DNA of 64,000 nt from Oceanidesulfovibrio marinus (GTDB lineage: Bacteria; Desulfobacterota; Desulfovibrionia; Desulfovibrionales; Desulfovibrionaceae), in contig NZ_CP039543.1 of the NCBI RefSeq assembly GCF_013085545.1, positions 4,371,322 through 4,435,321 on the forward strand. Reading direction: 5' to 3'. Shown piece by piece: positions 1-64,000 of this stretch. The notes below the pieces were generated by a model. It had not been told where the DNA came from, made no database searches, and saw nothing but the letters and a program-made list of their open reading frames with translations. The stretch's first letter is position 1. Each line of letters starts with the position of its first letter. The translations under genes were made by a program, and so were the position numbers.

Positions 1-507
1 GGAGGCGTAACACTGGTTGGCGCTGACCGTGGCGGCGGAGCCGCCGGAGGAGCCGCCGGGGATGCGGTCGGTATCCCAGGGGTTGCGGGTGACGCCGTAG
101 TACGAGGTCTCTGTGGAGGAGCCCATGGCGAACTCGTCCAGGTTGGCTTTGCCGATGATGATCGCGCCGGCGTCCAGAAGTTTGGACACCAGGTGCGCGT
201 CGTAGAAGGGCACGAAGTTTTCCAGGATGCGCGATCCGCAGGTGTTGGTAACGCCGGAGACGCAGATGAGGTCCTTGATGGCGATGGGCACGCCCCAGAG
301 CGGCTTGTCCGGGTCAGGGCCGGCGGCGTCCAGGGCGTCGGCGCGGGCGCGGGCCTCCTCGGGCATGGGCCGGGTCAGGGCGTTGAGCGTGGCGTCGGTG
401 GCTTCGATGCGGTCGAGGCAGGCGTCCACAACCTCGCGGGCGCTCACTTCCTTGCGCGCCAGCTTCTCACGGACGTTCTTCAGACTCAGGGTAACGAGAT
501 CGGACAT
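1..507 (-). CDS. gatA: Asp/Glu-tRNA amidotransferase subunit A, N-terminal part (runs off window)
   Basis: This is the N-terminal 169 residues of the GatA amidase subunit. GatCAB converts Glu-tRNA(Gln) or Asp-tRNA(Asn) to the correctly amidated tRNA in the cytoplasm, with GatA releasing ammonia from glutamine. The amidase-signature landmarks are visible: the catalytic-lysine motif PIAIKDL near residue 78 and the glycine/serine-rich GSSGGSAA near residue 157, which holds the cis-serine. The reading frame opens with ATG at 507 (MSDLVTLSL) and continues past base 1, so the C-terminus lies outside the window. gatC ends 45 bp upstream on the same strand, so the two are presumably co-transcribed; gatB is not in view. 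Confidence 0.95.
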
Positions 508-552
508 TGTCGGCTCTGGAAAAGGCTTATTCGTCTGAGGTGGTGCGGCGGA

Positions 553-852
553 TCAGACGATCTTGGGAACGATGTAGAACGCGCCGTCATCCTGGGGCGC
601 GTTGGAAAGGATCTGCTCGCGGGTGGCGCGGCGTTCGGCCGTATCCTCGCGGAACACTGTTTCATGCTCCACCGGGGAGTAGAGCGGTTCCACGCCGGTC
701 ACGTCCACCTCGGCGAGGATCTCCATGTGGCCGAGGATGTCGCCGAGCTGGCCGGCGTAGAGCGTGAGCTTCTCCGGGGAAGGCGCAAGCCGGGCCAGGC
801 GGGCGATGCGGGCCACTTCTTCGGTGGAAAGGGACTGTTGATTCTGGCTCAT
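553..852 (-). CDS. gatC: Asp/Glu-tRNA amidotransferase subunit C
   Basis: The 99-residue product has the size and character of GatC, the small helical subunit that wraps around GatA and stabilises the GatCAB complex. Typical family patterns are the start STEEVARIARLARL and the centre VDVTGVEPLYSP. The ATG at 852 overlaps the stop codon of the upstream lipoprotein gene as ATGA, suggesting translational coupling. gatA follows 45 bp downstream. A longer open frame continues upstream, but it lies inside the lipoprotein gene and the family length fixes the start at 852. Confidence 0.95.
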   Translation of the reverse strand: MSQNQQSLSTEEVARIARLARLAPSPEKLTLYAGQLGDILGHMEILAEVDVTGVEPLYSPVEHETVFREDTAERRATREQILSNAPQDDGAFYIVPKIV

Positions 853-2801
853 GGCAGATTCGGTGTGGGTTGGCGTGTTTTCGGACCATAGACCGGCTGC
901 TCGGGCTGGGCGGGCGCGCCGGTTGTGGCATCGTCGTACAGGGTAAAGCCTTGCAGCGTGGGCCGGAAGAGGAAGAGGTCCTGCTCGGCCATGCCCTGCG
1001 GGCTCCAGGTGATGGGGGCCTCGGCCCAGTTGATGAGCTGGGCGGACTCCTGCAGGCGCTGGTTCACGTCCTGGGCGGTCCATGCCTGGGGCAGGGTGCC
1101 GAAGGCGTTGGCAAAGCGGACGAAGTCGTATCCCAGGGCGACCCAGAAATCCACCTCGATGTTTTTCTGCGCTGCCTGGGTATCCATACTCTGCGCGGCC
1201 GGGGCCGTGTTGCCGGACCACCAGGCGCCGGGGAAGGCGGTGTAGCGGAAGTCGTTCTCCACCACATAGCTCTGGCGCGAGAGGGTTTGCGCCCAGAGGG
1301 CCGGGCCCAGCACCAGCACGTCGCCGCGCTTGTGGTAGACGAAGTTGGGCACGAGCATCTTGGCGTGCTCCCAGTCGCCGGGGATGAAGACCGCGTCGAA
1401 CTGGGCGGTGGCCACGAGCTGGCCCACGATGTCGTACCAGCTGCTCTGGTCCTTGGGCGGGTAGGCGCGCATGGCAGTGATCTCCATGCCGCTCGCGCGG
1501 GCCTGCTCGGAGAAGAGCTCGCCCATTTTGCGGCCAAAGGGCTCATCCGGGTAGAGGATGGCCGCCTGGCGCACGCCATTGCGGGTAGCCGCGAAGTTGA
1601 CCAGGGCGCGGACCTGGTCCTGCGGGCTGGAGAAGAAGCGCCACGCGTCGTAGCCCTCGGTGAGCTCGCCGGTGGAATTGAGGAACGTGAAGAACGCGCG
1701 GGACTGGAGCAGGCCGGAGTCCTGGAGCTGAGAGACCTCGCTGAGCCGCAGGGGACCGCCGATGATGTGGTACTGCGCGGGCAGGTCGCGCACCTTCTGA
1801 ATCCAGTCGGCGGAGTCGGTGTTCAGGGCCTCCACGGCGACGTCGTAGCCCATGGAGGAGAGCTCGGCCTGGGCGAGGTTGGCGCCCTGCATGATCTTCC
1901 AGCCGATGGACTTGAACGGTCCGGACAGGGGCAGGGCCAGAGCCAGGCCCTCGACGCCCTCGTACTTCGGCGTTGCGGCCATGAAGACGCGGTCTGCCAG
2001 GGCCGGGTCGGCCAGCAGGGGCCGGATCGTGTCTACGATCTGCCGCGCCTGGAGCATGCCGCCCGGGGTTTTGGCCAGCCGGCGGGCGTGCTCCAGCTCG
2101 ATGATGGTGGCCGGAAACGCGTTCTGCTGCGTGGGCGGAATGAGGAAGCCCATGGCGTCCAGGTTACTTTGGTCCACGGTGGCGAGCTCGTCGAAGAGCT
2201 TGCTCTCCAGCGTGGCCTGGAACTGCACTCCACGGGCAGGGAACTCTGCGGAGAGATCGTCGAGCACCTGCAGGGCGGACTGGAGGTCGGCCATGCGCCA
2301 GTAGTAACCGGCCAGGATGGCTCCTGCCTTGGCGCGCATCAGCGGCGGCAGGGAAGCGTCATCCACGATGCGGGCGGCGTTGGCCCGCTTGGCCTCGGTA
2401 TCGCCCACGCCTTCTATGGCGCGCAGGTAGGCGTCCTGCCAGGGCGCGTACTGGGCGCCGCCGGGCACGGCCGCGCGGTAGGTTTCTATGTTGCCGATGA
2501 CGGCGTGGAAGTGGCTGTTGGCCAGGGCGCTTTGCATGTAACGGTCCCAGGCCAGAACCCGCAGGTCCTGCGTCAGGTCGCTTTGTTGCAGCAGGCGCTG
2601 GTACAGCAATTCGCTTTCGCCCATGTCTCCGGCGCGCCAGGCGTTGTCGGCGCGTTGCTCCAGAGGCGCCTCCACGGCAGGGCCGGTCGGCTGTTGCGGA
2701 AGCGGGGCTTTCATGGGGCAACCGGCCGCGAAAAGCACGAGCAGCGCGCATGCGGCGAGGCAGCGTACGGTAGAGCGGGTCATGCGTGGGGATTTTTTCA
2801 T
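849..2801 (-). CDS. LpoA-like lipoprotein (penicillin-binding protein activator family)
   Basis: The 650-residue product begins with a lipoprotein signal peptide; the lipobox LFAAGC places the acylated cysteine at residue 28. Residues about 40-280 look like helical TPR-type repeats. The remainder resembles a type I periplasmic-binding fold, with ALALPLSGPFKSIG near residue 290 and later segments such as GVRQAAILYPDEPFG. This order, TPR-like then binding-protein-like, is that of LpoA, the outer-membrane activator of PBP1A in gammaproteobacteria. Whether it activates a PBP here is inference; a PBP1A gene does lie near 57 kb. It is transcribed just upstream of gatC and overlaps it by 4 bp. A branched-chain amino acid binding protein without cognate permease is the alternative. 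Confidence 0.75.
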   Translation of the reverse strand: MKKSPRMTRSTVRCLAACALLVLFAAGCPMKAPLPQQPTGPAVEAPLEQRADNAWRAGDMGESELLYQRLLQQSDLTQDLRVLAWDRYMQSALANSHFHAVIGNIETYRAAVPGGAQYAPWQDAYLRAIEGVGDTEAKRANAARIVDDASLPPLMRAKAGAILAGYYWRMADLQSALQVLDDLSAEFPARGVQFQATLESKLFDELATVDQSNLDAMGFLIPPTQQNAFPATIIELEHARRLAKTPGGMLQARQIVDTIRPLLADPALADRVFMAATPKYEGVEGLALALPLSGPFKSIGWKIMQGANLAQAELSSMGYDVAVEALNTDSADWIQKVRDLPAQYHIIGGPLRLSEVSQLQDSGLLQSRAFFTFLNSTGELTEGYDAWRFFSSPQDQVRALVNFAATRNGVRQAAILYPDEPFGRKMGELFSEQARASGMEITAMRAYPPKDQSSWYDIVGQLVATAQFDAVFIPGDWEHAKMLVPNFVYHKRGDVLVLGPALWAQTLSRQSYVVENDFRYTAFPGAWWSGNTAPAAQSMDTQAAQKNIEVDFWVALGYDFVRFANAFGTLPQAWTAQDVNQRLQESAQLINWAEAPITWSPQGMAEQDLFLFRPTLQGFTLYDDATTGAPAQPEQPVYGPKTRQPTPNLP

Positions 2802-2825
2802 GGTCTCGTGCGTTGGGGGGCAATG

Positions 2826-2873
2826 AAAAAAGGCCTAGTCGCCCGGCGAAAACACCGCGACGAACTAGGCCTT
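2826..2873 (-). terminator. Intrinsic terminator downstream of dnaK
   Basis: Read on the minus strand, arms aaggcctagt and actaggcctt enclose a GC-rich, partly paired loop and are followed directly by a run of T residues (CTTTTTTC). The hairpin lies 45 bp after the dnaK stop codon and before the lipoprotein gene start, so it probably separates the heat-shock block from the lipoprotein-gatC-gatA unit. Confidence 0.85.
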
Positions 2874-2918
2874 GTTATACCGTGCGCCTCACATTTGGCA
2901 AGGCGTGAGCGACGTTCT

Positions 2919-4835
<1,917 letters not shown>

Positions 4836-4981
4836 ATGAGTATACCTCCTCCCAAATGTTCTTTCTAATGCTATGCGCGTGTATGGCGCGAAGAGTGACG
4901 AAACAGCGTTACATTTTCAAAAGCAATCAACACATATTAAACCATCATTCCCCTACGTCCAGGGGGGAAAGCGGAATTTTT

Positions 4982-5569
4982 TTACTCCGCGGCGCGGGAG
5001 ATGGTGACCTTGGCCGGCCGCAGCAGGCGATCCTTGAGGATATAGCCCTTCTGCAGCACGGTGCAGACGTGCTCGGGCGCCATGTCCTGGCGCTCCTCGT
5101 GGCCTATGGCTTCATGCTTTTCGGGGTTGAAGGGCTCGCCCACCTCGCCCACCGGCGTCAGGCCCTGGCGGCTCAGGATGTCGAGGAAGATCTTGCGGGT
5201 CATGTCCACGCCCAGGACAAAGTCCTTGCACGCCTCCACCTTGGCGCCGTGCTCCAGGGCCAGGTCCATGTTGTCCAGCACCGGCAGGAGATCGGCCAGC
5301 AGGCCCTCGTTGGCGAACTTGCAGAAGTCGTCCTTTTCGCGGGCCAGGCGTTTCTTGAAGTTGTCCATCTCGGCCAGGCTGCGCAACCGTTCCTCGTCAG
5401 CCTGCTCCTTCTCGTCGCAGCTCTTGCAGACGCGTTCCTTGCAAAGGGCGACGAGCTCCTCGTCCGTCAGCTGTATTTCCTCGGGCGCAACGCCTTGCTC
5501 TTTCCGCCCGTTTTTCGCGGTGTCACCGTCTTTGTTCACGGGGATTTCCACGCGGCTGTCTCCTGACAT
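4982..5569 (-). CDS. grpE: Nucleotide exchange factor GrpE
   Basis: The 195-residue protein is the ADP-release factor of DnaK. It shows a charged N-terminus, a long helix (ERLRSLAEMDNFKKRLAREK) and the conserved C-terminal beta domain (FNPEKHEAIG, VLQKGYILKDRLLRPAKV). A well-placed AGGAGG precedes ATG 5569. Within the heat-shock block hrcA ends 63 bp upstream and dnaK follows. An oddity is the N-terminal cysteine cluster LCKERVCKSCDEKEQ, including a CKSC pair that is not part of the canonical GrpE fold; a redox or metal role is possible but only a guess. Confidence 0.97.
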   Translation of the reverse strand: MSGDSRVEIPVNKDGDTAKNGRKEQGVAPEEIQLTDEELVALCKERVCKSCDEKEQADEERLRSLAEMDNFKKRLAREKDDFCKFANEGLLADLLPVLDNMDLALEHGAKVEACKDFVLGVDMTRKIFLDILSRQGLTPVGEVGEPFNPEKHEAIGHEERQDMAPEHVCTVLQKGYILKDRLLRPAKVTISRAAE

Positions 5570-5632
5570 GGGACATGCCTCCTCGTCACAGGGTGAAAGG
5601 TTGTCAAAAGGACGCCGGCTTGGGAGCCGGCG

Positions 5633-6667
5633 TTAGAATCGTTCTTTGAGCATGTCTGTAAGCGTTTTCGCGATACAGTCAACCAGTGGGAGCACATTGG
5701 CGTAGTCCATGCGCACCGGGCCCATGACTCCGACGACCCCCAGGGGCTGGCCGAACTCGCCATACGGAGAGGATACGAGGGAGCACTCCTCCAGCTGGTC
5801 CATGTGGACGTCGGCACAGAAGGTGACCTTGATGCCTTCGTGGGCAATGGTCTTGTCCAGCAGCTCCAGCAGGCGGCTGCGCTCCTCCAGCAGGCTGAAG
5901 ATCTCGCGCATCTTCTCCACCTCGGCGAACTCGGCGTGGGCAAAGAGGTTGGTGGCGCCGTCCACGATGACGTCCCTGGCCGTGGGCTCGTCGAAGGTGG
6001 AGCGGGCCAGGCGCAGGGCTTTGCGGGAAAGGGCCTCGATCTGGCGGCGGGCGCTCTGGAGCTCGCGGTGGATGAGCAGGCGCGCATGGGACAGGGAGCG
6101 GCCGCGGAAGTGCTCGTTGAGGTAGTTGGAGAACTTCACGAGGTCGTCCTGGTTGTACACCTCGCCCACCGGGATGAGCTTGTTCTGCACGGTGCCGCCT
6201 TCGAGCACGAGCACGGCCAGGACCAGGCCGGGCTTGATGAGCACGAAGTCGATCTCCTTCCAGCGCGCCTCGTCGTGGCTGGGGGCCACGATCATGCAGA
6301 TCTGGTTGGTCATGGTGGAGGCGAGCCTGGAAGCCTCGGTGAGGATGTCCTTGAGGTCGAGCCCGGCGCCGGAAAGAGTCTGGCCGATCCTGTCCTTGAG
6401 CTGGGGCGGCAGGGGGTGGGGCATGAGCTGGGAGCCCAGGTAGAAGCGGAAGGCCTCTGGCGTGGGGATGCGTCCGGCCGAGGTGTGGGGCTGGGCCAGG
6501 TAGCCCTTTTCCGTGAGGTCGGCCATGACGTTGCGCATGGAGGCCGGCGAGAGCGACAGACCCGACTTTTTGGAGACCATCCGGGAGCCCACGGGCGCTC
6601 CCGTGGCGATGTACTCCTCGATGATGGTCTTCAGGACGTCGATCTCTCTTTGAACCAGTTCTTCCAT
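5633..6667 (-). CDS. hrcA: Heat-inducible transcription repressor HrcA
   Basis: The 344-residue product is HrcA, the repressor that binds CIRCE operators upstream of chaperone genes. The N-terminal winged helix is typical (LVQREIDVLKTIIEEYIATGAPVG split over residues 4-27, then SPASMRNVMADLTEKGYL). The GAF-like inner domain ends in GPVRMDYANVLPLV near the C-terminus. ATG 6667 was chosen because the protein then starts at the conserved MEELVQRE; an upstream in-frame extension to 6820 has no family support. On the minus strand a TATAAT matches at 6765-6770 and is a candidate -10 box. I see no CIRCE inverted repeat upstream of hrcA, grpE or dnaK. Confidence 0.97.
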   Translation of the reverse strand: MEELVQREIDVLKTIIEEYIATGAPVGSRMVSKKSGLSLSPASMRNVMADLTEKGYLAQPHTSAGRIPTPEAFRFYLGSQLMPHPLPPQLKDRIGQTLSGAGLDLKDILTEASRLASTMTNQICMIVAPSHDEARWKEIDFVLIKPGLVLAVLVLEGGTVQNKLIPVGEVYNQDDLVKFSNYLNEHFRGRSLSHARLLIHRELQSARRQIEALSRKALRLARSTFDEPTARDVIVDGATNLFAHAEFAEVEKMREIFSLLEERSRLLELLDKTIAHEGIKVTFCADVHMDQLEECSLVSSPYGEFGQPLGVVGVMGPVRMDYANVLPLVDCIAKTLTDMLKERF

Positions 6668-6902
6668 GGCTGAACCCCGATATGCGTCGCCCGCAGCAAA
6701 AAGGAACGGCGCAACGCGCCGGATACCGCAGGAAGGGTGCCGATGCTCCCTGAGTAGAAGTTTTATTATAAATTTAAGTTGTTGGGGGGCGGCACTGACG
6801 ACTGTTAAAACGGGTAACAACGGCTCTACCCCCTGTCAAGAAGCATGGGCGCGGGACGGCCGCGACAACGCTGCGGGAGGTGGGCTAAACGTCCTGTCCT
6901 TG

Positions 6903-6931
6903 TTGACAAATTGATGACATCCCAATATATG
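6903..6931 (+). promoter_or_regulatory. Sigma70-like promoter for the c-di-GMP riboswitch transcript
   Basis: A perfect -35 box TTGACA at 6903-6908 is followed after 17 bp by TATATG at 6926-6931. Transcription would begin about 6938, roughly 10 nt before the aptamer, which is the expected arrangement for a riboswitch leader. Confidence 0.7.
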
Positions 6932-6948
6932 GGATACAGCAGGTGGTT

Positions 6949-7058
6949 AAGGCCAAACCCGTCGCGAGACGGGGACGGAAAGCCACGGGTCTCATGCCCT
7001 TGATTCGTAAGCGGTTTCCCATGCGTTAAGGGGGTATGGGAGATGGCCGGGTTGCCCA
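6949..7058 (+). promoter_or_regulatory. Cyclic-di-GMP-I (GEMM-I) riboswitch aptamer
   Basis: The leader carries the GEMM-I consensus in order. GGCCAAACC leads into stem CCGTC-GCGA-GACGG with a GNRA tetraloop, followed by GGGACGGAAAGCCACGGGTC. After a variable second hairpin with arms catgcccttg / aagggggtatg comes AGATGGCCGGGTTGCCC, which closes the P1 and receptor elements. GEMM-I RNAs bind bis-(3'-5')-cyclic dimeric GMP and control transcription or translation of the downstream gene. The next start codon (GTG 7164) lies about 105 nt downstream, so that interval should hold the expression platform. I do not see a clear U-tract terminator there, so translational control or an anti-terminator-free design is possible; ON or OFF polarity cannot be read by eye. 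Confidence 0.93.
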
Positions 7059-7163
7059 CGTGCTGGTGCGCATGCGTTTCGTCATGAGGCTGCTGTGTGT
7101 TCCAGCGATGATTCATTTCCGGCGCTTCCGTGGCGATGATCAATGTGAACGGAAGAGACTGCC

Positions 7164-8546
7164 GTGAAACCCAAGCGGTCCGTCGAGCATGTCGTCACGG
7201 ATTTATTCGCTTTTCTCGGAACATACGATTGCCGGGACGAGCGGCGTATCCTTGCGCTCGACGCCAAGCCGCCCCAGGTCTTCCGTACCTTCTACGCCTC
7301 CTATCTGCCTCTCATCGTTACACTCTGGATTCAAGCCCTGCAGTATAACCAGCCAGGGAACGCGGACGCCGTCAGCCAGGCGTTTCTCGACGAGTTCCAT
7401 GCGCGCATGAGCCGCCTGGGCTCCAGGAGCCTGGCGGACGAGGTGCTGCGCGGCGTGGCCGGGTTGCCCAAGCTGCTCCAGCGCGAGAACGGCGTGGTCC
7501 TCGTGGCCGCCGCCTGCGTGGAGAGCATGACCAACGGCAACATCCCCAAGAAGGGCAAGCGCGCCAGTCTGCTGACCCAGAAGATCCTCAAGATACTGCA
7601 ATTTTTCATTACTCGGCTCGGCGCGTACGAGGTCGTGCACCAGAGTTCCGTGCCCGTGCCGTACGTGACCACCTTCTTTGCCAACGGCAATGGCGACGGA
7701 ACCGGCCCGGCGGCAACACCCCCCGCACCCGCCAAGACCGCCCGGACCCCTGCCGCGGCATCGCGGTCCGCCGCAAAAGCCGCTGCCAAACCTGCCGCCG
7801 CAGCCGCTGAGAGCATCGTCGCCAAGCCCGAAAAGCCGTCCTCGCCTCTTCCAGAGCTGGACGAGCCGCCGCCGGTGTGGGCCAAGGATCCGAGTGCGGA
7901 AAACAAGCCCACGCCGCCCGAGCCGATGACGCCCAAGGAGCTGCCGCCCGAGCCGATGACATCCGATGAGCCGTCCCTTGCCGAGATCGAGGAGGTCTGG
8001 ACCGGGGATGAGCAGGGCGCTGCAGCACCGTCCGTGCAGAAGACGCTCCAGGCTGCGGTAGAACAGCCGGCGGTAGAGGACGCTGCTCCAGCGCCTGTGC
8101 CGGAGCCTGCATCCGAAGCCCCGAAGGTCGCGCCTGCGGCCGCACCTGCAGCCAGGCCGGTTGCGGCTCCCAAGGCCGAAGCGGCAGAGCCGGTCGCCAT
8201 GGCCGACGCTCCGGACGACCCCTTTGCCGACGATGACGACGAGGACATGTTCGTGGTGGACGCCGAGGAGACCGACGACGACATCTTTGCCGACGCTGGC
8301 TGGGACGAGCCCGACGACGAGGACGAGGGTGTCGGCGCTGGCGATCCCTACAACGAACTCGGCATCGGTGACGGCGACGAACCGGCCGTGGATGCGGACA
8401 TGTCCGGCTTCGAGTTCGAAGAGCAGGAAGAAGAGAAGCACAACCCCGGCATCGATGTGGACGAGTTCCACGACGTCATCAACCGCGTGGTCACCGAAGT
8501 GCTCAGCTCCCAAACCGACAGCGACCCCGATTCCCGCAATCTCTGA
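7164..8546 (+). CDS. Unrecognised protein under c-di-GMP riboswitch control
   Basis: The 460-residue product is not recognised. Residues 1 to about 170 form a compact, mostly helical region (LFAFLGTYDCRDERRIL, LPKLLQRENGVVLVAAACVE) with no signal peptide or membrane segment. Residues about 175-350 are a long Ala/Pro/Glu-rich linker resembling TolA or domain-spacer sequence. The last 110 residues are strongly acidic, with runs such as FADDDDEDMF and DEPDDEDEG. The start is GTG 7164 behind ggaagaga. It follows the c-di-GMP riboswitch, so its level should respond to the motile/sessile switch. A cytoplasmic scaffold or regulator is conceivable; I assign no function. Confidence 0.8.
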   Translation: MKPKRSVEHVVTDLFAFLGTYDCRDERRILALDAKPPQVFRTFYASYLPLIVTLWIQALQYNQPGNADAVSQAFLDEFHARMSRLGSRSLADEVLRGVAGLPKLLQRENGVVLVAAACVESMTNGNIPKKGKRASLLTQKILKILQFFITRLGAYEVVHQSSVPVPYVTTFFANGNGDGTGPAATPPAPAKTARTPAAASRSAAKAAAKPAAAAAESIVAKPEKPSSPLPELDEPPPVWAKDPSAENKPTPPEPMTPKELPPEPMTSDEPSLAEIEEVWTGDEQGAAAPSVQKTLQAAVEQPAVEDAAPAPVPEPASEAPKVAPAAAPAARPVAAPKAEAAEPVAMADAPDDPFADDDDEDMFVVDAEETDDDIFADAGWDEPDDEDEGVGAGDPYNELGIGDGDEPAVDADMSGFEFEEQEEEKHNPGIDVDEFHDVINRVVTEVLSSQTDSDPDSRNL

Positions 8547-8619
8547 TTCGTAATCACCGCAGCACTGCTCTTTTGCCCTGTGGCGGCGTCAGGCTCGTTC
8601 CGCCCGAAGGTCGAATAGT

Positions 8620-8820
8620 ATTGAGGGCTTTGCCCTCAAACTCCCACCAGGGAGCTAAGCTCCCTGACTCGCCCCGTCCTGGGGCTCGCCGCTTCGCGGT
8701 CGGTTCGCGTTGCTCACCGTTCCGATTCTCCTTTCCTGGAGAATCGTGAACCCATTTCTGGGGTCCAGGGGAATTGAATTCCCCTGGCAGGGGGCCTGGG
8801 GGACGGCGTCCCCCAGAGAT
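8620..8820. repeat. Palindromic mosaic repeat, copy 1
   Basis: The gap after the riboswitch-controlled gene is a chain of short perfect palindromes: ttgagggctttgccctcaa, cagggagctaagctccctg, an approximately 75-bp core starting ctcgccgcttcgcgg and ending ggagaatcgtgaaccca, then aggggaattgaattcccct and gggggacggcgtccccc. The same modules in different order occur at 13.2, 15.9 and 63.6 kb. The outer hairpins could act as terminators for the converging genes. Confidence 0.85.
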
Positions 8821-8848
8821 TTCGTAGCCATTGCAAATTGTCCAGCTA

Positions 8849-10462
8849 TCAGCGCAGGCAGGTGGCCAGGCGGAGCACGCCGGCCAGGAAGCAGATCCAG
8901 GCGAGGGTGGTGTGCCCCTGGAACGACGCGCCCTGCAGGAACACGGCGGCCAGGATAAGGCCGACGCCTGCGACCACGGGCCGCAGCAGCTTGGCGATGC
9001 GGACCTCCAGGACCTCCACGGTTTCGTTGTTCAGCCGCACGCGCATGGAGCCGTCGGAAAGGTCGGTGATGATGGTCTTGATCCGCCGCAGGGTGAGCGG
9101 CAGGCTGGTGAGCTCCTTCTTCAGATTTGGGAAGAGTCTGGCTTCCTCGCCGAGAGCGCGGTCCAGGTTTTTCACCAGCACGGGCAGGATGTCTTTGACG
9201 CCGTTGTAGTTGTCCAGGAAATTGGTGCCCAGACCTTCGATGAGCGCGCTGGCCCGCAGCACGTAGATGACCTCCTGTGGCAGCTTGAAGGGCAGGTCGC
9301 GCATGGAGTCCAGCACGTCCAGGGCCAGGGCCTGCATGCTGGAGGCGCTGAGGTTCTGGTTGGAGAAGATGGAGAACATGCGCTCGGCGAACTCGCGGAT
9401 CTCGTCCTCCGGCGCCGAGGCCGCGACCACGCCGAGGCGTTTGCACGCCGCCACGTACACGTCGTAGTCGCGGTCGTGCGCGGCCTTGACGTACTCGATC
9501 ATGGCGATGCGCGTGTGCTCCGGCAGCCGCTTGACCATGCCGTAGTCCAGCAGCACGAGCCGGCCGTCGTCCTGCACCAGCAGGTTGCCGGGGTGGGGAT
9601 CGCAGTGGAAGAAGCCCTGCACCAGCATCTGTTCGGTGTAGAACTCGATGACCTTGTGTACGAGGCGTTCGAAGTCGATGCCCTTGGCCTGGAGCGCGAC
9701 CACGTTGTCGATGCGCGTGCCGCGTTCAAAGCTCATGACCAGGGCGTCGGACGAGGAGTACTCCGCGTAGTAGTCCGGCAGCCGCACGTCTATGTGGCTG
9801 TATTTTTCCTTGAACCTGCGCAGGTTCTCCAGCTCGATGGCCATATCGGCCTCGCGCACGATCATCACGGCGAACTCGGCGATGATCGCCTCCAGGGAGT
9901 TGCGCGTGTAGCGGCTGAAAAAGGGCCGGAACACGAAGAGCAGCCCACGCAGGATGCGCAGGTCCAGCCGTACCCGGTGCTCGATGTTCTTGCGGCGGAT
10001 CTTCACCGCCACCTTGACCTCGCCGGGCAGCAGGGCGGCGTGCACCTGGCCGATGGAGGCCGAGGCAATGGGCCGCTGGTCGAACCAGATGAACGGCGGC
10101 GATTCCCCGAAGGCCCGGCGGTACATGATTTCGAGATCGGCCTCGGGCATGGGCGCAACCTCGTCGTGGATGGTGCGCAGCTCGGCCAGGTACTCCGGGC
10201 TGAAGAAGTCCGCGCGGGTAGCCAGCACCTGGGCCAGCTTGATGAAGCAGACGCCGAGATCCAGGATGGATTCCTTGAGCGCGTCCGGGGGCAGGGGCCG
10301 GAGCAGCAGAAAGCGCTCCTTGGCCCGGATGATGAGGAAGACGGTGTGGAGGATGCGGAAGGCTTTCCAGACGCGCAACGGAATGCGCACCGTGGAGAGC
10401 AGGGCGGCCCGGACCGGGTGCTCGACGTGCGAGTCCCGGCCCGGGGATGGTGCGTGGTCCAT
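8849..10462 (-). CDS. ABC1/UbiB-family atypical kinase
   Basis: The 537-residue protein belongs to the ABC1 (UbiB/COQ8/AarF) kinase-like family, which acts in isoprenoid-quinone or lipid homeostasis at the membrane. Diagnostic segments are the A-rich nucleotide loop PIASASIGQVH, the VKIRRKNIE lysine region, the catalytic-type FFHCDPHPGNLLV and the metal-binding VLLDYGMVKRL. The C-terminus has one or two hydrophobic helices (VVAGVGLILAAVFLQGA), as in membrane-anchored members. The normally invariant KxGQ motif reads KLAQ (FIKLAQVLATRAD). It is the last gene of a minus-strand unit after a small helical protein (10-bp gap) and asmA, all suggestive of envelope-lipid function. The exact substrate is unknown. 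Confidence 0.9.
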   Translation of the reverse strand: MDHAPSPGRDSHVEHPVRAALLSTVRIPLRVWKAFRILHTVFLIIRAKERFLLLRPLPPDALKESILDLGVCFIKLAQVLATRADFFSPEYLAELRTIHDEVAPMPEADLEIMYRRAFGESPPFIWFDQRPIASASIGQVHAALLPGEVKVAVKIRRKNIEHRVRLDLRILRGLLFVFRPFFSRYTRNSLEAIIAEFAVMIVREADMAIELENLRRFKEKYSHIDVRLPDYYAEYSSSDALVMSFERGTRIDNVVALQAKGIDFERLVHKVIEFYTEQMLVQGFFHCDPHPGNLLVQDDGRLVLLDYGMVKRLPEHTRIAMIEYVKAAHDRDYDVYVAACKRLGVVAASAPEDEIREFAERMFSIFSNQNLSASSMQALALDVLDSMRDLPFKLPQEVIYVLRASALIEGLGTNFLDNYNGVKDILPVLVKNLDRALGEEARLFPNLKKELTSLPLTLRRIKTIITDLSDGSMRVRLNNETVEVLEVRIAKLLRPVVAGVGLILAAVFLQGASFQGHTTLAWICFLAGVLRLATCLR

Positions 10463-10472
10463 CAGCCTGTGA

Positions 10473-10757
10473 TCAGGATGCGGACTTGCTCTGCTTGAGC
10501 AGCTTTTCGAGCTTCTTGATATCGTCCTTGGTGGCGACGCCGAAGTCGTTGAGAACCTCGCGGACCGAGTCCTTCATGCTCTTTTCCCAATCATCGCGTT
10601 CCTTTTGGGCGCGCTCCTTGGCGTCCTCCATGAACTTGCGGGCTTCCTCGCGGCTGATGTCGCCTTTTTCCGTGATGTCGTTCAGGAGCTCTTCCACACG
10701 ATCCTTGGCCATGAAGGCCGCGCCAAGGCCCATGTAGAGTAGATCTTTCGGCTGCAT
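10473..10757 (-). CDS. Small helical phasin-like protein
   Basis: The 94-residue product is almost entirely charged helix (EEARKFMEDAKERAQKERDD) after a short hydrophobic start (LLYMGLGAAFMAKDRVEELL). It resembles small proteins annotated as phasin superfamily or PhaF/PhaI-related, which form coiled coils and often sit next to ABC1 kinases. The end KDDIKKLEKLLKQ is a common feature of that group. ATG 10757 has a good AAGGAGA site; an upstream in-frame extension to 10946 lacks helical character and was rejected. It lies between asmA and the ABC1 kinase gene. Confidence 0.8.
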   Translation of the reverse strand: MQPKDLLYMGLGAAFMAKDRVEELLNDITEKGDISREEARKFMEDAKERAQKERDDWEKSMKDSVREVLNDFGVATKDDIKKLEKLLKQSKSAS

Positions 10758-10830
10758 GTACGTTTCTCCTTGCAGGTAGGGTTGGTTCGAAAAAGCGTTG
10801 CCGTCGGTGATGGCGGTTGTTCCTCCGGGG

Positions 10831-13065
10831 CTACTTCTTGGACCCGCCGAAAATGGAATCCAGGGCATTGCCGATGCCCTGCTCGATGGATTGTCCCTCG
10901 CTTTTGGAGCCGCTGTCTGAGCCGCTGTCCGTGCTGCTTCCGCCACCCAGGATGCCTTCCAGCACCTTCTTGCCGGTCTCGCCCACGCCGCCCAGGGTCT
11001 CGCTGCCGGGGATGGAGCCGTTGGTCAGGGCCTGCACGGCGTCCATGGGCGCAGTGATGAGCGTTTGTACGCCCTGGGCCGAGAGCCGCACCAGCTCGAT
11101 GGGATCGACAAAGATGGAGGGGTCCTTGAGCGGGCCGCGGATGCGGATGGGCAGCACAGAGGCCGAGAGCAGATCCATGGTCGCCAGGTAGTCGATCTGC
11201 TGCGCCGGGAGGTTCACATCGCCCCGGCCCTTCACCTCGGCCATGCGCATGGCCAGGAAAAGGTCGTTGTTGGAGACCACGCCGTCCTTGATGGCAAAGG
11301 AGCCCTTGAGCTCGGTGAAGCTGGTCTGGCTGGTGGCGCTTTTCACCTGATTGAGGGCGCCGGTCTGCTCGATCTCCAGCTTCTTGGGCAGATCCGAGGC
11401 CAGGGGGAAGTCACCGTTGGTGACCAGGAAGTTGCCGCTGCCATTGAGGGTGTTGAGAATTTGCGGGCCCTCCGCGCCTGCGGCCGAGATGGTGAAGGCC
11501 GTCTTGGCGGAGCCGCGGATGGCGGCCTTGCCGCTGACGTCCGTGAGCAGTGCGCCCAGGTTGATCCCGGCAAGGGACGCGGTCAGCTTGGTGCGCGGAG
11601 CCTGCCCGGTGAGGTCGAAGGAGGCGTCGGCGTCCAGACTGCCGCTGTACAGGTCGGCGCGGATGGGATTGACGCGGTACTTGCCGCGGGAACCCTTCAC
11701 GGTAAGCGTGAGGTTGGAGAGCGTTGCGCCGCCGGCCTTGAGCTTGCCCATGGAGAGCAGGAGATCCACGTTGGGCATGGTCTTGGCATCGGCCGGTGTT
11801 GCTGCGCCGCCGCTGCTTTTCTTGGCGGTTGCGGGCGCGGCCTTTCCGGATGGCGCGGGTGTGTAACGGTCGACATCGAGTGAGTCTATCTGCAGCCGGC
11901 CAGAGAGGGACGGCGGAGCCGAGTCCTTCTGCGCCTTTGCCGAGAGCGAGCCCGTGATCTGCGAGTCGTCCAGGTGGATCTCCATGGCCGGGATGTTCAG
12001 ACCGTTAAAGGAGCTCTCAAGGCGCCAGCGCGCCGAGAGCTTGGTGAAGGCGCCGGAGTCCTTCATTGCCGGCACGCTGATGCCCAGCGCGGCAAGCACC
12101 TTGCGGGGGTTGCACTGCGAAAGGGCCAGATCGCCGGCGATACCGCCTTCCTTGCCCGGAGGCATGAAGCGGAAGTTGCCGTTGACTGAAGCGCCGTATG
12201 CACTGAACACGGCGTTGTCGAACACCACACCACGGGTCGAGGTGTCCAGGTTGATGTCGGCGGCCACTTTCAGGTCGGCCTTGCCGCCGGGCAGGGCGTT
12301 GCCCTCGCCCGTGAACTCGAACTCGAAGCCTTTGAGAAAGACCCGGCCGCTGCCGTGGTCCATGACGACCTTGCTCGATACATCATACGTGCCCGACATG
12401 TCCGGAGCCGTGGTCGTGACCTTGCCGCTCAGGGAGAAGTCCGTGCCCAGGGCGTGGTCCTGCTGGCGGATCTCGGACAGGGAAAGCTTCACGCCGCTGG
12501 TGGCCACGGAGCTGTTGGTGGCCAGGTTTACGTAGTTGATGGACGCGTCCGTGACGTCCACAGAGGCGACGTCCAGAAACAGGGGTTTGCCTTCTTCCTG
12601 CGCATCAGCAGACTCAGGTGCTTCCTGCGCTCCGGCCTGGCCTTCGGTCTGGGGCACGCCCTGCAGAAAATCCCAGTTGCGCTCGCCTTGCTCGCCCTGC
12701 ACCAGGTTCAGGGTCAGGCCATCCAGCACCACCGCGTCCACAATGAACCTGTTCTTCAGAAGCGGCAGCAGCCTGGCGCGGAACTCCATGCGCTTGACCG
12801 TGAAGAAGTTGCCGCTGCCGAAGCTGTCCGGGTTGGTCAGCCGGACATTCTCCATGGTTACGCCCAGCCAGGGGAAGAACGAGACCGAGGCATCGCCGTC
12901 GATATGCAGCTCGCGTCCGGTGTCTTCGAGCACGCGCTTGCTGAGGGACGAGGCCAGCTTGGCCGGGTCAACGGTGAGTATGGCGATAAGCAGGCCCACC
13001 ACCACGAGGACAACGAGCCCCCCTACGATGAACAGGCCGGTGCGTGTTGCTTTGGACAATGGCAT
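10831..13065 (-). CDS. AsmA family envelope protein
   Basis: The 744-residue protein has one N-terminal membrane helix (residues about 10-32, GLFIVGGLVVLVVVGLLIAI) and a long periplasmic beta-rich region. The family starts with DPAKLASSL and repeats elements such as GVTMENVRLTNPDSFG, and the C-terminal AsmA_2-like part has GSGNFLVTNGDFPL and PIRIRGPLKDPSIFVDP. AsmA-type proteins are related to bridge-like lipid transfer proteins and influence outer-membrane lipid homeostasis. Low-complexity segments (residues about 150-165 and 400-430) and a Ser/Gly-rich tail are present. GGAGA precedes ATG 13065. It heads a unit with the phasin-like and ABC1-kinase genes. Confidence 0.9.
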   Translation of the reverse strand: MPLSKATRTGLFIVGGLVVLVVVGLLIAILTVDPAKLASSLSKRVLEDTGRELHIDGDASVSFFPWLGVTMENVRLTNPDSFGSGNFFTVKRMEFRARLLPLLKNRFIVDAVVLDGLTLNLVQGEQGERNWDFLQGVPQTEGQAGAQEAPESADAQEEGKPLFLDVASVDVTDASINYVNLATNSSVATSGVKLSLSEIRQQDHALGTDFSLSGKVTTTAPDMSGTYDVSSKVVMDHGSGRVFLKGFEFEFTGEGNALPGGKADLKVAADINLDTSTRGVVFDNAVFSAYGASVNGNFRFMPPGKEGGIAGDLALSQCNPRKVLAALGISVPAMKDSGAFTKLSARWRLESSFNGLNIPAMEIHLDDSQITGSLSAKAQKDSAPPSLSGRLQIDSLDVDRYTPAPSGKAAPATAKKSSGGAATPADAKTMPNVDLLLSMGKLKAGGATLSNLTLTVKGSRGKYRVNPIRADLYSGSLDADASFDLTGQAPRTKLTASLAGINLGALLTDVSGKAAIRGSAKTAFTISAAGAEGPQILNTLNGSGNFLVTNGDFPLASDLPKKLEIEQTGALNQVKSATSQTSFTELKGSFAIKDGVVSNNDLFLAMRMAEVKGRGDVNLPAQQIDYLATMDLLSASVLPIRIRGPLKDPSIFVDPIELVRLSAQGVQTLITAPMDAVQALTNGSIPGSETLGGVGETGKKVLEGILGGGSSTDSGSDSGSKSEGQSIEQGIGNALDSIFGGSKK

Positions 13066-13231
13066 GATTGTCTCCGATCAAAACGGCGTTGTTGTTTCGG
13101 TCTGTGAACAGTTGCATTCAGAGAAAAATCCATACTCCACGAAGATAACGCAGATATGCGGCCTTGCGCAAGGGAACGTGGCAACACAGCCTCACGCATC
13201 ATTTTCCGTCGCCAGCCTCTGCCTCCGGCTG

Positions 13232-13440
13232 CCGGGCACCGGGGGGCACTGTCCCCCGGGACCCTCTGGCCGGGAAATTTAATCCCCCTGACTCGCCCCG
13301 TCCTGGGGCCCGCCGCTCCGCGATCGGTTTGCTGCGCTCACCGGCCCAATTCTCCTATCCTGGAGAACTGTGGACCCCCAGCCTGGGGTCCTGTGGACCC
13401 AGATAAGGGTCCAGGGAGCGTGAGGGCAGAGCCCTCAAAA
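13232..13440. repeat. Palindromic mosaic repeat, copy 2
   Basis: The 390-bp gap between asmA and the PilZ-like gene is mostly this element: hairpin ccggggggcactgtcccccgg, a degenerate form of the 75-bp core (ctcgccccgtcctggggcc to ctggagaactgtggaccc), then gaccccagcc-type and tgagggcagagccctca palindromes. No coding frame in the gap is convincing. Confidence 0.8.
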
Positions 13441-13455
13441 AAACAGCGCCAGGGA

Positions 13456-14133
13456 TTACGCCCTGCACAGCTGTTGCAGGATCTCGCGGACGTCGTCTTC
13501 CTCAGCCTCGAAGGCTAGGCCCACGCCGGGCAGGGTCCGTCCGTGGCCCCAGGGGATGTGGTGGACCACCCGCGCGGCCACGCGCAGATGGCTGCCGCAG
13601 CCGCAGGCGTCCGGAAAGATCACGCTGACCCGCGCACCAGGCGCGAGGGCCGTGGCTGTGACCACGAAACAGCCGTAGGGGGTGTAGTTGGCCAACACGG
13701 CGCGTTCCCCTTGCGGCGCCTGATTGCTGGTCAGGATAACGTTGTAGTTGAGCGCGATGCGCTCCATCCGGCGGATGGGCCGCGGCGTGAACGAGCGGCA
13801 TGGTCCATTCAGGAACGCCCGGAGCGCGGCGACCGGGTCGGGCTCCGGCCCCGGAACAAGGACCGCGCCGTCTTTGCGGCTGTAGCGCATGCGGATGATG
13901 GGGTATATGCCGAGCAGCTCGAAGACCCGCTGCTTGTCCGCCCCCTTGATGCGCACCACGGAGGGCAGGTCCAGCACCACGCCCTGGATGGGGGCGCCGC
14001 GCAGGACGCTGAGGATGTCCGCCTGGGCGTGGGCCACAAAGCAGTCGGCACCCAGGCTGCGGACCAGGCGGGCGTACTCGGCCATGGCGTCCTCGTCCAT
14101 GGCGACGATGAGCAGGCGGATGACGTTATTCAC
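13456..14133 (-). CDS. PilZ-like domain protein, possible c-di-GMP effector
   Basis: The 225-residue product has an N-terminal part that looks like a degenerate receiver fold (IRLLIVAMDEDAMAEYARLV, then GVVLDLPSV) without the full phosphoacceptor pocket. Residues about 115-225 resemble PilZ: an arginine patch RPIRRMERIALN followed about 30 residues later by NYTPYGCFVV, in the position of the usual (D/N)xSxxG motif, and a beta strand GVGLAFEAEEDD. The second motif deviates (NYTPYG), so c-di-GMP binding is uncertain. The apparent start is GTG 14133 without a clear ribosome-binding site. It is divergent from cobQ. Confidence 0.65.
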   Translation of the reverse strand: MNNVIRLLIVAMDEDAMAEYARLVRSLGADCFVAHAQADILSVLRGAPIQGVVLDLPSVVRIKGADKQRVFELLGIYPIIRMRYSRKDGAVLVPGPEPDPVAALRAFLNGPCRSFTPRPIRRMERIALNYNVILTSNQAPQGERAVLANYTPYGCFVVTATALAPGARVSVIFPDACGCGSHLRVAARVVHHIPWGHGRTLPGVGLAFEAEEDDVREILQQLCRA

Positions 14134-14292
14134 GTGCGTTTATTGTGGCTAACATCTTGTGATTTATGAACCTCTCTCTTTTATCTACGCCCGGCCGGCC
14201 CTTGCGTCAACCAAGCGCGTACAAAGAGTGAACGCCTTGCATCCCCAGACGGCGCTGGCTCATCAGTCCCAAAGCCGGTACAACGTCCAGCC

Positions 14293-15849
14293 ATGGATCA
14301 GAATCGTACGAACCAGGGCGGAACTCCGGCCCTCATGTTTCAGGGAACCTGCTCCAACGCCGGCAAGTCCGTGCTGGCCGCGGCGTTCTGCCGCATGCTC
14401 CGGCAGGACGGCTTTCGCGTAGCGCCGTTCAAGGCGCAGAACATGTCGCTCAACTCCTTTGTGACGGCCGATGGTCTGGAGATGGGCCGCGCCCAGGTGA
14501 CCCAGGCCCAGGCCGCCGGGCTGGAACCGGACGTGCGCATGAATCCCGTCCTGCTCAAGCCCTCGTCCGACGTGGGCTCGCAGGTGATCGTGATGGGCAA
14601 ACCCGTGGGCACCATGCGCGTGGGCGAATATGTGCGCTACAAACCCACGGCGTTTCAGGCCGCGCAGCGGGCCTATGACTCCCTGGCCGCGGAGAGCGAC
14701 GTCATCGTGCTGGAAGGGGCCGGCAGCCCGGCCGAGATCAACCTCAAGGCCCACGACATCGTGAACATGGCCATGGCCCAGTACGCCGGCGCGGCTGTGG
14801 TTCTGGTGGGGGACATCGACCGCGGCGGGGTGTTCGCCTCCCTGGTGGGCACCATGGAGCTGCTGGAGCCGGAGGAGCGCGAGCTGGTGGCCGGCTACGT
14901 GCTCAACAAGTTCCGCGGCGACGCCTCCCTGCTGACCCCGGCGTACGAGTTCATGCAGCAGCGCACCGGCCGCACCGTGCTGGGCGTTGTCCCCCATAGT
15001 GATGCCCTCGGCCTGCCCGAGGAGGACTCCGTGAGCTTCAAGAGCGGGCTGGCTCCGGCCTGCGCCCGATTTGCGGACAGGAAATGCGCGGACATCGCCA
15101 TTGCCGTGGCCGACCTGCCCCATATCTCCAACTTTACCGACGGCGACGCCCTGGCCGGCGAGCCCGACGTCTCCATCTACCGCGCCCGCACGCCGGACGA
15201 GCTGGCCGACGCCGACGTCATCCTGCTGCCCGGCTCCAAAAACACCCTGGCCGATCTGGACTGGCTCCAGGCCACCGGCATGGCAGGGGCTGTCACGGCC
15301 GCCGCCGCACGCGGCGTGGAGATCGTCGGCATCTGCGGCGGCTTCCAGATGCTCGGCGCAACCATCGCCGATCCGCACGGCCTGGAGTCCGACCGCCTCA
15401 GCGCCCGCGGGCTGGGGCTGCTGCCCGTCCATACAACCATGGGCCGGGACAAGACCCTGGTGCGGCAAAGCGCTGTTCACCTGGACACGGAAGAACCCGT
15501 GACCGGCTACGAGATCCACCACGGGGCCACCGCGCTGGAAAATGACTCGGCCTCGACGGATCACGAGAGCTCCGGCCCCGCGCACACCGCCTTCCGCACC
15601 GAGGACGGCGCCGTCCTGGGCTACGCCTCCCGCGGCGGTCGCGTCTGGGGCACCTACCTGCACGGCGTGTTCGATGCCGACGCCTTCCGCCGACGCTGGC
15701 TCGATACCCTTCGCACGCGTAAGAACCTCGCGCCTATCCGTACAATTGTAGCCCCTTACGACATCGAGCCGGCTCTGGACCGCCTCGCCGACCTTGTCCG
15801 CCAGCACGTGGACTGGCGCTCCCTGTACCACCGCATCGGCCTGCGCTGA
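14293..15849 (+). CDS. cobQ: Cobyric acid synthase CobQ
   Basis: This 518-residue glutamine amidotransferase amidates side chains b, d, e and g of adenosylcobyrinic acid a,c-diamide in B12 synthesis. The N-terminal synthetase domain has the P-loop-like GTCSNAGKS (residues about 18-26) and KAQNMSLNS. The C-terminal type 1 glutaminase domain has the nucleophile in [11 protein letters not shown] and histidines in GYEIHHG and GTYLHGVFD. It stands alone on the plus strand, with a PilZ-like gene divergent and a tRNA downstream; the other cob genes are elsewhere. The ATG at 14293 has only a weak ribosome-binding site. No B12 riboswitch is visible in its 160-bp upstream region. Confidence 0.97.
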
Positions 15850-15859
15850 GCATGTTGTT

Positions 15860-15978
15860 GCTGGGGGACTCTGTCCCCCCGTCTCCCTGCCAGGGGAACA
15901 CTGTTCCCCTGGACCCCAGAGCTGGGTCCAGGGACCATTGGTCCCTGGCGGGTGCTCGAGGGCAGAGCCCTCGAATTC
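15860..15978. repeat. Palindromic mosaic repeat, copy 3
   Basis: Directly after cobQ lie successive palindromes gggggactctgtccccc, aggggaacactgttcccct, gaccccagagctgggtcc, agggaccattggtccct and cgagggcagagccctcg. They match modules in the other copies but the 75-bp core is missing. Together they can serve as a terminator for cobQ. Confidence 0.8.
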
Positions 15979-16022
15979 TCGCGCATTGCCGGATAAAATG
16001 CGGATAAATTGGACGCTGTTTC

Positions 16023-16052
16023 TTGACACAACCACGGTGTGGACACTATAGA
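16023..16052 (+). promoter_or_regulatory. Promoter of tRNA-Ser
   Basis: TTGACA at 16023-16028 and TATAGA at 16047-16052 with an 18-bp spacer lie about 50 bp before the tRNA, a near-consensus sigma70 arrangement. Confidence 0.7.
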
Positions 16053-16102
16053 ATCTGTCTCCATTCGTCGGGAACGAGCTGTTCCGGCGTGTGGGTCATA
16101 AA

Positions 16103-16197
<95 letters not shown>

Positions 16198-16205
16198 CAA
16201 AAAAA

Positions 16206-16246
16206 CGCGGGCTATGCAAAAATGCATAGTCCGCGTCTTTGTTTTT
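16206..16246 (+). terminator. Terminator of tRNA-Ser
   Basis: Arms cgcgggctatgca and tgcatagtccgcg pair almost perfectly around aaaa and are followed by tctttgttttt. Confidence 0.9.
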
Positions 16247-16645
16247 GGATTTCCGATAAAACAGGCGACTGCTTTCGTGCGCCATTGCGTGATCCTATTC
16301 GTCCCGTTTCGGGTGATGGGGTGGTGTGTCATATGCGCCGATACAACCAAATATGTGCAACAGGTCTGGGGACAGTGGCAGAGAATAGAGGATTCAGTAT
16401 CGTTCAAAATGACATGTGAATATATATGTGCTAAGTATTTTTCCCGTTCGTAGCCGGCAGGTGTCTGCCACAGGGCATATTCGCACACAACGGCCATACG
16501 TGCGAACCCCGTGTTCGTCTGGATCAGCGTTCGTCGGATAGTTGTTTCACACAAGAGATTGCGCGGAGCGTCTGCATGGCAGGCGGTTTCAAAACCTCTC
16601 TGCGATATAGTGTTTCTTGGATGCGTCCTTTGAGGAGGAATGTGC
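16247..16645. other. Gap without a recognisable gene
   Basis: Between the tRNA terminator and the autotransporter I see no convincing gene. Composition is more AT-rich than the surroundings. The last bases hold the autotransporter ribosome-binding site (gaggagg, 16632-16638). The open frames here lack ribosome-binding sites or family resemblance. Confidence 0.6.
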
Positions 16646-19600
16646 ATGGGTTGTGCGCCGGTTGTACAGGCATTGCGCCTCGGAACAAGTTTTCTTTGTC
16701 GCATGTGTATGACGCTCGTGTTGTTGAACCTCTGCTCTGCTTCGGCACTTGCAGCGACCATAACCGTGACCAATCCGTTCGATACAGGCGCCGGCTCTTT
16801 TCGCCAAGCCCTGGTGGACGCGAGCTCGGGCGATACCATTTCATTCGCCATTGGCTACGATTCCACCATCACCGTGTCGTCCTCCCTCCTGGTCAATAAG
16901 AATGTGTCGTTGCTCAACAATTCCGGGTACTCAGTCCAGTTGGTGGATGCGACGAATGGACACGGCATTGAGGTCGTATCAAACACTGTTCTGGATATCG
17001 GCGGAGCGTCCCCGCTCACGATTGGCGCGTCGACTACAGGTGGTACATCGGCAATCGGGATATACACCCCGTCGGGCGGGTACACGGTCGACAGCCTGGG
17101 CGAGAATACCACGATCAACGCGCAGGCGGCGGCATCGAACGCGTACGGCATGTCTGTCAGTACCAGCATCGAAATAGGCACGCTCGCGGGTGCCGTGAAC
17201 GCCACGAGTACAGACTCCTACGCCTCTGGGCTGTATACGGGTTCCGGCGACATCGACATCAGCACGCTGTCCGGGGCTGTGAGCGCCACGAGCACAGGCG
17301 GCTTAAGCCAAGCCTCTGGACTGTCTTCGTCTTCAGGCGACATTAACATCGACACGCTCGCGGGTGCCGTGAACGCCACGAGTGCAGGCTACAACGTCTT
17401 TGGTCTGCATTTGAGCTCTGGCGATATCGACATCGGCACGCTGTCCGGCTCGGTAAGCGCCACGGGTACCGGTGGCATCGGCTACGCCTATGGTCTGTAT
17501 TCGAATTCAGGCAACATCGATATCGACACGCTGTCCGGGGCTGTGAGCGCCACGAGCATAAGCTCAGCCCATGGTCTGTATTCGAATTCAGGCAACATCG
17601 ATATCGACACGCTGTCCGGGGCTGTGAGCGCCGCGAGTTCCAGCGGGTACGCTTATGGGCTGTATTCGGATTCCAGCGCCATCGATATCGACACGCTGTC
17701 CGGGGCTGTGAGCGCCGCGAGTTCCAGCGGGTACGCTTATGGGCTGTATTCGGATTCCAGCGCCATCGATATCGACACGCTGTCCGGTTCGGTAAGCGCC
17801 TCGAGCGATAGCCGCCGAGCTTATGGGCTGGATGCAGGCGATGACCTGAGTATTGGTACCCTGTCCGGCACGGTGAGCGCCATGGGCAGAGACACCGCCT
17901 ATGGGCTGTATTCGAGGCACGGCGGCATCGACATCGGCACGCTGTCCGGATCAGTCAGCGCCACGAGTACAAACGGCAACGCCTTTGGGCTGAATTCGGA
18001 TGGAGGTGACATCAACATAGATACGCTGTCCGGCACGGTCAGCGCCACGGTCAGCGCCACGGGCGGATACCACGCTCTTGGGCTGTATTCGAGGCACGGC
18101 GGCATCGACATCGGCACGCTGTCCGGATCAGTCAGCGCCACGGGCAGATACAACGCCTATGGGCTGTATTCGGGTGGAGGTGACATCAACATAGATACCC
18201 TGTCCGGCACGGTCAGCGCTATGAGTACAGACTCCGACGCCTATGGACTGGAAGCAGGCAGTGACCTGAGTATTGGTACCCTGTCCGGCACGGTGAGCGC
18301 CACAAGTACCCACTGGTATGCCTATGGGCTGGAAACAGGCAATGACCTGAGTATTGGTACGCTGTCCGGATCAGTCAGCGCTACGAGTACCGACTGGTAC
18401 GCCTATGGGCTGTATTCGAGGCACGGCGACATCGACATAACCACGCTGTCCGGGGCTGTGAGCGCCACGGGCTCAGGCGACCACAGCGATGCCTATGGGC
18501 TGTATTCGGATTCCGGTGCCATCGACATCGGCACACTGTCCGGCGCGGTCAGCGCCACGGGCTCAGGCAACTACAGCGATGCCTATGGGCTGTATTCGGA
18601 TTCAGGCTCCATCGACATCGGCACACTCTCCGGCACTGTCAGCGCCAGGAGCGAAGATTACAGGGCCTTTGGCATCAAATCCTTTGGTCTCCTCAACGGC
18701 GGCGATTCAGCCACGCCCGCGAAGATCACAGGCATGGTCTCGGCAGTTGGCGGTAGCTACGCATCGGCCATAGAAGCAGACGGTGCGACGAACCTCTATG
18801 TGGCCGGCACACTGTACGCCGAGGACACCTCGGGAGGCGGCAACGCCTGGGCCGTGAAGACCGGGGGCGCGGACGACCTCCTGACCCTGGCCACAGGCGC
18901 ATCCATCACCGGCATGGTGGACCTGGGCGGCGGCGCGGACATCCTGACCCTGCTTGGCTCCGGAACCGCCACGGACCAGTTCATGAACATCGAAGATCTG
19001 GTGGTGGGCGACGGCTCCGCTCCCACGCGCTGGGAGTGGGGCGAGGGCACGGGAACCACACACTTCGACGCCGTGGACATCCTGTCCAACGCGGCGCTGC
19101 AGGTGGGAGCCGGCGCGGTTATCAACAGCCCGGTCTCGGTCCATGCCGGCGGCACCCTGGGTGGCTACGGCACCGTGGCCGGCAACGTAGTGAACTCGGG
19201 CACGGTGAGCCCTGGCGGCTCTATCGGCACCCTGACCATCAATGGCGACTACACCCAGACCGCCGGCGGCGCGCTGTTCATGGAGCTGGGCACATACACC
19301 CAGGACCAGCTCGTCGTGACCGGCGCGGCGAACCTCGACGGCGCCCTTATTCTTGTGCCCGAAGCTGGTGCGCTGTTCCGCGGCGGCACGAGCTGGACCG
19401 TGCTTACCGCGGACGGCGGTATCAACGGCGGGTTCCGTTCCACCTCCATACTTTCCAGCTCGCCGACACTCACCTTCCAGAGCACGCAAGCCGGTGGCGT
19501 CCTCAGCGTGAGCACCTATCGCTCGACGCCGTACACGGCCTTTGCCCTGGGCGAACGCACCATGGGGCTGGCCCAGTTGCTGACCTCGGCAGCGGGCGAT

Positions 19601-20719
19601 GCCACGGGCGAGATGGCCGAGATGCTGGCCGGGCTGGACTTCTCCTCCGGAGCCGAAATCAGCTACGCCATGGAGTCGCTCTCGGCCGAGTCCTACGGCG
19701 CCTTCAGCCAGAGCGCCCTGGAAGGCGGCCGGGCCCTGACCGCGGCCCAGCGCGCCGGCCTGCGCAGCGGCGGCGTGGCCCCGGGCCGCACCTACATCGG
19801 CGACCTGAACCAGGGCGGCGGCACCAGCGATGCCCCACAAAGCACGGGGCTGGCCGCGGACGAGGCGGGCGCGACCACGCCCGAGCTCACCGTGTTCCTG
19901 GAGCCATTCGGCATGCACGCCAACCAGGGTTCCAGCAGCGACCGCGTAGGCTACGACGCCATGACCTGGGGCCTTGCCGCCGGGTTCCTCTACCACCCGA
20001 CCGAGAACTGGACCCTGGGCATCGCGCCGGGCTTCTTCTCCCAGAGCCTGCAGGAGGACGGCCCGGGCGACGGCGATGGCAGCGTGGTGGAGTGGTCCGT
20101 GGCAGCTTTGATTGGCTATCAGACAGACGATTTCTATATGGATGCCATGGCCCGCCTGGGCTTTGACAGCTTTCGCTCCAACAAGGATCTGGTGCTGCCG
20201 GGCATGCCGCGCTCGGCCGACGCCCGATGGAATGGCACCAACCTGACTTTCGCCCTCGGCGGCGGCTACGACTTCCACGCCGGCGGCTTCACCTTCGGCC
20301 CGGTCGGCTCCCTGGCCTGGAGCAACCTGCACGAGGACAGCTTCGAGGAAAAGGACGCCGGCCTGCTGGGCCAGCACATCCGCGCGCGGAACTCGCAGTC
20401 TTTGAATACGGAGCTGGGCGCGCGCATCACCCGGACCTTCGAGAGCGAGTACGGCGATATCACGCCGGAGCTGCGCATGGTCTGGAACGCCGAGTGGCTG
20501 GACGGCGGCCGCAGCATCACCTCGTCCTTCATCGGCTACGCCGGGGGCAGGTACTCGGCGCAGCTGGCCGACCAGCGCTACCATTCCGGCCTGCTGGACG
20601 CGGGGCTCACATGGGCCGTGACCGACCGGTTCAGCATCGTGGCGCGGACCAGCGTGGAGCTTTTCCGGCCGGACCACGACTCCCTGTCCGGCAGCCTGCG
20701 CCTGCAGTACGCATTCTAG
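16646..20719 (+). CDS. Autotransporter with tandem-repeat passenger
   Basis: The 1357-residue protein is a type Va autotransporter, probably displayed on or released from the outer membrane. A signal peptide ends in SASALA|ATITV about residue 37. The passenger starts with a repeat-helix segment (SSSLLVNKNVSLLN), followed by 18 copies of a 27-30-residue repeat with core IDIxTLSGxVSATS (residues about 170-670). A passenger-associated region has GGYGTVAGNVVNSGTVSPGG near residue 840. The C-terminal approximately 290 residues form a beta-barrel ending in LRLQYAF, with the usual terminal Phe. ATG 16646 is preferred over the in-frame ATG at 16640 because GAGGAGG then has a 7-nt spacing. Function is likely adhesion; the passenger shows no protease motif. 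Confidence 0.92.
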   Translation: MGCAPVVQALRLGTSFLCRMCMTLVLLNLCSASALAATITVTNPFDTGAGSFRQALVDASSGDTISFAIGYDSTITVSSSLLVNKNVSLLNNSGYSVQLVDATNGHGIEVVSNTVLDIGGASPLTIGASTTGGTSAIGIYTPSGGYTVDSLGENTTINAQAAASNAYGMSVSTSIEIGTLAGAVNATSTDSYASGLYTGSGDIDISTLSGAVSATSTGGLSQASGLSSSSGDINIDTLAGAVNATSAGYNVFGLHLSSGDIDIGTLSGSVSATGTGGIGYAYGLYSNSGNIDIDTLSGAVSATSISSAHGLYSNSGNIDIDTLSGAVSAASSSGYAYGLYSDSSAIDIDTLSGAVSAASSSGYAYGLYSDSSAIDIDTLSGSVSASSDSRRAYGLDAGDDLSIGTLSGTVSAMGRDTAYGLYSRHGGIDIGTLSGSVSATSTNGNAFGLNSDGGDINIDTLSGTVSATVSATGGYHALGLYSRHGGIDIGTLSGSVSATGRYNAYGLYSGGGDINIDTLSGTVSAMSTDSDAYGLEAGSDLSIGTLSGTVSATSTHWYAYGLETGNDLSIGTLSGSVSATSTDWYAYGLYSRHGDIDITTLSGAVSATGSGDHSDAYGLYSDSGAIDIGTLSGAVSATGSGNYSDAYGLYSDSGSIDIGTLSGTVSARSEDYRAFGIKSFGLLNGGDSATPAKITGMVSAVGGSYASAIEADGATNLYVAGTLYAEDTSGGGNAWAVKTGGADDLLTLATGASITGMVDLGGGADILTLLGSGTATDQFMNIEDLVVGDGSAPTRWEWGEGTGTTHFDAVDILSNAALQVGAGAVINSPVSVHAGGTLGGYGTVAGNVVNSGTVSPGGSIGTLTINGDYTQTAGGALFMELGTYTQDQLVVTGAANLDGALILVPEAGALFRGGTSWTVLTADGGINGGFRSTSILSSSPTLTFQSTQAGGVLSVSTYRSTPYTAFALGERTMGLAQLLTSAAGDATGEMAEMLAGLDFSSGAEISYAMESLSAESYGAFSQSALEGGRALTAAQRAGLRSGGVAPGRTYIGDLNQGGGTSDAPQSTGLAADEAGATTPELTVFLEPFGMHANQGSSSDRVGYDAMTWGLAAGFLYHPTENWTLGIAPGFFSQSLQEDGPGDGDGSVVEWSVAALIGYQTDDFYMDAMARLGFDSFRSNKDLVLPGMPRSADARWNGTNLTFALGGGYDFHAGGFTFGPVGSLAWSNLHEDSFEEKDAGLLGQHIRARNSQSLNTELGARITRTFESEYGDITPELRMVWNAEWLDGGRSITSSFIGYAGGRYSAQLADQRYHSGLLDAGLTWAVTDRFSIVARTSVELFRPDHDSLSGSLRLQYAF
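17160..18650 (+). repeat. Tandem repeats in the autotransporter passenger
   Basis: About 18 imperfect units of 81-93 bp, each encoding a version of Y-G-L-Y-S-x-S-G-x-I-D-I-x-T-L-S-G-x-V-S-A. Some are nearly identical at DNA level: the 84-bp units beginning at 17598 and 17682 match exactly and continue into a third at 17766, and a gcacggcggcatcgacat block recurs at about 17919 and 18096. This points to recent duplication or gene conversion. Confidence 0.9.
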
Positions 20720-20768
20720 GGCAGGGCGGACAGCGCAACAGCGCGCACTGCTCTACACAACCAAAGAG

Positions 20769-20804
20769 AAAGGGGATGGTCGATTGGCCATCCCCTTTGT
20801 TTTT
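20769..20804. terminator. Bidirectional terminator between the autotransporter and the Ntn hydrolase
   Basis: Perfect arms aaaggggatgg and ccatccccttt are followed on plus by gtttttgg and preceded by an A-rich stretch, so the hairpin can end transcription from both converging genes. Confidence 0.85.
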
Positions 20805-20854
20805 GGAGCGTATTGCGCAGGCGGCCGAGGCCGCGAGCTCAGAGTCGCGTGTGT

Positions 20855-21928
20855 CTAGCGCGGCGTCACGTCCAGGATGGCGTTGCCAGTGGTTTTGGCC
20901 ACGGGAATGGGCGCGTAATCCGAGCGGGTGAAGTCCAGCGCCTTGAGGTCGATGGACCGCAGAGTCTGGTCGTTGTAATCGGCAAAGTAGAGCACGCGGT
21001 TGGTCAGGTCCTCGATGGCGATCCACTGCGTGTAGTCGGCCATCTCACCTTGCTGGCTTTTCTCGCGGCTGACCCCCGGCATCACGTCCACCTGATTCAG
21101 CAGGTGCCGGGCGAAGATCACGGCGTCCTCGGCCTTTTCCGGCTGGTAAGCGAACTTCTTGAGCACGGCGGTGCGCACGAAACGGGAGGGCGGGGTGCAG
21201 TCGCCCGGCAGGCCGAGCAGGCCGGAGCCGTTGCCCGTGCCGGCAATCGCCACGCCGTCCAGCTGCAGGTCCTTCTGCATCCACGGCGAAAGGTTCACGT
21301 AGTTGCGGAGGTTGGCCCACTGCATGGGCAGCGGCGGCTCGTTGGTCATAACGCCCAGCGGGTTGTCGTAGATGTTCAGCTTGCCGTCGATCCATTCCGC
21401 CACCATGCTGTTTCCGTCAGCGTCGTGCACGGCAAGATGCAGCACCGGCACGCTGTCCAGACCGGGCAGGCTTTTTCCCCAGACTATCACCTCGGGCAGG
21501 GCTTTCTTGACCTCGGCCACGGTGCTGAAGCTGCCGAGAATCCAATCCGGCACCAGGCCGATGTCCAGGGCGCGTTCCTCCTGGCCTTTGGGCACAGTTT
21601 GATACCCCACGGACGGGAGCCAGAGAACCTTGGCCGAAAGGCCTTTTTCGTTCATGCCGTCAGTGGAAACACTTTGCCCGAGGACGGAGAATCCCAGAAA
21701 ACCGTAGCGTTGCGTCCACTGGAACCTCTTCGCCTTTCCGGGCGCCTCGGAGGTCCACTCCTTGCCCTGGGGATACACGGTTACCTGGGCCTGGTCGTTG
21801 ACGGCAAAGTCCATGGAGCGGCCGTTGATGATGGCGCCGTCTTTGGCCTGCAGCACAAAATCCGTGCAGGCTATGGCCGGCGCGGCAATCAGGAGCAGGA
21901 CCAACATGGGAATGAGAATGCGTAACAC
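20855..21928 (-). CDS. Choloylglycine hydrolase / penicillin V acylase-family Ntn hydrolase
   Basis: The product (357 residues from GTG 21928) is a linear-amide C-N hydrolase of the Ntn superfamily. The signal peptide ends in PAIA|CTDF, so cleavage exposes Cys21, the expected N-terminal nucleophile. Family features are the Arg/Asp of NGRSMDF about 13 residues on, the Asn-rich loop EPPLPMQWANLRNY and GLPGDCTPPSRFVR. Known members cleave bile salts, penicillin V or acyl-homoserine lactones; the substrate here is unknown. The GTG start was chosen because AAGGAG lies 8 nt upstream and the signal peptide begins there. An oddity is that the cleavage region also looks like a lipobox. It converges on the autotransporter. 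Confidence 0.88.
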   Translation of the reverse strand: MLRILIPMLVLLLIAAPAIACTDFVLQAKDGAIINGRSMDFAVNDQAQVTVYPQGKEWTSEAPGKAKRFQWTQRYGFLGFSVLGQSVSTDGMNEKGLSAKVLWLPSVGYQTVPKGQEERALDIGLVPDWILGSFSTVAEVKKALPEVIVWGKSLPGLDSVPVLHLAVHDADGNSMVAEWIDGKLNIYDNPLGVMTNEPPLPMQWANLRNYVNLSPWMQKDLQLDGVAIAGTGNGSGLLGLPGDCTPPSRFVRTAVLKKFAYQPEKAEDAVIFARHLLNQVDVMPGVSREKSQQGEMADYTQWIAIEDLTNRVLYFADYNDQTLRSIDLKALDFTRSDYAPIPVAKTTGNAILDVTPR

Positions 21929-22351
21929 GAAAATGTCTCCTTGTTTGAGGAATGCGCACAGCGCCAGGGCAACGGACTCCCGGGCCTGGCGCATTCGAGC
22001 GTTACAATGAGCTGCACGCCACAGGCGATGTCGCGGCGCAAACCCGTTGCGTCTGAACGTAGGTATGAAGCAGCCTCTCAAGAAATAAGAGGCCGGAACA
22101 GAGCGACACCATATACCCCATCATCTTCCCAGACCACCCCTTTGTGCGCTTGAACACAGGGGTCATCGCCGTGTCGGTTCGGGCGGGCCGGCGGTGTTGG
22201 CCTGGTCGTGGTCAGGCCGGAGATCTGCTCGATTGGCGCGGCAGTGGGGTCGTGGGGCCGGGCTTTGTGAGGGGCAGTGGCGGGATGATCACAAACCCCT
22301 ATTATGTCATATCTTGTAATAGTGTTTTGCTTATGTATCTTGGGAATACCG
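21929..22351. other. Gap without a recognisable gene
   Basis: This 423-bp gap separates the MFS gene end from the Ntn hydrolase start. It contains a short hairpin gcctctcaagaaataagaggc near 22072 and GC-rich sequence at 22170-22290, followed by an AT-rich stretch at 22290-22350. I see no gene or clear promoter. Confidence 0.5.
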
Positions 22352-23695
22352 TCAGATCGGCTTGTCGCGCTTGTCCACCAGCAGGTCCGTGTCGAGGGCG
22401 GGCAGCAGGCCCATCTCCTGATAGATCGGCCGCATCACTGCGCGCACTCTGGGCAGTTGGCGCGTGAACCAGACCGTGCCGAGGAGGCAGATGGAGCCGC
22501 TGAGGATAACGGTGTGAGGCGCTCCTATCCGGTGGGCCAGCGCGCCCTCCAGCAGGCTGCCGAACGGCATCATGCCGAAGAACATCATGGTGTAGTAGCT
22601 CATGACGCGGGCGCGTTTATCGTCCGGCACAAGCGTTTGGATGATGGTGTTGCTGATGGCCAGGACCTGCGTCATGCCGAACCCGACAAGGGGCATCAGG
22701 AGCAGCGACAGCCACAACTTATCGGAGAGGCCGAAGAGAATCAGCGCACACCCGAACAGGGCCGAAGCGATCTGGAGCATGCGTGTCAGCCCGACAACCG
22801 ATCGGCGGAACATGAGGGATAGCGCCGAGATCAGCGCGCCGACTCCCATGGAGCCGGTCAGCCAGCCCAGGGTGTCGGCGCCGCCGTGCAGCACCTTGGC
22901 GGCAAAGATCGGCATCAGCACGGTGTAGGGGTAGCCCACCAGGCTGACGAGCGCGAAGAGCAGCAGGATGGTGCGGATGGGGATGAATGTGCGGACGTAG
23001 TCCCAGCCCTCGCGCAGCTGGTCGATCATGCGCGCCTTGTTGCGCTGCGTGTTCTGGACCGTGATGCGCATCATCAGCAGGGACGCGATTACGGCGAAGT
23101 AGCTGACGCCGTCGATCAGGAAGCACCAGCCTTCGCCGACAATGCCGATGACCACGCCGGCGATGGCCGGGCCGATCAGCCGTGCGCCGTTCACCATGGA
23201 GGAGTTGATGGCGATGGCGTTGTCCAGGTCGTTGCGGTCCCCGAGCATCTCCACGAGAAAGGCCTGGCGTCCTGGCATGTCGAACGCGTTGATCAAGCCT
23301 TGAAACGTGGTGAGCAGGATGACCTCTGTGAACGTGATGCTGCCCGACAGCGTGAGCCCGGCCAGGATCAGGGACTGCACCGCGGCGGCGGCTTGGGTGC
23401 AGATCAGCAGCTTGCGACGGTCCAGGCCCTCGATCCAGACGCCTGCGAACGGCGCCAGCAAAAACGTGAGGATCTGCCCGGCAAACCCGGTGATGCCGAG
23501 CAGCACCGCGGAGTGGGTCAGGTGGTAGACGAGCCAGGCCGTGGCCAGCCGCGTCATCCAGTTGCCGATGAGCGAGATACCCTGCCCGGCGACAAAGAGC
23601 TTGAAGTTGCGGTGCCGCAAGGCCCGCCACATGTGCGAAAAAGAGCTGCCGAACGAGGTCGTGCGATCGTCGGCGCAGCGGGAGTGTGTGGTCAT
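22352..23695 (-). CDS. MFS transporter, EntS/MFS_3-type exporter
   Basis: The 447-residue protein has about 12 membrane helices. After a cytoplasmic start it shows WRALRHRNFKLFVAGQGISL, a pattern of enterobactin-exporter-like MFS_3 proteins, and the loop motif GVWIEGLDRRKLLI in place of the classical GxLaDrxGrk. Such proteins export small molecules or drugs by proton antiport. ATG 23695 overlaps the marR stop as ATGA, so the two genes are translationally coupled; this start gives the standard N-terminus, while the frame upstream lies inside marR. The coupled repressor suggests induction by a ligand, perhaps the exported compound. Confidence 0.92.
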   Translation of the reverse strand: MTTHSRCADDRTTSFGSSFSHMWRALRHRNFKLFVAGQGISLIGNWMTRLATAWLVYHLTHSAVLLGITGFAGQILTFLLAPFAGVWIEGLDRRKLLICTQAAAAVQSLILAGLTLSGSITFTEVILLTTFQGLINAFDMPGRQAFLVEMLGDRNDLDNAIAINSSMVNGARLIGPAIAGVVIGIVGEGWCFLIDGVSYFAVIASLLMMRITVQNTQRNKARMIDQLREGWDYVRTFIPIRTILLLFALVSLVGYPYTVLMPIFAAKVLHGGADTLGWLTGSMGVGALISALSLMFRRSVVGLTRMLQIASALFGCALILFGLSDKLWLSLLLMPLVGFGMTQVLAISNTIIQTLVPDDKRARVMSYYTMMFFGMMPFGSLLEGALAHRIGAPHTVILSGSICLLGTVWFTRQLPRVRAVMRPIYQEMGLLPALDTDLLVDKRDKPI

Positions 23696-24120
23696 AATGT
23701 GCTGAGGCGCTTGATGATCTCGGTGGCGGCAAACAGGGTGTCCTGTTCCTCTGCATCGAGCTGGGCAATGGCGTGCGCCAGCCATGTCCGTCTGGCGTCC
23801 CGGGCGCTGGTCCGGATGGCGACGCCTTTCTGGGTGAGGGCGATATGTACGCTCCGGCCATCGGTGGGGTGCGGCAAGCGCTCGACAATCCCCATGGATT
23901 CGAGCCCTGCGATGAGGGTCCGCATGGACTGGGGTTTCATGCCTTCGTCGCGCGCCAGATCGGCAATGGTCGCAGGCCCTTCCTTGAACAGGCGTCCGAT
24001 AACGACGACCTGGGTCCAGCTGAGCTCGTGCGAAGCGCCGGCCGCGCGAATGCGTCGCACCAGCTGCCGCATGGCCTGGCCGAACTCACGCACAGAGCTG
24101 TCGAGTGGCTGTTGTGTCAT
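23692..24120 (-). CDS. MarR family transcriptional regulator
   Basis: The 142-residue protein has the MarR winged-helix fold: helices LSWTQVVVIGRLFKEG, the recognition region ATIADLARDEGMKPQSM and the wing HPTDGRSVHIALTQKG. MarR proteins are dimers that bind palindromes and release DNA on ligand binding. The gene overlaps the MFS exporter gene by 4 bp and is preceded by a 51-bp palindrome that is a good candidate operator, so it probably represses its own operon. Confidence 0.95.
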   Translation of the reverse strand: MTQQPLDSSVREFGQAMRQLVRRIRAAGASHELSWTQVVVIGRLFKEGPATIADLARDEGMKPQSMRTLIAGLESMGIVERLPHPTDGRSVHIALTQKGVAIRTSARDARRTWLAHAIAQLDAEEQDTLFAATEIIKRLSTL

Positions 24121-24135
24121 GGGTAAAAGCTATGG

Positions 24136-24186
24136 AACAAGACAGGCAGACTTGCAAGTTAAACTTACAAGTTTGGCTGTCTTGTT
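24136..24186. promoter_or_regulatory. 51-bp nested palindrome, probable MarR operator
   Basis: Two 25-bp arms around a central A at 24161 match at 22 of 25 positions. The outer arms AACAAGACAG / CTGTCTTGTT are perfect. The inner parts contain ACTTGCAAGT (24150-24159, itself palindromic) and ACTTACAAGT (24163-24172). It ends 16 bp upstream of the marR start, where promoter and operator are expected. Confidence 0.8.
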
Positions 24187-24350
24187 GGAGGGGGAGGAGG
24201 GGATAGCTAAATCATGGCTACAACGACCTTATTGTCTTTAAGAAATTTCAACGAGTTGCGAGTTGAGCGTAGATCTTTTGTTGTGTCAGCGTGCATGCTA
24301 TAGCTTTTTCAGCCAATAAGTTTGTAATATCTGATGTATAGGACGGGACA

Positions 24351-25043
24351 ATGAGGGGTAATATTATTTCGTATCTGGATATGTGCAAGCGTGAAGGTGT
24401 GAGCCTGCAACGTGGAATGAATTTTAATGCAAACAATCAATATTCTGTCATATTGATGTCGGTAAGGAAAAATTCACCATATAGGGATGAGATTAAAGAA
24501 AATGGGGCAGTATTAATTTATGAAGGTCATGATGTCCCAAAGGGTAAAGGAATTGATCCTAAAGTAATAGATCAAGAAGGAGAGGTAAGTTCTGGAAGAC
24601 TCACAGAAAACGGGAAGTTTCATTTAGCGGCTCAAGAATATAAAAAGAATGAACAGACGCCAAGAATTGTCCAAGTCTATGAAAAAATAAAACAAGGTAT
24701 TTGGTCAGATAACGGATTATTCAAGTTGGTTGACTCATGGATGGAATTCGATGAAATTCGGAATGTGTATAAATTTAAGCTTCGGGTTATGGAAGAAGGA
24801 ACACATAGTCACGAGAATAATACAGAGCTTGTTCAAGTTGAGAGGAGTCGAATCATCCCAACACAAGTGAAACTAGAAGTGTGGAAAAGGGATGGAGGAA
24901 AATGTGCAGTATGTGGTGCAACAGATGAACTACATTTCGATCATATTGTCCCATTCTCGAAAGGTGGAACATCGTTAAAAGCGGAAAATATTCAATTGCT
25001 TTGTGCAAGGCATAATCTGCAAAAACGAGATAAAATCCAATAG
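24351..25043 (+). CDS. HNH endonuclease with SRA/YDG-like N-terminal domain
   Basis: The 230-residue protein ends in a clear HNH nuclease: CAVCGATDELHFDHIVPF, then GGTSLKAENIQLLCARHN, with two zinc-binding CxxC-type pairs. Residues 1-160 resemble the SRA/YDG fold that flips modified cytosines: RGMNFNANNQYSVIL, SPYRDE, AVLIYEGHD and the SDNGLFKLVDSWME to VYKFKLRV segment, which parallels the dGLY...FkL hallmark. SRA-HNH proteins are type IV, modification-dependent restriction enzymes. The gene is strikingly AT-rich compared with its neighbours, and it lacks methylase or specificity partners. Together these suggest horizontal acquisition as a phage-defence gene. The SRA assignment is by pattern only. 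The start ATG 24351 has a weak site (aggacggga). Confidence 0.85.
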   Translation: MRGNIISYLDMCKREGVSLQRGMNFNANNQYSVILMSVRKNSPYRDEIKENGAVLIYEGHDVPKGKGIDPKVIDQEGEVSSGRLTENGKFHLAAQEYKKNEQTPRIVQVYEKIKQGIWSDNGLFKLVDSWMEFDEIRNVYKFKLRVMEEGTHSHENNTELVQVERSRIIPTQVKLEVWKRDGGKCAVCGATDELHFDHIVPFSKGGTSLKAENIQLLCARHNLQKRDKIQ

Positions 25044-25088
25044 ACTTAGTCGCATTACTTAGAAATAGTCTGTACAGAGATAGTATTC

Positions 25089-26261
25089 ACCTGACACTCC
25101 GCCCCTGGCGGGGTGATGGCTACGCTGCTTCTTCTTTTTCTACCTCTGCCTCGTCGGTTACGATGCCATCCAGGAACGCCTGGTAGGGCACTCGGCCGTC
25201 CATGCCGCGGCCCTGATGGGTGCGTTCCCGGTTGTAGTGGTTCAGGTAACTGTCCAGATCCTCTTGCATTTCCTCCACCGATTCGTACCACTTCTCGCGG
25301 CCCTTGATGCGGAAATGCTCGTCGAGCAATGTCCGATGCAACCGCTCCACAAAGCCGTTGCTCTGCGGCCGGCGAACCTGCGTTGTCCGGTGCTCAATCC
25401 CTTCTAATTGCAAGAACAATTCGTACGGATGCTTGTCCGGGCGACCGCAGAACTCGCGACCGTTGTCCGAGAGAATCGTCGAAATGCGCGCGATGTGCTC
25501 CTCGAAGAACGGCAGCACGTCCTCATTGAGCACGTGAACCGCGGTAACCGGCAACTTGGTGGTGTAGAGTCGGCCCCAGGCATAGCGGCTGTGGCAGTCG
25601 ATAACCGACTGCAAATACACGCGTCCAACGCCCTTGAGCGTGCCCACGAAGAAGGTGTCCACGGCCACAAGATCGCCGGTGTGACGCGTCTCGATGTGCC
25701 GGTCGCGAAACTCGGGACTGAAGCGCTCCAGGACGCGGATTTGTTCGTCCGAGAGCTCCAAACGCTGCTCTCGCACGCTCTTCTCCAGCCGCAGCAACCG
25801 CTCGTGGCGTGTGAGCAAGCCGTGCCGGCTCCAGACGCCGCGGACACCGCCGGAGCTGACCTGGACGCCTTGCAGGACAAGCTGTTGGGCGACGCGGAGC
25901 GGTCCGTGCGTGGGGTGAGCCAAGCAGTAGTCGAGAATGGCCTGCTCGACAGCCTCGTCGACGCGGTTGGGGTGCGGGCCTCGCGGCCCGGGCAGGCGGT
26001 CCAATAGACCTTCGGCGCCGAAGGTCTGGTAGTTGCGCCGGATCTCGTAGAACTGCTGCCTGGAATAGCCCATGATTTTGCACGCTTTGCTGACGTTGCC
26101 CAATTCAGTGGCCAGCTCTAGCAGACTCATCTTCCTTCGTGCTACTTTGCGTTTCGTGGTCATGGCGTTCTCCTCGAAAGGGTTCGTGAAGCTTCGCAAC
26201 TCCATCGATACCCAGCCAGGGACGGCATGACCACAACCTTTTGGTGGCCCAGGTGTCAGGT
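25089..26261. mobile_element. IS481-family insertion sequence
   Basis: A 1.17-kb element carrying one transposase gene on minus. Candidate inverted ends are ACCTGACAC at 25089-25097 and its complement GTGTCAGGT at 26253-26261; beyond about nine bases the two ends agree only partly. A target duplication is not obvious. It sits between the SRA-HNH gene and the unrecognised 566-residue protein, 15 bp from the latter's stop codon. Confidence 0.8.
25120..26163 (-). CDS. IS481-family transposase
   Basis: The 347-residue DDE transposase appears intact. Residues about 10-110 form two helix-turn-helix domains (ELGNVSKACKIMGYSRQQFY). The catalytic core shows DLVAVDTFFVG for the first Asp, STILSDNGREF for the second, and SNGFVERLHRTLLDEHF for the Glu. 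ATG 26163 follows GAGGAG at ideal spacing; the in-frame extension to 26205 is not needed. The C-terminal tail is Glu-rich. Confidence 0.93.
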   Translation of the reverse strand: MTTKRKVARRKMSLLELATELGNVSKACKIMGYSRQQFYEIRRNYQTFGAEGLLDRLPGPRGPHPNRVDEAVEQAILDYCLAHPTHGPLRVAQQLVLQGVQVSSGGVRGVWSRHGLLTRHERLLRLEKSVREQRLELSDEQIRVLERFSPEFRDRHIETRHTGDLVAVDTFFVGTLKGVGRVYLQSVIDCHSRYAWGRLYTTKLPVTAVHVLNEDVLPFFEEHIARISTILSDNGREFCGRPDKHPYELFLQLEGIEHRTTQVRRPQSNGFVERLHRTLLDEHFRIKGREKWYESVEEMQEDLDSYLNHYNRERTHQGRGMDGRVPYQAFLDGIVTDEAEVEKEEAA

Positions 26262-26276
26262 TATATCCATCTCAGT

Positions 26277-27977
26277 TCAAATAGTCTTCAAAGGATCATC
26301 CAAGATTTCAAGAGCATATCCACACATCTCGCCATACCACCCCGCCTTCCGCTCGGACGCAGAAGTGATCTCTTCGTAGGTCTGGAGCAGGCCGGCGGTG
26401 CAGGCCTGGGCCATGGTCAGGTGGGACATCTGCTCGATCTGCGCGGCAGTGAGGCCGCCGGCAGCGGCAATGTCCGGGGCGCAGGCCGGGGCGATATACC
26501 CGGCGCGCGGCTCATCACGAGGTTTTTCATTGCGAGGCCCGTCGCCTGGTTTATCGTCGCGTGGTTCATTGCCTGGCTCAGTGCTTGGCACCTCGCGTAG
26601 CTCGCCACGTGGTTCCTTATCCGGAAACTCGCTGAACACCGTGATCAGCCCGGCCAGAAAACAGCCGCACGGTGCCTCGGAGACGCGCGAGGCGGCATCG
26701 TCACTTCCTGACATTCGAAGCGCCTGAGCCACGCCGCGCTGCATCTCGCGCAGGTAGGCGGCCTGGTACACGCCGCCCCAGCAGCGCACCCCGCGGGCCA
26801 TGGCCAGGGTGGTGTAGCTGGTGAACAGGCTGGGGCTGATGCGCCCCTCGGCCAGGGCGTGCAGAATGGGCTCCGGCGTCAGCGCCACCTCGATGCGGCC
26901 GCCGTCCATGGTTCGCGCGGCCAGGACCGGCGCACCGGGTTTCGCAGAGCCGTCTTCGATGCGCATGGGCAGGTGCCGGCCGCCTGCATCCACGGCCCAG
27001 AAAAACATGGTGCCGGTCCCGCGCAGGTCGCCGTGTTGGATAGTCCGTCCCTCGGGCAGGGTGCATAGCCGTTCCAGCCGCTCGCAGTTCCAGCAGCCGA
27101 TAGCGCCGTCCAGGGCGTGCAGCAATGATTCACGCACGCCAGGGTCGAAGAGCAGCGCCGCCACCAGGGAATCCCGCCGCAGGTCCCGCCCCAGCACCGC
27201 GGCGACCACGCGCTCCATGTCCAGGTAGGCCAGGGCCGGGGCCTGCCCACGGATTTCCGGCGCAAAGAGCCGCGGCCAAAGCCGGGCGTTGAGCAGCACA
27301 GCCTGGTCCGAGAACGTGGGCTGGGCCAGGACGTCCTTGCGCAGGCACTCCTGGGTGATGAAATCCCGCAAAAATCCATATTGTGAATGGGTGAGCACGC
27401 TTTCACGCATCAGCCTTTCACAGTACTTCAACGCAGTGTTGAAGCGTTCCTTGTTCAGTGCCGGGGCTGCGCCTGCCGCGCAGGTGCGCAGTGCGTGCGG
27501 GAAAAAGGGGATGCGCACCTTGGCCGGGTTGGCGTCGTCCAAAAGGTCAGGCTTTTTGGCCAGCACCATGCCGCGCGGAAAGGTGACGCTGCCCTGGGGC
27601 ACGCCGGAGCACGCCAGCACAGGCAGCACGCGCGGGCCGTCGCTGCGGCCCAGCAGCGCGGGCAGGGCAAAGGCGATGGTGGAGTGCACGGACTGGTGCA
27701 GAGTGTCCAGGCCGTGGTGGTTGGCGGTCAGCGCGCTGGGGGAACGCTCCAGCTGCTCGCGCAGGGCGCATGCGACGTCCTGACCCAGAAGCGGCGCGGC
27801 GATGCGCTCTGCCGCATCGAGAAAATCATCCAGGGGCTCGATGGCCGAGGCCGTTGGTTTCGGAAAGAAATCGCGGGAGTACTCCGCCAGGGTCGTGTCG
27901 CCGCACTGCGTAAGGGCTGCGGTCAGGCCCGGCAGCCGGGCCAGGGTGGCCGTGACGAGCTCCGGTGCGGCGGACAC
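26277..27977 (-). CDS. Unrecognised 566-residue protein coupled to a sensor-MFS fusion
   Basis: I do not recognise this family. The 566-residue product has no signal peptide or membrane helix and looks cytoplasmic. Potential functional segments are TANHHGLDTLHQSVHSTI (residues about 105-122, two adjacent histidines), VLACSGVPQGSVTFPRGMVL and GTGTMFFWAVDAGG. A low-complexity insertion rich in Glu, Pro and Arg (REVPSTEPGNEPRDDKPGD) lies near residue 480, absent from the flanking globular sequence. The GTG start at 27977 lies 4 bp after the stop of the fusion-transporter gene, with its GGAG site inside that gene. It is therefore translationally coupled and may make or modify what the transporter moves. 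Confidence 0.75.
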   Translation of the reverse strand: MSAAPELVTATLARLPGLTAALTQCGDTTLAEYSRDFFPKPTASAIEPLDDFLDAAERIAAPLLGQDVACALREQLERSPSALTANHHGLDTLHQSVHSTIAFALPALLGRSDGPRVLPVLACSGVPQGSVTFPRGMVLAKKPDLLDDANPAKVRIPFFPHALRTCAAGAAPALNKERFNTALKYCERLMRESVLTHSQYGFLRDFITQECLRKDVLAQPTFSDQAVLLNARLWPRLFAPEIRGQAPALAYLDMERVVAAVLGRDLRRDSLVAALLFDPGVRESLLHALDGAIGCWNCERLERLCTLPEGRTIQHGDLRGTGTMFFWAVDAGGRHLPMRIEDGSAKPGAPVLAARTMDGGRIEVALTPEPILHALAEGRISPSLFTSYTTLAMARGVRCWGGVYQAAYLREMQRGVAQALRMSGSDDAASRVSEAPCGCFLAGLITVFSEFPDKEPRGELREVPSTEPGNEPRDDKPGDGPRNEKPRDEPRAGYIAPACAPDIAAAGGLTAAQIEQMSHLTMAQACTAGLLQTYEEITSASERKAGWYGEMCGYALEILDDPLKTI

Positions 27978-27981
27978 GGCC

Positions 27982-30474
27982 TTACTCCGATGCCGAGACG
28001 CGGCTCATGGTGCGGGTCTCGCGGGCGATCACGATGAACAGGATGGTGAGCGCGAGGTAGCCGACGCCGGTGAAGGTGACTCCGTGCTGCAGGCCGGCTA
28101 CGGCAATGACCCAGCCGAACATGAGCGGCCCCAGCACCTGGCCCAGTCGCTCCACGGCGTTGGTCAGGCCGATGGCCGTGGACTCGCCCAGCTCGCGCGT
28201 GATGCGCAGGTTCAGCGCGTAGGCGTTTTGCGAGGCAAAGCCGAAGCTGGCCGAAACGCCGAGCAGAAGCACGGCCGCGGCTGCTGCCGGCAGGCCCCCC
28301 CAGACATAGTAGACCAGCATGCCGGCCGCGCCGATGATGCCGGACAGCGTGATGTAGAGCCGCTTCCTGTTGGACTCGTCCACAAGCCGGCCGATGAACG
28401 GGGCCACGTAGATGAGGCAGACGCCGTAGATCATCAGGATGCGGCCGATGTCTGACTGGGTCGCGCCGGTGCGCTTGAGGTAGATGGGCAGGAGGTAGTT
28501 GAGGAAGCCGATGAGCACCAGGGCCGAGGGCAAGATGCTGAGCATGGCCAGGGCAAAGACGTCGCGGTTGGTCATGAAGCGCAGCAGCCCGCGCAGGGAC
28601 AGGGCTGGCCGATCCTGATGATTCGGCAAGCGCTCAGGCTGGGCCGGGGCCGGTTGTGGCTGATTCGCCGGCGCTTTGGAGCGGGCCGAGCCGCGCAGGA
28701 AGAGCACGGCGCAAAGGACCACGAGCACAAGGATGGCCGAGGCCACGTAGAACACCGGACCGTATCCCAGGCGTTGGGCCAGCATGGCTCCGGCCGCGCC
28801 GCCGCACAGGCTGCCGGCGTAGACCCCGGCGAACATGTGGGTGATGCCGCGGGCCTTTTCCTCCGGTCCGGTGTTGGCGATGACAAATCCCTGGGTGGCC
28901 ATGAGCCCGAGGCCGTAGCCCAGGCCCACAAAGCCGCGCGCCGCAATGAACTGCACGGCCGTGCCGGCTGCGCCGGAGAAGAAGTAGCCCACGGCGCAGA
29001 GCACAAGCCCGGTCACAAAGGGTTCCAGCCAGCCGCGCTTGTCGATCCACGGGCCCGACAGGGCCACCACAAGGCCGGCCGCGCCCATCTCCACGGAGAT
29101 CGGCAGGCCCAGGATGATGTCCTTGGAGAGACCGAGCATGGGCGCGTAGAGCTCCTCCATGCGCAGGGGGATGAAGGACAGGCTCATGTCGATGGCGAAG
29201 AGGAAGAGGAAGGCCACGGGCCGGATCACGCCGTACAAGCTGGGGCCGCCGGTCGCTTCCGAGGCGTTGCTTGCCGCCGGCCGCCGCGCCGCGGCCTTGT
29301 GCGCGTAGATCATGAAGAGGATAGACATCTCCACCAGAAAGAGGATGGCGATGACCGCCACGGTGGCGGCGTCCAGGATGATCTCGCGGATGGCGGCGGC
29401 AATGGCCGCCTTGGACAGGCGCACCTGGATGAAGCCCTCGGAGACCTCGCCACCCTTGTCCTGGCGCTCCAGAGGCAGGGTGACGGCGTAGCCGCGTTCC
29501 ACCTGTGTGGCCGCGGCCAGGCGTTGCGGATCGGTCACTGCGCCGTCGCCGTCAGCCAGGTTGAGCACCCGGCTGTCGATGCCAAGCACGGCGATGTCCC
29601 GGACCTCGGGCGTGGCGTGGACAATGTGCGACAGGGAGGTCTCGATGCGCCGCAGCTTGTCGATGGCGACGCCCTTGTCCAGCAGGCCCTCGATGTCTCG
29701 CTCCACCAGGGCGGTGAGCTTTTTGGCCGCGGTGTGGGAGATATCTAAGTATTGCTCACGGAAAAAGGTAATGTTGCTGGCGGAATAGAAAATTTGTGCG
29801 CCGCCCAGGGCCACGAGCAGGACAACGTAGAGCCGGACCCTGGAAAAGGAGCCGTCCGGCCGGATACGCAGGAAGCTGAACAGGCCGAGGGCCAGGAGCA
29901 ATGCGGCTGCTCCAGTGGAGATGGCGAGCATGCGCAGGTTGGTGACCAGCCCTTGCTCGATGCGCTGGTCCACCACTGCGTCGGGAAAGGCCAGGGCCAG
30001 CATGCCGGCCAGGCTCTTGTCCGGTCCGCGGATGGGAAAGAGCACGATGTGCCGGGACGCGTGGGCGAGAACCACGGGCTCGTCCGAGGTGGTCTCGTTG
30101 AATGCGTGGGCCGCGTCCGTGCCGGCAAGGTCGGCCAGCGTGGTTCCGGTCTGGTCCGGGTTCAGGCTGTGGACTACGGCGCCGTCCGGCATTGCGACGT
30201 ACACGCCGGAAAGCTCGGGCATGTCCTTGTGAACTCCAGCCAGCACCTTGGGCATGCCATAGAAGGACTCGATGGACTTGCCGAAGCGCACCGCGCCTTC
30301 CAGCTTGAGCACGAGATCGTTGCCCACCACGCGGGCACCGGAGACGATGGAACGGGTGTAGAGAGTGTCCAGCGAGGCCAGGGAAAGGCCGCCGTTGAAC
30401 GCCTGCGCCAGGATCAGGATGGCGAGCGAGCCAATCAGGAGCTCCAGCCGCAGGAGGAAGGGGGATTGTCGCAT
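27982..30474 (-). CDS. Fusion of a periplasmic sensor-like module to an MFS transporter
   Basis: The 830-residue protein combines two modules. Residues 1 to about 400 have a membrane helix at 12-32, a periplasmic Cache-like region (SGVYVAMPDGAVVHSLNPDQTG), a second pair of helices near 180-240, another extracytoplasmic region (DIAVLGIDSRVLNLADGDG) and a helix near 370-390. Residues about 415-820 are a 12-helix MFS transporter with GPWIDKRGWLEPF and GRLVDESNRKRLYI as the two loop-2 motifs. Sensor domains are rarely fused to MFS proteins, so ligand-gated transport or transport-coupled sensing is possible. The gene leads a two-gene unit with the unrecognised 566-residue protein. Confidence 0.85.
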   Translation of the reverse strand: MRQSPFLLRLELLIGSLAILILAQAFNGGLSLASLDTLYTRSIVSGARVVGNDLVLKLEGAVRFGKSIESFYGMPKVLAGVHKDMPELSGVYVAMPDGAVVHSLNPDQTGTTLADLAGTDAAHAFNETTSDEPVVLAHASRHIVLFPIRGPDKSLAGMLALAFPDAVVDQRIEQGLVTNLRMLAISTGAAALLLALGLFSFLRIRPDGSFSRVRLYVVLLVALGGAQIFYSASNITFFREQYLDISHTAAKKLTALVERDIEGLLDKGVAIDKLRRIETSLSHIVHATPEVRDIAVLGIDSRVLNLADGDGAVTDPQRLAAATQVERGYAVTLPLERQDKGGEVSEGFIQVRLSKAAIAAAIREIILDAATVAVIAILFLVEMSILFMIYAHKAAARRPAASNASEATGGPSLYGVIRPVAFLFLFAIDMSLSFIPLRMEELYAPMLGLSKDIILGLPISVEMGAAGLVVALSGPWIDKRGWLEPFVTGLVLCAVGYFFSGAAGTAVQFIAARGFVGLGYGLGLMATQGFVIANTGPEEKARGITHMFAGVYAGSLCGGAAGAMLAQRLGYGPVFYVASAILVLVVLCAVLFLRGSARSKAPANQPQPAPAQPERLPNHQDRPALSLRGLLRFMTNRDVFALAMLSILPSALVLIGFLNYLLPIYLKRTGATQSDIGRILMIYGVCLIYVAPFIGRLVDESNRKRLYITLSGIIGAAGMLVYYVWGGLPAAAAAVLLLGVSASFGFASQNAYALNLRITRELGESTAIGLTNAVERLGQVLGPLMFGWVIAVAGLQHGVTFTGVGYLALTILFIVIARETRTMSRVSASE

Positions 30475-30608
30475 GGTCGGACTCTTTGCAGCGGCATCGT
30501 AGAGTATGTCCTTCCCATGTCAAGAGAATATGCGCGCTGGAGCGGGCGCAACATCGCGGCATCGTGTGGGATCGAGGGAGACGAGCCCGGCCTGGCTGGC
30601 CGGAACGG

Positions 30609-31262
30609 CTACGGCGCTGGCGGCATGGCGCCAAGGATGGCGAACCCGCCGTCGCGGGGCGCGAGCACAAGGACCTCGCCCTCCTGCAGCGCAACGCCGG
30701 TAAGCGCCTGGATGTTGGCCTGGTGCGTGACAAAGAGGGTGTTGCCGCGCTCGGGCGGGGTGCTCACCACGTCCGCCAGCGCCTGTGTCTGGCTTTCGGC
30801 CGTCTCCGGGGTGTCAAAGGAGTTGAGCACGGGCAGGGGCTCCACTGGGCCCAGATCGAGCAGCGCGGCCGTCTCCATGGTGCGGCACCACTGGCTGGCG
30901 CAGATGCGGCCGATGGGGATCTCGCGCTGGCGGAAGGCTTCGCCAATGCGGGCGGCCTGCTGCCGGCCCTCTGCCGAGAGCAGGCGCTGGGTGGAGCAGT
31001 CGCCCAGGGTGAAGTTGTCTGGATCGCCCACGCCCGGAGCCTGGGCGTGGCGCATCAGCACGTTGCAGCCGCCGTCGGCCAGGGCCTGCCAGAGCTCGAC
31101 CGGCGTGGCCTTCTGCGCTCCGGCTTGCACGGGAAAAATGGTGAGGACCAGGAACGCGAGCGCGAGAATACACGCAGCGGTGCGGGCCGGGGCTGACCGT
31201 TTCGTCACCTGCGCCTGGGCACAGGCGACGGCTGGCTGCTGATGCAAAGGATTCGGTGGCAT
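30609..31262 (-). CDS. Periplasmic histidine phosphatase
   Basis: The 217-residue protein belongs to the histidine phosphatase superfamily. The phosphoacceptor motif reads VLMRHAQAPG, followed by RTMETAALL and the distal catalytic FVTHQANIQALTG. A long N-terminus ending in a hydrophobic segment (ACILALAFLVLTIFPVQAGAQ) is a signal peptide or anchor, so it should act in the periplasm. ATG 31262 follows ggggga at good spacing; a longer frame upstream was rejected. It is transcribed just ahead of the sensor-MFS gene with a 134-bp gap. Confidence 0.88.
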   Translation of the reverse strand: MPPNPLHQQPAVACAQAQVTKRSAPARTAACILALAFLVLTIFPVQAGAQKATPVELWQALADGGCNVLMRHAQAPGVGDPDNFTLGDCSTQRLLSAEGRQQAARIGEAFRQREIPIGRICASQWCRTMETAALLDLGPVEPLPVLNSFDTPETAESQTQALADVVSTPPERGNTLFVTHQANIQALTGVALQEGEVLVLAPRDGGFAILGAMPPAP

Positions 31263-31331
31263 GGGCTCCCCCTGTGGCGGCAGGTTGGCAACACACACCA
31301 TATATAACACGCTGCGGTTGCCCCACCAAGG

Positions 31332-31730
31332 TTAGGCCTCGGGCTTGTCAGGCTCTGCGCGCTCCATGAACGCGGCGCGGGCGGCCACGCCTTCCTCGCT
31401 GCCGAAGCTGAAGTCCTCGGCAAAGGGACTGTTTTCCATGGAGATCTGCTGGTGGTGCTCCGGGCAGTAGAAGCGGTTTACGCTCATGGCGCCGCAAATC
31501 CGGCAGGGATAGAGGCGAGGCCCGCCACGAGCCGGACCGGCCGCGCGGTCGGAAGCAGGCCGGGGGTATCGGGTCTGGGCCGGTCCGGTGGGTGTTGCCG
31601 CGTCCAGAGCCGCCATACGGCAGTGCCGGCACAGCGTCCCGGTGCCCGGCGTTTTGGAAGCGCGCGATGGCATGATGTAAAAGGGCTCGCCGCACTGTGC
31701 GCAAACTTTCTTCACAGGCAAATCATTCAT
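31332..31730 (-). CDS. Small zinc-ribbon hypothetical protein
   Basis: The 132-residue product has several cysteine pairs: CAQCGEPF near the start, LCRHCRM about 25 residues later, then CRICGAM and FYCPEHHQ. These look like two zinc ribbons separated by a Pro/Ala/Gly-rich linker. No enzymatic motif is visible. ATG 31730 has a good AGGAG site; an in-frame upstream extension to 31820 lacks one. The function is unknown. Confidence 0.7.
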   Translation of the reverse strand: MNDLPVKKVCAQCGEPFYIMPSRASKTPGTGTLCRHCRMAALDAATPTGPAQTRYPRPASDRAAGPARGGPRLYPCRICGAMSVNRFYCPEHHQQISMENSPFAEDFSFGSEEGVAARAAFMERAEPDKPEA

Positions 31731-31834
31731 GAAAATCTCCTGAAGATCCGGTCGCCGCTTTCGCAGCCGGGTTGCAGACGAGCTGTACTCGCCGTGTTTG
31801 CTTTTTGTGCCACGTGGCAAACATCATCCCTGAG

Positions 31835-32071
31835 TTATTCAATATCGTCCCATCGTCCGCGCTGCGGCGCCGGGAAATGGTCGCGCTCCCGGCAGAGCGG
31901 CAGCGTCCTGGCCAGACGCGCCAGCGGGTCATCCCTCTCGCCCTCGTCGAGCTCACATTCCGGCACTGATTGCGCCTCAACCCACCGGGCGCTTGCTGCA
32001 TTGCCGATGCGCCGCTCCACGAATCCTTCGAGAGAATCGAGGCGGAGTCGGGATGGCCTCAACGGTTGCAT
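31835..32071 (-). CDS. Small hypothetical protein, uncertain
   Basis: A 78-residue frame (MQPLRPSRLRLDSLEGF...) with a charged, Arg-rich start and an acidic middle (ECELDEGERDD). The start has a poor but possible aggat site. It follows another small gene on the same strand. No family is recognised, and it may not be expressed. Confidence 0.35.
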   Translation of the reverse strand: MQPLRPSRLRLDSLEGFVERRIGNAASARWVEAQSVPECELDEGERDDPLARLARTLPLCRERDHFPAPQRGRWDDIE

Positions 32072-32129
32072 GATCCTGTCTCTATTATGAGACACATTTG
32101 CACATAACATCTCATATGCGATGCAGGAT

Positions 32130-32348
32130 TCAGGGACGGTGTTTCGCACCCTGTCCGGCGGCGGTGTGTTCATTCGATTCCTGTTCCAGGAGCGCGGCCA
32201 ACTCGGCGACTCGACGTCCCAGCAGGCCGAGAATGTATGAATTTCCGGTGGAATACCGCGGTTCATATTGCATCTGGCCTTCAGTGCACCCTTCCATAAA
32301 GGCCATGGCGTCAGACAGTTCGTAAAGCTCCAAAACGATCGCATTCAT
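32130..32348 (-). CDS. Small hypothetical protein
   Basis: A 72-residue frame starting MNAIVLELYELSDAMAFMEG, preceded by gaggggg at suitable spacing. The sequence looks like an amphipathic helical protein (GRRVAELAALLEQESNEH). I recognise no family. It precedes the previous small frame and the zinc-ribbon gene on the minus strand. Confidence 0.5.
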   Translation of the reverse strand: MNAIVLELYELSDAMAFMEGCTEGQMQYEPRYSTGNSYILGLLGRRVAELAALLEQESNEHTAAGQGAKHRP

Positions 32349-32529
32349 GAGGCCCCCTCAATGTCTTTTCGCTGATGCGAAGTATTGTAAAAGTAAAACC
32401 TATATATTTTATCTATACAACTTATGTCAACTGAAACACTTATATTTCAGATGCTTGCGCTCTATGGGCAAATTTTGGAAAATATTTGCCTTTTTTTGTT
32501 TTCCAACCGATTCCAGGAACAATGCTAAA

Positions 32530-32829
32530 CTAACGGGCGGCTGTTTTTCAGGAGGAAACAGGGCTCCCGAAACCGGAAGGGCAAACGTCTGCCGAACCTG
32601 GCGGCCCCTGATGCCGAGCGATCCACGGGACAGGCAGGCAGTGGATGCAGGATGTATATTTCTGGGAAAGAGCTATCGGAACGCAGATATGACTGAAGAA
32701 TAGGATGGCGCATTTAAAAAATGCGGAGGCCACCCTAAAGAGAAGACACGGCGTGTCGATCAGAACTGGTGCATCCTTGGGGAAAAGCCTCTGCGGCCGG
32801 GTGGTCCGGTCGTGGGGGCTTTTTCTTTT
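32530..32829 (+). ncRNA. Candidate structured non-coding RNA
   Basis: The approximately 510-bp gap between two minus-strand genes holds no convincing coding frame but many local hairpins on plus: ctgttt/aaacag, atccac/gtggat, ggatggcgcattt/aaatgc...gccaccc, and gacacggcgtgtc. It ends in a strong intrinsic terminator. Pairing ggatgca/tgcatcc links the middle and end. A weak extended -10 (TGCTAAACT) lies near 32525. The 5' end is approximate. I could not match 6S, RNase P, tmRNA or SRP RNA. Confidence 0.4.
32783..32829 (+). terminator. Strong intrinsic terminator
   Basis: An 18-bp stem (aaaagcctctgcggccgg with ccggtcgtgggggctttt, several G:U pairs) closes a five-base loop and is followed by ttctttta. 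It may also work in reverse for the repressor gene that ends at 32860. Confidence 0.85.
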
Positions 32830-32859
32830 AGGACAGCGAATAAGATTTATTCCAAGCTA

Positions 32860-33597
32860 TTACTTGCGTGTCATGTCCGACCAGGCCCAGACCACGCGGC
32901 CGATGAGGGCCTTGGTGATATCGCCGCCGTACTCGGCCTCGAAGTCAAAGGTGCGGGGCGGATACTCCACAGCGTTGTCCGAGTAGAAGACAATGTTCAG
33001 GCCGTGTTTCTTGCGCTCGAAGACGACGCGTTTGACCGACTTGGCGTAGTCCGGGCCGGGCTCCTGAACCAGGAAGATGTTCCCGGGCGGGGCCGGTTCC
33101 GCGTAGATGTCGTTGCGGTCCAGAAGGATGATGTCCAGCGGGTTGAGGGTGGGCGCCATGGAACGCTGGTTCTCGCCCACCTCCACAGCCAGGAGGTTGG
33201 AGCGGTTAAGCACGGAGCGGTGGTAGCGGTAGACGAGAATCCAGCTATAGATCTCGGCCGGCCCCATCATGCCCGGACCGGCGCCGGCCTGGCCCACCAG
33301 GGGGACGGCCATGTAACGCTCGCTGTCCGGCGGCGGGGCCTCCTTCGCGTTGACCCTCTCCGCCTCCACAAAGCAGACCTCGCGGATGGTGTCGTCGCCC
33401 GCCTCGTCAGGCAGGTGGATGGTCGCGCCGAGCTGCTCCATCCAGTCGAAGATGGCTTCGGCCGGGCGTGAATCCCCGCGCAGGGCCTTGTAGAACGTGG
33501 ACCTGGCCGCACCCAGCTGCTCGGCAAGCCGGGCCGGACTGCCGGCGGATTCCGCTTCCCGGTTCAGCCACGAAATAACCTTGTCGTACATTTTCAT
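32860..33597 (-). CDS. S24-type (phage CI-like) transcriptional repressor
   Basis: The 245-residue protein has an N-terminal helix-turn-helix (SPARLAEQLGAARSTFYKAL) and a C-terminal LexA/CI-like S24 domain. The catalytic serine lies in QRSMAPTL (family: GxSMxP) and a candidate lysine lies in KSVKRVVFERKK. This is the architecture of phage-type repressors that self-cleave on RecA activation, although some family members only dimerise. It is divergent from a small excisionase-like HTH gene, with promoter features in the 137-bp interval. The arrangement looks like a lysogeny-type switch, but I see no other phage genes nearby. Confidence 0.85.
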   Translation of the reverse strand: MKMYDKVISWLNREAESAGSPARLAEQLGAARSTFYKALRGDSRPAEAIFDWMEQLGATIHLPDEAGDDTIREVCFVEAERVNAKEAPPPDSERYMAVPLVGQAGAGPGMMGPAEIYSWILVYRYHRSVLNRSNLLAVEVGENQRSMAPTLNPLDIILLDRNDIYAEPAPPGNIFLVQEPGPDYAKSVKRVVFERKKHGLNIVFYSDNAVEYPPRTFDFEAEYGGDITKALIGRVVWAWSDMTRK

Positions 33598-33648
33598 GGA
33601 ATCCTCGATTGTTGGCGGTCAAGCATTGTGTTTCTTATTGGAGACGTG

Positions 33649-33677
33649 TTGACACAGCTTTCTCTTTTTCGATACAA
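33649..33677 (+). promoter_or_regulatory. Promoter for the small HTH gene
   Basis: Consensus TTGACA at 33649-33654 and ATACAA at 33672-33677 with a 17-bp spacer. The -35 box overlaps GTGTTGACAC, a small palindrome that could be an operator for the divergent repressor. Confidence 0.65.
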
Positions 33678-33734
33678 AAATTGTGAGCCCACGTCAACGG
33701 GCGCGATACCTTCCATTGCCTGCAAGGAGTCGTG

Positions 33735-33965
33735 ATGAGCAAGATCGTCATAGCCGGTTTGGAGAACATGGCCCAGGAAATGGGCTGTTCCAAGAAGACC
33801 GTGTATAAATGGATACGCGAGCGGGATTTCCCGGCGTTCAAGCTTGATGGTGTATGGCGCGTGATGCCGCGGGATATTGAGGCGTGGTTGGCCGCGCAAC
33901 GCGCCGAGGCGGAGCGCTGCGACTCGGACTGCGCTACTCGCGGGGGCAGGAAGGCATATGCCTGA
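33735..33965 (+). CDS. Excisionase/MerR-like helix-turn-helix protein
   Basis: The 76-residue protein is a single HTH_17-type DNA-binding domain: NMAQEMGCSKKTVYKWIRER followed by DFPAFKLDGVWRVMPRDIEAW. Such domains occur in excisionases and small regulators. ATG 33735 has AAGGAG at 5 nt; the in-frame GTG at 33732 is too close. It lies divergent to the S24 repressor, suggesting reciprocal regulation, yet no integrase is present. Confidence 0.85.
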   Translation: MSKIVIAGLENMAQEMGCSKKTVYKWIRERDFPAFKLDGVWRVMPRDIEAWLAAQRAEAERCDSDCATRGGRKAYA

Positions 33966-34031
33966 CGCGGCGCGCCGGATGGAAAGAGTTCGTCCGACCT
34001 TCTGTGAGGGGATTTGCGACGGGGAGCGGGG

Positions 34032-35192
34032 TCAGCTCTCGTCGCCGTCCAGCCAGGGAGGGCGAAAGCCTGCCTGATCGGCCTGGCGCGGTGCTTTTTG
34101 CGCGGGTCGTTGTGCAGTATGGCGCCGGGGCGGTGGTGGCGGGGCGGCCGGACCCCAGGATTGGGACGGCTCGTCATCAATGGATGGGGGTTGCGCGGCC
34201 GAGGGATCGTGCCGCATGGGGGACGGCCGCTGCGTCAACGGTTGCGGCTCGTCCAGGGCAGTCGCCCTGGCGGTGTCCATGTCCGCTGCGTGATAGTCGC
34301 CAAGCGCGCTGTGCACGGCGGCTCGGGCCGTGAAGATATCGCTGCGGTCGGGGTTTCGGTCAACGGCCTTGTTCAGCAGGGCCAGCGCACCACGCATATC
34401 TCCCTTTTCCGCCCGCTTGGCGGCCCGTTCCACAAATTTGTCCACATCAGCCAGAGATTCCGGCCGGAATAAGCCATACACAAACCAGCCCGCCAGAATA
34501 AGGAAGGTGGCGGCGAATCCGAGGGAAGACACGGAACGGATCGCGCGCCAAGGAACGCCGTAGCGGGAGAGCACGTCGTACCCCGTGATGAAGATGGTCT
34601 CGCAGGCGCCGTTGCCCGTGTCCGTGCGGGATATGCTGGTGCCGCGCTCGAACCCCTGGCCGTGGCTGTACTGGGACAGGTAGCCGCGAATGCGCACCTG
34701 GTCGCCCACGGCGGTGTCGCGCAGGGCCGCGGCAATGGCCGGATCGTCGGTGAGCAGATGGTTGTTGGAAAGCTCGGACGTGTCGAAGCGTCGCCAGATA
34801 TCCGAGTTCGGGGTGGAGACGTAGCAGGTGTACGAGCCGCTGGAGTAGTTGAGCTTCGTGTAGATATCGGACTGCACGTTGCTGCCCCAGAGCACGCACA
34901 GGTCCTTCACGTTCAGGGTGTCGCCCCAGAGCTTGTGGTAGTAGTCGAAAAGGCCGTCCGAATCGTGGCAGGACACCACAAGGCCGTGCAGATCGTAGGA
35001 GTAGAGCGGGGTTATGGTGTAGTCCACATCCTCGCTGCGCACGGTGAAGGGCGCCATCTGGACACGCTCCTGCACAGGCGGCGCAAAGATGCGCGGATCG
35101 ATGTCAGAAGCCGCGGGCAAGCCTTCCCCAAGAAAGGAAGAGACCAGGAAGAGCAGAAGGAAGACCTGACAGGCGATCTTCACGTAACGCAT
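34032..35192 (-). CDS. Membrane protein with TPR-like repeats, unknown function
   Basis: The 386-residue product has a signal peptide or first helix (FLLLFLVSSFLGEGLPA) and a second membrane helix near residue 230 (FAATFLILAGWFVYGLF). The region between is extracytoplasmic and shows CHDSDGLFDYYHKLWGD and several cysteines. After the second helix a TPR-like stretch (AEKGDMRGALALLNKAVDRN) is followed by a Pro/Gln/Arg-rich tail. I recognise no named family. The cytoplasmic TPR suggests a protein partner. It lies convergent with the small HTH gene. Confidence 0.75.
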   Translation of the reverse strand: MRYVKIACQVFLLLFLVSSFLGEGLPAASDIDPRIFAPPVQERVQMAPFTVRSEDVDYTITPLYSYDLHGLVVSCHDSDGLFDYYHKLWGDTLNVKDLCVLWGSNVQSDIYTKLNYSSGSYTCYVSTPNSDIWRRFDTSELSNNHLLTDDPAIAAALRDTAVGDQVRIRGYLSQYSHGQGFERGTSISRTDTGNGACETIFITGYDVLSRYGVPWRAIRSVSSLGFAATFLILAGWFVYGLFRPESLADVDKFVERAAKRAEKGDMRGALALLNKAVDRNPDRSDIFTARAAVHSALGDYHAADMDTARATALDEPQPLTQRPSPMRHDPSAAQPPSIDDEPSQSWGPAAPPPPPRRHTAQRPAQKAPRQADQAGFRPPWLDGDES

Positions 35193-35331
35193 GGCTGCCT
35201 CGCGGTGTACGGTGTCAACAGGTCCAGAAACACCTAATCGTGCCGTGCGGTTACGTCAAGTGCCTGATACTTCCGTGTGCCGGCGCACCTGTTTGGTCGG
35301 GAAGGGCGCCGGTCTTTGTGTGGCGATCCGG

Positions 35332-35520
35332 TCAGGACTTCGGGGGCTTCTCCGCCTCGTCTTCGCGGCGTTTCTCCATGCGTTCCACGTCTTTGCTGGA
35401 GGGGCAGACCAGGGGATCGTCAGTGTCGTCGTAAAATCCTTTGGCAGTGTACCAGATGGTGTCGCGGCGCATGCGGGCGACGCGCCGGCCGAGTGCGGAA
35501 GTGCGAATAGGGTTGGGCAT
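35332..35520 (-). CDS. Small hypothetical protein
   Basis: A 62-residue frame with a well-placed GGAGGAG upstream of ATG 35520. The product is basic at the start (RRVARMRRDTIWYTAKGF) and has a charged C-terminal helix ending in PPKS. No family is recognised. The ribosome-binding site is the main support. Confidence 0.5.
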   Translation of the reverse strand: MPNPIRTSALGRRVARMRRDTIWYTAKGFYDDTDDPLVCPSSKDVERMEKRREDEAEKPPKS

Positions 35521-35669
35521 TGAAACGGTTCTCCTCCATGGCGGCGGGCGTCCTGCCCGCCACAGATTCGTGTGTCCCGGCAGATAAGCACAGAGCATGT
35601 CAGCTGACAAGCATTGTCGTGTAAATAGTTACACCTATCGGGACGCCGTGGACTTTGCCGAAAGCTCTG

Positions 35670-35706
35670 TTCTCGGGCACCCGCCAGGGGGCTTAGCCCC
35701 CTGGAC
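35670..35706. repeat. Palindromic mosaic repeat, partial copy 4
   Basis: Contains ccagggggcttagccccctgg preceded by ctcgggcacccg, matching modules of the larger copies but without the 75-bp core. Confidence 0.65.
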
Positions 35707-35795
35707 CGATCAGGGCGTCCCACAAATATTTTTTTTGCGATAGCGTCAAGGCCGTTGTGCATGGTATCCGGGGGAAAGAGTACGGGAGGTGGTGG

Positions 35796-36593
35796 ATGAC
35801 GGGACAGGCTGTGGACATAGGGCCGTGGCAGCTCGCTGTCGGACTGGTGTTTGTGCTGGCGGCGCAGGGCGCCTCGCTGATCTGGAGCCTGGGGCTGGTG
35901 CGCGATCTGGCCATTGGTACCGTGCGCACGTTTGCCCAGCTGCTGCTCATGGGCTACGTGCTCCAGTTCATCTTTCGGATGGATATCGCCTGGGTCACCA
36001 TCGGCGTGTTCGTGGTGATGACTGCGGCCGCGGCCCAGGTGGTGCACGGGCGGGTCAAGGAGCGGCGGATACCCTTCCTCATCCCGTTGTCGGTGAGCAT
36101 GTTTGTCTCGTTTTTTCTGGTGGCGTATCTGGTGACGGCGGTGGTTGTCCGGGCAGAGCCCTGGTGGCGGCCGCAGTACTTTATTCCTTTGGCAGGCATG
36201 GTCATCGGCAATTCCATGTCGGCCATCGCCATTGCCCTGGAGCGGCTGTTGAGCGATCTGTCCAGACGCCGGGGCGAGGTGGAGATGATGCTTTCCCTGG
36301 GTGCGACTCCGGAGGAAGCGAGCCGCGACATCGTGCGGCAGGCCATGCGCGCCGGCATGATCCCTTCGATCAACTCCATGATGGCCGTGGGGCTGGTGTT
36401 TTTGCCAGGGATGATGACCGGCCAGATTCTGGCCGGGGCCGATCCCATGGCGGCGGTCCGCTATCAGATTGTTGTCATGCTGATGCTTGCGGCCTCGTGC
36501 GCCCTAGGCACGCTGGGCGTGGTGCTCTGGGTCCGGCGTCGGAGCTTCGGCGCCGCCGGTGAGCTGCTGCTGGCGCATGGCCGGCCGGAATGA
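35796..36593 (+). CDS. FetB/UPF0014-family ABC permease without adjacent ATPase
   Basis: The 265-residue membrane protein belongs to the FetB (YbbM) family, the permease of the FetAB iron-export or stress-related ABC system. It has about seven hydrophobic helices, with the family patterns GNSMSAIAIALERL, LSLGATPEEA and SMMAVGLVFLPGMMTGQILAG. ATG 35796 follows GGGAGG at 6 nt; an earlier in-frame GTG is weaker. The usual FetA ATPase gene is not adjacent. Instead, a binding-protein gene overlaps its stop or follows after 95 bp, depending on that gene's start. Confidence 0.9.
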   Translation: MTGQAVDIGPWQLAVGLVFVLAAQGASLIWSLGLVRDLAIGTVRTFAQLLLMGYVLQFIFRMDIAWVTIGVFVVMTAAAAQVVHGRVKERRIPFLIPLSVSMFVSFFLVAYLVTAVVVRAEPWWRPQYFIPLAGMVIGNSMSAIAIALERLLSDLSRRRGEVEMMLSLGATPEEASRDIVRQAMRAGMIPSINSMMAVGLVFLPGMMTGQILAGADPMAAVRYQIVVMLMLAASCALGTLGVVLWVRRRSFGAAGELLLAHGRPE

Positions 36594-36688
36594 TAGGCGT
36601 GAACTCTGTTGACATGTGTGATTCTTCAGAAAAAAGTTATACAGACATACTGAACGAGAACACTCCACCAGAAACAGGATTTTTACGG

Positions 36689-37903
36689 ATGGCGGCTGGA
36701 ATCTGGAAATACTTCGCTTCAATACTCCTGGCGGCGTTGATAGTTGGCTTCGATGGTCTGGGGGTGCGCGCCGACGCGCACGAGCAGGCGGCCCCTTCGG
36801 GGGACCCCATCCTTTTCGCCGGTATCTGGGCGCAATCCGGCAGGGCGTCGGACTCCATGGAGGGCGAGATAGTCGGTGCGGAGTGCGCGGTGCGGTATCT
36901 GAACGAGCACGGTGGGGTTCTGGGCAGGCCGCTTGTGCTGAAGGTCTATGACTCGGAAAGTACCGAGCAGGGAGCCCGGGACGCAGCGGAAACCGCCGTG
37001 GAAGATGGCGCCGCCGTGTTGCTGGGAGCCGGGTGGAGCATGCTTTCCATTCCTGCCGCGCGTGTGGCGCAGTCCTACGGTGTGCCCATGATCTCCTGCA
37101 TGTCCACCAACCCCAACCTGACCCTGGTGGGCGACTACATCTTCCGGATCTGCTTTACGGACAGCTCGCAGGGCCGGGTGCTGGCCTCGTTTGCGCGCAA
37201 CGGATTGCACCTCGGCCGCGCCGCCGTGCTGCGCATCACCGGCGACGAGTATTCTATGTACCTCTCCCAGAGCTTCATCCGCGGGTTCGAAAAATTAGGT
37301 GGCCAGGTGGTGCTCGAAATGGAGTACAAGGAGCCGACCCACATCACGGAGGCGGAGCTGGGCAGGGTGCAGGAGGCCGGGCCCGATCTGGTCGTGGTGG
37401 CTGGTCATGACGAAAGCGCCTTCATCGTGACCCGGCTGCAGGAGATGGGGATGGACGCCGTGTACATGGGCGGGGACGGCTGGGACACCGAGAGCTTCCT
37501 GAAAAAGGGCGGCAACGTCATAGGCAGCGGCTACTACACGACCCATTGGGATTCGGCGCTGGATGGTCCGCTGGCCTCCGTGTTCAAACAGTATTGCGGC
37601 ACGACGGCCACGACGGCGGCCTTGAGCTTCGACGCGCTGCTGCTCGCCGCGAACGCCATCGAACGCGCAGGAACGGCGGACCCGGTGATCATGCAGAAGG
37701 CCCTGGCCGAGACGCGGGAGTTCTTCGGCGTGACCGGCCAGGTGGACATGACCAGACGTGGCGATCCGCAGAAGCAGGTGGTTATCAAGCGTATCGTGGA
37801 CGGCGTTCCACAGCTCGTCGAGAGCGTGTTGCCGCAGGACGACGCCCATAGCCCAGAGGAGGGTATGCCCCAGGATGCCCGAGAGCAGAAGAGCGCGAAG
37901 TAG
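36689..37903 (+). CDS. Branched-chain-amino-acid-type periplasmic binding protein
   Basis: The 404-residue protein is a type I periplasmic binding protein (Peripla_BP_6). The signal peptide (KYFASILLAALIVGF) ends near GVRADA. Core segments include AGIWAQSGRASDSMEGE, VAQSYGVPMISCMSTNPN and LVVVAGHDESAFIVTRLQ. I chose ATG 36689 because the signal peptide starts there; an in-frame ATG at 36590 overlapping the permease stop adds 33 residues. No Liv permease or ATPase is present. The hybrid kinase follows after 100 bp, so it may present a ligand to the kinase rather than feed a transporter. Confidence 0.9.
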   Translation: MAAGIWKYFASILLAALIVGFDGLGVRADAHEQAAPSGDPILFAGIWAQSGRASDSMEGEIVGAECAVRYLNEHGGVLGRPLVLKVYDSESTEQGARDAAETAVEDGAAVLLGAGWSMLSIPAARVAQSYGVPMISCMSTNPNLTLVGDYIFRICFTDSSQGRVLASFARNGLHLGRAAVLRITGDEYSMYLSQSFIRGFEKLGGQVVLEMEYKEPTHITEAELGRVQEAGPDLVVVAGHDESAFIVTRLQEMGMDAVYMGGDGWDTESFLKKGGNVIGSGYYTTHWDSALDGPLASVFKQYCGTTATTAALSFDALLLAANAIERAGTADPVIMQKALAETREFFGVTGQVDMTRRGDPQKQVVIKRIVDGVPQLVESVLPQDDAHSPEEGMPQDAREQKSAK

Positions 37904-38002
37904 CAGTCCGCGCACTGCGGACATTGCACGGGCCTGTGCTTCGAGCCGGGGGGACTCCCGGACCGCCGCACCCCTCGTTCCCTCCGAGAACACGGAGCCG
38001 CC

Positions 38003-40945
<2,943 letters not shown>

Positions 40946-40948
40946 TTG

Positions 40949-40980
40949 GCGGGGTGCCCGAGGGCAGAGCCCTCGGAGAA
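40949..40980. repeat. Palindromic mosaic repeat, short copy 5
   Basis: Contains ccgagggcagagccctcgg, the same module as in the 15.9-kb copy, between the converging kinase and mltG genes, where it can act as a terminator. Confidence 0.6.
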
Positions 40981-40985
40981 GACGT

Positions 40986-42002
40986 TTACTTTTTCAGTTG
41001 ATACTTGCGCACGGCGTTGATGTGCTGGCGCAGGGTCTTGGAGAACTGGTGGGTGCCGTTGCCCTTGGCCACGAAGAAGAGGTAGTCGTGCGCTTCGGGG
41101 TGGGCTGCGGCCATGAGGGCGTCGAGGCCGGGGGAGCAGATGGGCCCTGGCGGCAGGCCGGCGTGGCGGTAGGTGTTGTACGGGTTCTTGGGGTCGTCGA
41201 GGTGCTTGCGGGTGAGGTTGCCGTCAAACTCTTTGCCCAGGCCGTAGATCACGGTGGGGTCGGCCTGCAGCAGCATGTTGCGTTTGAGGCGCGTATCGTA
41301 GACGCCGGCGATGGTGCCGCGTTCCTCGGGCGCGCCGGTCTCCTTCTCCACCACGGACGCCAGGATGACGATGCGCTTGAGGGTGTCGGCATCGGGCGTG
41401 CCGTCGGGCCAGACCTTGTCGGCGTTCTTCCAGAATGTCTTGAGCAGCAGCTCCACGATGAAGTGCGGATTTTCGGTTTCCTTGCGCGTCAGCAGGTAGG
41501 TGTCCGGAAAGAGGAAGCCTTCGGCCGAATCAAAGGGGATGTTGTACTGGGCGAGCAGGTCCGGGTCGTGCACGAGCTCGTCGATCTTCGTGGCGTTGGC
41601 GTACCCGGCGTCCTGGATGGCCTGCGCGGTCTGCCACCAGGTCAACCCTTCGGGGATGGAGAGCTTGTACAGGATGGGCTTACCGTGCAGCAGGGTGTCC
41701 AGAATCTTGGACGGCTTCCAGCTGGTGTTCATCTCGAACTCGCCGGCCTGGATGGAGGCCGCGGCCTCCTTCCACTTGCCGAGCAAGGCGAAGTAGTGGG
41801 CGTTGGTGACGAGGCCCTTTTCGGCCAGCATGGTGGCCACGGCGTCGAAGGTGGCGCCTTGCTCGATGGTCACGGTGACGTCCCGGCCGGGCAACTCCGG
41901 CGGCGTATTCAGGAAGTGGTGCGCCTGGTAGAGCACGAACCCGGAAATGGCGACGACAGCCAGGAAGCAGATGGCCACGAGGGCGAGGATGAGCTTGCGC
42001 AT
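40986..42002 (-). CDS. mltG: Endolytic murein transglycosylase MltG
   Basis: The 338-residue YceG/MltG protein cleaves nascent glycan strands at the membrane. One N-terminal helix (LILALVAICFLAVVAISGFVL) is followed by a LysM-like domain (DVTVTIEQGATFDAVATML) and the catalytic domain with the active-site Glu in ASVVEKETG. Later conserved segments are LLQADPTVIYGLG, NTYRHAGLPPGPICSPG and FFVAKGNGTHQFS. It is transcribed after ruvX with an 8-bp gap, a common mltG neighbourhood. Confidence 0.97.
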   Translation of the reverse strand: MRKLILALVAICFLAVVAISGFVLYQAHHFLNTPPELPGRDVTVTIEQGATFDAVATMLAEKGLVTNAHYFALLGKWKEAAASIQAGEFEMNTSWKPSKILDTLLHGKPILYKLSIPEGLTWWQTAQAIQDAGYANATKIDELVHDPDLLAQYNIPFDSAEGFLFPDTYLLTRKETENPHFIVELLLKTFWKNADKVWPDGTPDADTLKRIVILASVVEKETGAPEERGTIAGVYDTRLKRNMLLQADPTVIYGLGKEFDGNLTRKHLDDPKNPYNTYRHAGLPPGPICSPGLDALMAAAHPEAHDYLFFVAKGNGTHQFSKTLRQHINAVRKYQLKK

Positions 42003-42010
42003 GGGATTGT

Positions 42011-42472
42011 TCAGTGGTCCCCGCTGCGGGCGAGGTACGTCTCCAGAATGCGGACCGCGGCTTGCTGGTCCAGGACGTCGGCGAGCTTCTGGCCGGAAAG
42101 GCCGCGCTCGCGCAGGGCCTCCTCGGCTTCAAAGGAGCTCAGCGTCTCGTCCTCGAAGAGCACGGGCCGGTCCGTACGCCGCGCCAGACTGGCGGCGAGG
42201 TTCTTGATCTGCCGCATGACCAGAGTCGATTCCAGCGGCGCCTGGGCCATGTCATCCAGCGCCTGCTGCGTGGAAAGGCCTTGTCCAGGTACGGGCAGGC
42301 CCAGGACGAGGGCGTCCACGCCGTGCTCGTCCATGATTTGGACAAGCTCGTCCGCCAGCGCCTTCTTCCCCTGATTATGCAATGTCTTCAGGGGAAAGGC
42401 CAGCGTGCCGGCGGGGTCGCTCACTGCCAGGCCCACCCGTTTTTCTCCGTAATCCACGGCCAGATACTTCAT
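42011..42472 (-). CDS. ruvX: Putative Holliday junction resolvase RuvX/YqgF
   Basis: The 153-residue RNase H-fold protein has the family motif YLAVDYGEKRVGLAVSD at its start, VDALVLGLPVPGQG and the C-terminal LFEDETLSSFEAEEAL. YqgF family members act in 16S rRNA processing or junction resolution. ATG 42472 places the DxG motif where the family has it; a GTG at 42490 is possible. It lies between the class V aminotransferase gene (27 bp) and mltG (8 bp). Confidence 0.95.
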   Translation of the reverse strand: MKYLAVDYGEKRVGLAVSDPAGTLAFPLKTLHNQGKKALADELVQIMDEHGVDALVLGLPVPGQGLSTQQALDDMAQAPLESTLVMRQIKNLAASLARRTDRPVLFEDETLSSFEAEEALRERGLSGQKLADVLDQQAAVRILETYLARSGDH

Positions 42473-42499
42473 GCTATCGTCCGTGTTCACGCCGGACTG

Positions 42500-43651
42500 C
42501 TAGCCGGCGCTGGCTTCCTTGAGCACCGGGCCCAGCGTAGCCAGGAACGCGTCGACCATGGCCATGGAGGTGTCGCCCATGTGGCCGATGCGGAACACGG
42601 GCTGCTTGCCGGCGCCTTCCATGGCGGTGTTCAGCTTTCCATAGCCGGGGTCGAAGAGGTAGCCCTTGTCGCGCATGGTCTCCTTGATGGCCTTGAGCTG
42701 CACGGTCTTCAGCGGCTCAGGAACCTGCACGCAGGTCACCGTGGGTGAGCGGTAGCCCTCGGGCGCAAAGAGCTCGAAGCCATCGAGGTTGTTAACGAAC
42801 TCGTGCACGCGGTCGCGCATGGCGATGTGCCGGGCAAAGCGCTTCTCCATGCCCTCTTCGTTGATGATGTAGTCCAACTGGACGGCCATCTGGTTCGCCA
42901 GGGAGGTGTTGGGCGTGGTCAGGGTCTGCAGCTTGGCCGCGCGGCCCAGGTGCGCCGTGAGGTCGGTAATCCAGCCCTTGTTCGGCACGGTTTCGGCCTT
43001 GGCCACGGCCTTGGGGCCGGCAAAGGCGAGGCCGAAGCCGGCGGGCAGGCCCAGGCTCTTCTGCGTGGCGGTGAGGTAGATGTCCGGCTGCATGGTGGGC
43101 AGGTCGAGAGGGGCGCCGCCGAAGATGGAGACGCCGTCCACGGCCGCCAGGGCGCCGCGCGAGTGGACCAGGGCAACGGCCGCGGCCACGTCGTTGGTCA
43201 CGCCGGTGGATGTCTCGTTGTGGGTCAGCAGCACCAGGGAGGGCTTCACCTCGTCCAGGGCGCGCTCCAGGCTGGCAAGGTCCATGGCCTGGCCGGGTTC
43301 GTAGTGCAGCGCTTCCGTGCGCTTGCCGTTGAGCACGGCGAGCTTGTGGAAGAGGTCGCCGAAGGCGCCGATGGACACGGAGAGGACGGTGTCGTCCGGC
43401 CCGGCCAGGGAGCGCACGGCCGTTTCCATGGCGCAGGTGCCGCTGCCGTTGATGACCGCGACCTTGTAGTCGGAGTCCTCGGGCAGGCCGGCCAGGGTGG
43501 CGAGGTTCGTGAAGATGGAGCCGAACCGCTTGACCGCTTCGGAGTCCCGGTGGCCGAACTCCGGCAGGCAGCCGGCCTGGCGAACCTCGGGGCGGATGTA
43601 CGTGGGACCGGTGATAAAGAGCTTCAGATCAGTGAAATCATTCGTATTCAT
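42500..43651 (-). CDS. Class V aminotransferase (alanine/serine-glyoxylate type)
   Basis: The 383-residue PLP enzyme resembles alanine-glyoxylate or serine-glyoxylate aminotransferases. Characteristic segments are the start LFITGPTYIRPEV, FGHRDSEAV, INGSGTCAMETAV, VLLTHNETSTGV and the PLP lysine in TATQKSLGLPAG. It may act in glycine/serine metabolism. It precedes ruvX and mltG on the minus strand; no dedicated partner is adjacent. Confidence 0.92.
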   Translation of the reverse strand: MNTNDFTDLKLFITGPTYIRPEVRQAGCLPEFGHRDSEAVKRFGSIFTNLATLAGLPEDSDYKVAVINGSGTCAMETAVRSLAGPDDTVLSVSIGAFGDLFHKLAVLNGKRTEALHYEPGQAMDLASLERALDEVKPSLVLLTHNETSTGVTNDVAAAVALVHSRGALAAVDGVSIFGGAPLDLPTMQPDIYLTATQKSLGLPAGFGLAFAGPKAVAKAETVPNKGWITDLTAHLGRAAKLQTLTTPNTSLANQMAVQLDYIINEEGMEKRFARHIAMRDRVHEFVNNLDGFELFAPEGYRSPTVTCVQVPEPLKTVQLKAIKETMRDKGYLFDPGYGKLNTAMEGAGKQPVFRIGHMGDTSMAMVDAFLATLGPVLKEASAG

Positions 43652-43777
43652 CTTGAAATCCTTGTTACGGAGCCGGCACTATGGCACGGGCCGCGCTCCT
43701 GGTAAAGCCGCTACGATATCCTTCTACAAACAATTTACTCCACAAAGGTCCCCCGATTTGACCTTGCCAGGGGCATG

Positions 43778-44119
43778 CTATCCCATAAACAAACGGGCTA
43801 CGGCAACCGTGGCCATGCCCACCACCACGGCGCCAAAGAAGCTCTTGAACCGCCAGGCCACGATGAACGCGGGGATGGAGGCCCAGAGGAAGATGTTTTC
43901 GGAAATATCGAGCTGCACGCGGCCGTCCGCCACCAGGATGCTGGGAGCCAGCAGCGCGGCAAGCACGGCCGTAGGCACGTAGGAAAGAAAGCGCTCCAGC
44001 GCGACGGGCAGCCGCCGCGAGGAGAAGAACAGCGCCGGAATGAGCCGCGGCAGATAGGTGACGGCGGCCATGCCCACGAGGATGAGGAAAAGCTCCAGCG
44101 GTTTGGGCGGCGTCATCAT
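43778..44119 (-). CDS. azlD: AzlD-family small branched-chain amino acid exporter subunit
   Basis: The 113-residue membrane protein has the AzlD layout of about four helices, with VTYLPRLIPALFFSSRRLPV at the start and LLAPSILVADG in the middle. AzlD partners AzlC in export of branched-chain amino acids. Its start overlaps the azlC stop by 4 bp (ATGA), so the two are coupled. Confidence 0.93.
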   Translation of the reverse strand: MMTPPKPLELFLILVGMAAVTYLPRLIPALFFSSRRLPVALERFLSYVPTAVLAALLAPSILVADGRVQLDISENIFLWASIPAFIVAWRFKSFFGAVVVGMATVAVARLFMG

Positions 44120-44868
44120 TCCTCCCTCCGAAGCTGTGAGAGGACGAGCCCGGCCAGTGCGCCGAGCACCGTGGCGGCCATGACGTTCCAGCGGGTCAGG
44201 CCGACGTCGAAGAAAAAGAGCGACAACCCGCCGCTGAGCAGGGCCACGGCCACGTGCATGCGGTCGCGAATCTGGGCCACGAGCAGGGCGATGAACATGG
44301 CGGGCAGGGCGAAGTCCAGCCCCACGCGGCCGGTGTTGGAGATGAGGTCGCTGGCCACCACGCCGAGCACCGTGCCCGCCACCCAGGAGAACTGGGCGAG
44401 CATGTTGCAGCGCGTGATGCCGGGAATGTCGTCGGCCGCGGCCGGGTTGCCCGCAAACCGCGAGGCGTGCAGGGCGAAGGTCTCATCCGTGAGCTGGAAG
44501 GTGAACAGCGCGATGCGCCCTTTGGGCCAGCGCGTGAACCTGGGCCCCAGCGCCGCGGACATGAGCATGTGGCGCAGGTTGACCACGAAGGTGGTGGCGA
44601 TGACCGAGAACGCGGTGGCTCCGGCCCCGAGCAGGCCCACGGCGATGAGCTGGGCCGAGCCGGCAAAGACGATCACCGACATGAGGATGGTGTTCACCGG
44701 GTCGAGCCCGTGCTCGCGCGCCAGCACGCCGTAGGCAAAGCCCACGGGCACATAGCCCAGGATGATGGGCAGGGTCAGAGAGAAAGCCCCGGCCCATGAG
44801 ATCGAGTCACGGGCCGGGGCGGCGTATGCGCCGCGTTCCAGTGGCGCATCGGTCGGTTCGTTTTCCAT
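44116..44868 (-). CDS. azlC: AzlC-family branched-chain amino acid exporter subunit
   Basis: The 250-residue protein has the AzlC features GYVPVGFAYGVLAREHGLDP, VFAGSAQLIAVGLLGAGAT and NLRHMLMSAALGPRF among about six membrane helices. With AzlD it exports branched-chain amino acids or analogues. It starts 10 bp after the fused FAD/Fe-S oxidoreductase gene, so all three are probably one transcript. Confidence 0.95.
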   Translation of the reverse strand: MENEPTDAPLERGAYAAPARDSISWAGAFSLTLPIILGYVPVGFAYGVLAREHGLDPVNTILMSVIVFAGSAQLIAVGLLGAGATAFSVIATTFVVNLRHMLMSAALGPRFTRWPKGRIALFTFQLTDETFALHASRFAGNPAAADDIPGITRCNMLAQFSWVAGTVLGVVASDLISNTGRVGLDFALPAMFIALLVAQIRDRMHVAVALLSGGLSLFFFDVGLTRWNVMAATVLGALAGLVLSQLRREE

Positions 44869-44878
44869 TGTCCTGCGC

Positions 44879-47800
44879 CTATGCGGGTTGCTCCACCTTG
44901 CCGGGCATCTCCTCCAGATCGATGAAGCGGATGGACTCCTTGGGGTGGGAGGCGGCGGCCGCCTTGCGGATTCGCTTCTCCCACTTGGGGCCGTAAATGG
45001 CCTGGGCCAGGAACTCCATGGTGTGCAACACGGGCTGGTGGTTCTTCAGCGACATCAGGCAACGGCTGACGCCGATTTTGCACGAGGGGCAGGCCACCAC
45101 GATGGGCTGGTCGTCGGCATAGGTGGCCAGGTCGTTTTCCAGCTGACCTTTCTTGCGGGTGCGCACCCGGTTGTAGATGTCGGGCGCAGTGACCGCGCCG
45201 AGGCCGGACTCGCCGCAGCATCCGGGGGAGAGCTGCACCGGACGGCCCGTGATGGTCTCCAGGCCCTGGCGGTATGCTTCCGAGGCTTTGGGGCCGGCCA
45301 CGCCGGACCACTCCGCGTGGCAGGATGCGTGGTACAGCAGCGGCTGGTTGGGCGCGGCGCCGTTCATCAGCGTGCGGCCGGTGGCAATCTGTCGTTTGAG
45401 CAGGAACTGGGCCACGTCCATGTGCGCGAGCTCTTCGCGCAGGAAGAGGTCCAGCTCGTAGTGCGCCAGGCCGTCGCGGCAGGAGCCGCAGGAGGTCAGT
45501 ATGGTGCGCACGTTGAGCCCTTCAGTGGCTGCGTCGGTGAGCAGCTTCTTCATGGCGTAGAGGTTGCGCGCCTGGTTGGTGTGGAACGCCTCCTCGCTGC
45601 CGTTGACCAGCAGGGGATAGCCGCAGCAGAGGTGGTCGCGCGGGACCACCACGCCCAGGCCCTGCTCCAACAGCATCATCACCGTGGCCAGGCCGATGGT
45701 GCGGTAGAAGAGACCGCCGCCGCAACCCGGGAAGTAGAAGACCGACTCGATGGGCGGCGCTTCGCCCTCCTTGGCGCCCCGGCGGGTATAGCGCGCGTGG
45801 GCCTCGGCCAGATGCGAGGGAAGGAACAGCGAGCCGCGCTCCAGATGCAGGCCGGAAGCGAGGTTCTTGAGCCCCAGACGCGGGCCGGGCTGGAGCAGCG
45901 GGGTCTCCAGATGCTTGCGCCAGCGCGCCGGGATCAGCCCCACCGTGCTGTTGGCGAAGTTCTGCGCCACGGCGGCGCGGCGGGCCATCTTGGGCACACG
46001 CTCTCCGGGCGAGCGCGCCAGGTACTCCAGCACGCGCGACTTGATGGGGTGGCCGCCTGCGCCCTTGGACTCCAGGAAAGCGCGCATGTCCAGAATGACC
46101 TTGGGCGTGTCGATCTTGACCGGGCAGACCGAGGTGCACTTGCCGCAACCGGTGCAGTGCTCCATGAGGTCCTTGAGCTCGCCCAGCAGCTTGGCGTCCG
46201 GCTCGCCCTTGCTCACCTGGGTGTAGTAGACCGCCTCGATGAGCGAGCCCAGGCTGATGTTCTTGTTGCGCGGATGGGCGATGAGCGACTGCTGCGGGTA
46301 GAACATGGGGCACACCTGCTTGCACTTGCCGCAGCGGGTGCACACCTGGATGGAGCGTAGCAACGAGATGAGCCTGTCCTTGTCCGGCAGGCCGCTCATG
46401 CGGATATCCTCGATGAGCCGGTTGAAGGAGAAGGTGAACGGCGCCACCGGCGGGTTCTTCTGGGTGAGCTTGCCGGTGTTCAGCACGTTGTTGGGGTCCA
46501 CTTCCTTCTTGTACTTCTTGAGCGCGGCGATCTTGTCGTCCGAGAGGAAGCCGATCTTGGTAATGCCGATGCCGTGCTCGCCGGAGACCGCGCCCTTGAG
46601 GGAGAGGACCTCTTCGAACACACGCGCCGCAGCCTCTTCGGCGTTGTGCAGCATCTCGGCGTCGTTGGAGTTCACCGGCAGGTTGACGTGGCAGTTGCCG
46701 TCGCCCGCATGCATGTGGTTGGCAATGACGATGCGCGTGGCGTGCATGTGGTCGCGGATGCGCAGCAGGGGCTCCTCCAGGTCCGGGTAGCGCGAGGCCA
46801 GGTCCAGGAAGAAGAAGCCGGCCTGAATCTCCAGCTCGGCGTCGGTCAGGTCCTTGGCGTCCACCTTGCCGGCCTGGATGCGCGAGGTGAACTCCAGCTC
46901 CATGCGGATGAAGTCGTCGTCCGGGGCAATGCCCTCGATGCGGCTGACGTCGTGGAGCGCCTTGCGGTAGGCCCGGGCCATGTACTCCAGGTTGAGCTGC
47001 TCGATGAAGTCCGCAAACTGCGGGATGACGTCGAGCGGAATGACAATGTCCTCGTTGATTTTGAAGCCCGAGGTGCGCTTGGAGATGGCGGAGAGCTTGT
47101 GGCGGTCCTCCCAGAATATCTCGGCCTCGCGCTCGTCGTCGGCCGTGAAGACGTCCACCTGGTCGTAGGGCTCCACGATGTCCACAATGTTCGCGGCGGC
47201 CTGGTCCAGGGCCTCGGCGTTGTCCGAGTCCAGCTGGATGATCAGCACGCTGATGGGGTCGCCCTCGTAGCGGGAGGACTTCTTCTCGTAATCGATGGCC
47301 TCCACATACTTGATGCCGAACTCCTCCAGGGCGGAGATCTTCACCAGGTCGCCCTCGCGGCGGATGGCGTCGCGCAGGGCCACGATGTCGCGGATGACCA
47401 GCATGGCGTTGTGCATGGAGCGGCCGTAGAACTCCAGGCAGAGCACGCGGGAGCGCGACTGCTTGGGGTAGAGGATGAAGCATCCCTTGGTGATGATGCC
47501 GTCCACGCCCTCTTTCTGCACGGCGGGCAGGCCGCCCAGGAACTTGTTGGTCACGTCCTTGCCCAGGTTCAGTCCGCGAATCTGGTCGCCGGGCAGGCTG
47601 ATGGTGCGCAGCAGGGTCCCCTTTTCATCAAAGACCTCGAACACGGCGTTTTCCGTGGGCATGATCTTGTGGCGGGGGTGGTCCTTGCGCTTGACCTCGA
47701 TGATCTCCCCGGTGGGGGTGACCATGGTGTACGAGTAGATGTTGTCCAGGGTGGTGCCGTACTCGAAGGCAAAGGGGCCGCCGGCGTTCTCCGAGATGTT

Positions 47801-48523
47801 GCCGCCCAGGGACGAGGCCGCCTTGGAGGCCGGGTCCACGGTGAGCAAAAGGTTCTTGCGCGCCGCGGCCTGGATGGCCTGCAGGGTGATGACGCCGGTC
47901 TGGGCGCAGAGAATCCTGTTCTCCTCGTCGATCTCGATGATATCCTTGCACCGGGCAAGGGAGAGGATCACGGTGCGCTGGTGCGCCGGAATGGAGCCGC
48001 CGGTGGCGCCGGAGCCGCCGCCCCTGGGCACGATGACGAAGTCCATCTCGTTGGCCAGCTTGACCACGTGCTGGATCTGCTCCGTGTCCTTGGGCGTGAC
48101 CACCAGCATGGGCAGGGCCATGCGCAGGTCGGTGGCGTCCGTGGAGGACTGGACCAGCGAGGCGGGCCTGTCGTCTATGGCGTTGCGGTCCAGAACCTCG
48201 GCCAGGCGGTGCTTGACCTCCTTGCGGAAGCGCATGTCTTCTTCGAACTCGCGCCAGAACCGTTTGATGCCCTTGTCCAGGAACTTGGTGTACTCGCGGG
48301 ACAGGGAGCCGCGTTCCTGGCGGAAGTGGGAGCGCACGGAGTCGATCACGATGCTCGGGTCGATGAATGGGTTGTAACGGACAAGGAAAAGCTCCTCGGC
48401 CAGGGCGGCGGCAAGGTTGCGCACCGACTCGGGCCACGTGGCGAGCTCTGCGGGCGAAAGACCCAGAACGCGCGAGACGAGCAGTTCCGACGAGATTGAT
48501 ATGTGGGGTCCCTTGTGTGGCAT
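44879..48523 (-). CDS. Large fused FAD-linked oxidase / Fe-S / CCG-domain oxidoreductase
   Basis: The 1214-residue protein fuses three modules. An FAD-binding domain (residues about 135-300) has VIVPRGGGSGATGGS and is followed by an FAD-oxidase C-terminal domain ending in SGEHGIGITKIGFL. Two 4Fe-4S clusters follow: CTRCGKCKQVCPMFYP (about 728) and CTGCGKCTSVCPVKID (about 788). Two CCG domains follow, with CCGYPLL (about 964) and CCGESGLG (about 1102). These equal GlcD plus GlcF or D-lactate-dehydrogenase-like halves in one chain. It probably oxidises a 2-hydroxyacid and passes electrons to quinone or a membrane partner. The substrate is unknown. azlC-azlD follow at 10 bp. Confidence 0.93.
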   Translation of the reverse strand: MPHKGPHISISSELLVSRVLGLSPAELATWPESVRNLAAALAEELFLVRYNPFIDPSIVIDSVRSHFRQERGSLSREYTKFLDKGIKRFWREFEEDMRFRKEVKHRLAEVLDRNAIDDRPASLVQSSTDATDLRMALPMLVVTPKDTEQIQHVVKLANEMDFVIVPRGGGSGATGGSIPAHQRTVILSLARCKDIIEIDEENRILCAQTGVITLQAIQAAARKNLLLTVDPASKAASSLGGNISENAGGPFAFEYGTTLDNIYSYTMVTPTGEIIEVKRKDHPRHKIMPTENAVFEVFDEKGTLLRTISLPGDQIRGLNLGKDVTNKFLGGLPAVQKEGVDGIITKGCFILYPKQSRSRVLCLEFYGRSMHNAMLVIRDIVALRDAIRREGDLVKISALEEFGIKYVEAIDYEKKSSRYEGDPISVLIIQLDSDNAEALDQAAANIVDIVEPYDQVDVFTADDEREAEIFWEDRHKLSAISKRTSGFKINEDIVIPLDVIPQFADFIEQLNLEYMARAYRKALHDVSRIEGIAPDDDFIRMELEFTSRIQAGKVDAKDLTDAELEIQAGFFFLDLASRYPDLEEPLLRIRDHMHATRIVIANHMHAGDGNCHVNLPVNSNDAEMLHNAEEAAARVFEEVLSLKGAVSGEHGIGITKIGFLSDDKIAALKKYKKEVDPNNVLNTGKLTQKNPPVAPFTFSFNRLIEDIRMSGLPDKDRLISLLRSIQVCTRCGKCKQVCPMFYPQQSLIAHPRNKNISLGSLIEAVYYTQVSKGEPDAKLLGELKDLMEHCTGCGKCTSVCPVKIDTPKVILDMRAFLESKGAGGHPIKSRVLEYLARSPGERVPKMARRAAVAQNFANSTVGLIPARWRKHLETPLLQPGPRLGLKNLASGLHLERGSLFLPSHLAEAHARYTRRGAKEGEAPPIESVFYFPGCGGGLFYRTIGLATVMMLLEQGLGVVVPRDHLCCGYPLLVNGSEEAFHTNQARNLYAMKKLLTDAATEGLNVRTILTSCGSCRDGLAHYELDLFLREELAHMDVAQFLLKRQIATGRTLMNGAAPNQPLLYHASCHAEWSGVAGPKASEAYRQGLETITGRPVQLSPGCCGESGLGAVTAPDIYNRVRTRKKGQLENDLATYADDQPIVVACPSCKIGVSRCLMSLKNHQPVLHTMEFLAQAIYGPKWEKRIRKAAAASHPKESIRFIDLEEMPGKVEQPA

Positions 48524-48647
48524 GGGAAAAAACCTGCTGACGAAAGTTGTAATGTTTAGCGGAAACGTACCACATTACGTGGGAGCGCAAAGAACTGCAA
48601 GGCGCGAGCCACGCAGTGGAAAAACGAAGGATATGCAGCGTGTTAGG

Positions 48648-49214
48648 CTACAAAGTCTTGGCGCCGTCGCCGGACGACGGAGGCGTGGGGTTCTCCTGGG
48701 AGGGCGGCGGCGCACTGTCCGGACCAAGGAGCCTGCTGAACGCGTCGAGCATCTCGTCCACGCCCTGTTTGAGAAGGTTCTGGGCGCGCCAGGCCACATA
48801 CTTGTCGTACGAAGAGAAGCCCGGAAACATCAGCGTGTCCGCTTTGGTGTCCAGCGGGCCGGAGTCCGGAATTGGCTCGGCCACCAGCACGGGGGACGCA
48901 CCGTTGCGGTCCACATAGAAGATGGTCATCCGGCGCAGGTTGTCCAGTCGGCCCTTTTCTATGCAGAGCTTGAGCACAGGCTGATTGTCAGGCAAGAGGT
49001 CTTTGGAACGCACCTCGCCGATTTTCACTCCGCCGAGCATGACCGGCGCCGGTATAGGAAGGTCCATGGCCTGGTCCATGGTCACCTGTACCTCTCGCGA
49101 GAGAAGCGGCATGCACATGGACCCGACGCCCACCTCGTCGCACGCGGCAATGCCCAGCGCGAAGATCGCGGCTCCAACAATGGCGGCGAGGCGGATGAAG
49201 ATTCGGTTGGCCAT
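48648..49214 (-). CDS. MCE-domain (MlaD-like) lipoprotein
   Basis: The 188-residue protein has a lipoprotein signal ending GIAAC (Cys25) and a short MCE-type domain with VMLGGVKIGEVRSKDLLP and the strand LKLCIEKG. MCE proteins form rings that shuttle lipids between membranes. Only a single small MCE domain is present, followed by a helix (YDKYVAWRAQNLLKQGVDE) and a Pro/Ser-rich tail. No Mla permease or ATPase lies nearby. It is divergent from the CobD-like gene. Confidence 0.75.
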   Translation of the reverse strand: MANRIFIRLAAIVGAAIFALGIAACDEVGVGSMCMPLLSREVQVTMDQAMDLPIPAPVMLGGVKIGEVRSKDLLPDNQPVLKLCIEKGRLDNLRRMTIFYVDRNGASPVLVAEPIPDSGPLDTKADTLMFPGFSSYDKYVAWRAQNLLKQGVDEMLDAFSRLLGPDSAPPPSQENPTPPSSGDGAKTL

Positions 49215-49300
49215 GAAGAATCTCCTTTATGCATGTCGCGGAGCCTCAGCCCCGCACAAAGATCGAAGTGAAGCGGATTCGTTCCGCACAGGGAACGTCC

Positions 49301-50467
49301 ATGACTATTCTGTACAGCAATTTACCGCCGGATGCCAAGGCCGGGAAACAGCAGGCGCTCGCGCCCCACGGCGGCAGGCTACTCGCCGTCTTGCGCCGCC
49401 GCGGCGTCTCACCCGACGCAATCGTTGACTTTTCCAACAACACGGATGTGCTGGCCGAGTCGCTGACAGACCGGCTCATCAAAACCATCGCCCCCGAGCT
49501 CCGTCACTATCCTGAAACAGAAGCGCCCGCGCTCACGGCGGCGCTGGCCGCACATGAGGGCGTGGACCCCTCGCAGATCCTGCCCACCCACGGCGCGGCC
49601 GAGGCCATTCTTGTGCTGCTGGCCGGACTGCGGCCGCGCCGGCTGCTCCTGGTGGGGCCCATCTTTTCGGAGTACGCGCGCACGGCCAACGCTCTGGGCA
49701 TCTCCGTAGAGATCGAACCTCTGGACCCGGACGAGGACTTCGGTCTCACCGAAAGGGCCGTGACCTCCATTCTGGAGCGCATTGCCCAGACCAATGCGGA
49801 CGCCGTGATCCTCTGTTCGCCCAACAACCCCACCGGCCAAGTGTACGAGCGCCTGCCTGAGCTGGCGGCCGGCCTGACCAACACGACTCTGCTGCTGGAC
49901 CAGGCCTATCGCGACATAGCCATGGACGACGATGGCCGGTCCGCGACTGTGGCGCGCTATACCGATCTGGCCGCGGCGGCCGGCGATGGCGTGGGCGTGG
50001 CCTGCATCGGCTCTCTGACCAAGACCTTTGCCTGTCCGGGCCTGCGGCTGGGCTACGTGGTGGGAGATGCGGCGCTGGTGGATTGCGCGACCGGGATCAA
50101 GCCGCCGTGGTCGGTCACGGCACTGGCGCAGGAGGCCGGGACGTTCTTTCTGGAGCACAAGGCCGAGTACAACGCGACCCGTGCGCCGCTGCCCGGACTG
50201 CGGCGGGAGCTTGCTGCGGCAATCAGCGCACTTCCCGGCGTGGCGCGGGTGCTGCCCTCCATGACCAACTTCCTGTGCGTGCGCCTGCGCGAGGGGCTGC
50301 GACCTGGCGACGTGGCCCACGCACTGGAGGACAGGCTCGTCCTCGTGCGCGACTGCGATGACATTACAGGCATGGCGCCGGGCTTTCTGCGCATTCAGGT
50401 GCGCACGGCGGAGGACAACACGAGGTTGATTGCAGCGCTAGGCGAGGTGTCGCGATCCCTCGTGTAG
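49301..50467 (+). CDS. CobD/HisC-like PLP aminotransferase, possible threonine-phosphate decarboxylase
   Basis: The 388-residue fold-type I PLP enzyme has the early HGG motif (APHGGRL) and IVDFSNNTD typical of CobD-like threonine-O-3-phosphate decarboxylases. It also has CSPNNPTGQVYE, LLDQAYRDIAMD and the PLP lysine in IGSLTKTFACPGLRLGYV. CobD makes aminopropanol phosphate for the B12 nucleotide loop, and HisC is the alternative. The B12 riboswitch and metE lie downstream and cobQ lies elsewhere in the window, which fits a B12 role but does not prove it. ATG 49301 was chosen for alignment and its agggaa site. Confidence 0.8.
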   Translation: MTILYSNLPPDAKAGKQQALAPHGGRLLAVLRRRGVSPDAIVDFSNNTDVLAESLTDRLIKTIAPELRHYPETEAPALTAALAAHEGVDPSQILPTHGAAEAILVLLAGLRPRRLLLVGPIFSEYARTANALGISVEIEPLDPDEDFGLTERAVTSILERIAQTNADAVILCSPNNPTGQVYERLPELAAGLTNTTLLLDQAYRDIAMDDDGRSATVARYTDLAAAAGDGVGVACIGSLTKTFACPGLRLGYVVGDAALVDCATGIKPPWSVTALAQEAGTFFLEHKAEYNATRAPLPGLRRELAAAISALPGVARVLPSMTNFLCVRLREGLRPGDVAHALEDRLVLVRDCDDITGMAPGFLRIQVRTAEDNTRLIAALGEVSRSLV

Positions 50468-50488
50468 GTCCTGCCAATGCCCGCACTG

Positions 50489-50685
50489 AAAGTTTCTTTA
50501 GTTGAAAAGTTTAGGAAGGGAGAGCGCGGGAGGGAGAACCCTTTTTTAGAGCATCTTAGCCTTAAGCAGGCTTAGATGCTCTTATGCATTTATCAGGAAC
50601 AATTAGTAATTGTTTCTGATGAGAGTCTTGCCTCAAGACGAAAATGCGCAAAAGGCATCCCCCTCGCATTGCTTTTCTTCTATGC
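50489..50685. repeat. Type B palindromic repeat with internal hairpin insert
   Basis: The outer sequence (agtttctttagttgaaaagt ... aaggcatccccctcgcattgctttt) matches the element at 53.8 kb. The inside, about 50545-50645, holds three successive hairpins: gagcatct...agatgctc, tcaggaacaatta/taattgtttctga and gtcttgcctcaagac, flanked by gcattt/aaaatgc. It sits between the CobD-like gene and the metE leader. Confidence 0.7.
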
Positions 50686-50708
50686 CCTGCACGCGCCGGG
50701 TGAAGTGT

Positions 50709-50737
50709 TTGACAAGGGCGGAGCCATCTCCCATACT
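50709..50737 (+). promoter_or_regulatory. Promoter for the metE leader
   Basis: TTGACA at 50709-50714 and CATACT at 50732-50737 with a 17-bp spacer; transcription would start about 50744, just before the B12 aptamer. Confidence 0.65.
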
Positions 50738-50739
50738 CC

Positions 50740-50925
50740 GCCACATATTGGAACTCCGGGAAACGGAAGACGGTGAGAGTCCGTCGCAGACGCGCTGCTG
50801 TGTTCGGGATCAGCGCCTGAGGGAGACTCCACTGGATGCGTACACGCATCCGGGAAGGAGCCCCGAATCGGCCGGGCCATACAGAGCCCACCCCGTAAGC
50901 CAGAAGACGTCTCGGAGATTTTCGC
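50740..50925 (+). promoter_or_regulatory. Cobalamin (B12) riboswitch
   Basis: The leader carries the cobalamin aptamer in order: CGGGAAACGGAAGACGGTGA with GAGTCCGTCGCAGA, then GGGAGACTCCACTGGATGCG pairing with cgcatccGGGAAGG, and finally GAGCCCACCCCGTAAGCCAG with AAGACGTCT. Binding of adenosyl- or methylcobalamin should lower metE expression. The downstream terminator at 51009-51040 gives a plausible transcription-attenuation platform. Confidence 0.95.
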
Positions 50926-51008
50926 AGGCACGCCTCGCGCCATGGGCTGCTGACGCCGAATCCGACACGATATCGTGATCCTCCGGGACGGCGTTGCACG
51001 ACATACAC

Positions 51009-51040
51009 AGCCCATTCTCGAACTCGGGAATGGGCTTTTT
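51009..51040 (+). terminator. Attenuator terminator of the metE leader
   Basis: Arms agcccattc and gaatgggct enclose a short partially paired loop and are followed by ttttt. It lies 84 nt after the riboswitch core and 94 nt before metE, as expected for B12-dependent premature termination. Confidence 0.85.
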
Positions 51041-51133
51041 CATGAGAAAGCCCGTGTCGCCGGGTGCGATTGCCTGCCAACACTTCTACTGCGCGCGCGA
51101 AACCGCGCATGCCCCCATGGGCAAGGAGAAAGC

Positions 51134-53422
51134 ATGCAGACGCATTTGTTGGGATTTTCCCGCATGGGAAAACAGCGGGAGTTGAAACGGGCTCTGGAGC
51201 AGTACTGGAAAGGCGACATCGAGGGCGACGCCCTCCTCGCCACGGCCCGGGAGCTGCGGATCAGACATTGGACACTGCAACGCGACGCCGGCATCGAGCT
51301 GCTGCCGGTGGGCGATTTTTCCTTCTACGATCATATTCTGGACATGACCGCCGCCCTGGGCGCCGTGCCGGAACGGTACGGCACGGCGGGCGAGGCCGTC
51401 GATCTGGACGCCTACTTCCACATGGCCCGCGGCGGGCAGGGCGTTCCGGCCATGGAGATGTCCAAGTGGTTCGACACCAACTATCATTACATCGTGCCGG
51501 AGCTCGCGCCGGATCAGCGTTTCCATGTCGATGCAGACAGGCTGCTCGCCCAGATCGAGGAGGCCGGCGAGCTCGGGGCTCCGCTCAAAGCCGTGCTTCC
51601 CGGTCCCGTCACCTACTGCGTGCTGGCCAAGTCCACCACGCCGGACTTCAACCGTTTCGAGCTGCTTCCTGTCATCCTACAGGCGTATGAAGAGCTCCTG
51701 GCCCAGCTCGGCGAACGCTGCGAGTTGATTCAGCTGGACGAGCCAGTCCTGGCGCAGGATCTGCCAGCGGAGGTCAAAGGCGCGTTCAAGACGGCCTATG
51801 CCTCGCTTCTGAAGGCCGCGAGCCCGGCCAAGGTGATGCTTGCCACATACTTCGGCTCCATTGCGCACAACCTGGGCGAGCTCAATGGGCTCTCTTTCGA
51901 CGCCTTGCATGTCGATCTGGTGCGCGCACCCGAGCAGCTCGACGCCGTGCTGAAGGCGCTGCCGGAACAAGCGCGCTTGTCCCTGGGCGTGGTGGACGGC
52001 CGGAACATCTGGCGGGTGGACGCCGGCAAGGCGCTGGATCTGATCCAACACGCCCGGAACGCCGTGGGCATGGACCGGCTGATGCTCGCGCCGTCGTGCT
52101 CGCTGCTCCATGTGCCCGTGGACCTGGAGGACGAGATCGCGCTGTCCGAAACGATCAAGCGCTGGATGGCCTTTGGGGTGCAGAAGTGCCGCGAAGTCGC
52201 CATGCTCGCGGCCACTGTACAGGGGACACAGGGGGCGCAAGGAGTGGATGTGGCCGATTGGCTCGAAGAAAACCGTGCGGCCTGGACCTCCCGCCGGTCC
52301 GACGAGACATTGCACCGCAAGGATGTGCGTTCGCGCATCGATGCGCTCACCCCCACGATGTACGCACGGCCGGTGCCGTATGCCGAGCGCAGCCTGGAGC
52401 AGCGGGAACGGCTCGGGTTGCCCCTGCTGCCCACCACGACCATCGGCTCCTTCCCCCAGACGGCGGAGATCCGCGCAACGCGGCGGGACTACAAGCGCGG
52501 CGACCTGGATATGGAAAAGTACACGGAGCGTATGCGCGACTGTATCCGAGATGTGGTGAGCCGCCAGGAAGAGCTCGGTCTGGATGTGCTCGTGCACGGC
52601 GAACCGGAGCGCAACGACATGGTGGAGTACTTCGGCGAGCAGCTCGATGGTTTCTGCTTCACCCAGAACGGCTGGGTGCAGAGCTACGGCTCCCGCTGCG
52701 TCAAACCGCCCGTCATCTACGGCGACGTTGCCCGTGCCAAGCCCATGACCGTGGCCTGGAGCAAGTTCGCCCAGTCGCTTACGGACAAGCCCATGAAAGG
52801 AATGCTGACCGGGCCGGTGACCATCCTGTGCTGGAGCTTTGTGCGCGACGACCAGCCCCGGAGCGAGACGTGCCGGCAGATCGCCTTGGCCATCCGCGAC
52901 GAGGTCGCCGATCTGGAGCAGGCGGGCCTGCCCATCATCCAGGTGGACGAGCCGGCCCTGCGAGAGGGCGCGCCCCTGCGTGAATCCGCCTGGGACGAGT
53001 ACTTCCGCTGGGCCGTGGACTGCTTCCGCCTGGCAGCCAACGGCGCGGCCCCGGAAACGCAGGTCCACACCCACATGTGCTACTGCGACTTCAACGACAT
53101 CATCGAGCACATCGCAGCCATGGACGCCGACGTCATCAGCCTGGAGGCCAGCCGCAGCCGCATGGAGCTGCTCGAAGCGTTCCGGCTGTTCAACTATCCC
53201 AACGAGGTCGGTCCGGGCATCTACGACATCCACAGCCCGCGCGTGCCCAGCGTGGACGAGATGGCCGACCTGCTGCGCCGCGCGGCCAGGGTGTTGCCTG
53301 TGGAACGGCTCTGGGCGAACCCGGATTGCGGCCTCAAGACGCGCGGTTGGGAAGAGACCACGGCCTCTTTGCGCAACATGGTGGAGGCGGCGCGGATCGT
53401 GCGCGCCGAGCTCCAGACGTAA
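51134..53422 (+). CDS. metE: Cobalamin-independent methionine synthase MetE
   Basis: The 762-residue enzyme transfers the methyl group of 5-methyltetrahydropteroyltriglutamate to homocysteine. The N-terminal half has LLGFSRMGKQRELKRALEQY, and the C-terminal catalytic half has LPTTTIGSFPQTAEIRATR and the zinc ligands in THMCYCDFND and NPDCGLKTRGWEE. ATG 51134 has AAGGAG at 7 nt; an in-frame extension upstream runs into the leader terminator. The B12 riboswitch upstream shuts this gene off when B12 is available, so a B12-dependent MetH is probably encoded elsewhere. Confidence 0.98.
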   Translation: MQTHLLGFSRMGKQRELKRALEQYWKGDIEGDALLATARELRIRHWTLQRDAGIELLPVGDFSFYDHILDMTAALGAVPERYGTAGEAVDLDAYFHMARGGQGVPAMEMSKWFDTNYHYIVPELAPDQRFHVDADRLLAQIEEAGELGAPLKAVLPGPVTYCVLAKSTTPDFNRFELLPVILQAYEELLAQLGERCELIQLDEPVLAQDLPAEVKGAFKTAYASLLKAASPAKVMLATYFGSIAHNLGELNGLSFDALHVDLVRAPEQLDAVLKALPEQARLSLGVVDGRNIWRVDAGKALDLIQHARNAVGMDRLMLAPSCSLLHVPVDLEDEIALSETIKRWMAFGVQKCREVAMLAATVQGTQGAQGVDVADWLEENRAAWTSRRSDETLHRKDVRSRIDALTPTMYARPVPYAERSLEQRERLGLPLLPTTTIGSFPQTAEIRATRRDYKRGDLDMEKYTERMRDCIRDVVSRQEELGLDVLVHGEPERNDMVEYFGEQLDGFCFTQNGWVQSYGSRCVKPPVIYGDVARAKPMTVAWSKFAQSLTDKPMKGMLTGPVTILCWSFVRDDQPRSETCRQIALAIRDEVADLEQAGLPIIQVDEPALREGAPLRESAWDEYFRWAVDCFRLAANGAAPETQVHTHMCYCDFNDIIEHIAAMDADVISLEASRSRMELLEAFRLFNYPNEVGPGIYDIHSPRVPSVDEMADLLRRAARVLPVERLWANPDCGLKTRGWEETTASLRNMVEAARIVRAELQT

Positions 53423-53444
53423 ACCAGAAAGATGTGGTTTAATA

Positions 53445-53795
53445 ATGGCTTACTACCAAAAGAAAGCGCAGGTTGAGGCGCTGCTCCTGGAGATGAACCC
53501 GCCGCCACCGGTGCGGCGGTACTTCCAGGTCGTCAAGGAAGTGTATGCGCACGAGCGCTTCGAGCTGACGCTTTCGCTGTGCGAAGCCTTTGTCCTGTCC
53601 GTGCTGCCGTGCGGGCAGGGCACAGGCGTCCTGATGCGCTCCGCGACAGTGGCCAATGCGCGGGCGGCAACGTCGTTCGCCGAGAAGGAGACAGCCACGC
53701 TGGATGCCATCTGCACCGCCGTGGCGCTGGCTCTGGTCTTCGGCGTGTCGTTTTCTCCGGTACATACGTTGGGGCTTTCGGGCGGGCATTCGTAA
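53445..53795 (+). CDS. Small hypothetical protein downstream of metE
   Basis: A 116-residue frame starting 22 bp after metE. It begins MAYYQKKAQVEALLLEMNPP and ends in a hydrophobic stretch (AICTAVALALVFGVSF) and a Gly/Ser/His tail. The ribosome-binding site is poor. No family is recognised. Co-transcription with metE is possible. Confidence 0.45.
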   Translation: MAYYQKKAQVEALLLEMNPPPPVRRYFQVVKEVYAHERFELTLSLCEAFVLSVLPCGQGTGVLMRSATVANARAATSFAEKETATLDAICTAVALALVFGVSFSPVHTLGLSGGHS

Positions 53796-53825
53796 GCGCA
53801 GCCGCTATATACACCGCACACCCCT

Positions 53826-53912
53826 GAAACTTTTTTTCAATGAAAAAGTTTTGAAAGGGGGAGCGCGAGGGGGATGCCTTTTTCAAAAGGCATCCCCCTC
53901 GCATTGCTTTTC
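53826..53912. repeat. Type B palindromic repeat, simple form
   Basis: Arms aaactttttttcaatgaaaa and gcgagggggatgcctttt / aaaaggcatccccctcgc form two adjacent hairpins, the second perfect over 18 bp. It is an uninterrupted version of the element at 50.5 kb and ends at the hypF stop, where it could act as a terminator. Confidence 0.8.
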
Positions 53913-56318
53913 TTATCCGTTCTTCACCAGCAGGAGCCGGCCCCAGGCGGCCTGGCCCAGGGCAATGCAACCGTCGTTGGGCGGGACAAAGCCATGGACC
54001 AGGGGGATGAGGCCGCGGTCGGCCAGAGCTTTGGGCAGGGCCAGGGCAAGGGTGCGGTTCTGGAACACGCCGCCGGATAGCGCCACGTGCTCCAGGCCGA
54101 GGCGGCCCGTATGGTGGGCGGCCCAGTCGGCCAGACCCCGGATAAGCCCGAGGTGGAAGCGGCGGCTGATCACGCCGGCGGAGACGCCGGCCTCCCAATC
54201 TTGATGCGCCTCGGCAAAGAGGGCGAGGGTGTCGAGGTTGCCGTCGCCGGACACGGCGCAGGGGTAGGCGACGGTCTCGGCCATATCCTGCGCGCCTTCC
54301 AGGCGGATGGCGGCCTGCCCCTCGTAGCTGGCGGTGTTAGCCAGGCCGAGCATGGCGGCCACGCCGTCAAAGAGTCGGCCGCAGCTGGTGGTGATCGGCG
54401 CGTTGATTTTCTTGTCGAGCATCTGCGGCAGCATCCGGCTCATGGGGCCGAACGTATCGAGCCACGGCCACGGCCGGTTGCCGGGCTCGGTGATGCCCAG
54501 GGCGTGGAGCATGCTCTGGGCGATGCGCCAGGGCTCCTTCACGGCGGCGTCGCCGCCAGGGAGCAGGATGGGCGAGAAGTGCGCGACGCGTTCGTGGGTC
54601 AGGGCCTCGGTATCGACGAACAGGGCTTCCCCGCCCCAAAGGGTCCCGTCCTCTCCAAGGCCGGTGCCGTCCAGAGCCAGGCCCAGGGCCGCGCCGCGGA
54701 AACGGTGCTCGGCCAGCACAGCGTGGATGTGTGCCACGTGGTGTTGCAGGCCGTGCGCGGGCAGGCCGGACTCCTCCACGGCCCAGCGCGTGGCCAGGAA
54801 GTTGGGGTGCAGATCGTGCACCACGATGGCTGGAGAGACCTGGAGGATGGCGGCGAGATGGGTTATAATCTCGCGAAAGAAACCCATGGTCTCAAGGTTC
54901 TCCAAATCGCCGATGTGCTGGCTGAGAAATGCCTGCGAGCCTTTGGTGAGGCAAATCGTGTTCTTGAGTTCCGGACCCACGCCGAGCACCGTGGGCACGC
55001 CGTCCGTGCGGTCATCAAGATTCTGGATGTCCACGGGCGAGGGTGTGTAGCCGCGCGCCCGGCGGAAGTAGATGAGCGGCGGGCCAGGCTCGGCCGCGTC
55101 TTTGGGCATGCCGAGGGCGTCGTCAGGCGTGAGCGGCATGACCACCGAATCGTCGGTGCGGATGAGGATGTCGCGGTCGTGCAGCAGGAAGCAGTCCGCA
55201 ATGTCCGCCAGCCGGGACAGGGCCTCGCGGTTGCCCAGGGCGATGGGCTCGTCCGAGAGGTTGCCCGAGGTCATGACCAGGGCCGGATGGGAGCCGCCGC
55301 CGGCCTCGCGCAGGTAGCGGAAGAGCACATGGTGCAGCGGCGTGTACGGCAGCATGACGCCCACCAGATCGGTGTCCGTGGCGATGGAGGCGGCGAGAGC
55401 CTTGCCCCCAGCGGGACCGGATGCGCGCGGCAGCAGGGCGATGGGCCGGACCGGGCCGGTGAGCAGCCGGGCGGCGGACTCGTCGATGAAGACATAGGCG
55501 GCAGCGGCCTCGATGTCCGGAACCATGACCGCGAGCGGCTTGTGCGGGCGGTGCTTGCGCTCGCGCAGGAGCTGGACCGCAGATTCGTTGGTGGCGTCGC
55601 AGGCCAGGTGGAATCCGCCCAGGCCCTTGATCGCCGCGATGGTCCCGGCCGCGAGACGGCGGGCGACCTCGCGCAGGGCGTCCTGGCCCTGGCACACGGG
55701 CATGCCGTCGGCCTCCTGCAGCCAGACGCGTGGACCGCACACCGGGCAGGCGTTGGGCTGGGCGTGGAAGCGCCGGTCCAGAGGATTTTCGTACTCCGCG
55801 GCGCACTCCTCGCACAGAGGGAAGCAGGCCATGGAGGTGGTGGCGCGGTCGTACGGGATGGAACGAGTTATGGTATAGCGCGGGCCGCAGTTGGTGCAGT
55901 TGGTGAAGGGGTAGAGGTAACGGCGGTCGTTTGGATCGGCCATCTCGGCCAGGCAGTCGGCGCAGGTGGCGGTGTCCGGGCTGATGAGCACGGCGTGGCC
56001 CTCGCCCTGGTCGCTCTTGAGGATCTGGAATCCGCCCTCGGTCGGCGCGTCGGGTGGCTTGACTTCTTGGGCTTCTTCATCGAGGGAGACAATGCGCGCC
56101 AGCGGCGGAATCTCGGTGCGCAGAGCATGACCGAAGGATGCGGCGTCGACCGCCGGGCCGGTGATCTCGATGACTACGCCCTCGGGCGTGTTCTTGACGA
56201 AACCGGCAAGACCGCGCTCCACGGCGATGCGATAGACAAAAGGCCGGAAGCCCACGCCCTGGACTTGGCCAGTGACCACGAAACGGCGTTTTTCGTATGG
56301 CAGGAATCCGTTGGGCAT
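53913..56318 (-). CDS. hypF: Carbamoyltransferase HypF ([NiFe]-hydrogenase maturation)
   Basis: HypF makes the thiocarbamate used for the cyanide ligands of [NiFe]-hydrogenases, from carbamoyl phosphate and ATP. All domains are visible in order: acylphosphatase (VTGQVQGVGFRPFVYRIA), two zinc fingers (CADCLAEM...CTNCGPRY and CEECAAEY...CPVCGP), the YrdC/Sua5 domain (KGLGGFHLACDA) and the Kae1-like domain (HHVAHIHAVLAEH, ALSGGVFQN). I used ATG 56318 (801 residues); a TTG at 56339 is also in frame. Neither has a strong ribosome-binding site. The other hyp genes are not in the window. Confidence 0.97.
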   Translation of the reverse strand: MPNGFLPYEKRRFVVTGQVQGVGFRPFVYRIAVERGLAGFVKNTPEGVVIEITGPAVDAASFGHALRTEIPPLARIVSLDEEAQEVKPPDAPTEGGFQILKSDQGEGHAVLISPDTATCADCLAEMADPNDRRYLYPFTNCTNCGPRYTITRSIPYDRATTSMACFPLCEECAAEYENPLDRRFHAQPNACPVCGPRVWLQEADGMPVCQGQDALREVARRLAAGTIAAIKGLGGFHLACDATNESAVQLLRERKHRPHKPLAVMVPDIEAAAAYVFIDESAARLLTGPVRPIALLPRASGPAGGKALAASIATDTDLVGVMLPYTPLHHVLFRYLREAGGGSHPALVMTSGNLSDEPIALGNREALSRLADIADCFLLHDRDILIRTDDSVVMPLTPDDALGMPKDAAEPGPPLIYFRRARGYTPSPVDIQNLDDRTDGVPTVLGVGPELKNTICLTKGSQAFLSQHIGDLENLETMGFFREIITHLAAILQVSPAIVVHDLHPNFLATRWAVEESGLPAHGLQHHVAHIHAVLAEHRFRGAALGLALDGTGLGEDGTLWGGEALFVDTEALTHERVAHFSPILLPGGDAAVKEPWRIAQSMLHALGITEPGNRPWPWLDTFGPMSRMLPQMLDKKINAPITTSCGRLFDGVAAMLGLANTASYEGQAAIRLEGAQDMAETVAYPCAVSGDGNLDTLALFAEAHQDWEAGVSAGVISRRFHLGLIRGLADWAAHHTGRLGLEHVALSGGVFQNRTLALALPKALADRGLIPLVHGFVPPNDGCIALGQAAWGRLLLVKNG

Positions 56319-56512
56319 GGGGCGGATGTACCTATTCAAACGTCAAATTGGAAGTAATTGTGAAAGGTTCGTAAACAACATGTGAGAAAATGGGGATCGG
56401 GTAGACATGCGGCGCGCCGGGATTTAGTTAAAAGCGGTGCGCGGCGGCAGGCGCCGTGCATGCTCCTGTTTTATCAATCATACAATTTGTGAAAGGAAAT
56501 TGGGACGTTGTT

Positions 56513-57127
56513 ATGACGTGTTGGATTGATATGCTTCCGGATGAATCCGTGGCCGCACAGTGCGCCAAGGAGGACCCCGCTATTTGCGCGCGGTGCGCCC
56601 TGACCGGACCCACGTGCTGCACCGTGACGCCCGGCAGCGAGGCGAACTGCTTTCCCGTGTCCGAAATGGAGTGGGAACGCGTGCTTGAACACGCCGGCGA
56701 GCGCGGGGCCTTTGTCCGGGAGACCAACACCCAGCCGTTCCGACACATGGTCGCACGGCTCTTTCCCGGCGAACACCGGGCTGTGGAAGAGCTTTTTCCC
56801 CATCACAAGGTCCACCTGCGTCTTGCCACCACTCCGGCCGGGCAGTGCATATTCGCCTCGGCCGAGGGCTGCGAGCTCCCCAGGGAGGCGCGGCCGTACT
56901 ACTGCCGTATCTTTCCTCTGTGGGTATACGGCGAGCGCCTCACCGTGTTCAATGCCGACGGGTGCTCCGCGGTCCGCGAAGGCCGCGGCCATCGCGGCGT
57001 CATGGCGATGCTCGGCACCACGGAGAACGAGGTGCGCAGCCTCTTTGGTCGGCTCCGACTGGCCTGGGGGCTGGACCCCGGTCCCGGCTTTGCGACCGCT
57101 GCGCCGCAGGCCGCAGCCGGTCGCTAG
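56513..57127 (+). CDS. YkgJ-type cysteine cluster protein
   Basis: The 204-residue product has the cysteine pattern of YkgJ-family putative zinc- or iron-chelating proteins: CARCALTGPTCCTVTPG at the start and CIFASAEGCEL followed by RPYYCRIFPLWV near residue 130. The biochemical role is unknown. The start at 56513 is favoured over an upstream ATG at 56456 because of gggacg spacing. It is divergent from hypF and 19 bp upstream of the PBP1A gene. Confidence 0.85.
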   Translation: MTCWIDMLPDESVAAQCAKEDPAICARCALTGPTCCTVTPGSEANCFPVSEMEWERVLEHAGERGAFVRETNTQPFRHMVARLFPGEHRAVEELFPHHKVHLRLATTPAGQCIFASAEGCELPREARPYYCRIFPLWVYGERLTVFNADGCSAVREGRGHRGVMAMLGTTENEVRSLFGRLRLAWGLDPGPGFATAAPQAAAGR

Positions 57128-57146
57128 GTAAGACGCCACAATCCCT

Positions 57147-59576
57147 ATGAAAAAGAAAATCCTCATCGGAATCGCCATCGGGCTCCTCGGGCTGATAACC
57201 ATCGCGGCCGCCGGCGGCCTGGGGCTCTATCTGTGGGCGGCGCGCGATCTGCCCAGCTTCAAGAAGATCACGGATTACAATCCGCCGCTGGTGACCACTG
57301 TGTACGCCCGCAACGGCGACGTGCTGGGCCACTTCTACCGCGAGCGCCGCTTCCTGGTGCGGCTGGAGGAGATGCCCGACTATCTGGTCAAGGCGTTCCT
57401 CGCAGCCGAGGACCGCGGCTTCTACGAGCATCCGGGCATCGACCCCTCGGCCATCTTCCGCGCCATGGTCAAAAACTTCCTGGCCGGCGACATCCGCCAG
57501 GGCGGTTCGACCATCACCCAGCAGATCATCAAGCGGCTGCTGCTCACGCCGGAAAAGAGCTACGAGCGCAAGCTCAAGGAAGCGATTCTGGCCTACCGCC
57601 TGGAGAGCTACCTCTCCAAGGACGACATCATCACCATATATCTGAACCAGATATACCTTGGTGCCCGCTCCTACGGCGTGGAGGCCGCGGCGCGCAGTTA
57701 TTTCGGCAAGCACGTGGGCGAGCTGAGCCTGGCCGAGGCCGCTGTGCTCGCCGGTCTGCCCCAGGCCCCGTCGCGTTACGATCCCTACCGACATCCGGAG
57801 AGAGCCAAGCAGCGGCAGCGCTACGTGCTGGAGCAGATGCTCGACGCGGGCTGGATAACCCAGGATCAGTTCGACGAAGCCGTCAACGCGCCGCTGGAGT
57901 ACTCCGCCATGCCCGACCCGTCGTGGCAGGTGGGCGCGTACTATCTGGAAGAGGTCCGGCGCTGGCTCATCGATTACATGAGCCGCGAGAACATGAATGC
58001 CATGGGCGCCACCCTGGACCGCTACGGCGAGGACGCCGTGTACGAGTCGGGCCTGCATGTCTACACGGCCATAGACCTGGACCATCAGCGCGCAGCCGAG
58101 AAGGCCCTGCATGACGGGCTCATCGCCTCCACCAAGCGACGCGGCTGGCGCGGGCCCATCAAGACCCTTGCCCCCTCGGCGATGGAGGACTTCCTGGCCC
58201 GGCAAAAGGACGTGGTGCAGCGGCTGGCTTCCGGCGAGTGGGTGGAGGCCGTGGTCAAGGAGGTTTCCGCGACCGGGGCCACTGTGGAGCTCGGCAACTT
58301 CGAGGGCTGGATACCGGTCAAGAGCATGCACTGGTGCCGCAAGCCCGATCCCAAGAAGGCGACGGAGCAGGTGCCGTCCGTCTCGGACGCGCGGAAAGTC
58401 CTGTCCATCGGCGACGTGGTCTGGGTCTCGCGCGCTTCCGGGGACGACAAGGGCAAGAAGAGCAAGGCGACGCCGGAAGAAGGGCAGATTCCCCTGGAGC
58501 TGGAGCAGGAGCCCGAAGTGCAGGGCGCGCTCGTCTCCCTGGAGCCTCCCACGGGCGAGGTCCGCGCGCTAGTGGGCGGATACGACTTCCAGAAGAGCAA
58601 CTTCAACCGCGCCACCCAGGCGCACCGCCAGCCCGGCTCGGCCTTCAAGCCCATCGTCTACTCGGCGGCCATAGACGCCGGGTTCACGCCAGCCTCCATT
58701 ATCATCGACGCGCCCACAGAGTACCGCTTCGGCGGCAGGGTCTGGCGGCCATCGAACTTCGAGGGCGAGTACTACGGCCCCACCTTGCTGCGCACAGCGC
58801 TGGTCAAGTCGCGCAACACAGTGACCGTGCGCATTGCCGAGCGCATGGGGGTGGATGCGATCATCGACCGCGCCCACGCCCTGGGGATCGAGGAGGAGTT
58901 TCCCCGCAACCTGACAATCTCGTTGGGCTCCGTAGCCGTCACGCCATACAACCTCTGCGAGGCGTACACCGCCTTTGCCCGTGAAGGCACGGTCATCAAG
59001 CCGCGCATGGTCCTGGCCGTCAAGGGCGCCTGGGGGGATGATCTCTACCAATCCGCGCCGGAAGTGCGCGAGGCCATCAGCCCGCAGAACGCCTACATCA
59101 TGGACACCCTGCTGCAGGACGTGGTGCAGCACGGCACCGGCTGGCGCGCCAAGGTTCTGGACCGTCCGGTGGCCGGCAAGACCGGCACGACCAACGAGGA
59201 ACATGACGCATGGTTCATGGGCTTCACGCCGTACCTGCTCACCGGTGTCTATGTCGGGTTCGACCAGCTGACCCCCATGGGCCGCTTCGAGACCGGCTCC
59301 CGCGCCGCCTCGCCCATCTGGGTGCAGTACAGGCAGGCTGTGGAGGATACGTACCAGCCGGAAGAGTTTCCCGTGCCTCCGGACATTGTGCACGTGAACA
59401 TCGATCTGAAAACGGGTAAGGTGGCCGACGGCAGCTCCAACGACACCGAGTTCCTGCCGTTCATCGCCGGCTCGCAACCGAGCGCGGCCGTGGCGGGTTA
59501 CATGTCGCCCGGCGCCAACGGGACCGCAGGCGACGCCGGCCCCAGCAGCCCGGAAGACCTGTTCAAGCAATTCTGA
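57147..59576 (+). CDS. Class A penicillin-binding protein PBP1A
   Basis: The 809-residue bifunctional enzyme polymerises and cross-links peptidoglycan at the inner membrane. After one membrane helix (IGLLGLITIAAAGGLGLYL) the glycosyltransferase domain has EDRGFYEHPGIDPSAIFRA and GGSTITQQIIKRLLL. An OB-like insertion follows. The transpeptidase domain has SxxK in PGSAFKP (Ser about 497), SxN in KSRNTVT and KTG in AGKTGTTNEEHD. This is the MrcA/PonA type. It follows the YkgJ-like gene and overlaps the cupin gene start (TGATG). Confidence 0.97.
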   Translation: MKKKILIGIAIGLLGLITIAAAGGLGLYLWAARDLPSFKKITDYNPPLVTTVYARNGDVLGHFYRERRFLVRLEEMPDYLVKAFLAAEDRGFYEHPGIDPSAIFRAMVKNFLAGDIRQGGSTITQQIIKRLLLTPEKSYERKLKEAILAYRLESYLSKDDIITIYLNQIYLGARSYGVEAAARSYFGKHVGELSLAEAAVLAGLPQAPSRYDPYRHPERAKQRQRYVLEQMLDAGWITQDQFDEAVNAPLEYSAMPDPSWQVGAYYLEEVRRWLIDYMSRENMNAMGATLDRYGEDAVYESGLHVYTAIDLDHQRAAEKALHDGLIASTKRRGWRGPIKTLAPSAMEDFLARQKDVVQRLASGEWVEAVVKEVSATGATVELGNFEGWIPVKSMHWCRKPDPKKATEQVPSVSDARKVLSIGDVVWVSRASGDDKGKKSKATPEEGQIPLELEQEPEVQGALVSLEPPTGEVRALVGGYDFQKSNFNRATQAHRQPGSAFKPIVYSAAIDAGFTPASIIIDAPTEYRFGGRVWRPSNFEGEYYGPTLLRTALVKSRNTVTVRIAERMGVDAIIDRAHALGIEEEFPRNLTISLGSVAVTPYNLCEAYTAFAREGTVIKPRMVLAVKGAWGDDLYQSAPEVREAISPQNAYIMDTLLQDVVQHGTGWRAKVLDRPVAGKTGTTNEEHDAWFMGFTPYLLTGVYVGFDQLTPMGRFETGSRAASPIWVQYRQAVEDTYQPEEFPVPPDIVHVNIDLKTGKVADGSSNDTEFLPFIAGSQPSAAVAGYMSPGANGTAGDAGPSSPEDLFKQF

Positions 59577-59962
59577 TGAAAACAAGCTACGAAAGCGCTC
59601 CCCCGTACGTGACCAAGGACGGCTCCAAGATACGCGAGCTGATGCACCCGGCCGAGCACGGCAACGCGAACCAGAGCCTGGCCGAAGCGCGGGTTCCTGC
59701 CGGAGCCGAGACGCTTCTGCACAAACACCGGTCAAGTGAGGAGCTTTACCACGTGACGGCCGGTTGGGGCCTCATGGTCCTGGGGGACGAGACCTTCCCC
59801 ATCGTGCCGGGCGATACCGTGCACATTGCGCCCGGTACGACCCACGGCCTGATCAACGACGGCGACGAAACCCTGGTGGTGCTCTGCTGCTGTGCGCCGG
59901 CGTACAGCCACGAGGACACCGAGCTCGTGGAGCGTGAGCCTTCCGAAAGCGCCGGGAACTGA
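59576..59962 (+). CDS. Cupin-domain protein
   Basis: The 128-residue protein is a single cupin_2 domain. The metal-binding residues lie in LHKHRSSEELYHVTAG and, in the second motif, APGTTHGLIN. The substrate is unknown. Its ATG overlaps the PBP1A stop (TGATG), so translation is coupled. Confidence 0.92.
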   Translation: MKTSYESAPPYVTKDGSKIRELMHPAEHGNANQSLAEARVPAGAETLLHKHRSSEELYHVTAGWGLMVLGDETFPIVPGDTVHIAPGTTHGLINDGDETLVVLCCCAPAYSHEDTELVEREPSESAGN

Positions 59963-59980
59963 ACTTCCAAGGAGACGACC

Positions 59981-60328
59981 ATGCCGTGTCTGAAGATCGA
60001 AACGAACATCGAGCTGGATGACGCACAGGCCGAGGATCTGGTGGCCAAGGCCACGAGCCTGGTGGCGGACGCCCTGGGCAAGTCCGAACGATACGTCATG
60101 GTGGTCATCCACCCCGGCGTGCTGGTCTCCTTCAACGGCACGCAGGACCCGGCCGCCTACTGCTCACTCGGCTCCATCGGACTGGAGGAATCGCTCTGCC
60201 CCTCCCTGTCGGAGTCGCTGTGCACCTTCCTGGAGACCCGCACCGGCATCCCCCAGGACCGCATCTATATCGAGTTTTCAAATCTTTCCCGGTCAATGTT
60301 TGGCTGGAACGGCAAGACCTTCGGTTAA
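59981..60328 (+). CDS. MIF/tautomerase-superfamily protein
   Basis: The 115-residue protein has the size and pattern of macrophage-migration-inhibitory-factor-like tautomerases. Pro2 (MPCLKIETN), the catalytic base in this superfamily, is present, as are VMVVIHPG and the C-terminal RIYIEFSNL and MFGWNGKTFG. It probably acts as a phenylpyruvate-type tautomerase. A good ribosome-binding site (aaggaga) precedes ATG 59981, 18 bp after the cupin gene. Confidence 0.88.
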   Translation: MPCLKIETNIELDDAQAEDLVAKATSLVADALGKSERYVMVVIHPGVLVSFNGTQDPAAYCSLGSIGLEESLCPSLSESLCTFLETRTGIPQDRIYIEFSNLSRSMFGWNGKTFG

Positions 60329-60426
60329 TCCGGCCGTGTAAACCATTCGTAAAGAATACGCCGCCGTTGTTCTGGTCGGCCCCGGAATCATGGTATGGTG
60401 TCCGGGAACCCAATAAGGAGCAAACA

Positions 60427-61980
60427 ATGCGACGTCATCTCCACCTCTTTTCTGCTGCTGCGATACTCACTCTGCTGCTGCTCGCGAACGCACCAACGGC
60501 TGACGCCGAGGTCGTGGAAGCCACCCTCTATCCCAACTCCGCCCGCGTGGTGGAGTCCCTCACCCTGCAACCCGTGAACGGCACCGTGGAGTGGACCGTC
60601 CCACTGTCCGCCGATCCGCAGACCCTGCGCGTGGAGTCCATCACCGACGGCGTCTCCCTGGTGGACGTGCATTGGGAGCAGGTCCCGGCCGAACCCTCGC
60701 TGGAGGTGGACAGCATCCGCACGCAGCTGAACGCCACCCGCACGCGTCTGGCCGAGGTCCAGGGCGGTCTGGACGCCATCACAACACAGCTTTCGTTCTG
60801 GAACAATCTGCCGGAGTTCAAGCCCGAGGCCGCAACGGAGCTGGAGCAGACGGCCACGGCCATGGGCCGCGAGATCCAAAAGCTCGTTGCCGGCCGCTAC
60901 CCCTTGAGCGAGGAAAAGAAAGACCTTGAAAAAACCATCAAGGATCTCGAAGCCAAGCTGAACGACCTGACCGGCAAGGCCCGCGACAGCTGGCGCGTGA
61001 CCGCCATGCTGGACGGCGCGCTGTTCTCCCCCAGCGTGGACCTCACCGCGGCCTACATCCTTTCCGGTTGCGGCTGGGAGCCGCTCTATCGCCTGGACGC
61101 CCGGCCGGCCAAGGCGGCCGTGGAGTTCGGCTTTGATGCGCGCATGTGGCAGAGCTCCGGACAGGACTGGACGGATGTGGACCTGGAGCTGGCCACCGTG
61201 CGGCCCGAGTTGGGACTGGAACCCCCGCGCCTGCCGAACTGGGTGATTCAGGAACGGCCCAAGCCCCAACCCGTCATGCGCCAGAAGGCCCTCGGCGCGG
61301 CACAGGACTCCGTGATGTTCAACGAGGAGGCCGTTGCTCCCAGCGCCATGATGGCGCCCGTGCAGCAACGCATGACCAACTATACCTCCTGGGAGATCGG
61401 CCGGCGCAGCCTGCCTGCCGGCGAGCAACCGCGCCTCTCCGTCATGGAGGAGTCCTGGCCGGCCACATTCCTCTACACCGTGCGGCCCTCGGTCAACGAT
61501 ATGGCCTTCCTCACCGCAGCCGTGGACCTGCCTCAGGCGCGCGACCTGCCGCCCGGACCGGCCGTGTTCATGGCCGACGGCGCCGTGGTCGGCAAGCGGC
61601 CCTTCTCCCTGGGCGAAAAAGAGACCGATATCTTCTTCGGGGCCGATCCCCTGGTCACTGCCGAGATGACCCTGGAGGCCAAGCAGGCCGGCGATGCGGG
61701 TATCATCTCCACCAAGCAGACCTATCTTTGGGACTGGACCATCGAGGTGCGCAACGGCGAGAAGCACGAGGTCGCCATCCGCGTGGAAGAACCGGCTCCC
61801 CAGGTGCGCAACGAGAACATCAAGCTGGAGGTCAAATCCCAGCCTGAAGCCCAAAAGACCGACAAGCAAATGCTGGAATGGGAAAAAACCCTGCCCGCAG
61901 GCGGCACCTGGACCATCGACCACTCCGTGTCGCTCACCGCGCCCGGCAATATGGATTTGGATCTCGGTTTCCGGCGCTAG
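60427..61980 (+). CDS. MuiA/DUF4139-family secreted protein
   Basis: The 517-residue protein has a signal peptide (HLFSAAAILTLLLLANAPTADA) and the DUF4140-coiled coil-DUF4139 order: an N-terminal beta domain (LYPNSARVVESLTLQP), a helical region (EEKKDLEKTIKDLEAKLND) and a C-terminal beta domain with ILSGCGWEPLYRLDA and KQTYLWDWTIEVRNG. Members have been named mucoidy inhibitor A; the mechanism is unclear. AAGGAG lies 7 nt before ATG 60427. It is followed by an inverted repeat and a terminator. Confidence 0.88.
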   Translation: MRRHLHLFSAAAILTLLLLANAPTADAEVVEATLYPNSARVVESLTLQPVNGTVEWTVPLSADPQTLRVESITDGVSLVDVHWEQVPAEPSLEVDSIRTQLNATRTRLAEVQGGLDAITTQLSFWNNLPEFKPEAATELEQTATAMGREIQKLVAGRYPLSEEKKDLEKTIKDLEAKLNDLTGKARDSWRVTAMLDGALFSPSVDLTAAYILSGCGWEPLYRLDARPAKAAVEFGFDARMWQSSGQDWTDVDLELATVRPELGLEPPRLPNWVIQERPKPQPVMRQKALGAAQDSVMFNEEAVAPSAMMAPVQQRMTNYTSWEIGRRSLPAGEQPRLSVMEESWPATFLYTVRPSVNDMAFLTAAVDLPQARDLPPGPAVFMADGAVVGKRPFSLGEKETDIFFGADPLVTAEMTLEAKQAGDAGIISTKQTYLWDWTIEVRNGEKHEVAIRVEEPAPQVRNENIKLEVKSQPEAQKTDKQMLEWEKTLPAGGTWTIDHSVSLTAPGNMDLDLGFRR

Positions 61981-61986
61981 CCACTT

Positions 61987-62115
61987 CGCAGGCCGTTGAA
62001 AATTTCCCGCTGGCTGCGTTGCTGCAAAAAGTTCAAACCCTTCGTATCTTTTATACGCGTCAGCCTTGAACTTTTCTTGCGCCTTGCCAGCGGGATTTTT
62101 GAACAGCCTGCCGTG
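61987..62115. repeat. Long imperfect inverted repeat
   Basis: Two arms of about 55 bases (starting caggccgttgaaaatttccc and ending gggatttttgaacagcctg) pair with a few mismatches around a central region near 62050. A TCCCGCTGG core and AAAGTTCAA occur in both arms. It lies between the DUF4139 gene and its terminator. Confidence 0.75.
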
Positions 62116-62154
62116 AGAGAACTTTTTTAACAGCTTCTTAGTATATGTGACATT

Positions 62155-62196
62155 AAAAGCGGGGAGCCTGGTTGCCAAGCTCCCCGCTTTTCTTTT
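62155..62196 (+). terminator. Intrinsic terminator of the DUF4139 gene
   Basis: Arms aaaagcggggagc and gctccccgctttt pair perfectly and are followed by a T tract. The IS1595 element begins inside this tract. Confidence 0.92.
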
Positions 62197-63026
62197 GGTA
62201 ATTTCTAAGAAACTCGGACCAGAATAGGGTTGATTTCAGCCATCGGAGTAGTTCTTAATGCATTGAGAAGAATAGGAAAAAGATCTTCATTCCGATGATT
62301 GAAACGAAAGCAAACTTCACCCAAATACAGGTGAAAGAATTTTCTGGGAACTCCGCGGAAAGGGTACTGCCAATTCTTCGCATAGCTCCAGAAGCCCTCG
62401 ATCCCTTTGATGTGGTCACGTCCCTTGGGCCGGCCCTTCTCCTTTCGGACAACAACATGCTCGCCTCGAAGACGCAGGCTCGCGTACGCCTGCCATTGAT
62501 CCGTATAATACAGGCTTCCGGGGAGCGTGTGCTCGCGCACCAACTGCACCACCTCGGCCTGGCTTCTGGCCTTGAGGGGAAAGGCGCGGACCATGCCGTT
62601 TCGTTTGACAATGCCCAACACGATGACCTTACCAGCGGCGCCCCAGCCACGTTTGCCCTTGCGGACTCCGCCGAAAGTGCTTTTGTCGCACTCGACATCA
62701 CCCTCGAAAGGCGCACGCAAGCCTTCGGCGTGCGCAACAAGCCCGGATCATACGATAGAACCGGTCCACGGTCGGGGCGCTGGCCGTTTCGCGAAACCGC
62801 TGCCGGTAGACCGGAACGCCGAAGACAAAGAGTTCGAGGAGGCGGCGCTTGGACGCTTCGGGGAGCCGGCAGGCTTCCCAGACAGTCTTCCACGTGTAGC
62901 GCTTGGCGCACCGGCGACACTTGAAACGGCCGTCTCCCAGCTTCCAGGCCCAGGTGTACGCGCACGAAGGACATTTTCTCATCGTCGAACCTGCCTACCA
63001 CAGGTCCGGTTCGCTTAGGAATTACC
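62197..63026. mobile_element. IS1595-family insertion sequence with 8-bp target duplication
   Basis: An 830-bp element. Terminal inverted repeats of about 24 bp (GGTAATTTCTAAG... at left; complement of CTTAGGAATTACC at right) match at most positions. The flanking 8 bp are identical, TTTCTTTT at 62189-62196 and 63027-63034, which fits the family's usual duplication size. The target is the T tract of the DUF4139 terminator. Confidence 0.93.
62205..62982 (-). pseudogene. IS1595-family transposase, split by a frameshift
   Basis: The N-terminal part (62982 to 62698) has a zinc ribbon (CPSCAYTWAWKLGDG, CRRCAKRYTW) and the C-terminal part (ending 62205) has the ISXO2-like core GDVECDKSTFGG, SLYYTDQWQAY and FNHRNEDLFPILL. 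They lie in different frames. Near 62728 the minus strand reads gcacgccgaaggc; removing one C restores the family reading A-R-E-G-L-R-A-P-F-E. This may be a loss of function, a sequencing error or, less likely, programmed frameshifting. Confidence 0.85.
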
Positions 63027-63217
63027 TTTCTTTTTACAATATGCCCTCCGGGGTCCAGGGAGCCAACATGCGCTTAGAGTCGCCGGACACGTATGTTACG
63101 TATCAACCTCTGGGCGTATAGGTGAGGTATCGGTTTCGGTGCGCCGGGCTGGTGCATTACGGCCGGCGTCGTTGTATGCTGGGAGGTGTATCCCCACCTG
63201 CAGCGCGAGGAGCGACC

Positions 63218-63589
63218 ATGCTGGAGCTACGAGAAACGCCGGGCAGCAACATCGTTGAACTCGTCATCGACGGCCGTATCAGCCGTGACGACTTCGACCG
63301 GGCCATCGAGATTATCAACCGGGTCATCGAGGAGCACGGCAGCGTCAAGCTGCTCGAAGATATCCGGGCGTTCGGCGCGGTGGACCCCTCGCTGATCTGG
63401 GAAGACCTCAAATGGGCCTTTGCCCACTTCAAGGACATCTCCAAAACTGCCATTGTCGCCGATCGGAAGTGGCTGGAATGGTACACGAATATCTTCAAGC
63501 CGTTCGTGAAGATGGAAGTCCGTTACTTCGACTCCAGCGAGATCGACGACGCCCGGCGCTGGCTGGCTGAGCCACCCGAACAGGAGTAG
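63218..63589 (+). CDS. STAS/SpoIIAA-like protein
   Basis: The 123-residue protein resembles the SpoIIAA-like family: VELVIDGRISRDDFDRA at the start, VKLLEDIRAFGAVDP in the middle and KTAIVADRKWLEWYTN near residue 80. The family fold is a STAS-like alpha/beta domain of unknown role, possibly nucleotide- or lipid-binding. ATG 63218 follows GCGAGGAG; an in-frame extension upstream was rejected. It is the only gene between the IS and the repeat at 63.6 kb. Confidence 0.85.
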   Translation: MLELRETPGSNIVELVIDGRISRDDFDRAIEIINRVIEEHGSVKLLEDIRAFGAVDPSLIWEDLKWAFAHFKDISKTAIVADRKWLEWYTNIFKPFVKMEVRYFDSSEIDDARRWLAEPPEQE

Positions 63590-63600
63590 CCCGCACCCTC

Positions 63601-63822
63601 TGCCAGGGGAGTTCAATTCCCCTGGACCCTAGATATGGGTCCAGGGAGCTAAGCTCCCTGGTGGGAGTTTGAGGGCAAAGCCCTCAAGACCCCTGGCTCG
63701 CCGCTTCGCGATCGGTTCGCCGTACTCACCGGCCCAATTCTCTTTTCCTGGAGAATTGTGAACCCAGAACGGTGGCCCCTTGCGGGGTGACCCGAGGGGC
63801 AGCGCCCCTCGGGTCACCAGGA
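63601..63822. repeat. Palindromic mosaic repeat, copy 6
   Basis: Palindromes aggggagttcaattcccct, cagggagctaagctccctg and tgagggcaaagccctca are followed by the 75-bp core (ctcgccgcttcgcgatcggt ... ctggagaattgtgaaccca) and cgaggggcagcgcccctcg. It resembles the 8.6-kb copy with its modules in another order. Confidence 0.85.
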
Positions 63823-63838
63823 TTAGCCAGAAATCTTT

Positions 63839-64000
63839 CTACAGCTTGGATTTGAGGACGAGGTCGGTGATGGGGCCGCGGGAGCGGTCGCCTTTGAGCA
63901 CGATGTGCGCGTAGTTGGAGAACCCTTTGAACTTGCGCACGATCCAGTTGAGGCCGTTGTTGGAGGCCGAGAGATAGGGGTTGTCCACCTGGCTGGTATC
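63839..64000 (-). CDS. C-terminus of a PhoH-family ATPase (runs off window)
   Basis: The last 53 residues read DTSQVDNPYLSASNNGLNW at the start, then FKGFSNYAHIVLKGDRS and ITDLVLKSKL. This matches the end of PIN-PhoH ATPases, where (D)xxQxDNPY and SNGL follow the ATPase core. Only the C-terminus is visible, so the PIN domain cannot be checked. Confidence 0.75.
   Translation of the reverse strand, partial: DTSQVDNPYLSASNNGLNWIVRKFKGFSNYAHIVLKGDRSRGPITDLVLKSKL

Follow-up and report, generated by a model that had tools for sequence, protein, structure and literature searches.

A c-di-GMP-I riboswitch upstream of an undescribed gene in Oceanidesulfovibrio marinus, and the helical-domain family of its product

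A c-di-GMP-I riboswitch lies upstream of an undescribed gene in the 64,000-nucleotide stretch of the Oceanidesulfovibrio marinus genome analysed here (hereafter ‘the window’, to which all positions refer). The riboswitch class is already known and it is the target that is of interest. Judging from its bases, the RNA sensor at 6943-7060 most likely responds to c-di-GMP. We consider it probable that the region 6903-8546 is a c-di-GMP-controlled transcription unit with a riboswitch leader and an effector-side product, the domain of which is coupled to PilZ in two other genera. Beyond the class itself, the interest resides in the target family and in what looks like a swap between a protein sensor and an RNA sensor.

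Identification of the aptamer

Two Rfam covariance models match the forward strand at 6943-7060 (cmscan). The c-di-GMP-I-GGC model (RF03167) reaches 64.3 bits (gathering score 59, E 7.1e-13) and, at the same place, the c-di-GMP-I model (RF01051) reaches 57.1 bits (gathering score 35). A preliminary description, made from the sequence without database searches, had proposed a GEMM-I aptamer here and a covariance search as the means to verify it; with both scores above their cut-offs, the proposal is borne out. Neither model has any match in 14 named control genomes. The details of that description hold as well. The core GGACGGAAAGCCACGGGTC is present at 6973-6991 and is unique in the window at up to three mismatches (shuffled sequence gives 0.03 matches on average), the stem described as GNRA-capped is P2 with a GCGA loop, and the spacing to the GTG start at 7164, estimated at about 105 nt, measures 103 nt from the end of the aptamer.

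The aptamer shares the helix layout of the c-di-GMP-I class (GEMM-I, RF01051; type member Vc2 of Vibrio cholerae), including the GNRA-capped P2 and the bases G20, A47, C92 and A48/A49. In the Vc2-type numbering given in PMC3764141 and PMC4744006, the key bases are G20 (6952), C21 (6953), C22 (6954), G45 (6977), G46 (6978), A47-A49 (6979-6981) and C92 (7055). The class also has an interhelical C44-G83 pair, of which C44 corresponds to 6976 and G83 would be expected within the extended P3. Three differences from the class model are found: a C21-G46 pair replaces G21-C46, P3 is extended (the aptamer has 118 nt against 75 nt in two paralogs) and the target gene belongs to a family without a name.

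With an extended P1, the aptamer covers 6937-7065. The inner part of this helix (6943-6946/7056-7059) was taken from the Rfam alignment, whereas the outer part (6937-6941/7061-7065) was read off the sequence and is seen in the predicted fold of 6932-7075; a G-G mismatch (6942/7060) separates the two. Reading the alignment with the second species that was compared within the genus (genome G001, locus L008) shows that the four inner and three of the outer pairs are kept there, that the P2 loop is GCAA and that the last P2 pair changes from C-G to U-A. P1 is absent from the minimum-energy folds of longer leaders; identification of the aptamer depends on the covariance models.

Ligand specificity

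According to two published papers, position 47 stacks with both ligand guanines (PMC3764141) and the ligand-contacting residues are G20, A47 and C92 (PMC4744006). The window carries the standard base at all three positions, as do all 32 family aptamers examined, the window included; these 32, from the 89 matches listed, are the best-scoring loci together with L002 and L003. The neighbouring pair is C21-G46 in 29 of the same 32, again including the window, and G21-C46 in three, so that pairing is kept through two-sided changes. The standard G20, A47 and C92 therefore assign the aptamer to the ordinary c-di-GMP class; its lineage is one in which the adjacent pair is flipped.

Two other ligands have to be weighed. 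The aptamer could be a c-di-GMP-I-GGC variant sensing a different, perhaps unknown, signalling molecule, as RF03167 yields the top bit score in the window, above its gathering score, and variants of the class have reportedly been proposed, by Weinberg and colleagues in 2017, to have altered ligands. We regard this as improbable. The RF03167 consensus has a G after GACGC (model column 37, position 47) where the window has A, which appears as a mismatch in the cmscan alignment, and A47 is invariant among the aptamers examined. We infer that ‘GGC’ in the variant name denotes the bases at positions 20, 47 and 92; in two papers that carry the variant name, it appears as an entry in a list of models. 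Within the same genome, moreover, aptamer L003 favours RF01051 (57.8 against 55.7 bits) whereas the other two favour RF03167, and among the scanned downstream genes are ones for c-di-GMP enzymes and for surface systems. A cGAMP (GEMM-Ib) riboswitch of the kind known from Geobacter is more improbable still: A20 marks cGAMP selectivity, and position 20 in the window (6952) is G rather than A. The match to RF01051 would also suit such an RNA, which belongs to the same class, and PMC8835794 describes cGAMP riboswitches as structural relatives of the c-di-GMP ones that are abundant in Geobacter. C-di-GMP remains the most likely ligand. The aptamers at L011-L039 also score above the cut-off of the GGC variant, and A47 is standard in all of them.

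Promoter and leader

A promoter at 6903-6931 (forward strand) is plausible. The preliminary description had given the riboswitch its own promoter, TTGACA-17 nt-TATATG, and this sequence is found exactly there, with the -35 element TTGACAAA kept in the other species. The -10 element does not share this conservation, and the site is absent from the output of a consensus scanner owing to the missing final T of the -10. More generally, alignment of the two genomes reveals a nearly identical aptamer core, whereas divergence is seen in the -10 region, at the tip of P3 and over much of the leader that separates the aptamer from the gene.

The platform had been described as free of a clear terminator, and our scan agrees. 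In 6650-7300 a single terminator-like site was found, on the reverse strand and upstream, and none between aptamer and gene. By our own loose rule, terminator-like sites occur within 200 nt of six of the 32 aptamers, the window not being among them.

Just 3′ of the aptamer, predicted folds contain a hairpin (7062-7106, forward strand; five outer pairs 7062-7066/7102-7106) that is a candidate switch element. Its outer pairs take up the 3′ half of outer P1, which makes the two helices mutually exclusive. P1 is present in the minimum-energy fold of 6932-7075, but in the fold of 6932-7120 the hairpin forms and P1 is lost; the hairpin is also formed when the platform is folded alone. In these models, P1 giving way to the hairpin is the behaviour that would be expected of a switch. 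The free minimum-energy fold of 6936-7205 has no P1, and the accessibility of the Shine-Dalgarno sequence (GGAAGAG, 7151-7157) is nearly equal when P1 and P2 are forced and when the RNA folds freely, hence no switch at the ribosome-binding site is apparent in the energy model. A candidate hairpin sequestering the Shine-Dalgarno sequence (CUUCCGU 7125-7131 with ACGGAAG 7149-7155, forward strand) appears in the platform-only fold. It is absent from folds of the long RNA and is not conserved in the other species, where the start-codon region is predicted to pair instead of the Shine-Dalgarno sequence. Translation rather than termination is proposed as the controlled step because no terminator was found; as the likeliest mode this is a guess, with about even chances of being right.

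The target gene

The gene at 7164-8546 (forward strand) starts with GTG and encodes a protein of 460 residues that belongs to no database family. Its orientation is divergent with respect to hrcA and convergent with respect to an ABC1-family gene. The preliminary description held that it is not a known motility or biofilm gene, and the searches concur: the protein has no match in Pfam at E up to 0.1, and its single line in NCBIfam is a flagellin model with 14.1 bits against a cut-off of 423. For residues 1-179, PHROGs returned nothing and PDB sequences gave one chance line (E 0.61).

Profile searches, hhalign and AlphaFold2 delineate an N-terminal helical domain of approximately residues 1-152 (7164-7619), which represents an unnamed family of the Desulfovibrionaceae. 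AlphaFold2 yields a confident helical model of residues 1-179 (mean pLDDT 85.9), for which Foldseek found no match at E up to 0.001. A fold assignment from VIA (best Z 5.2 over 96 residues) is not claimed, as the shared helical bundle may be a common arrangement. The remainder of the protein is a tail rich in Ala, Pro, Asp and Glu by composition and motif scan (residues 176-460, 285 residues; 7689-8543), which stands in place of the PilZ-bearing half of the relatives described below. The ortholog in G001, whose tail has the same compositional bias, is 60% identical over residues 1-458, and near the end of the tail the two species share a short similar segment (IDVDEFHDVIN-VVTEVL). Comparison with this ortholog over the first 152 codons indicates purifying selection (dN 0.106, dS 0.862, dN/dS about 0.12), a ratio which argues that the gene is real.

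Relatives fused to PilZ

A search with the whole protein matched four of 59 genomes of relatives: its own, G001, G014 (E 2.0e-18) and G015 (E 6.1e-6). What the distant relatives share is a stretch of approximately 150 N-terminal residues; their C-terminal half differs and is identified by Pfam as PilZ in G014 (E 3.2e-09), G015 (3.1e-05) and G078 (6.7e-05), all above the cut-off, the latter two narrowly. The fusion is thus found in three genomes of two other genera. All three proteins contain the motifs RxxxR and [DN]xSxxG, 25 residues apart. In this respect the target family resembles the PilZ-domain c-di-GMP receptors, from which the window protein and its G001 ortholog differ: neither has a Pfam PilZ match (E up to 0.1 for the window protein, up to 1 for the ortholog) or a [DN]xSxxG motif, and the window protein carries RxxxR only inside the N-terminal domain. 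With the N-terminal alignment as query, tblastn located the domain in two contigs of Desulfovibrio sp. metagenome-assembled genomes (31% identity, E 5e-22; 24%, E 5e-10). Eight homolog loci, those with PilZ fusions included, were scanned at E up to 0.5 and none showed a c-di-GMP riboswitch; two weak lines belonged to an unrelated sRNA family.

PilZ domains are frequent in the window's own genome, at no fewer than 17 places. The count is a lower bound because the genome-wide search missed the gene at 13456-14133 (reverse strand), situated 5 kb from the riboswitch gene, whose product matches PilZ in Pfam (3.5e-07). Given this count, the coincidence of PilZ and a riboswitch on one small family is notable, yet it was found after the fact. 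The sequences suggest two routes by which the same protein is linked to the same messenger. A literature search that covered part of the published sources and few of the subscription journals showed nothing on this riboswitch target or on a PilZ/riboswitch exchange.

The wider helical-domain family

A profile of four N-terminal sequences (A1: window, G001, G014 and G015) matches 60 of 247 genomes of the taxonomic family. A larger profile (A4) matches 59 of 199 genomes of the order and 114 of 297 of the class; except for G037 and G305, all genomes matched by A1 or A4 are within the window's family. A4 and the tree comprise 23 rows, namely the window, L008 and 21 of 28 stretches, the near-copies L046, L049, L051-L054 and L063 being omitted. 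Usually the domain is a protein in its own right, of approximately 160 residues. The relation between this form and the window type is supported by hhalign (97.9% probability between the two profiles) and by the reverse search with stand-alone proteins, which returned the window gene at E 4e-5. At a lax E of 1 the reverse search gave rows in nine of nine genomes, but the row in G225 (E 0.38, internal stop) is no real match. Three stand-alone members were scanned and have no Pfam or NCBIfam match above cut-off.

Most of the 114 genomes, 111 in all, have the domain at a single place. In G237 and G255 the gene is split into two neighbouring matches, perhaps by frameshifts, and G319 has two places on different contigs.

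Directly upstream of the stand-alone gene lies a DEAD-box RNA helicase gene, recognised by its DEAD and SAT motifs, at 16 of 18 loci (L045, L047, L055, L056 and L058-L069); Pfam confirms the assignment at the four of these that were scanned. The 18 are part of 25 stand-alone loci, the omitted ones (L046, L049-L054) all belonging to genus g50. At the two exceptions, L048 and L057, Pfam names nothing for the upstream gene, and L048, the sole g50 locus examined, has no helicase in the stretch available. With one such helicase as query, the top match shows 40-42% identity in the window genome, G001 and G015, and 64% in G014 (E up to 1e-20).

The tree sets the window protein, its ortholog and the three PilZ proteins apart from the 18 stand-alone proteins across one branch (support 100/100). 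Inside that side the order is unsure: long branches are present, and neither a PilZ clade (p 0.22) nor a group of window, L008 and G014 (p 0.26) is rejected. Either a loss of PilZ in the window's genus or a gain alongside that genus would therefore fit.

Conservation of the unit and other aptamers

Aptamer and gene occur in the same order in both genomes of the genus that were compared (the window genome, G000, and G001). The aptamer at L008 is the sole RF03167 match in G001, for which RF03167 alone was searched. The window genome has three aptamers of the c-di-GMP-I class, and the other two precede an EAL-HDOD gene and a GGDEF gene. RF03167 matches 56 of 199 genomes of the family, with stricter filters being used for such large sets. 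Fourteen genomes have both the aptamer and the helical domain, which are adjacent only in G000 and G001; by coordinate comparison, three of the other 12 have both on one contig, far apart, and nine have them on different contigs.

Apart from the window gene and its ortholog there are 30 aptamer loci, of which ten, including the two others of the window genome, were scanned for the protein downstream. They comprise two EAL-HDOD proteins (one with EAL below cut-off), one GGDEF and two HD_5 proteins, one MshEN protein with a type II/IV secretion ATPase, one ShlB-type transporter, one subtilase and two proteins without a match. Together these form a typical c-di-GMP set. The ShlB-type transporter gene and the subtilase gene follow the aptamers at L018 and L014, where a riboswitch may thus govern secretion or secreted proteases. 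The window also contains a cobalamin riboswitch at 50740-50930 (forward strand; RF00174, 64.6 bits).

The suggestion in the preliminary description that the gene may belong to the c-di-GMP network gains support from three sides: the conservation of the unit in the genus, the sister aptamers ahead of EAL-HDOD and GGDEF genes, and the PilZ-fused relatives.

A model of the unit and its alternatives

In the unit as we picture it, a c-di-GMP-I riboswitch with an extended P3 occupies the 5′ leader of one gene, with transcription predicted to start near 6938. Binding of c-di-GMP to the aptamer, as predicted from its bases, would stabilise P1, and the stabilised helix, sharing its 3′ strand with the next hairpin, would alter access to the ribosome-binding site. 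The product would be a putative effector-side protein consisting of the helical domain and an acidic, disordered-looking tail. This helical domain appears to be coupled to c-di-GMP through a protein, PilZ, in two other genera and through an RNA here.

Several observations stand against this model: Shine-Dalgarno accessibility is almost unchanged in the computed energies, the free fold of 6936-7205 has no P1, the candidate Shine-Dalgarno hairpin and the -10 element are not conserved, and the best Rfam label is that of the GGC variant. The first of these, together with the lack of a terminator-like site and a platform sequence that is largely unconserved between the two species, would also fit a real aptamer that does not switch translation of this gene, the leader being decayed or constitutive, or acting through Rho-dependent or other termination. 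We think this unlikely. Both species retain the aptamer core, and retain it ahead of the same gene, although its surroundings have diverged, which argues against a decayed leader. The proposed unit at 6903-8546 is retained as the best explanation. The PilZ link of its product comprises three genomes of two genera and was recognised in hindsight; the tree is compatible with both loss and gain of PilZ.

Tentatively, an uncharacterised helical domain may have been wired to c-di-GMP twice, by a fused PilZ in two other genera and by a leader riboswitch in the window's genus, where the protein has no PilZ. This would amount to a natural swap of post-translational against RNA-level sensing, in a domain whose gene, elsewhere in the family, is a conserved neighbour of one for a DEAD-box RNA helicase. 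Taken as a whole, this broader picture is somewhat doubtful.

Implications

For annotation, the Rfam ‘GGC’ label on c-di-GMP aptamers of the Desulfovibrionaceae can mislead, A47 being standard in 32 of 32 examined. The riboswitch target points to an unnamed protein family that is present in 114 of 297 genomes of the class, and the function of this helical-domain family becomes testable through its two distinct couplings to c-di-GMP.
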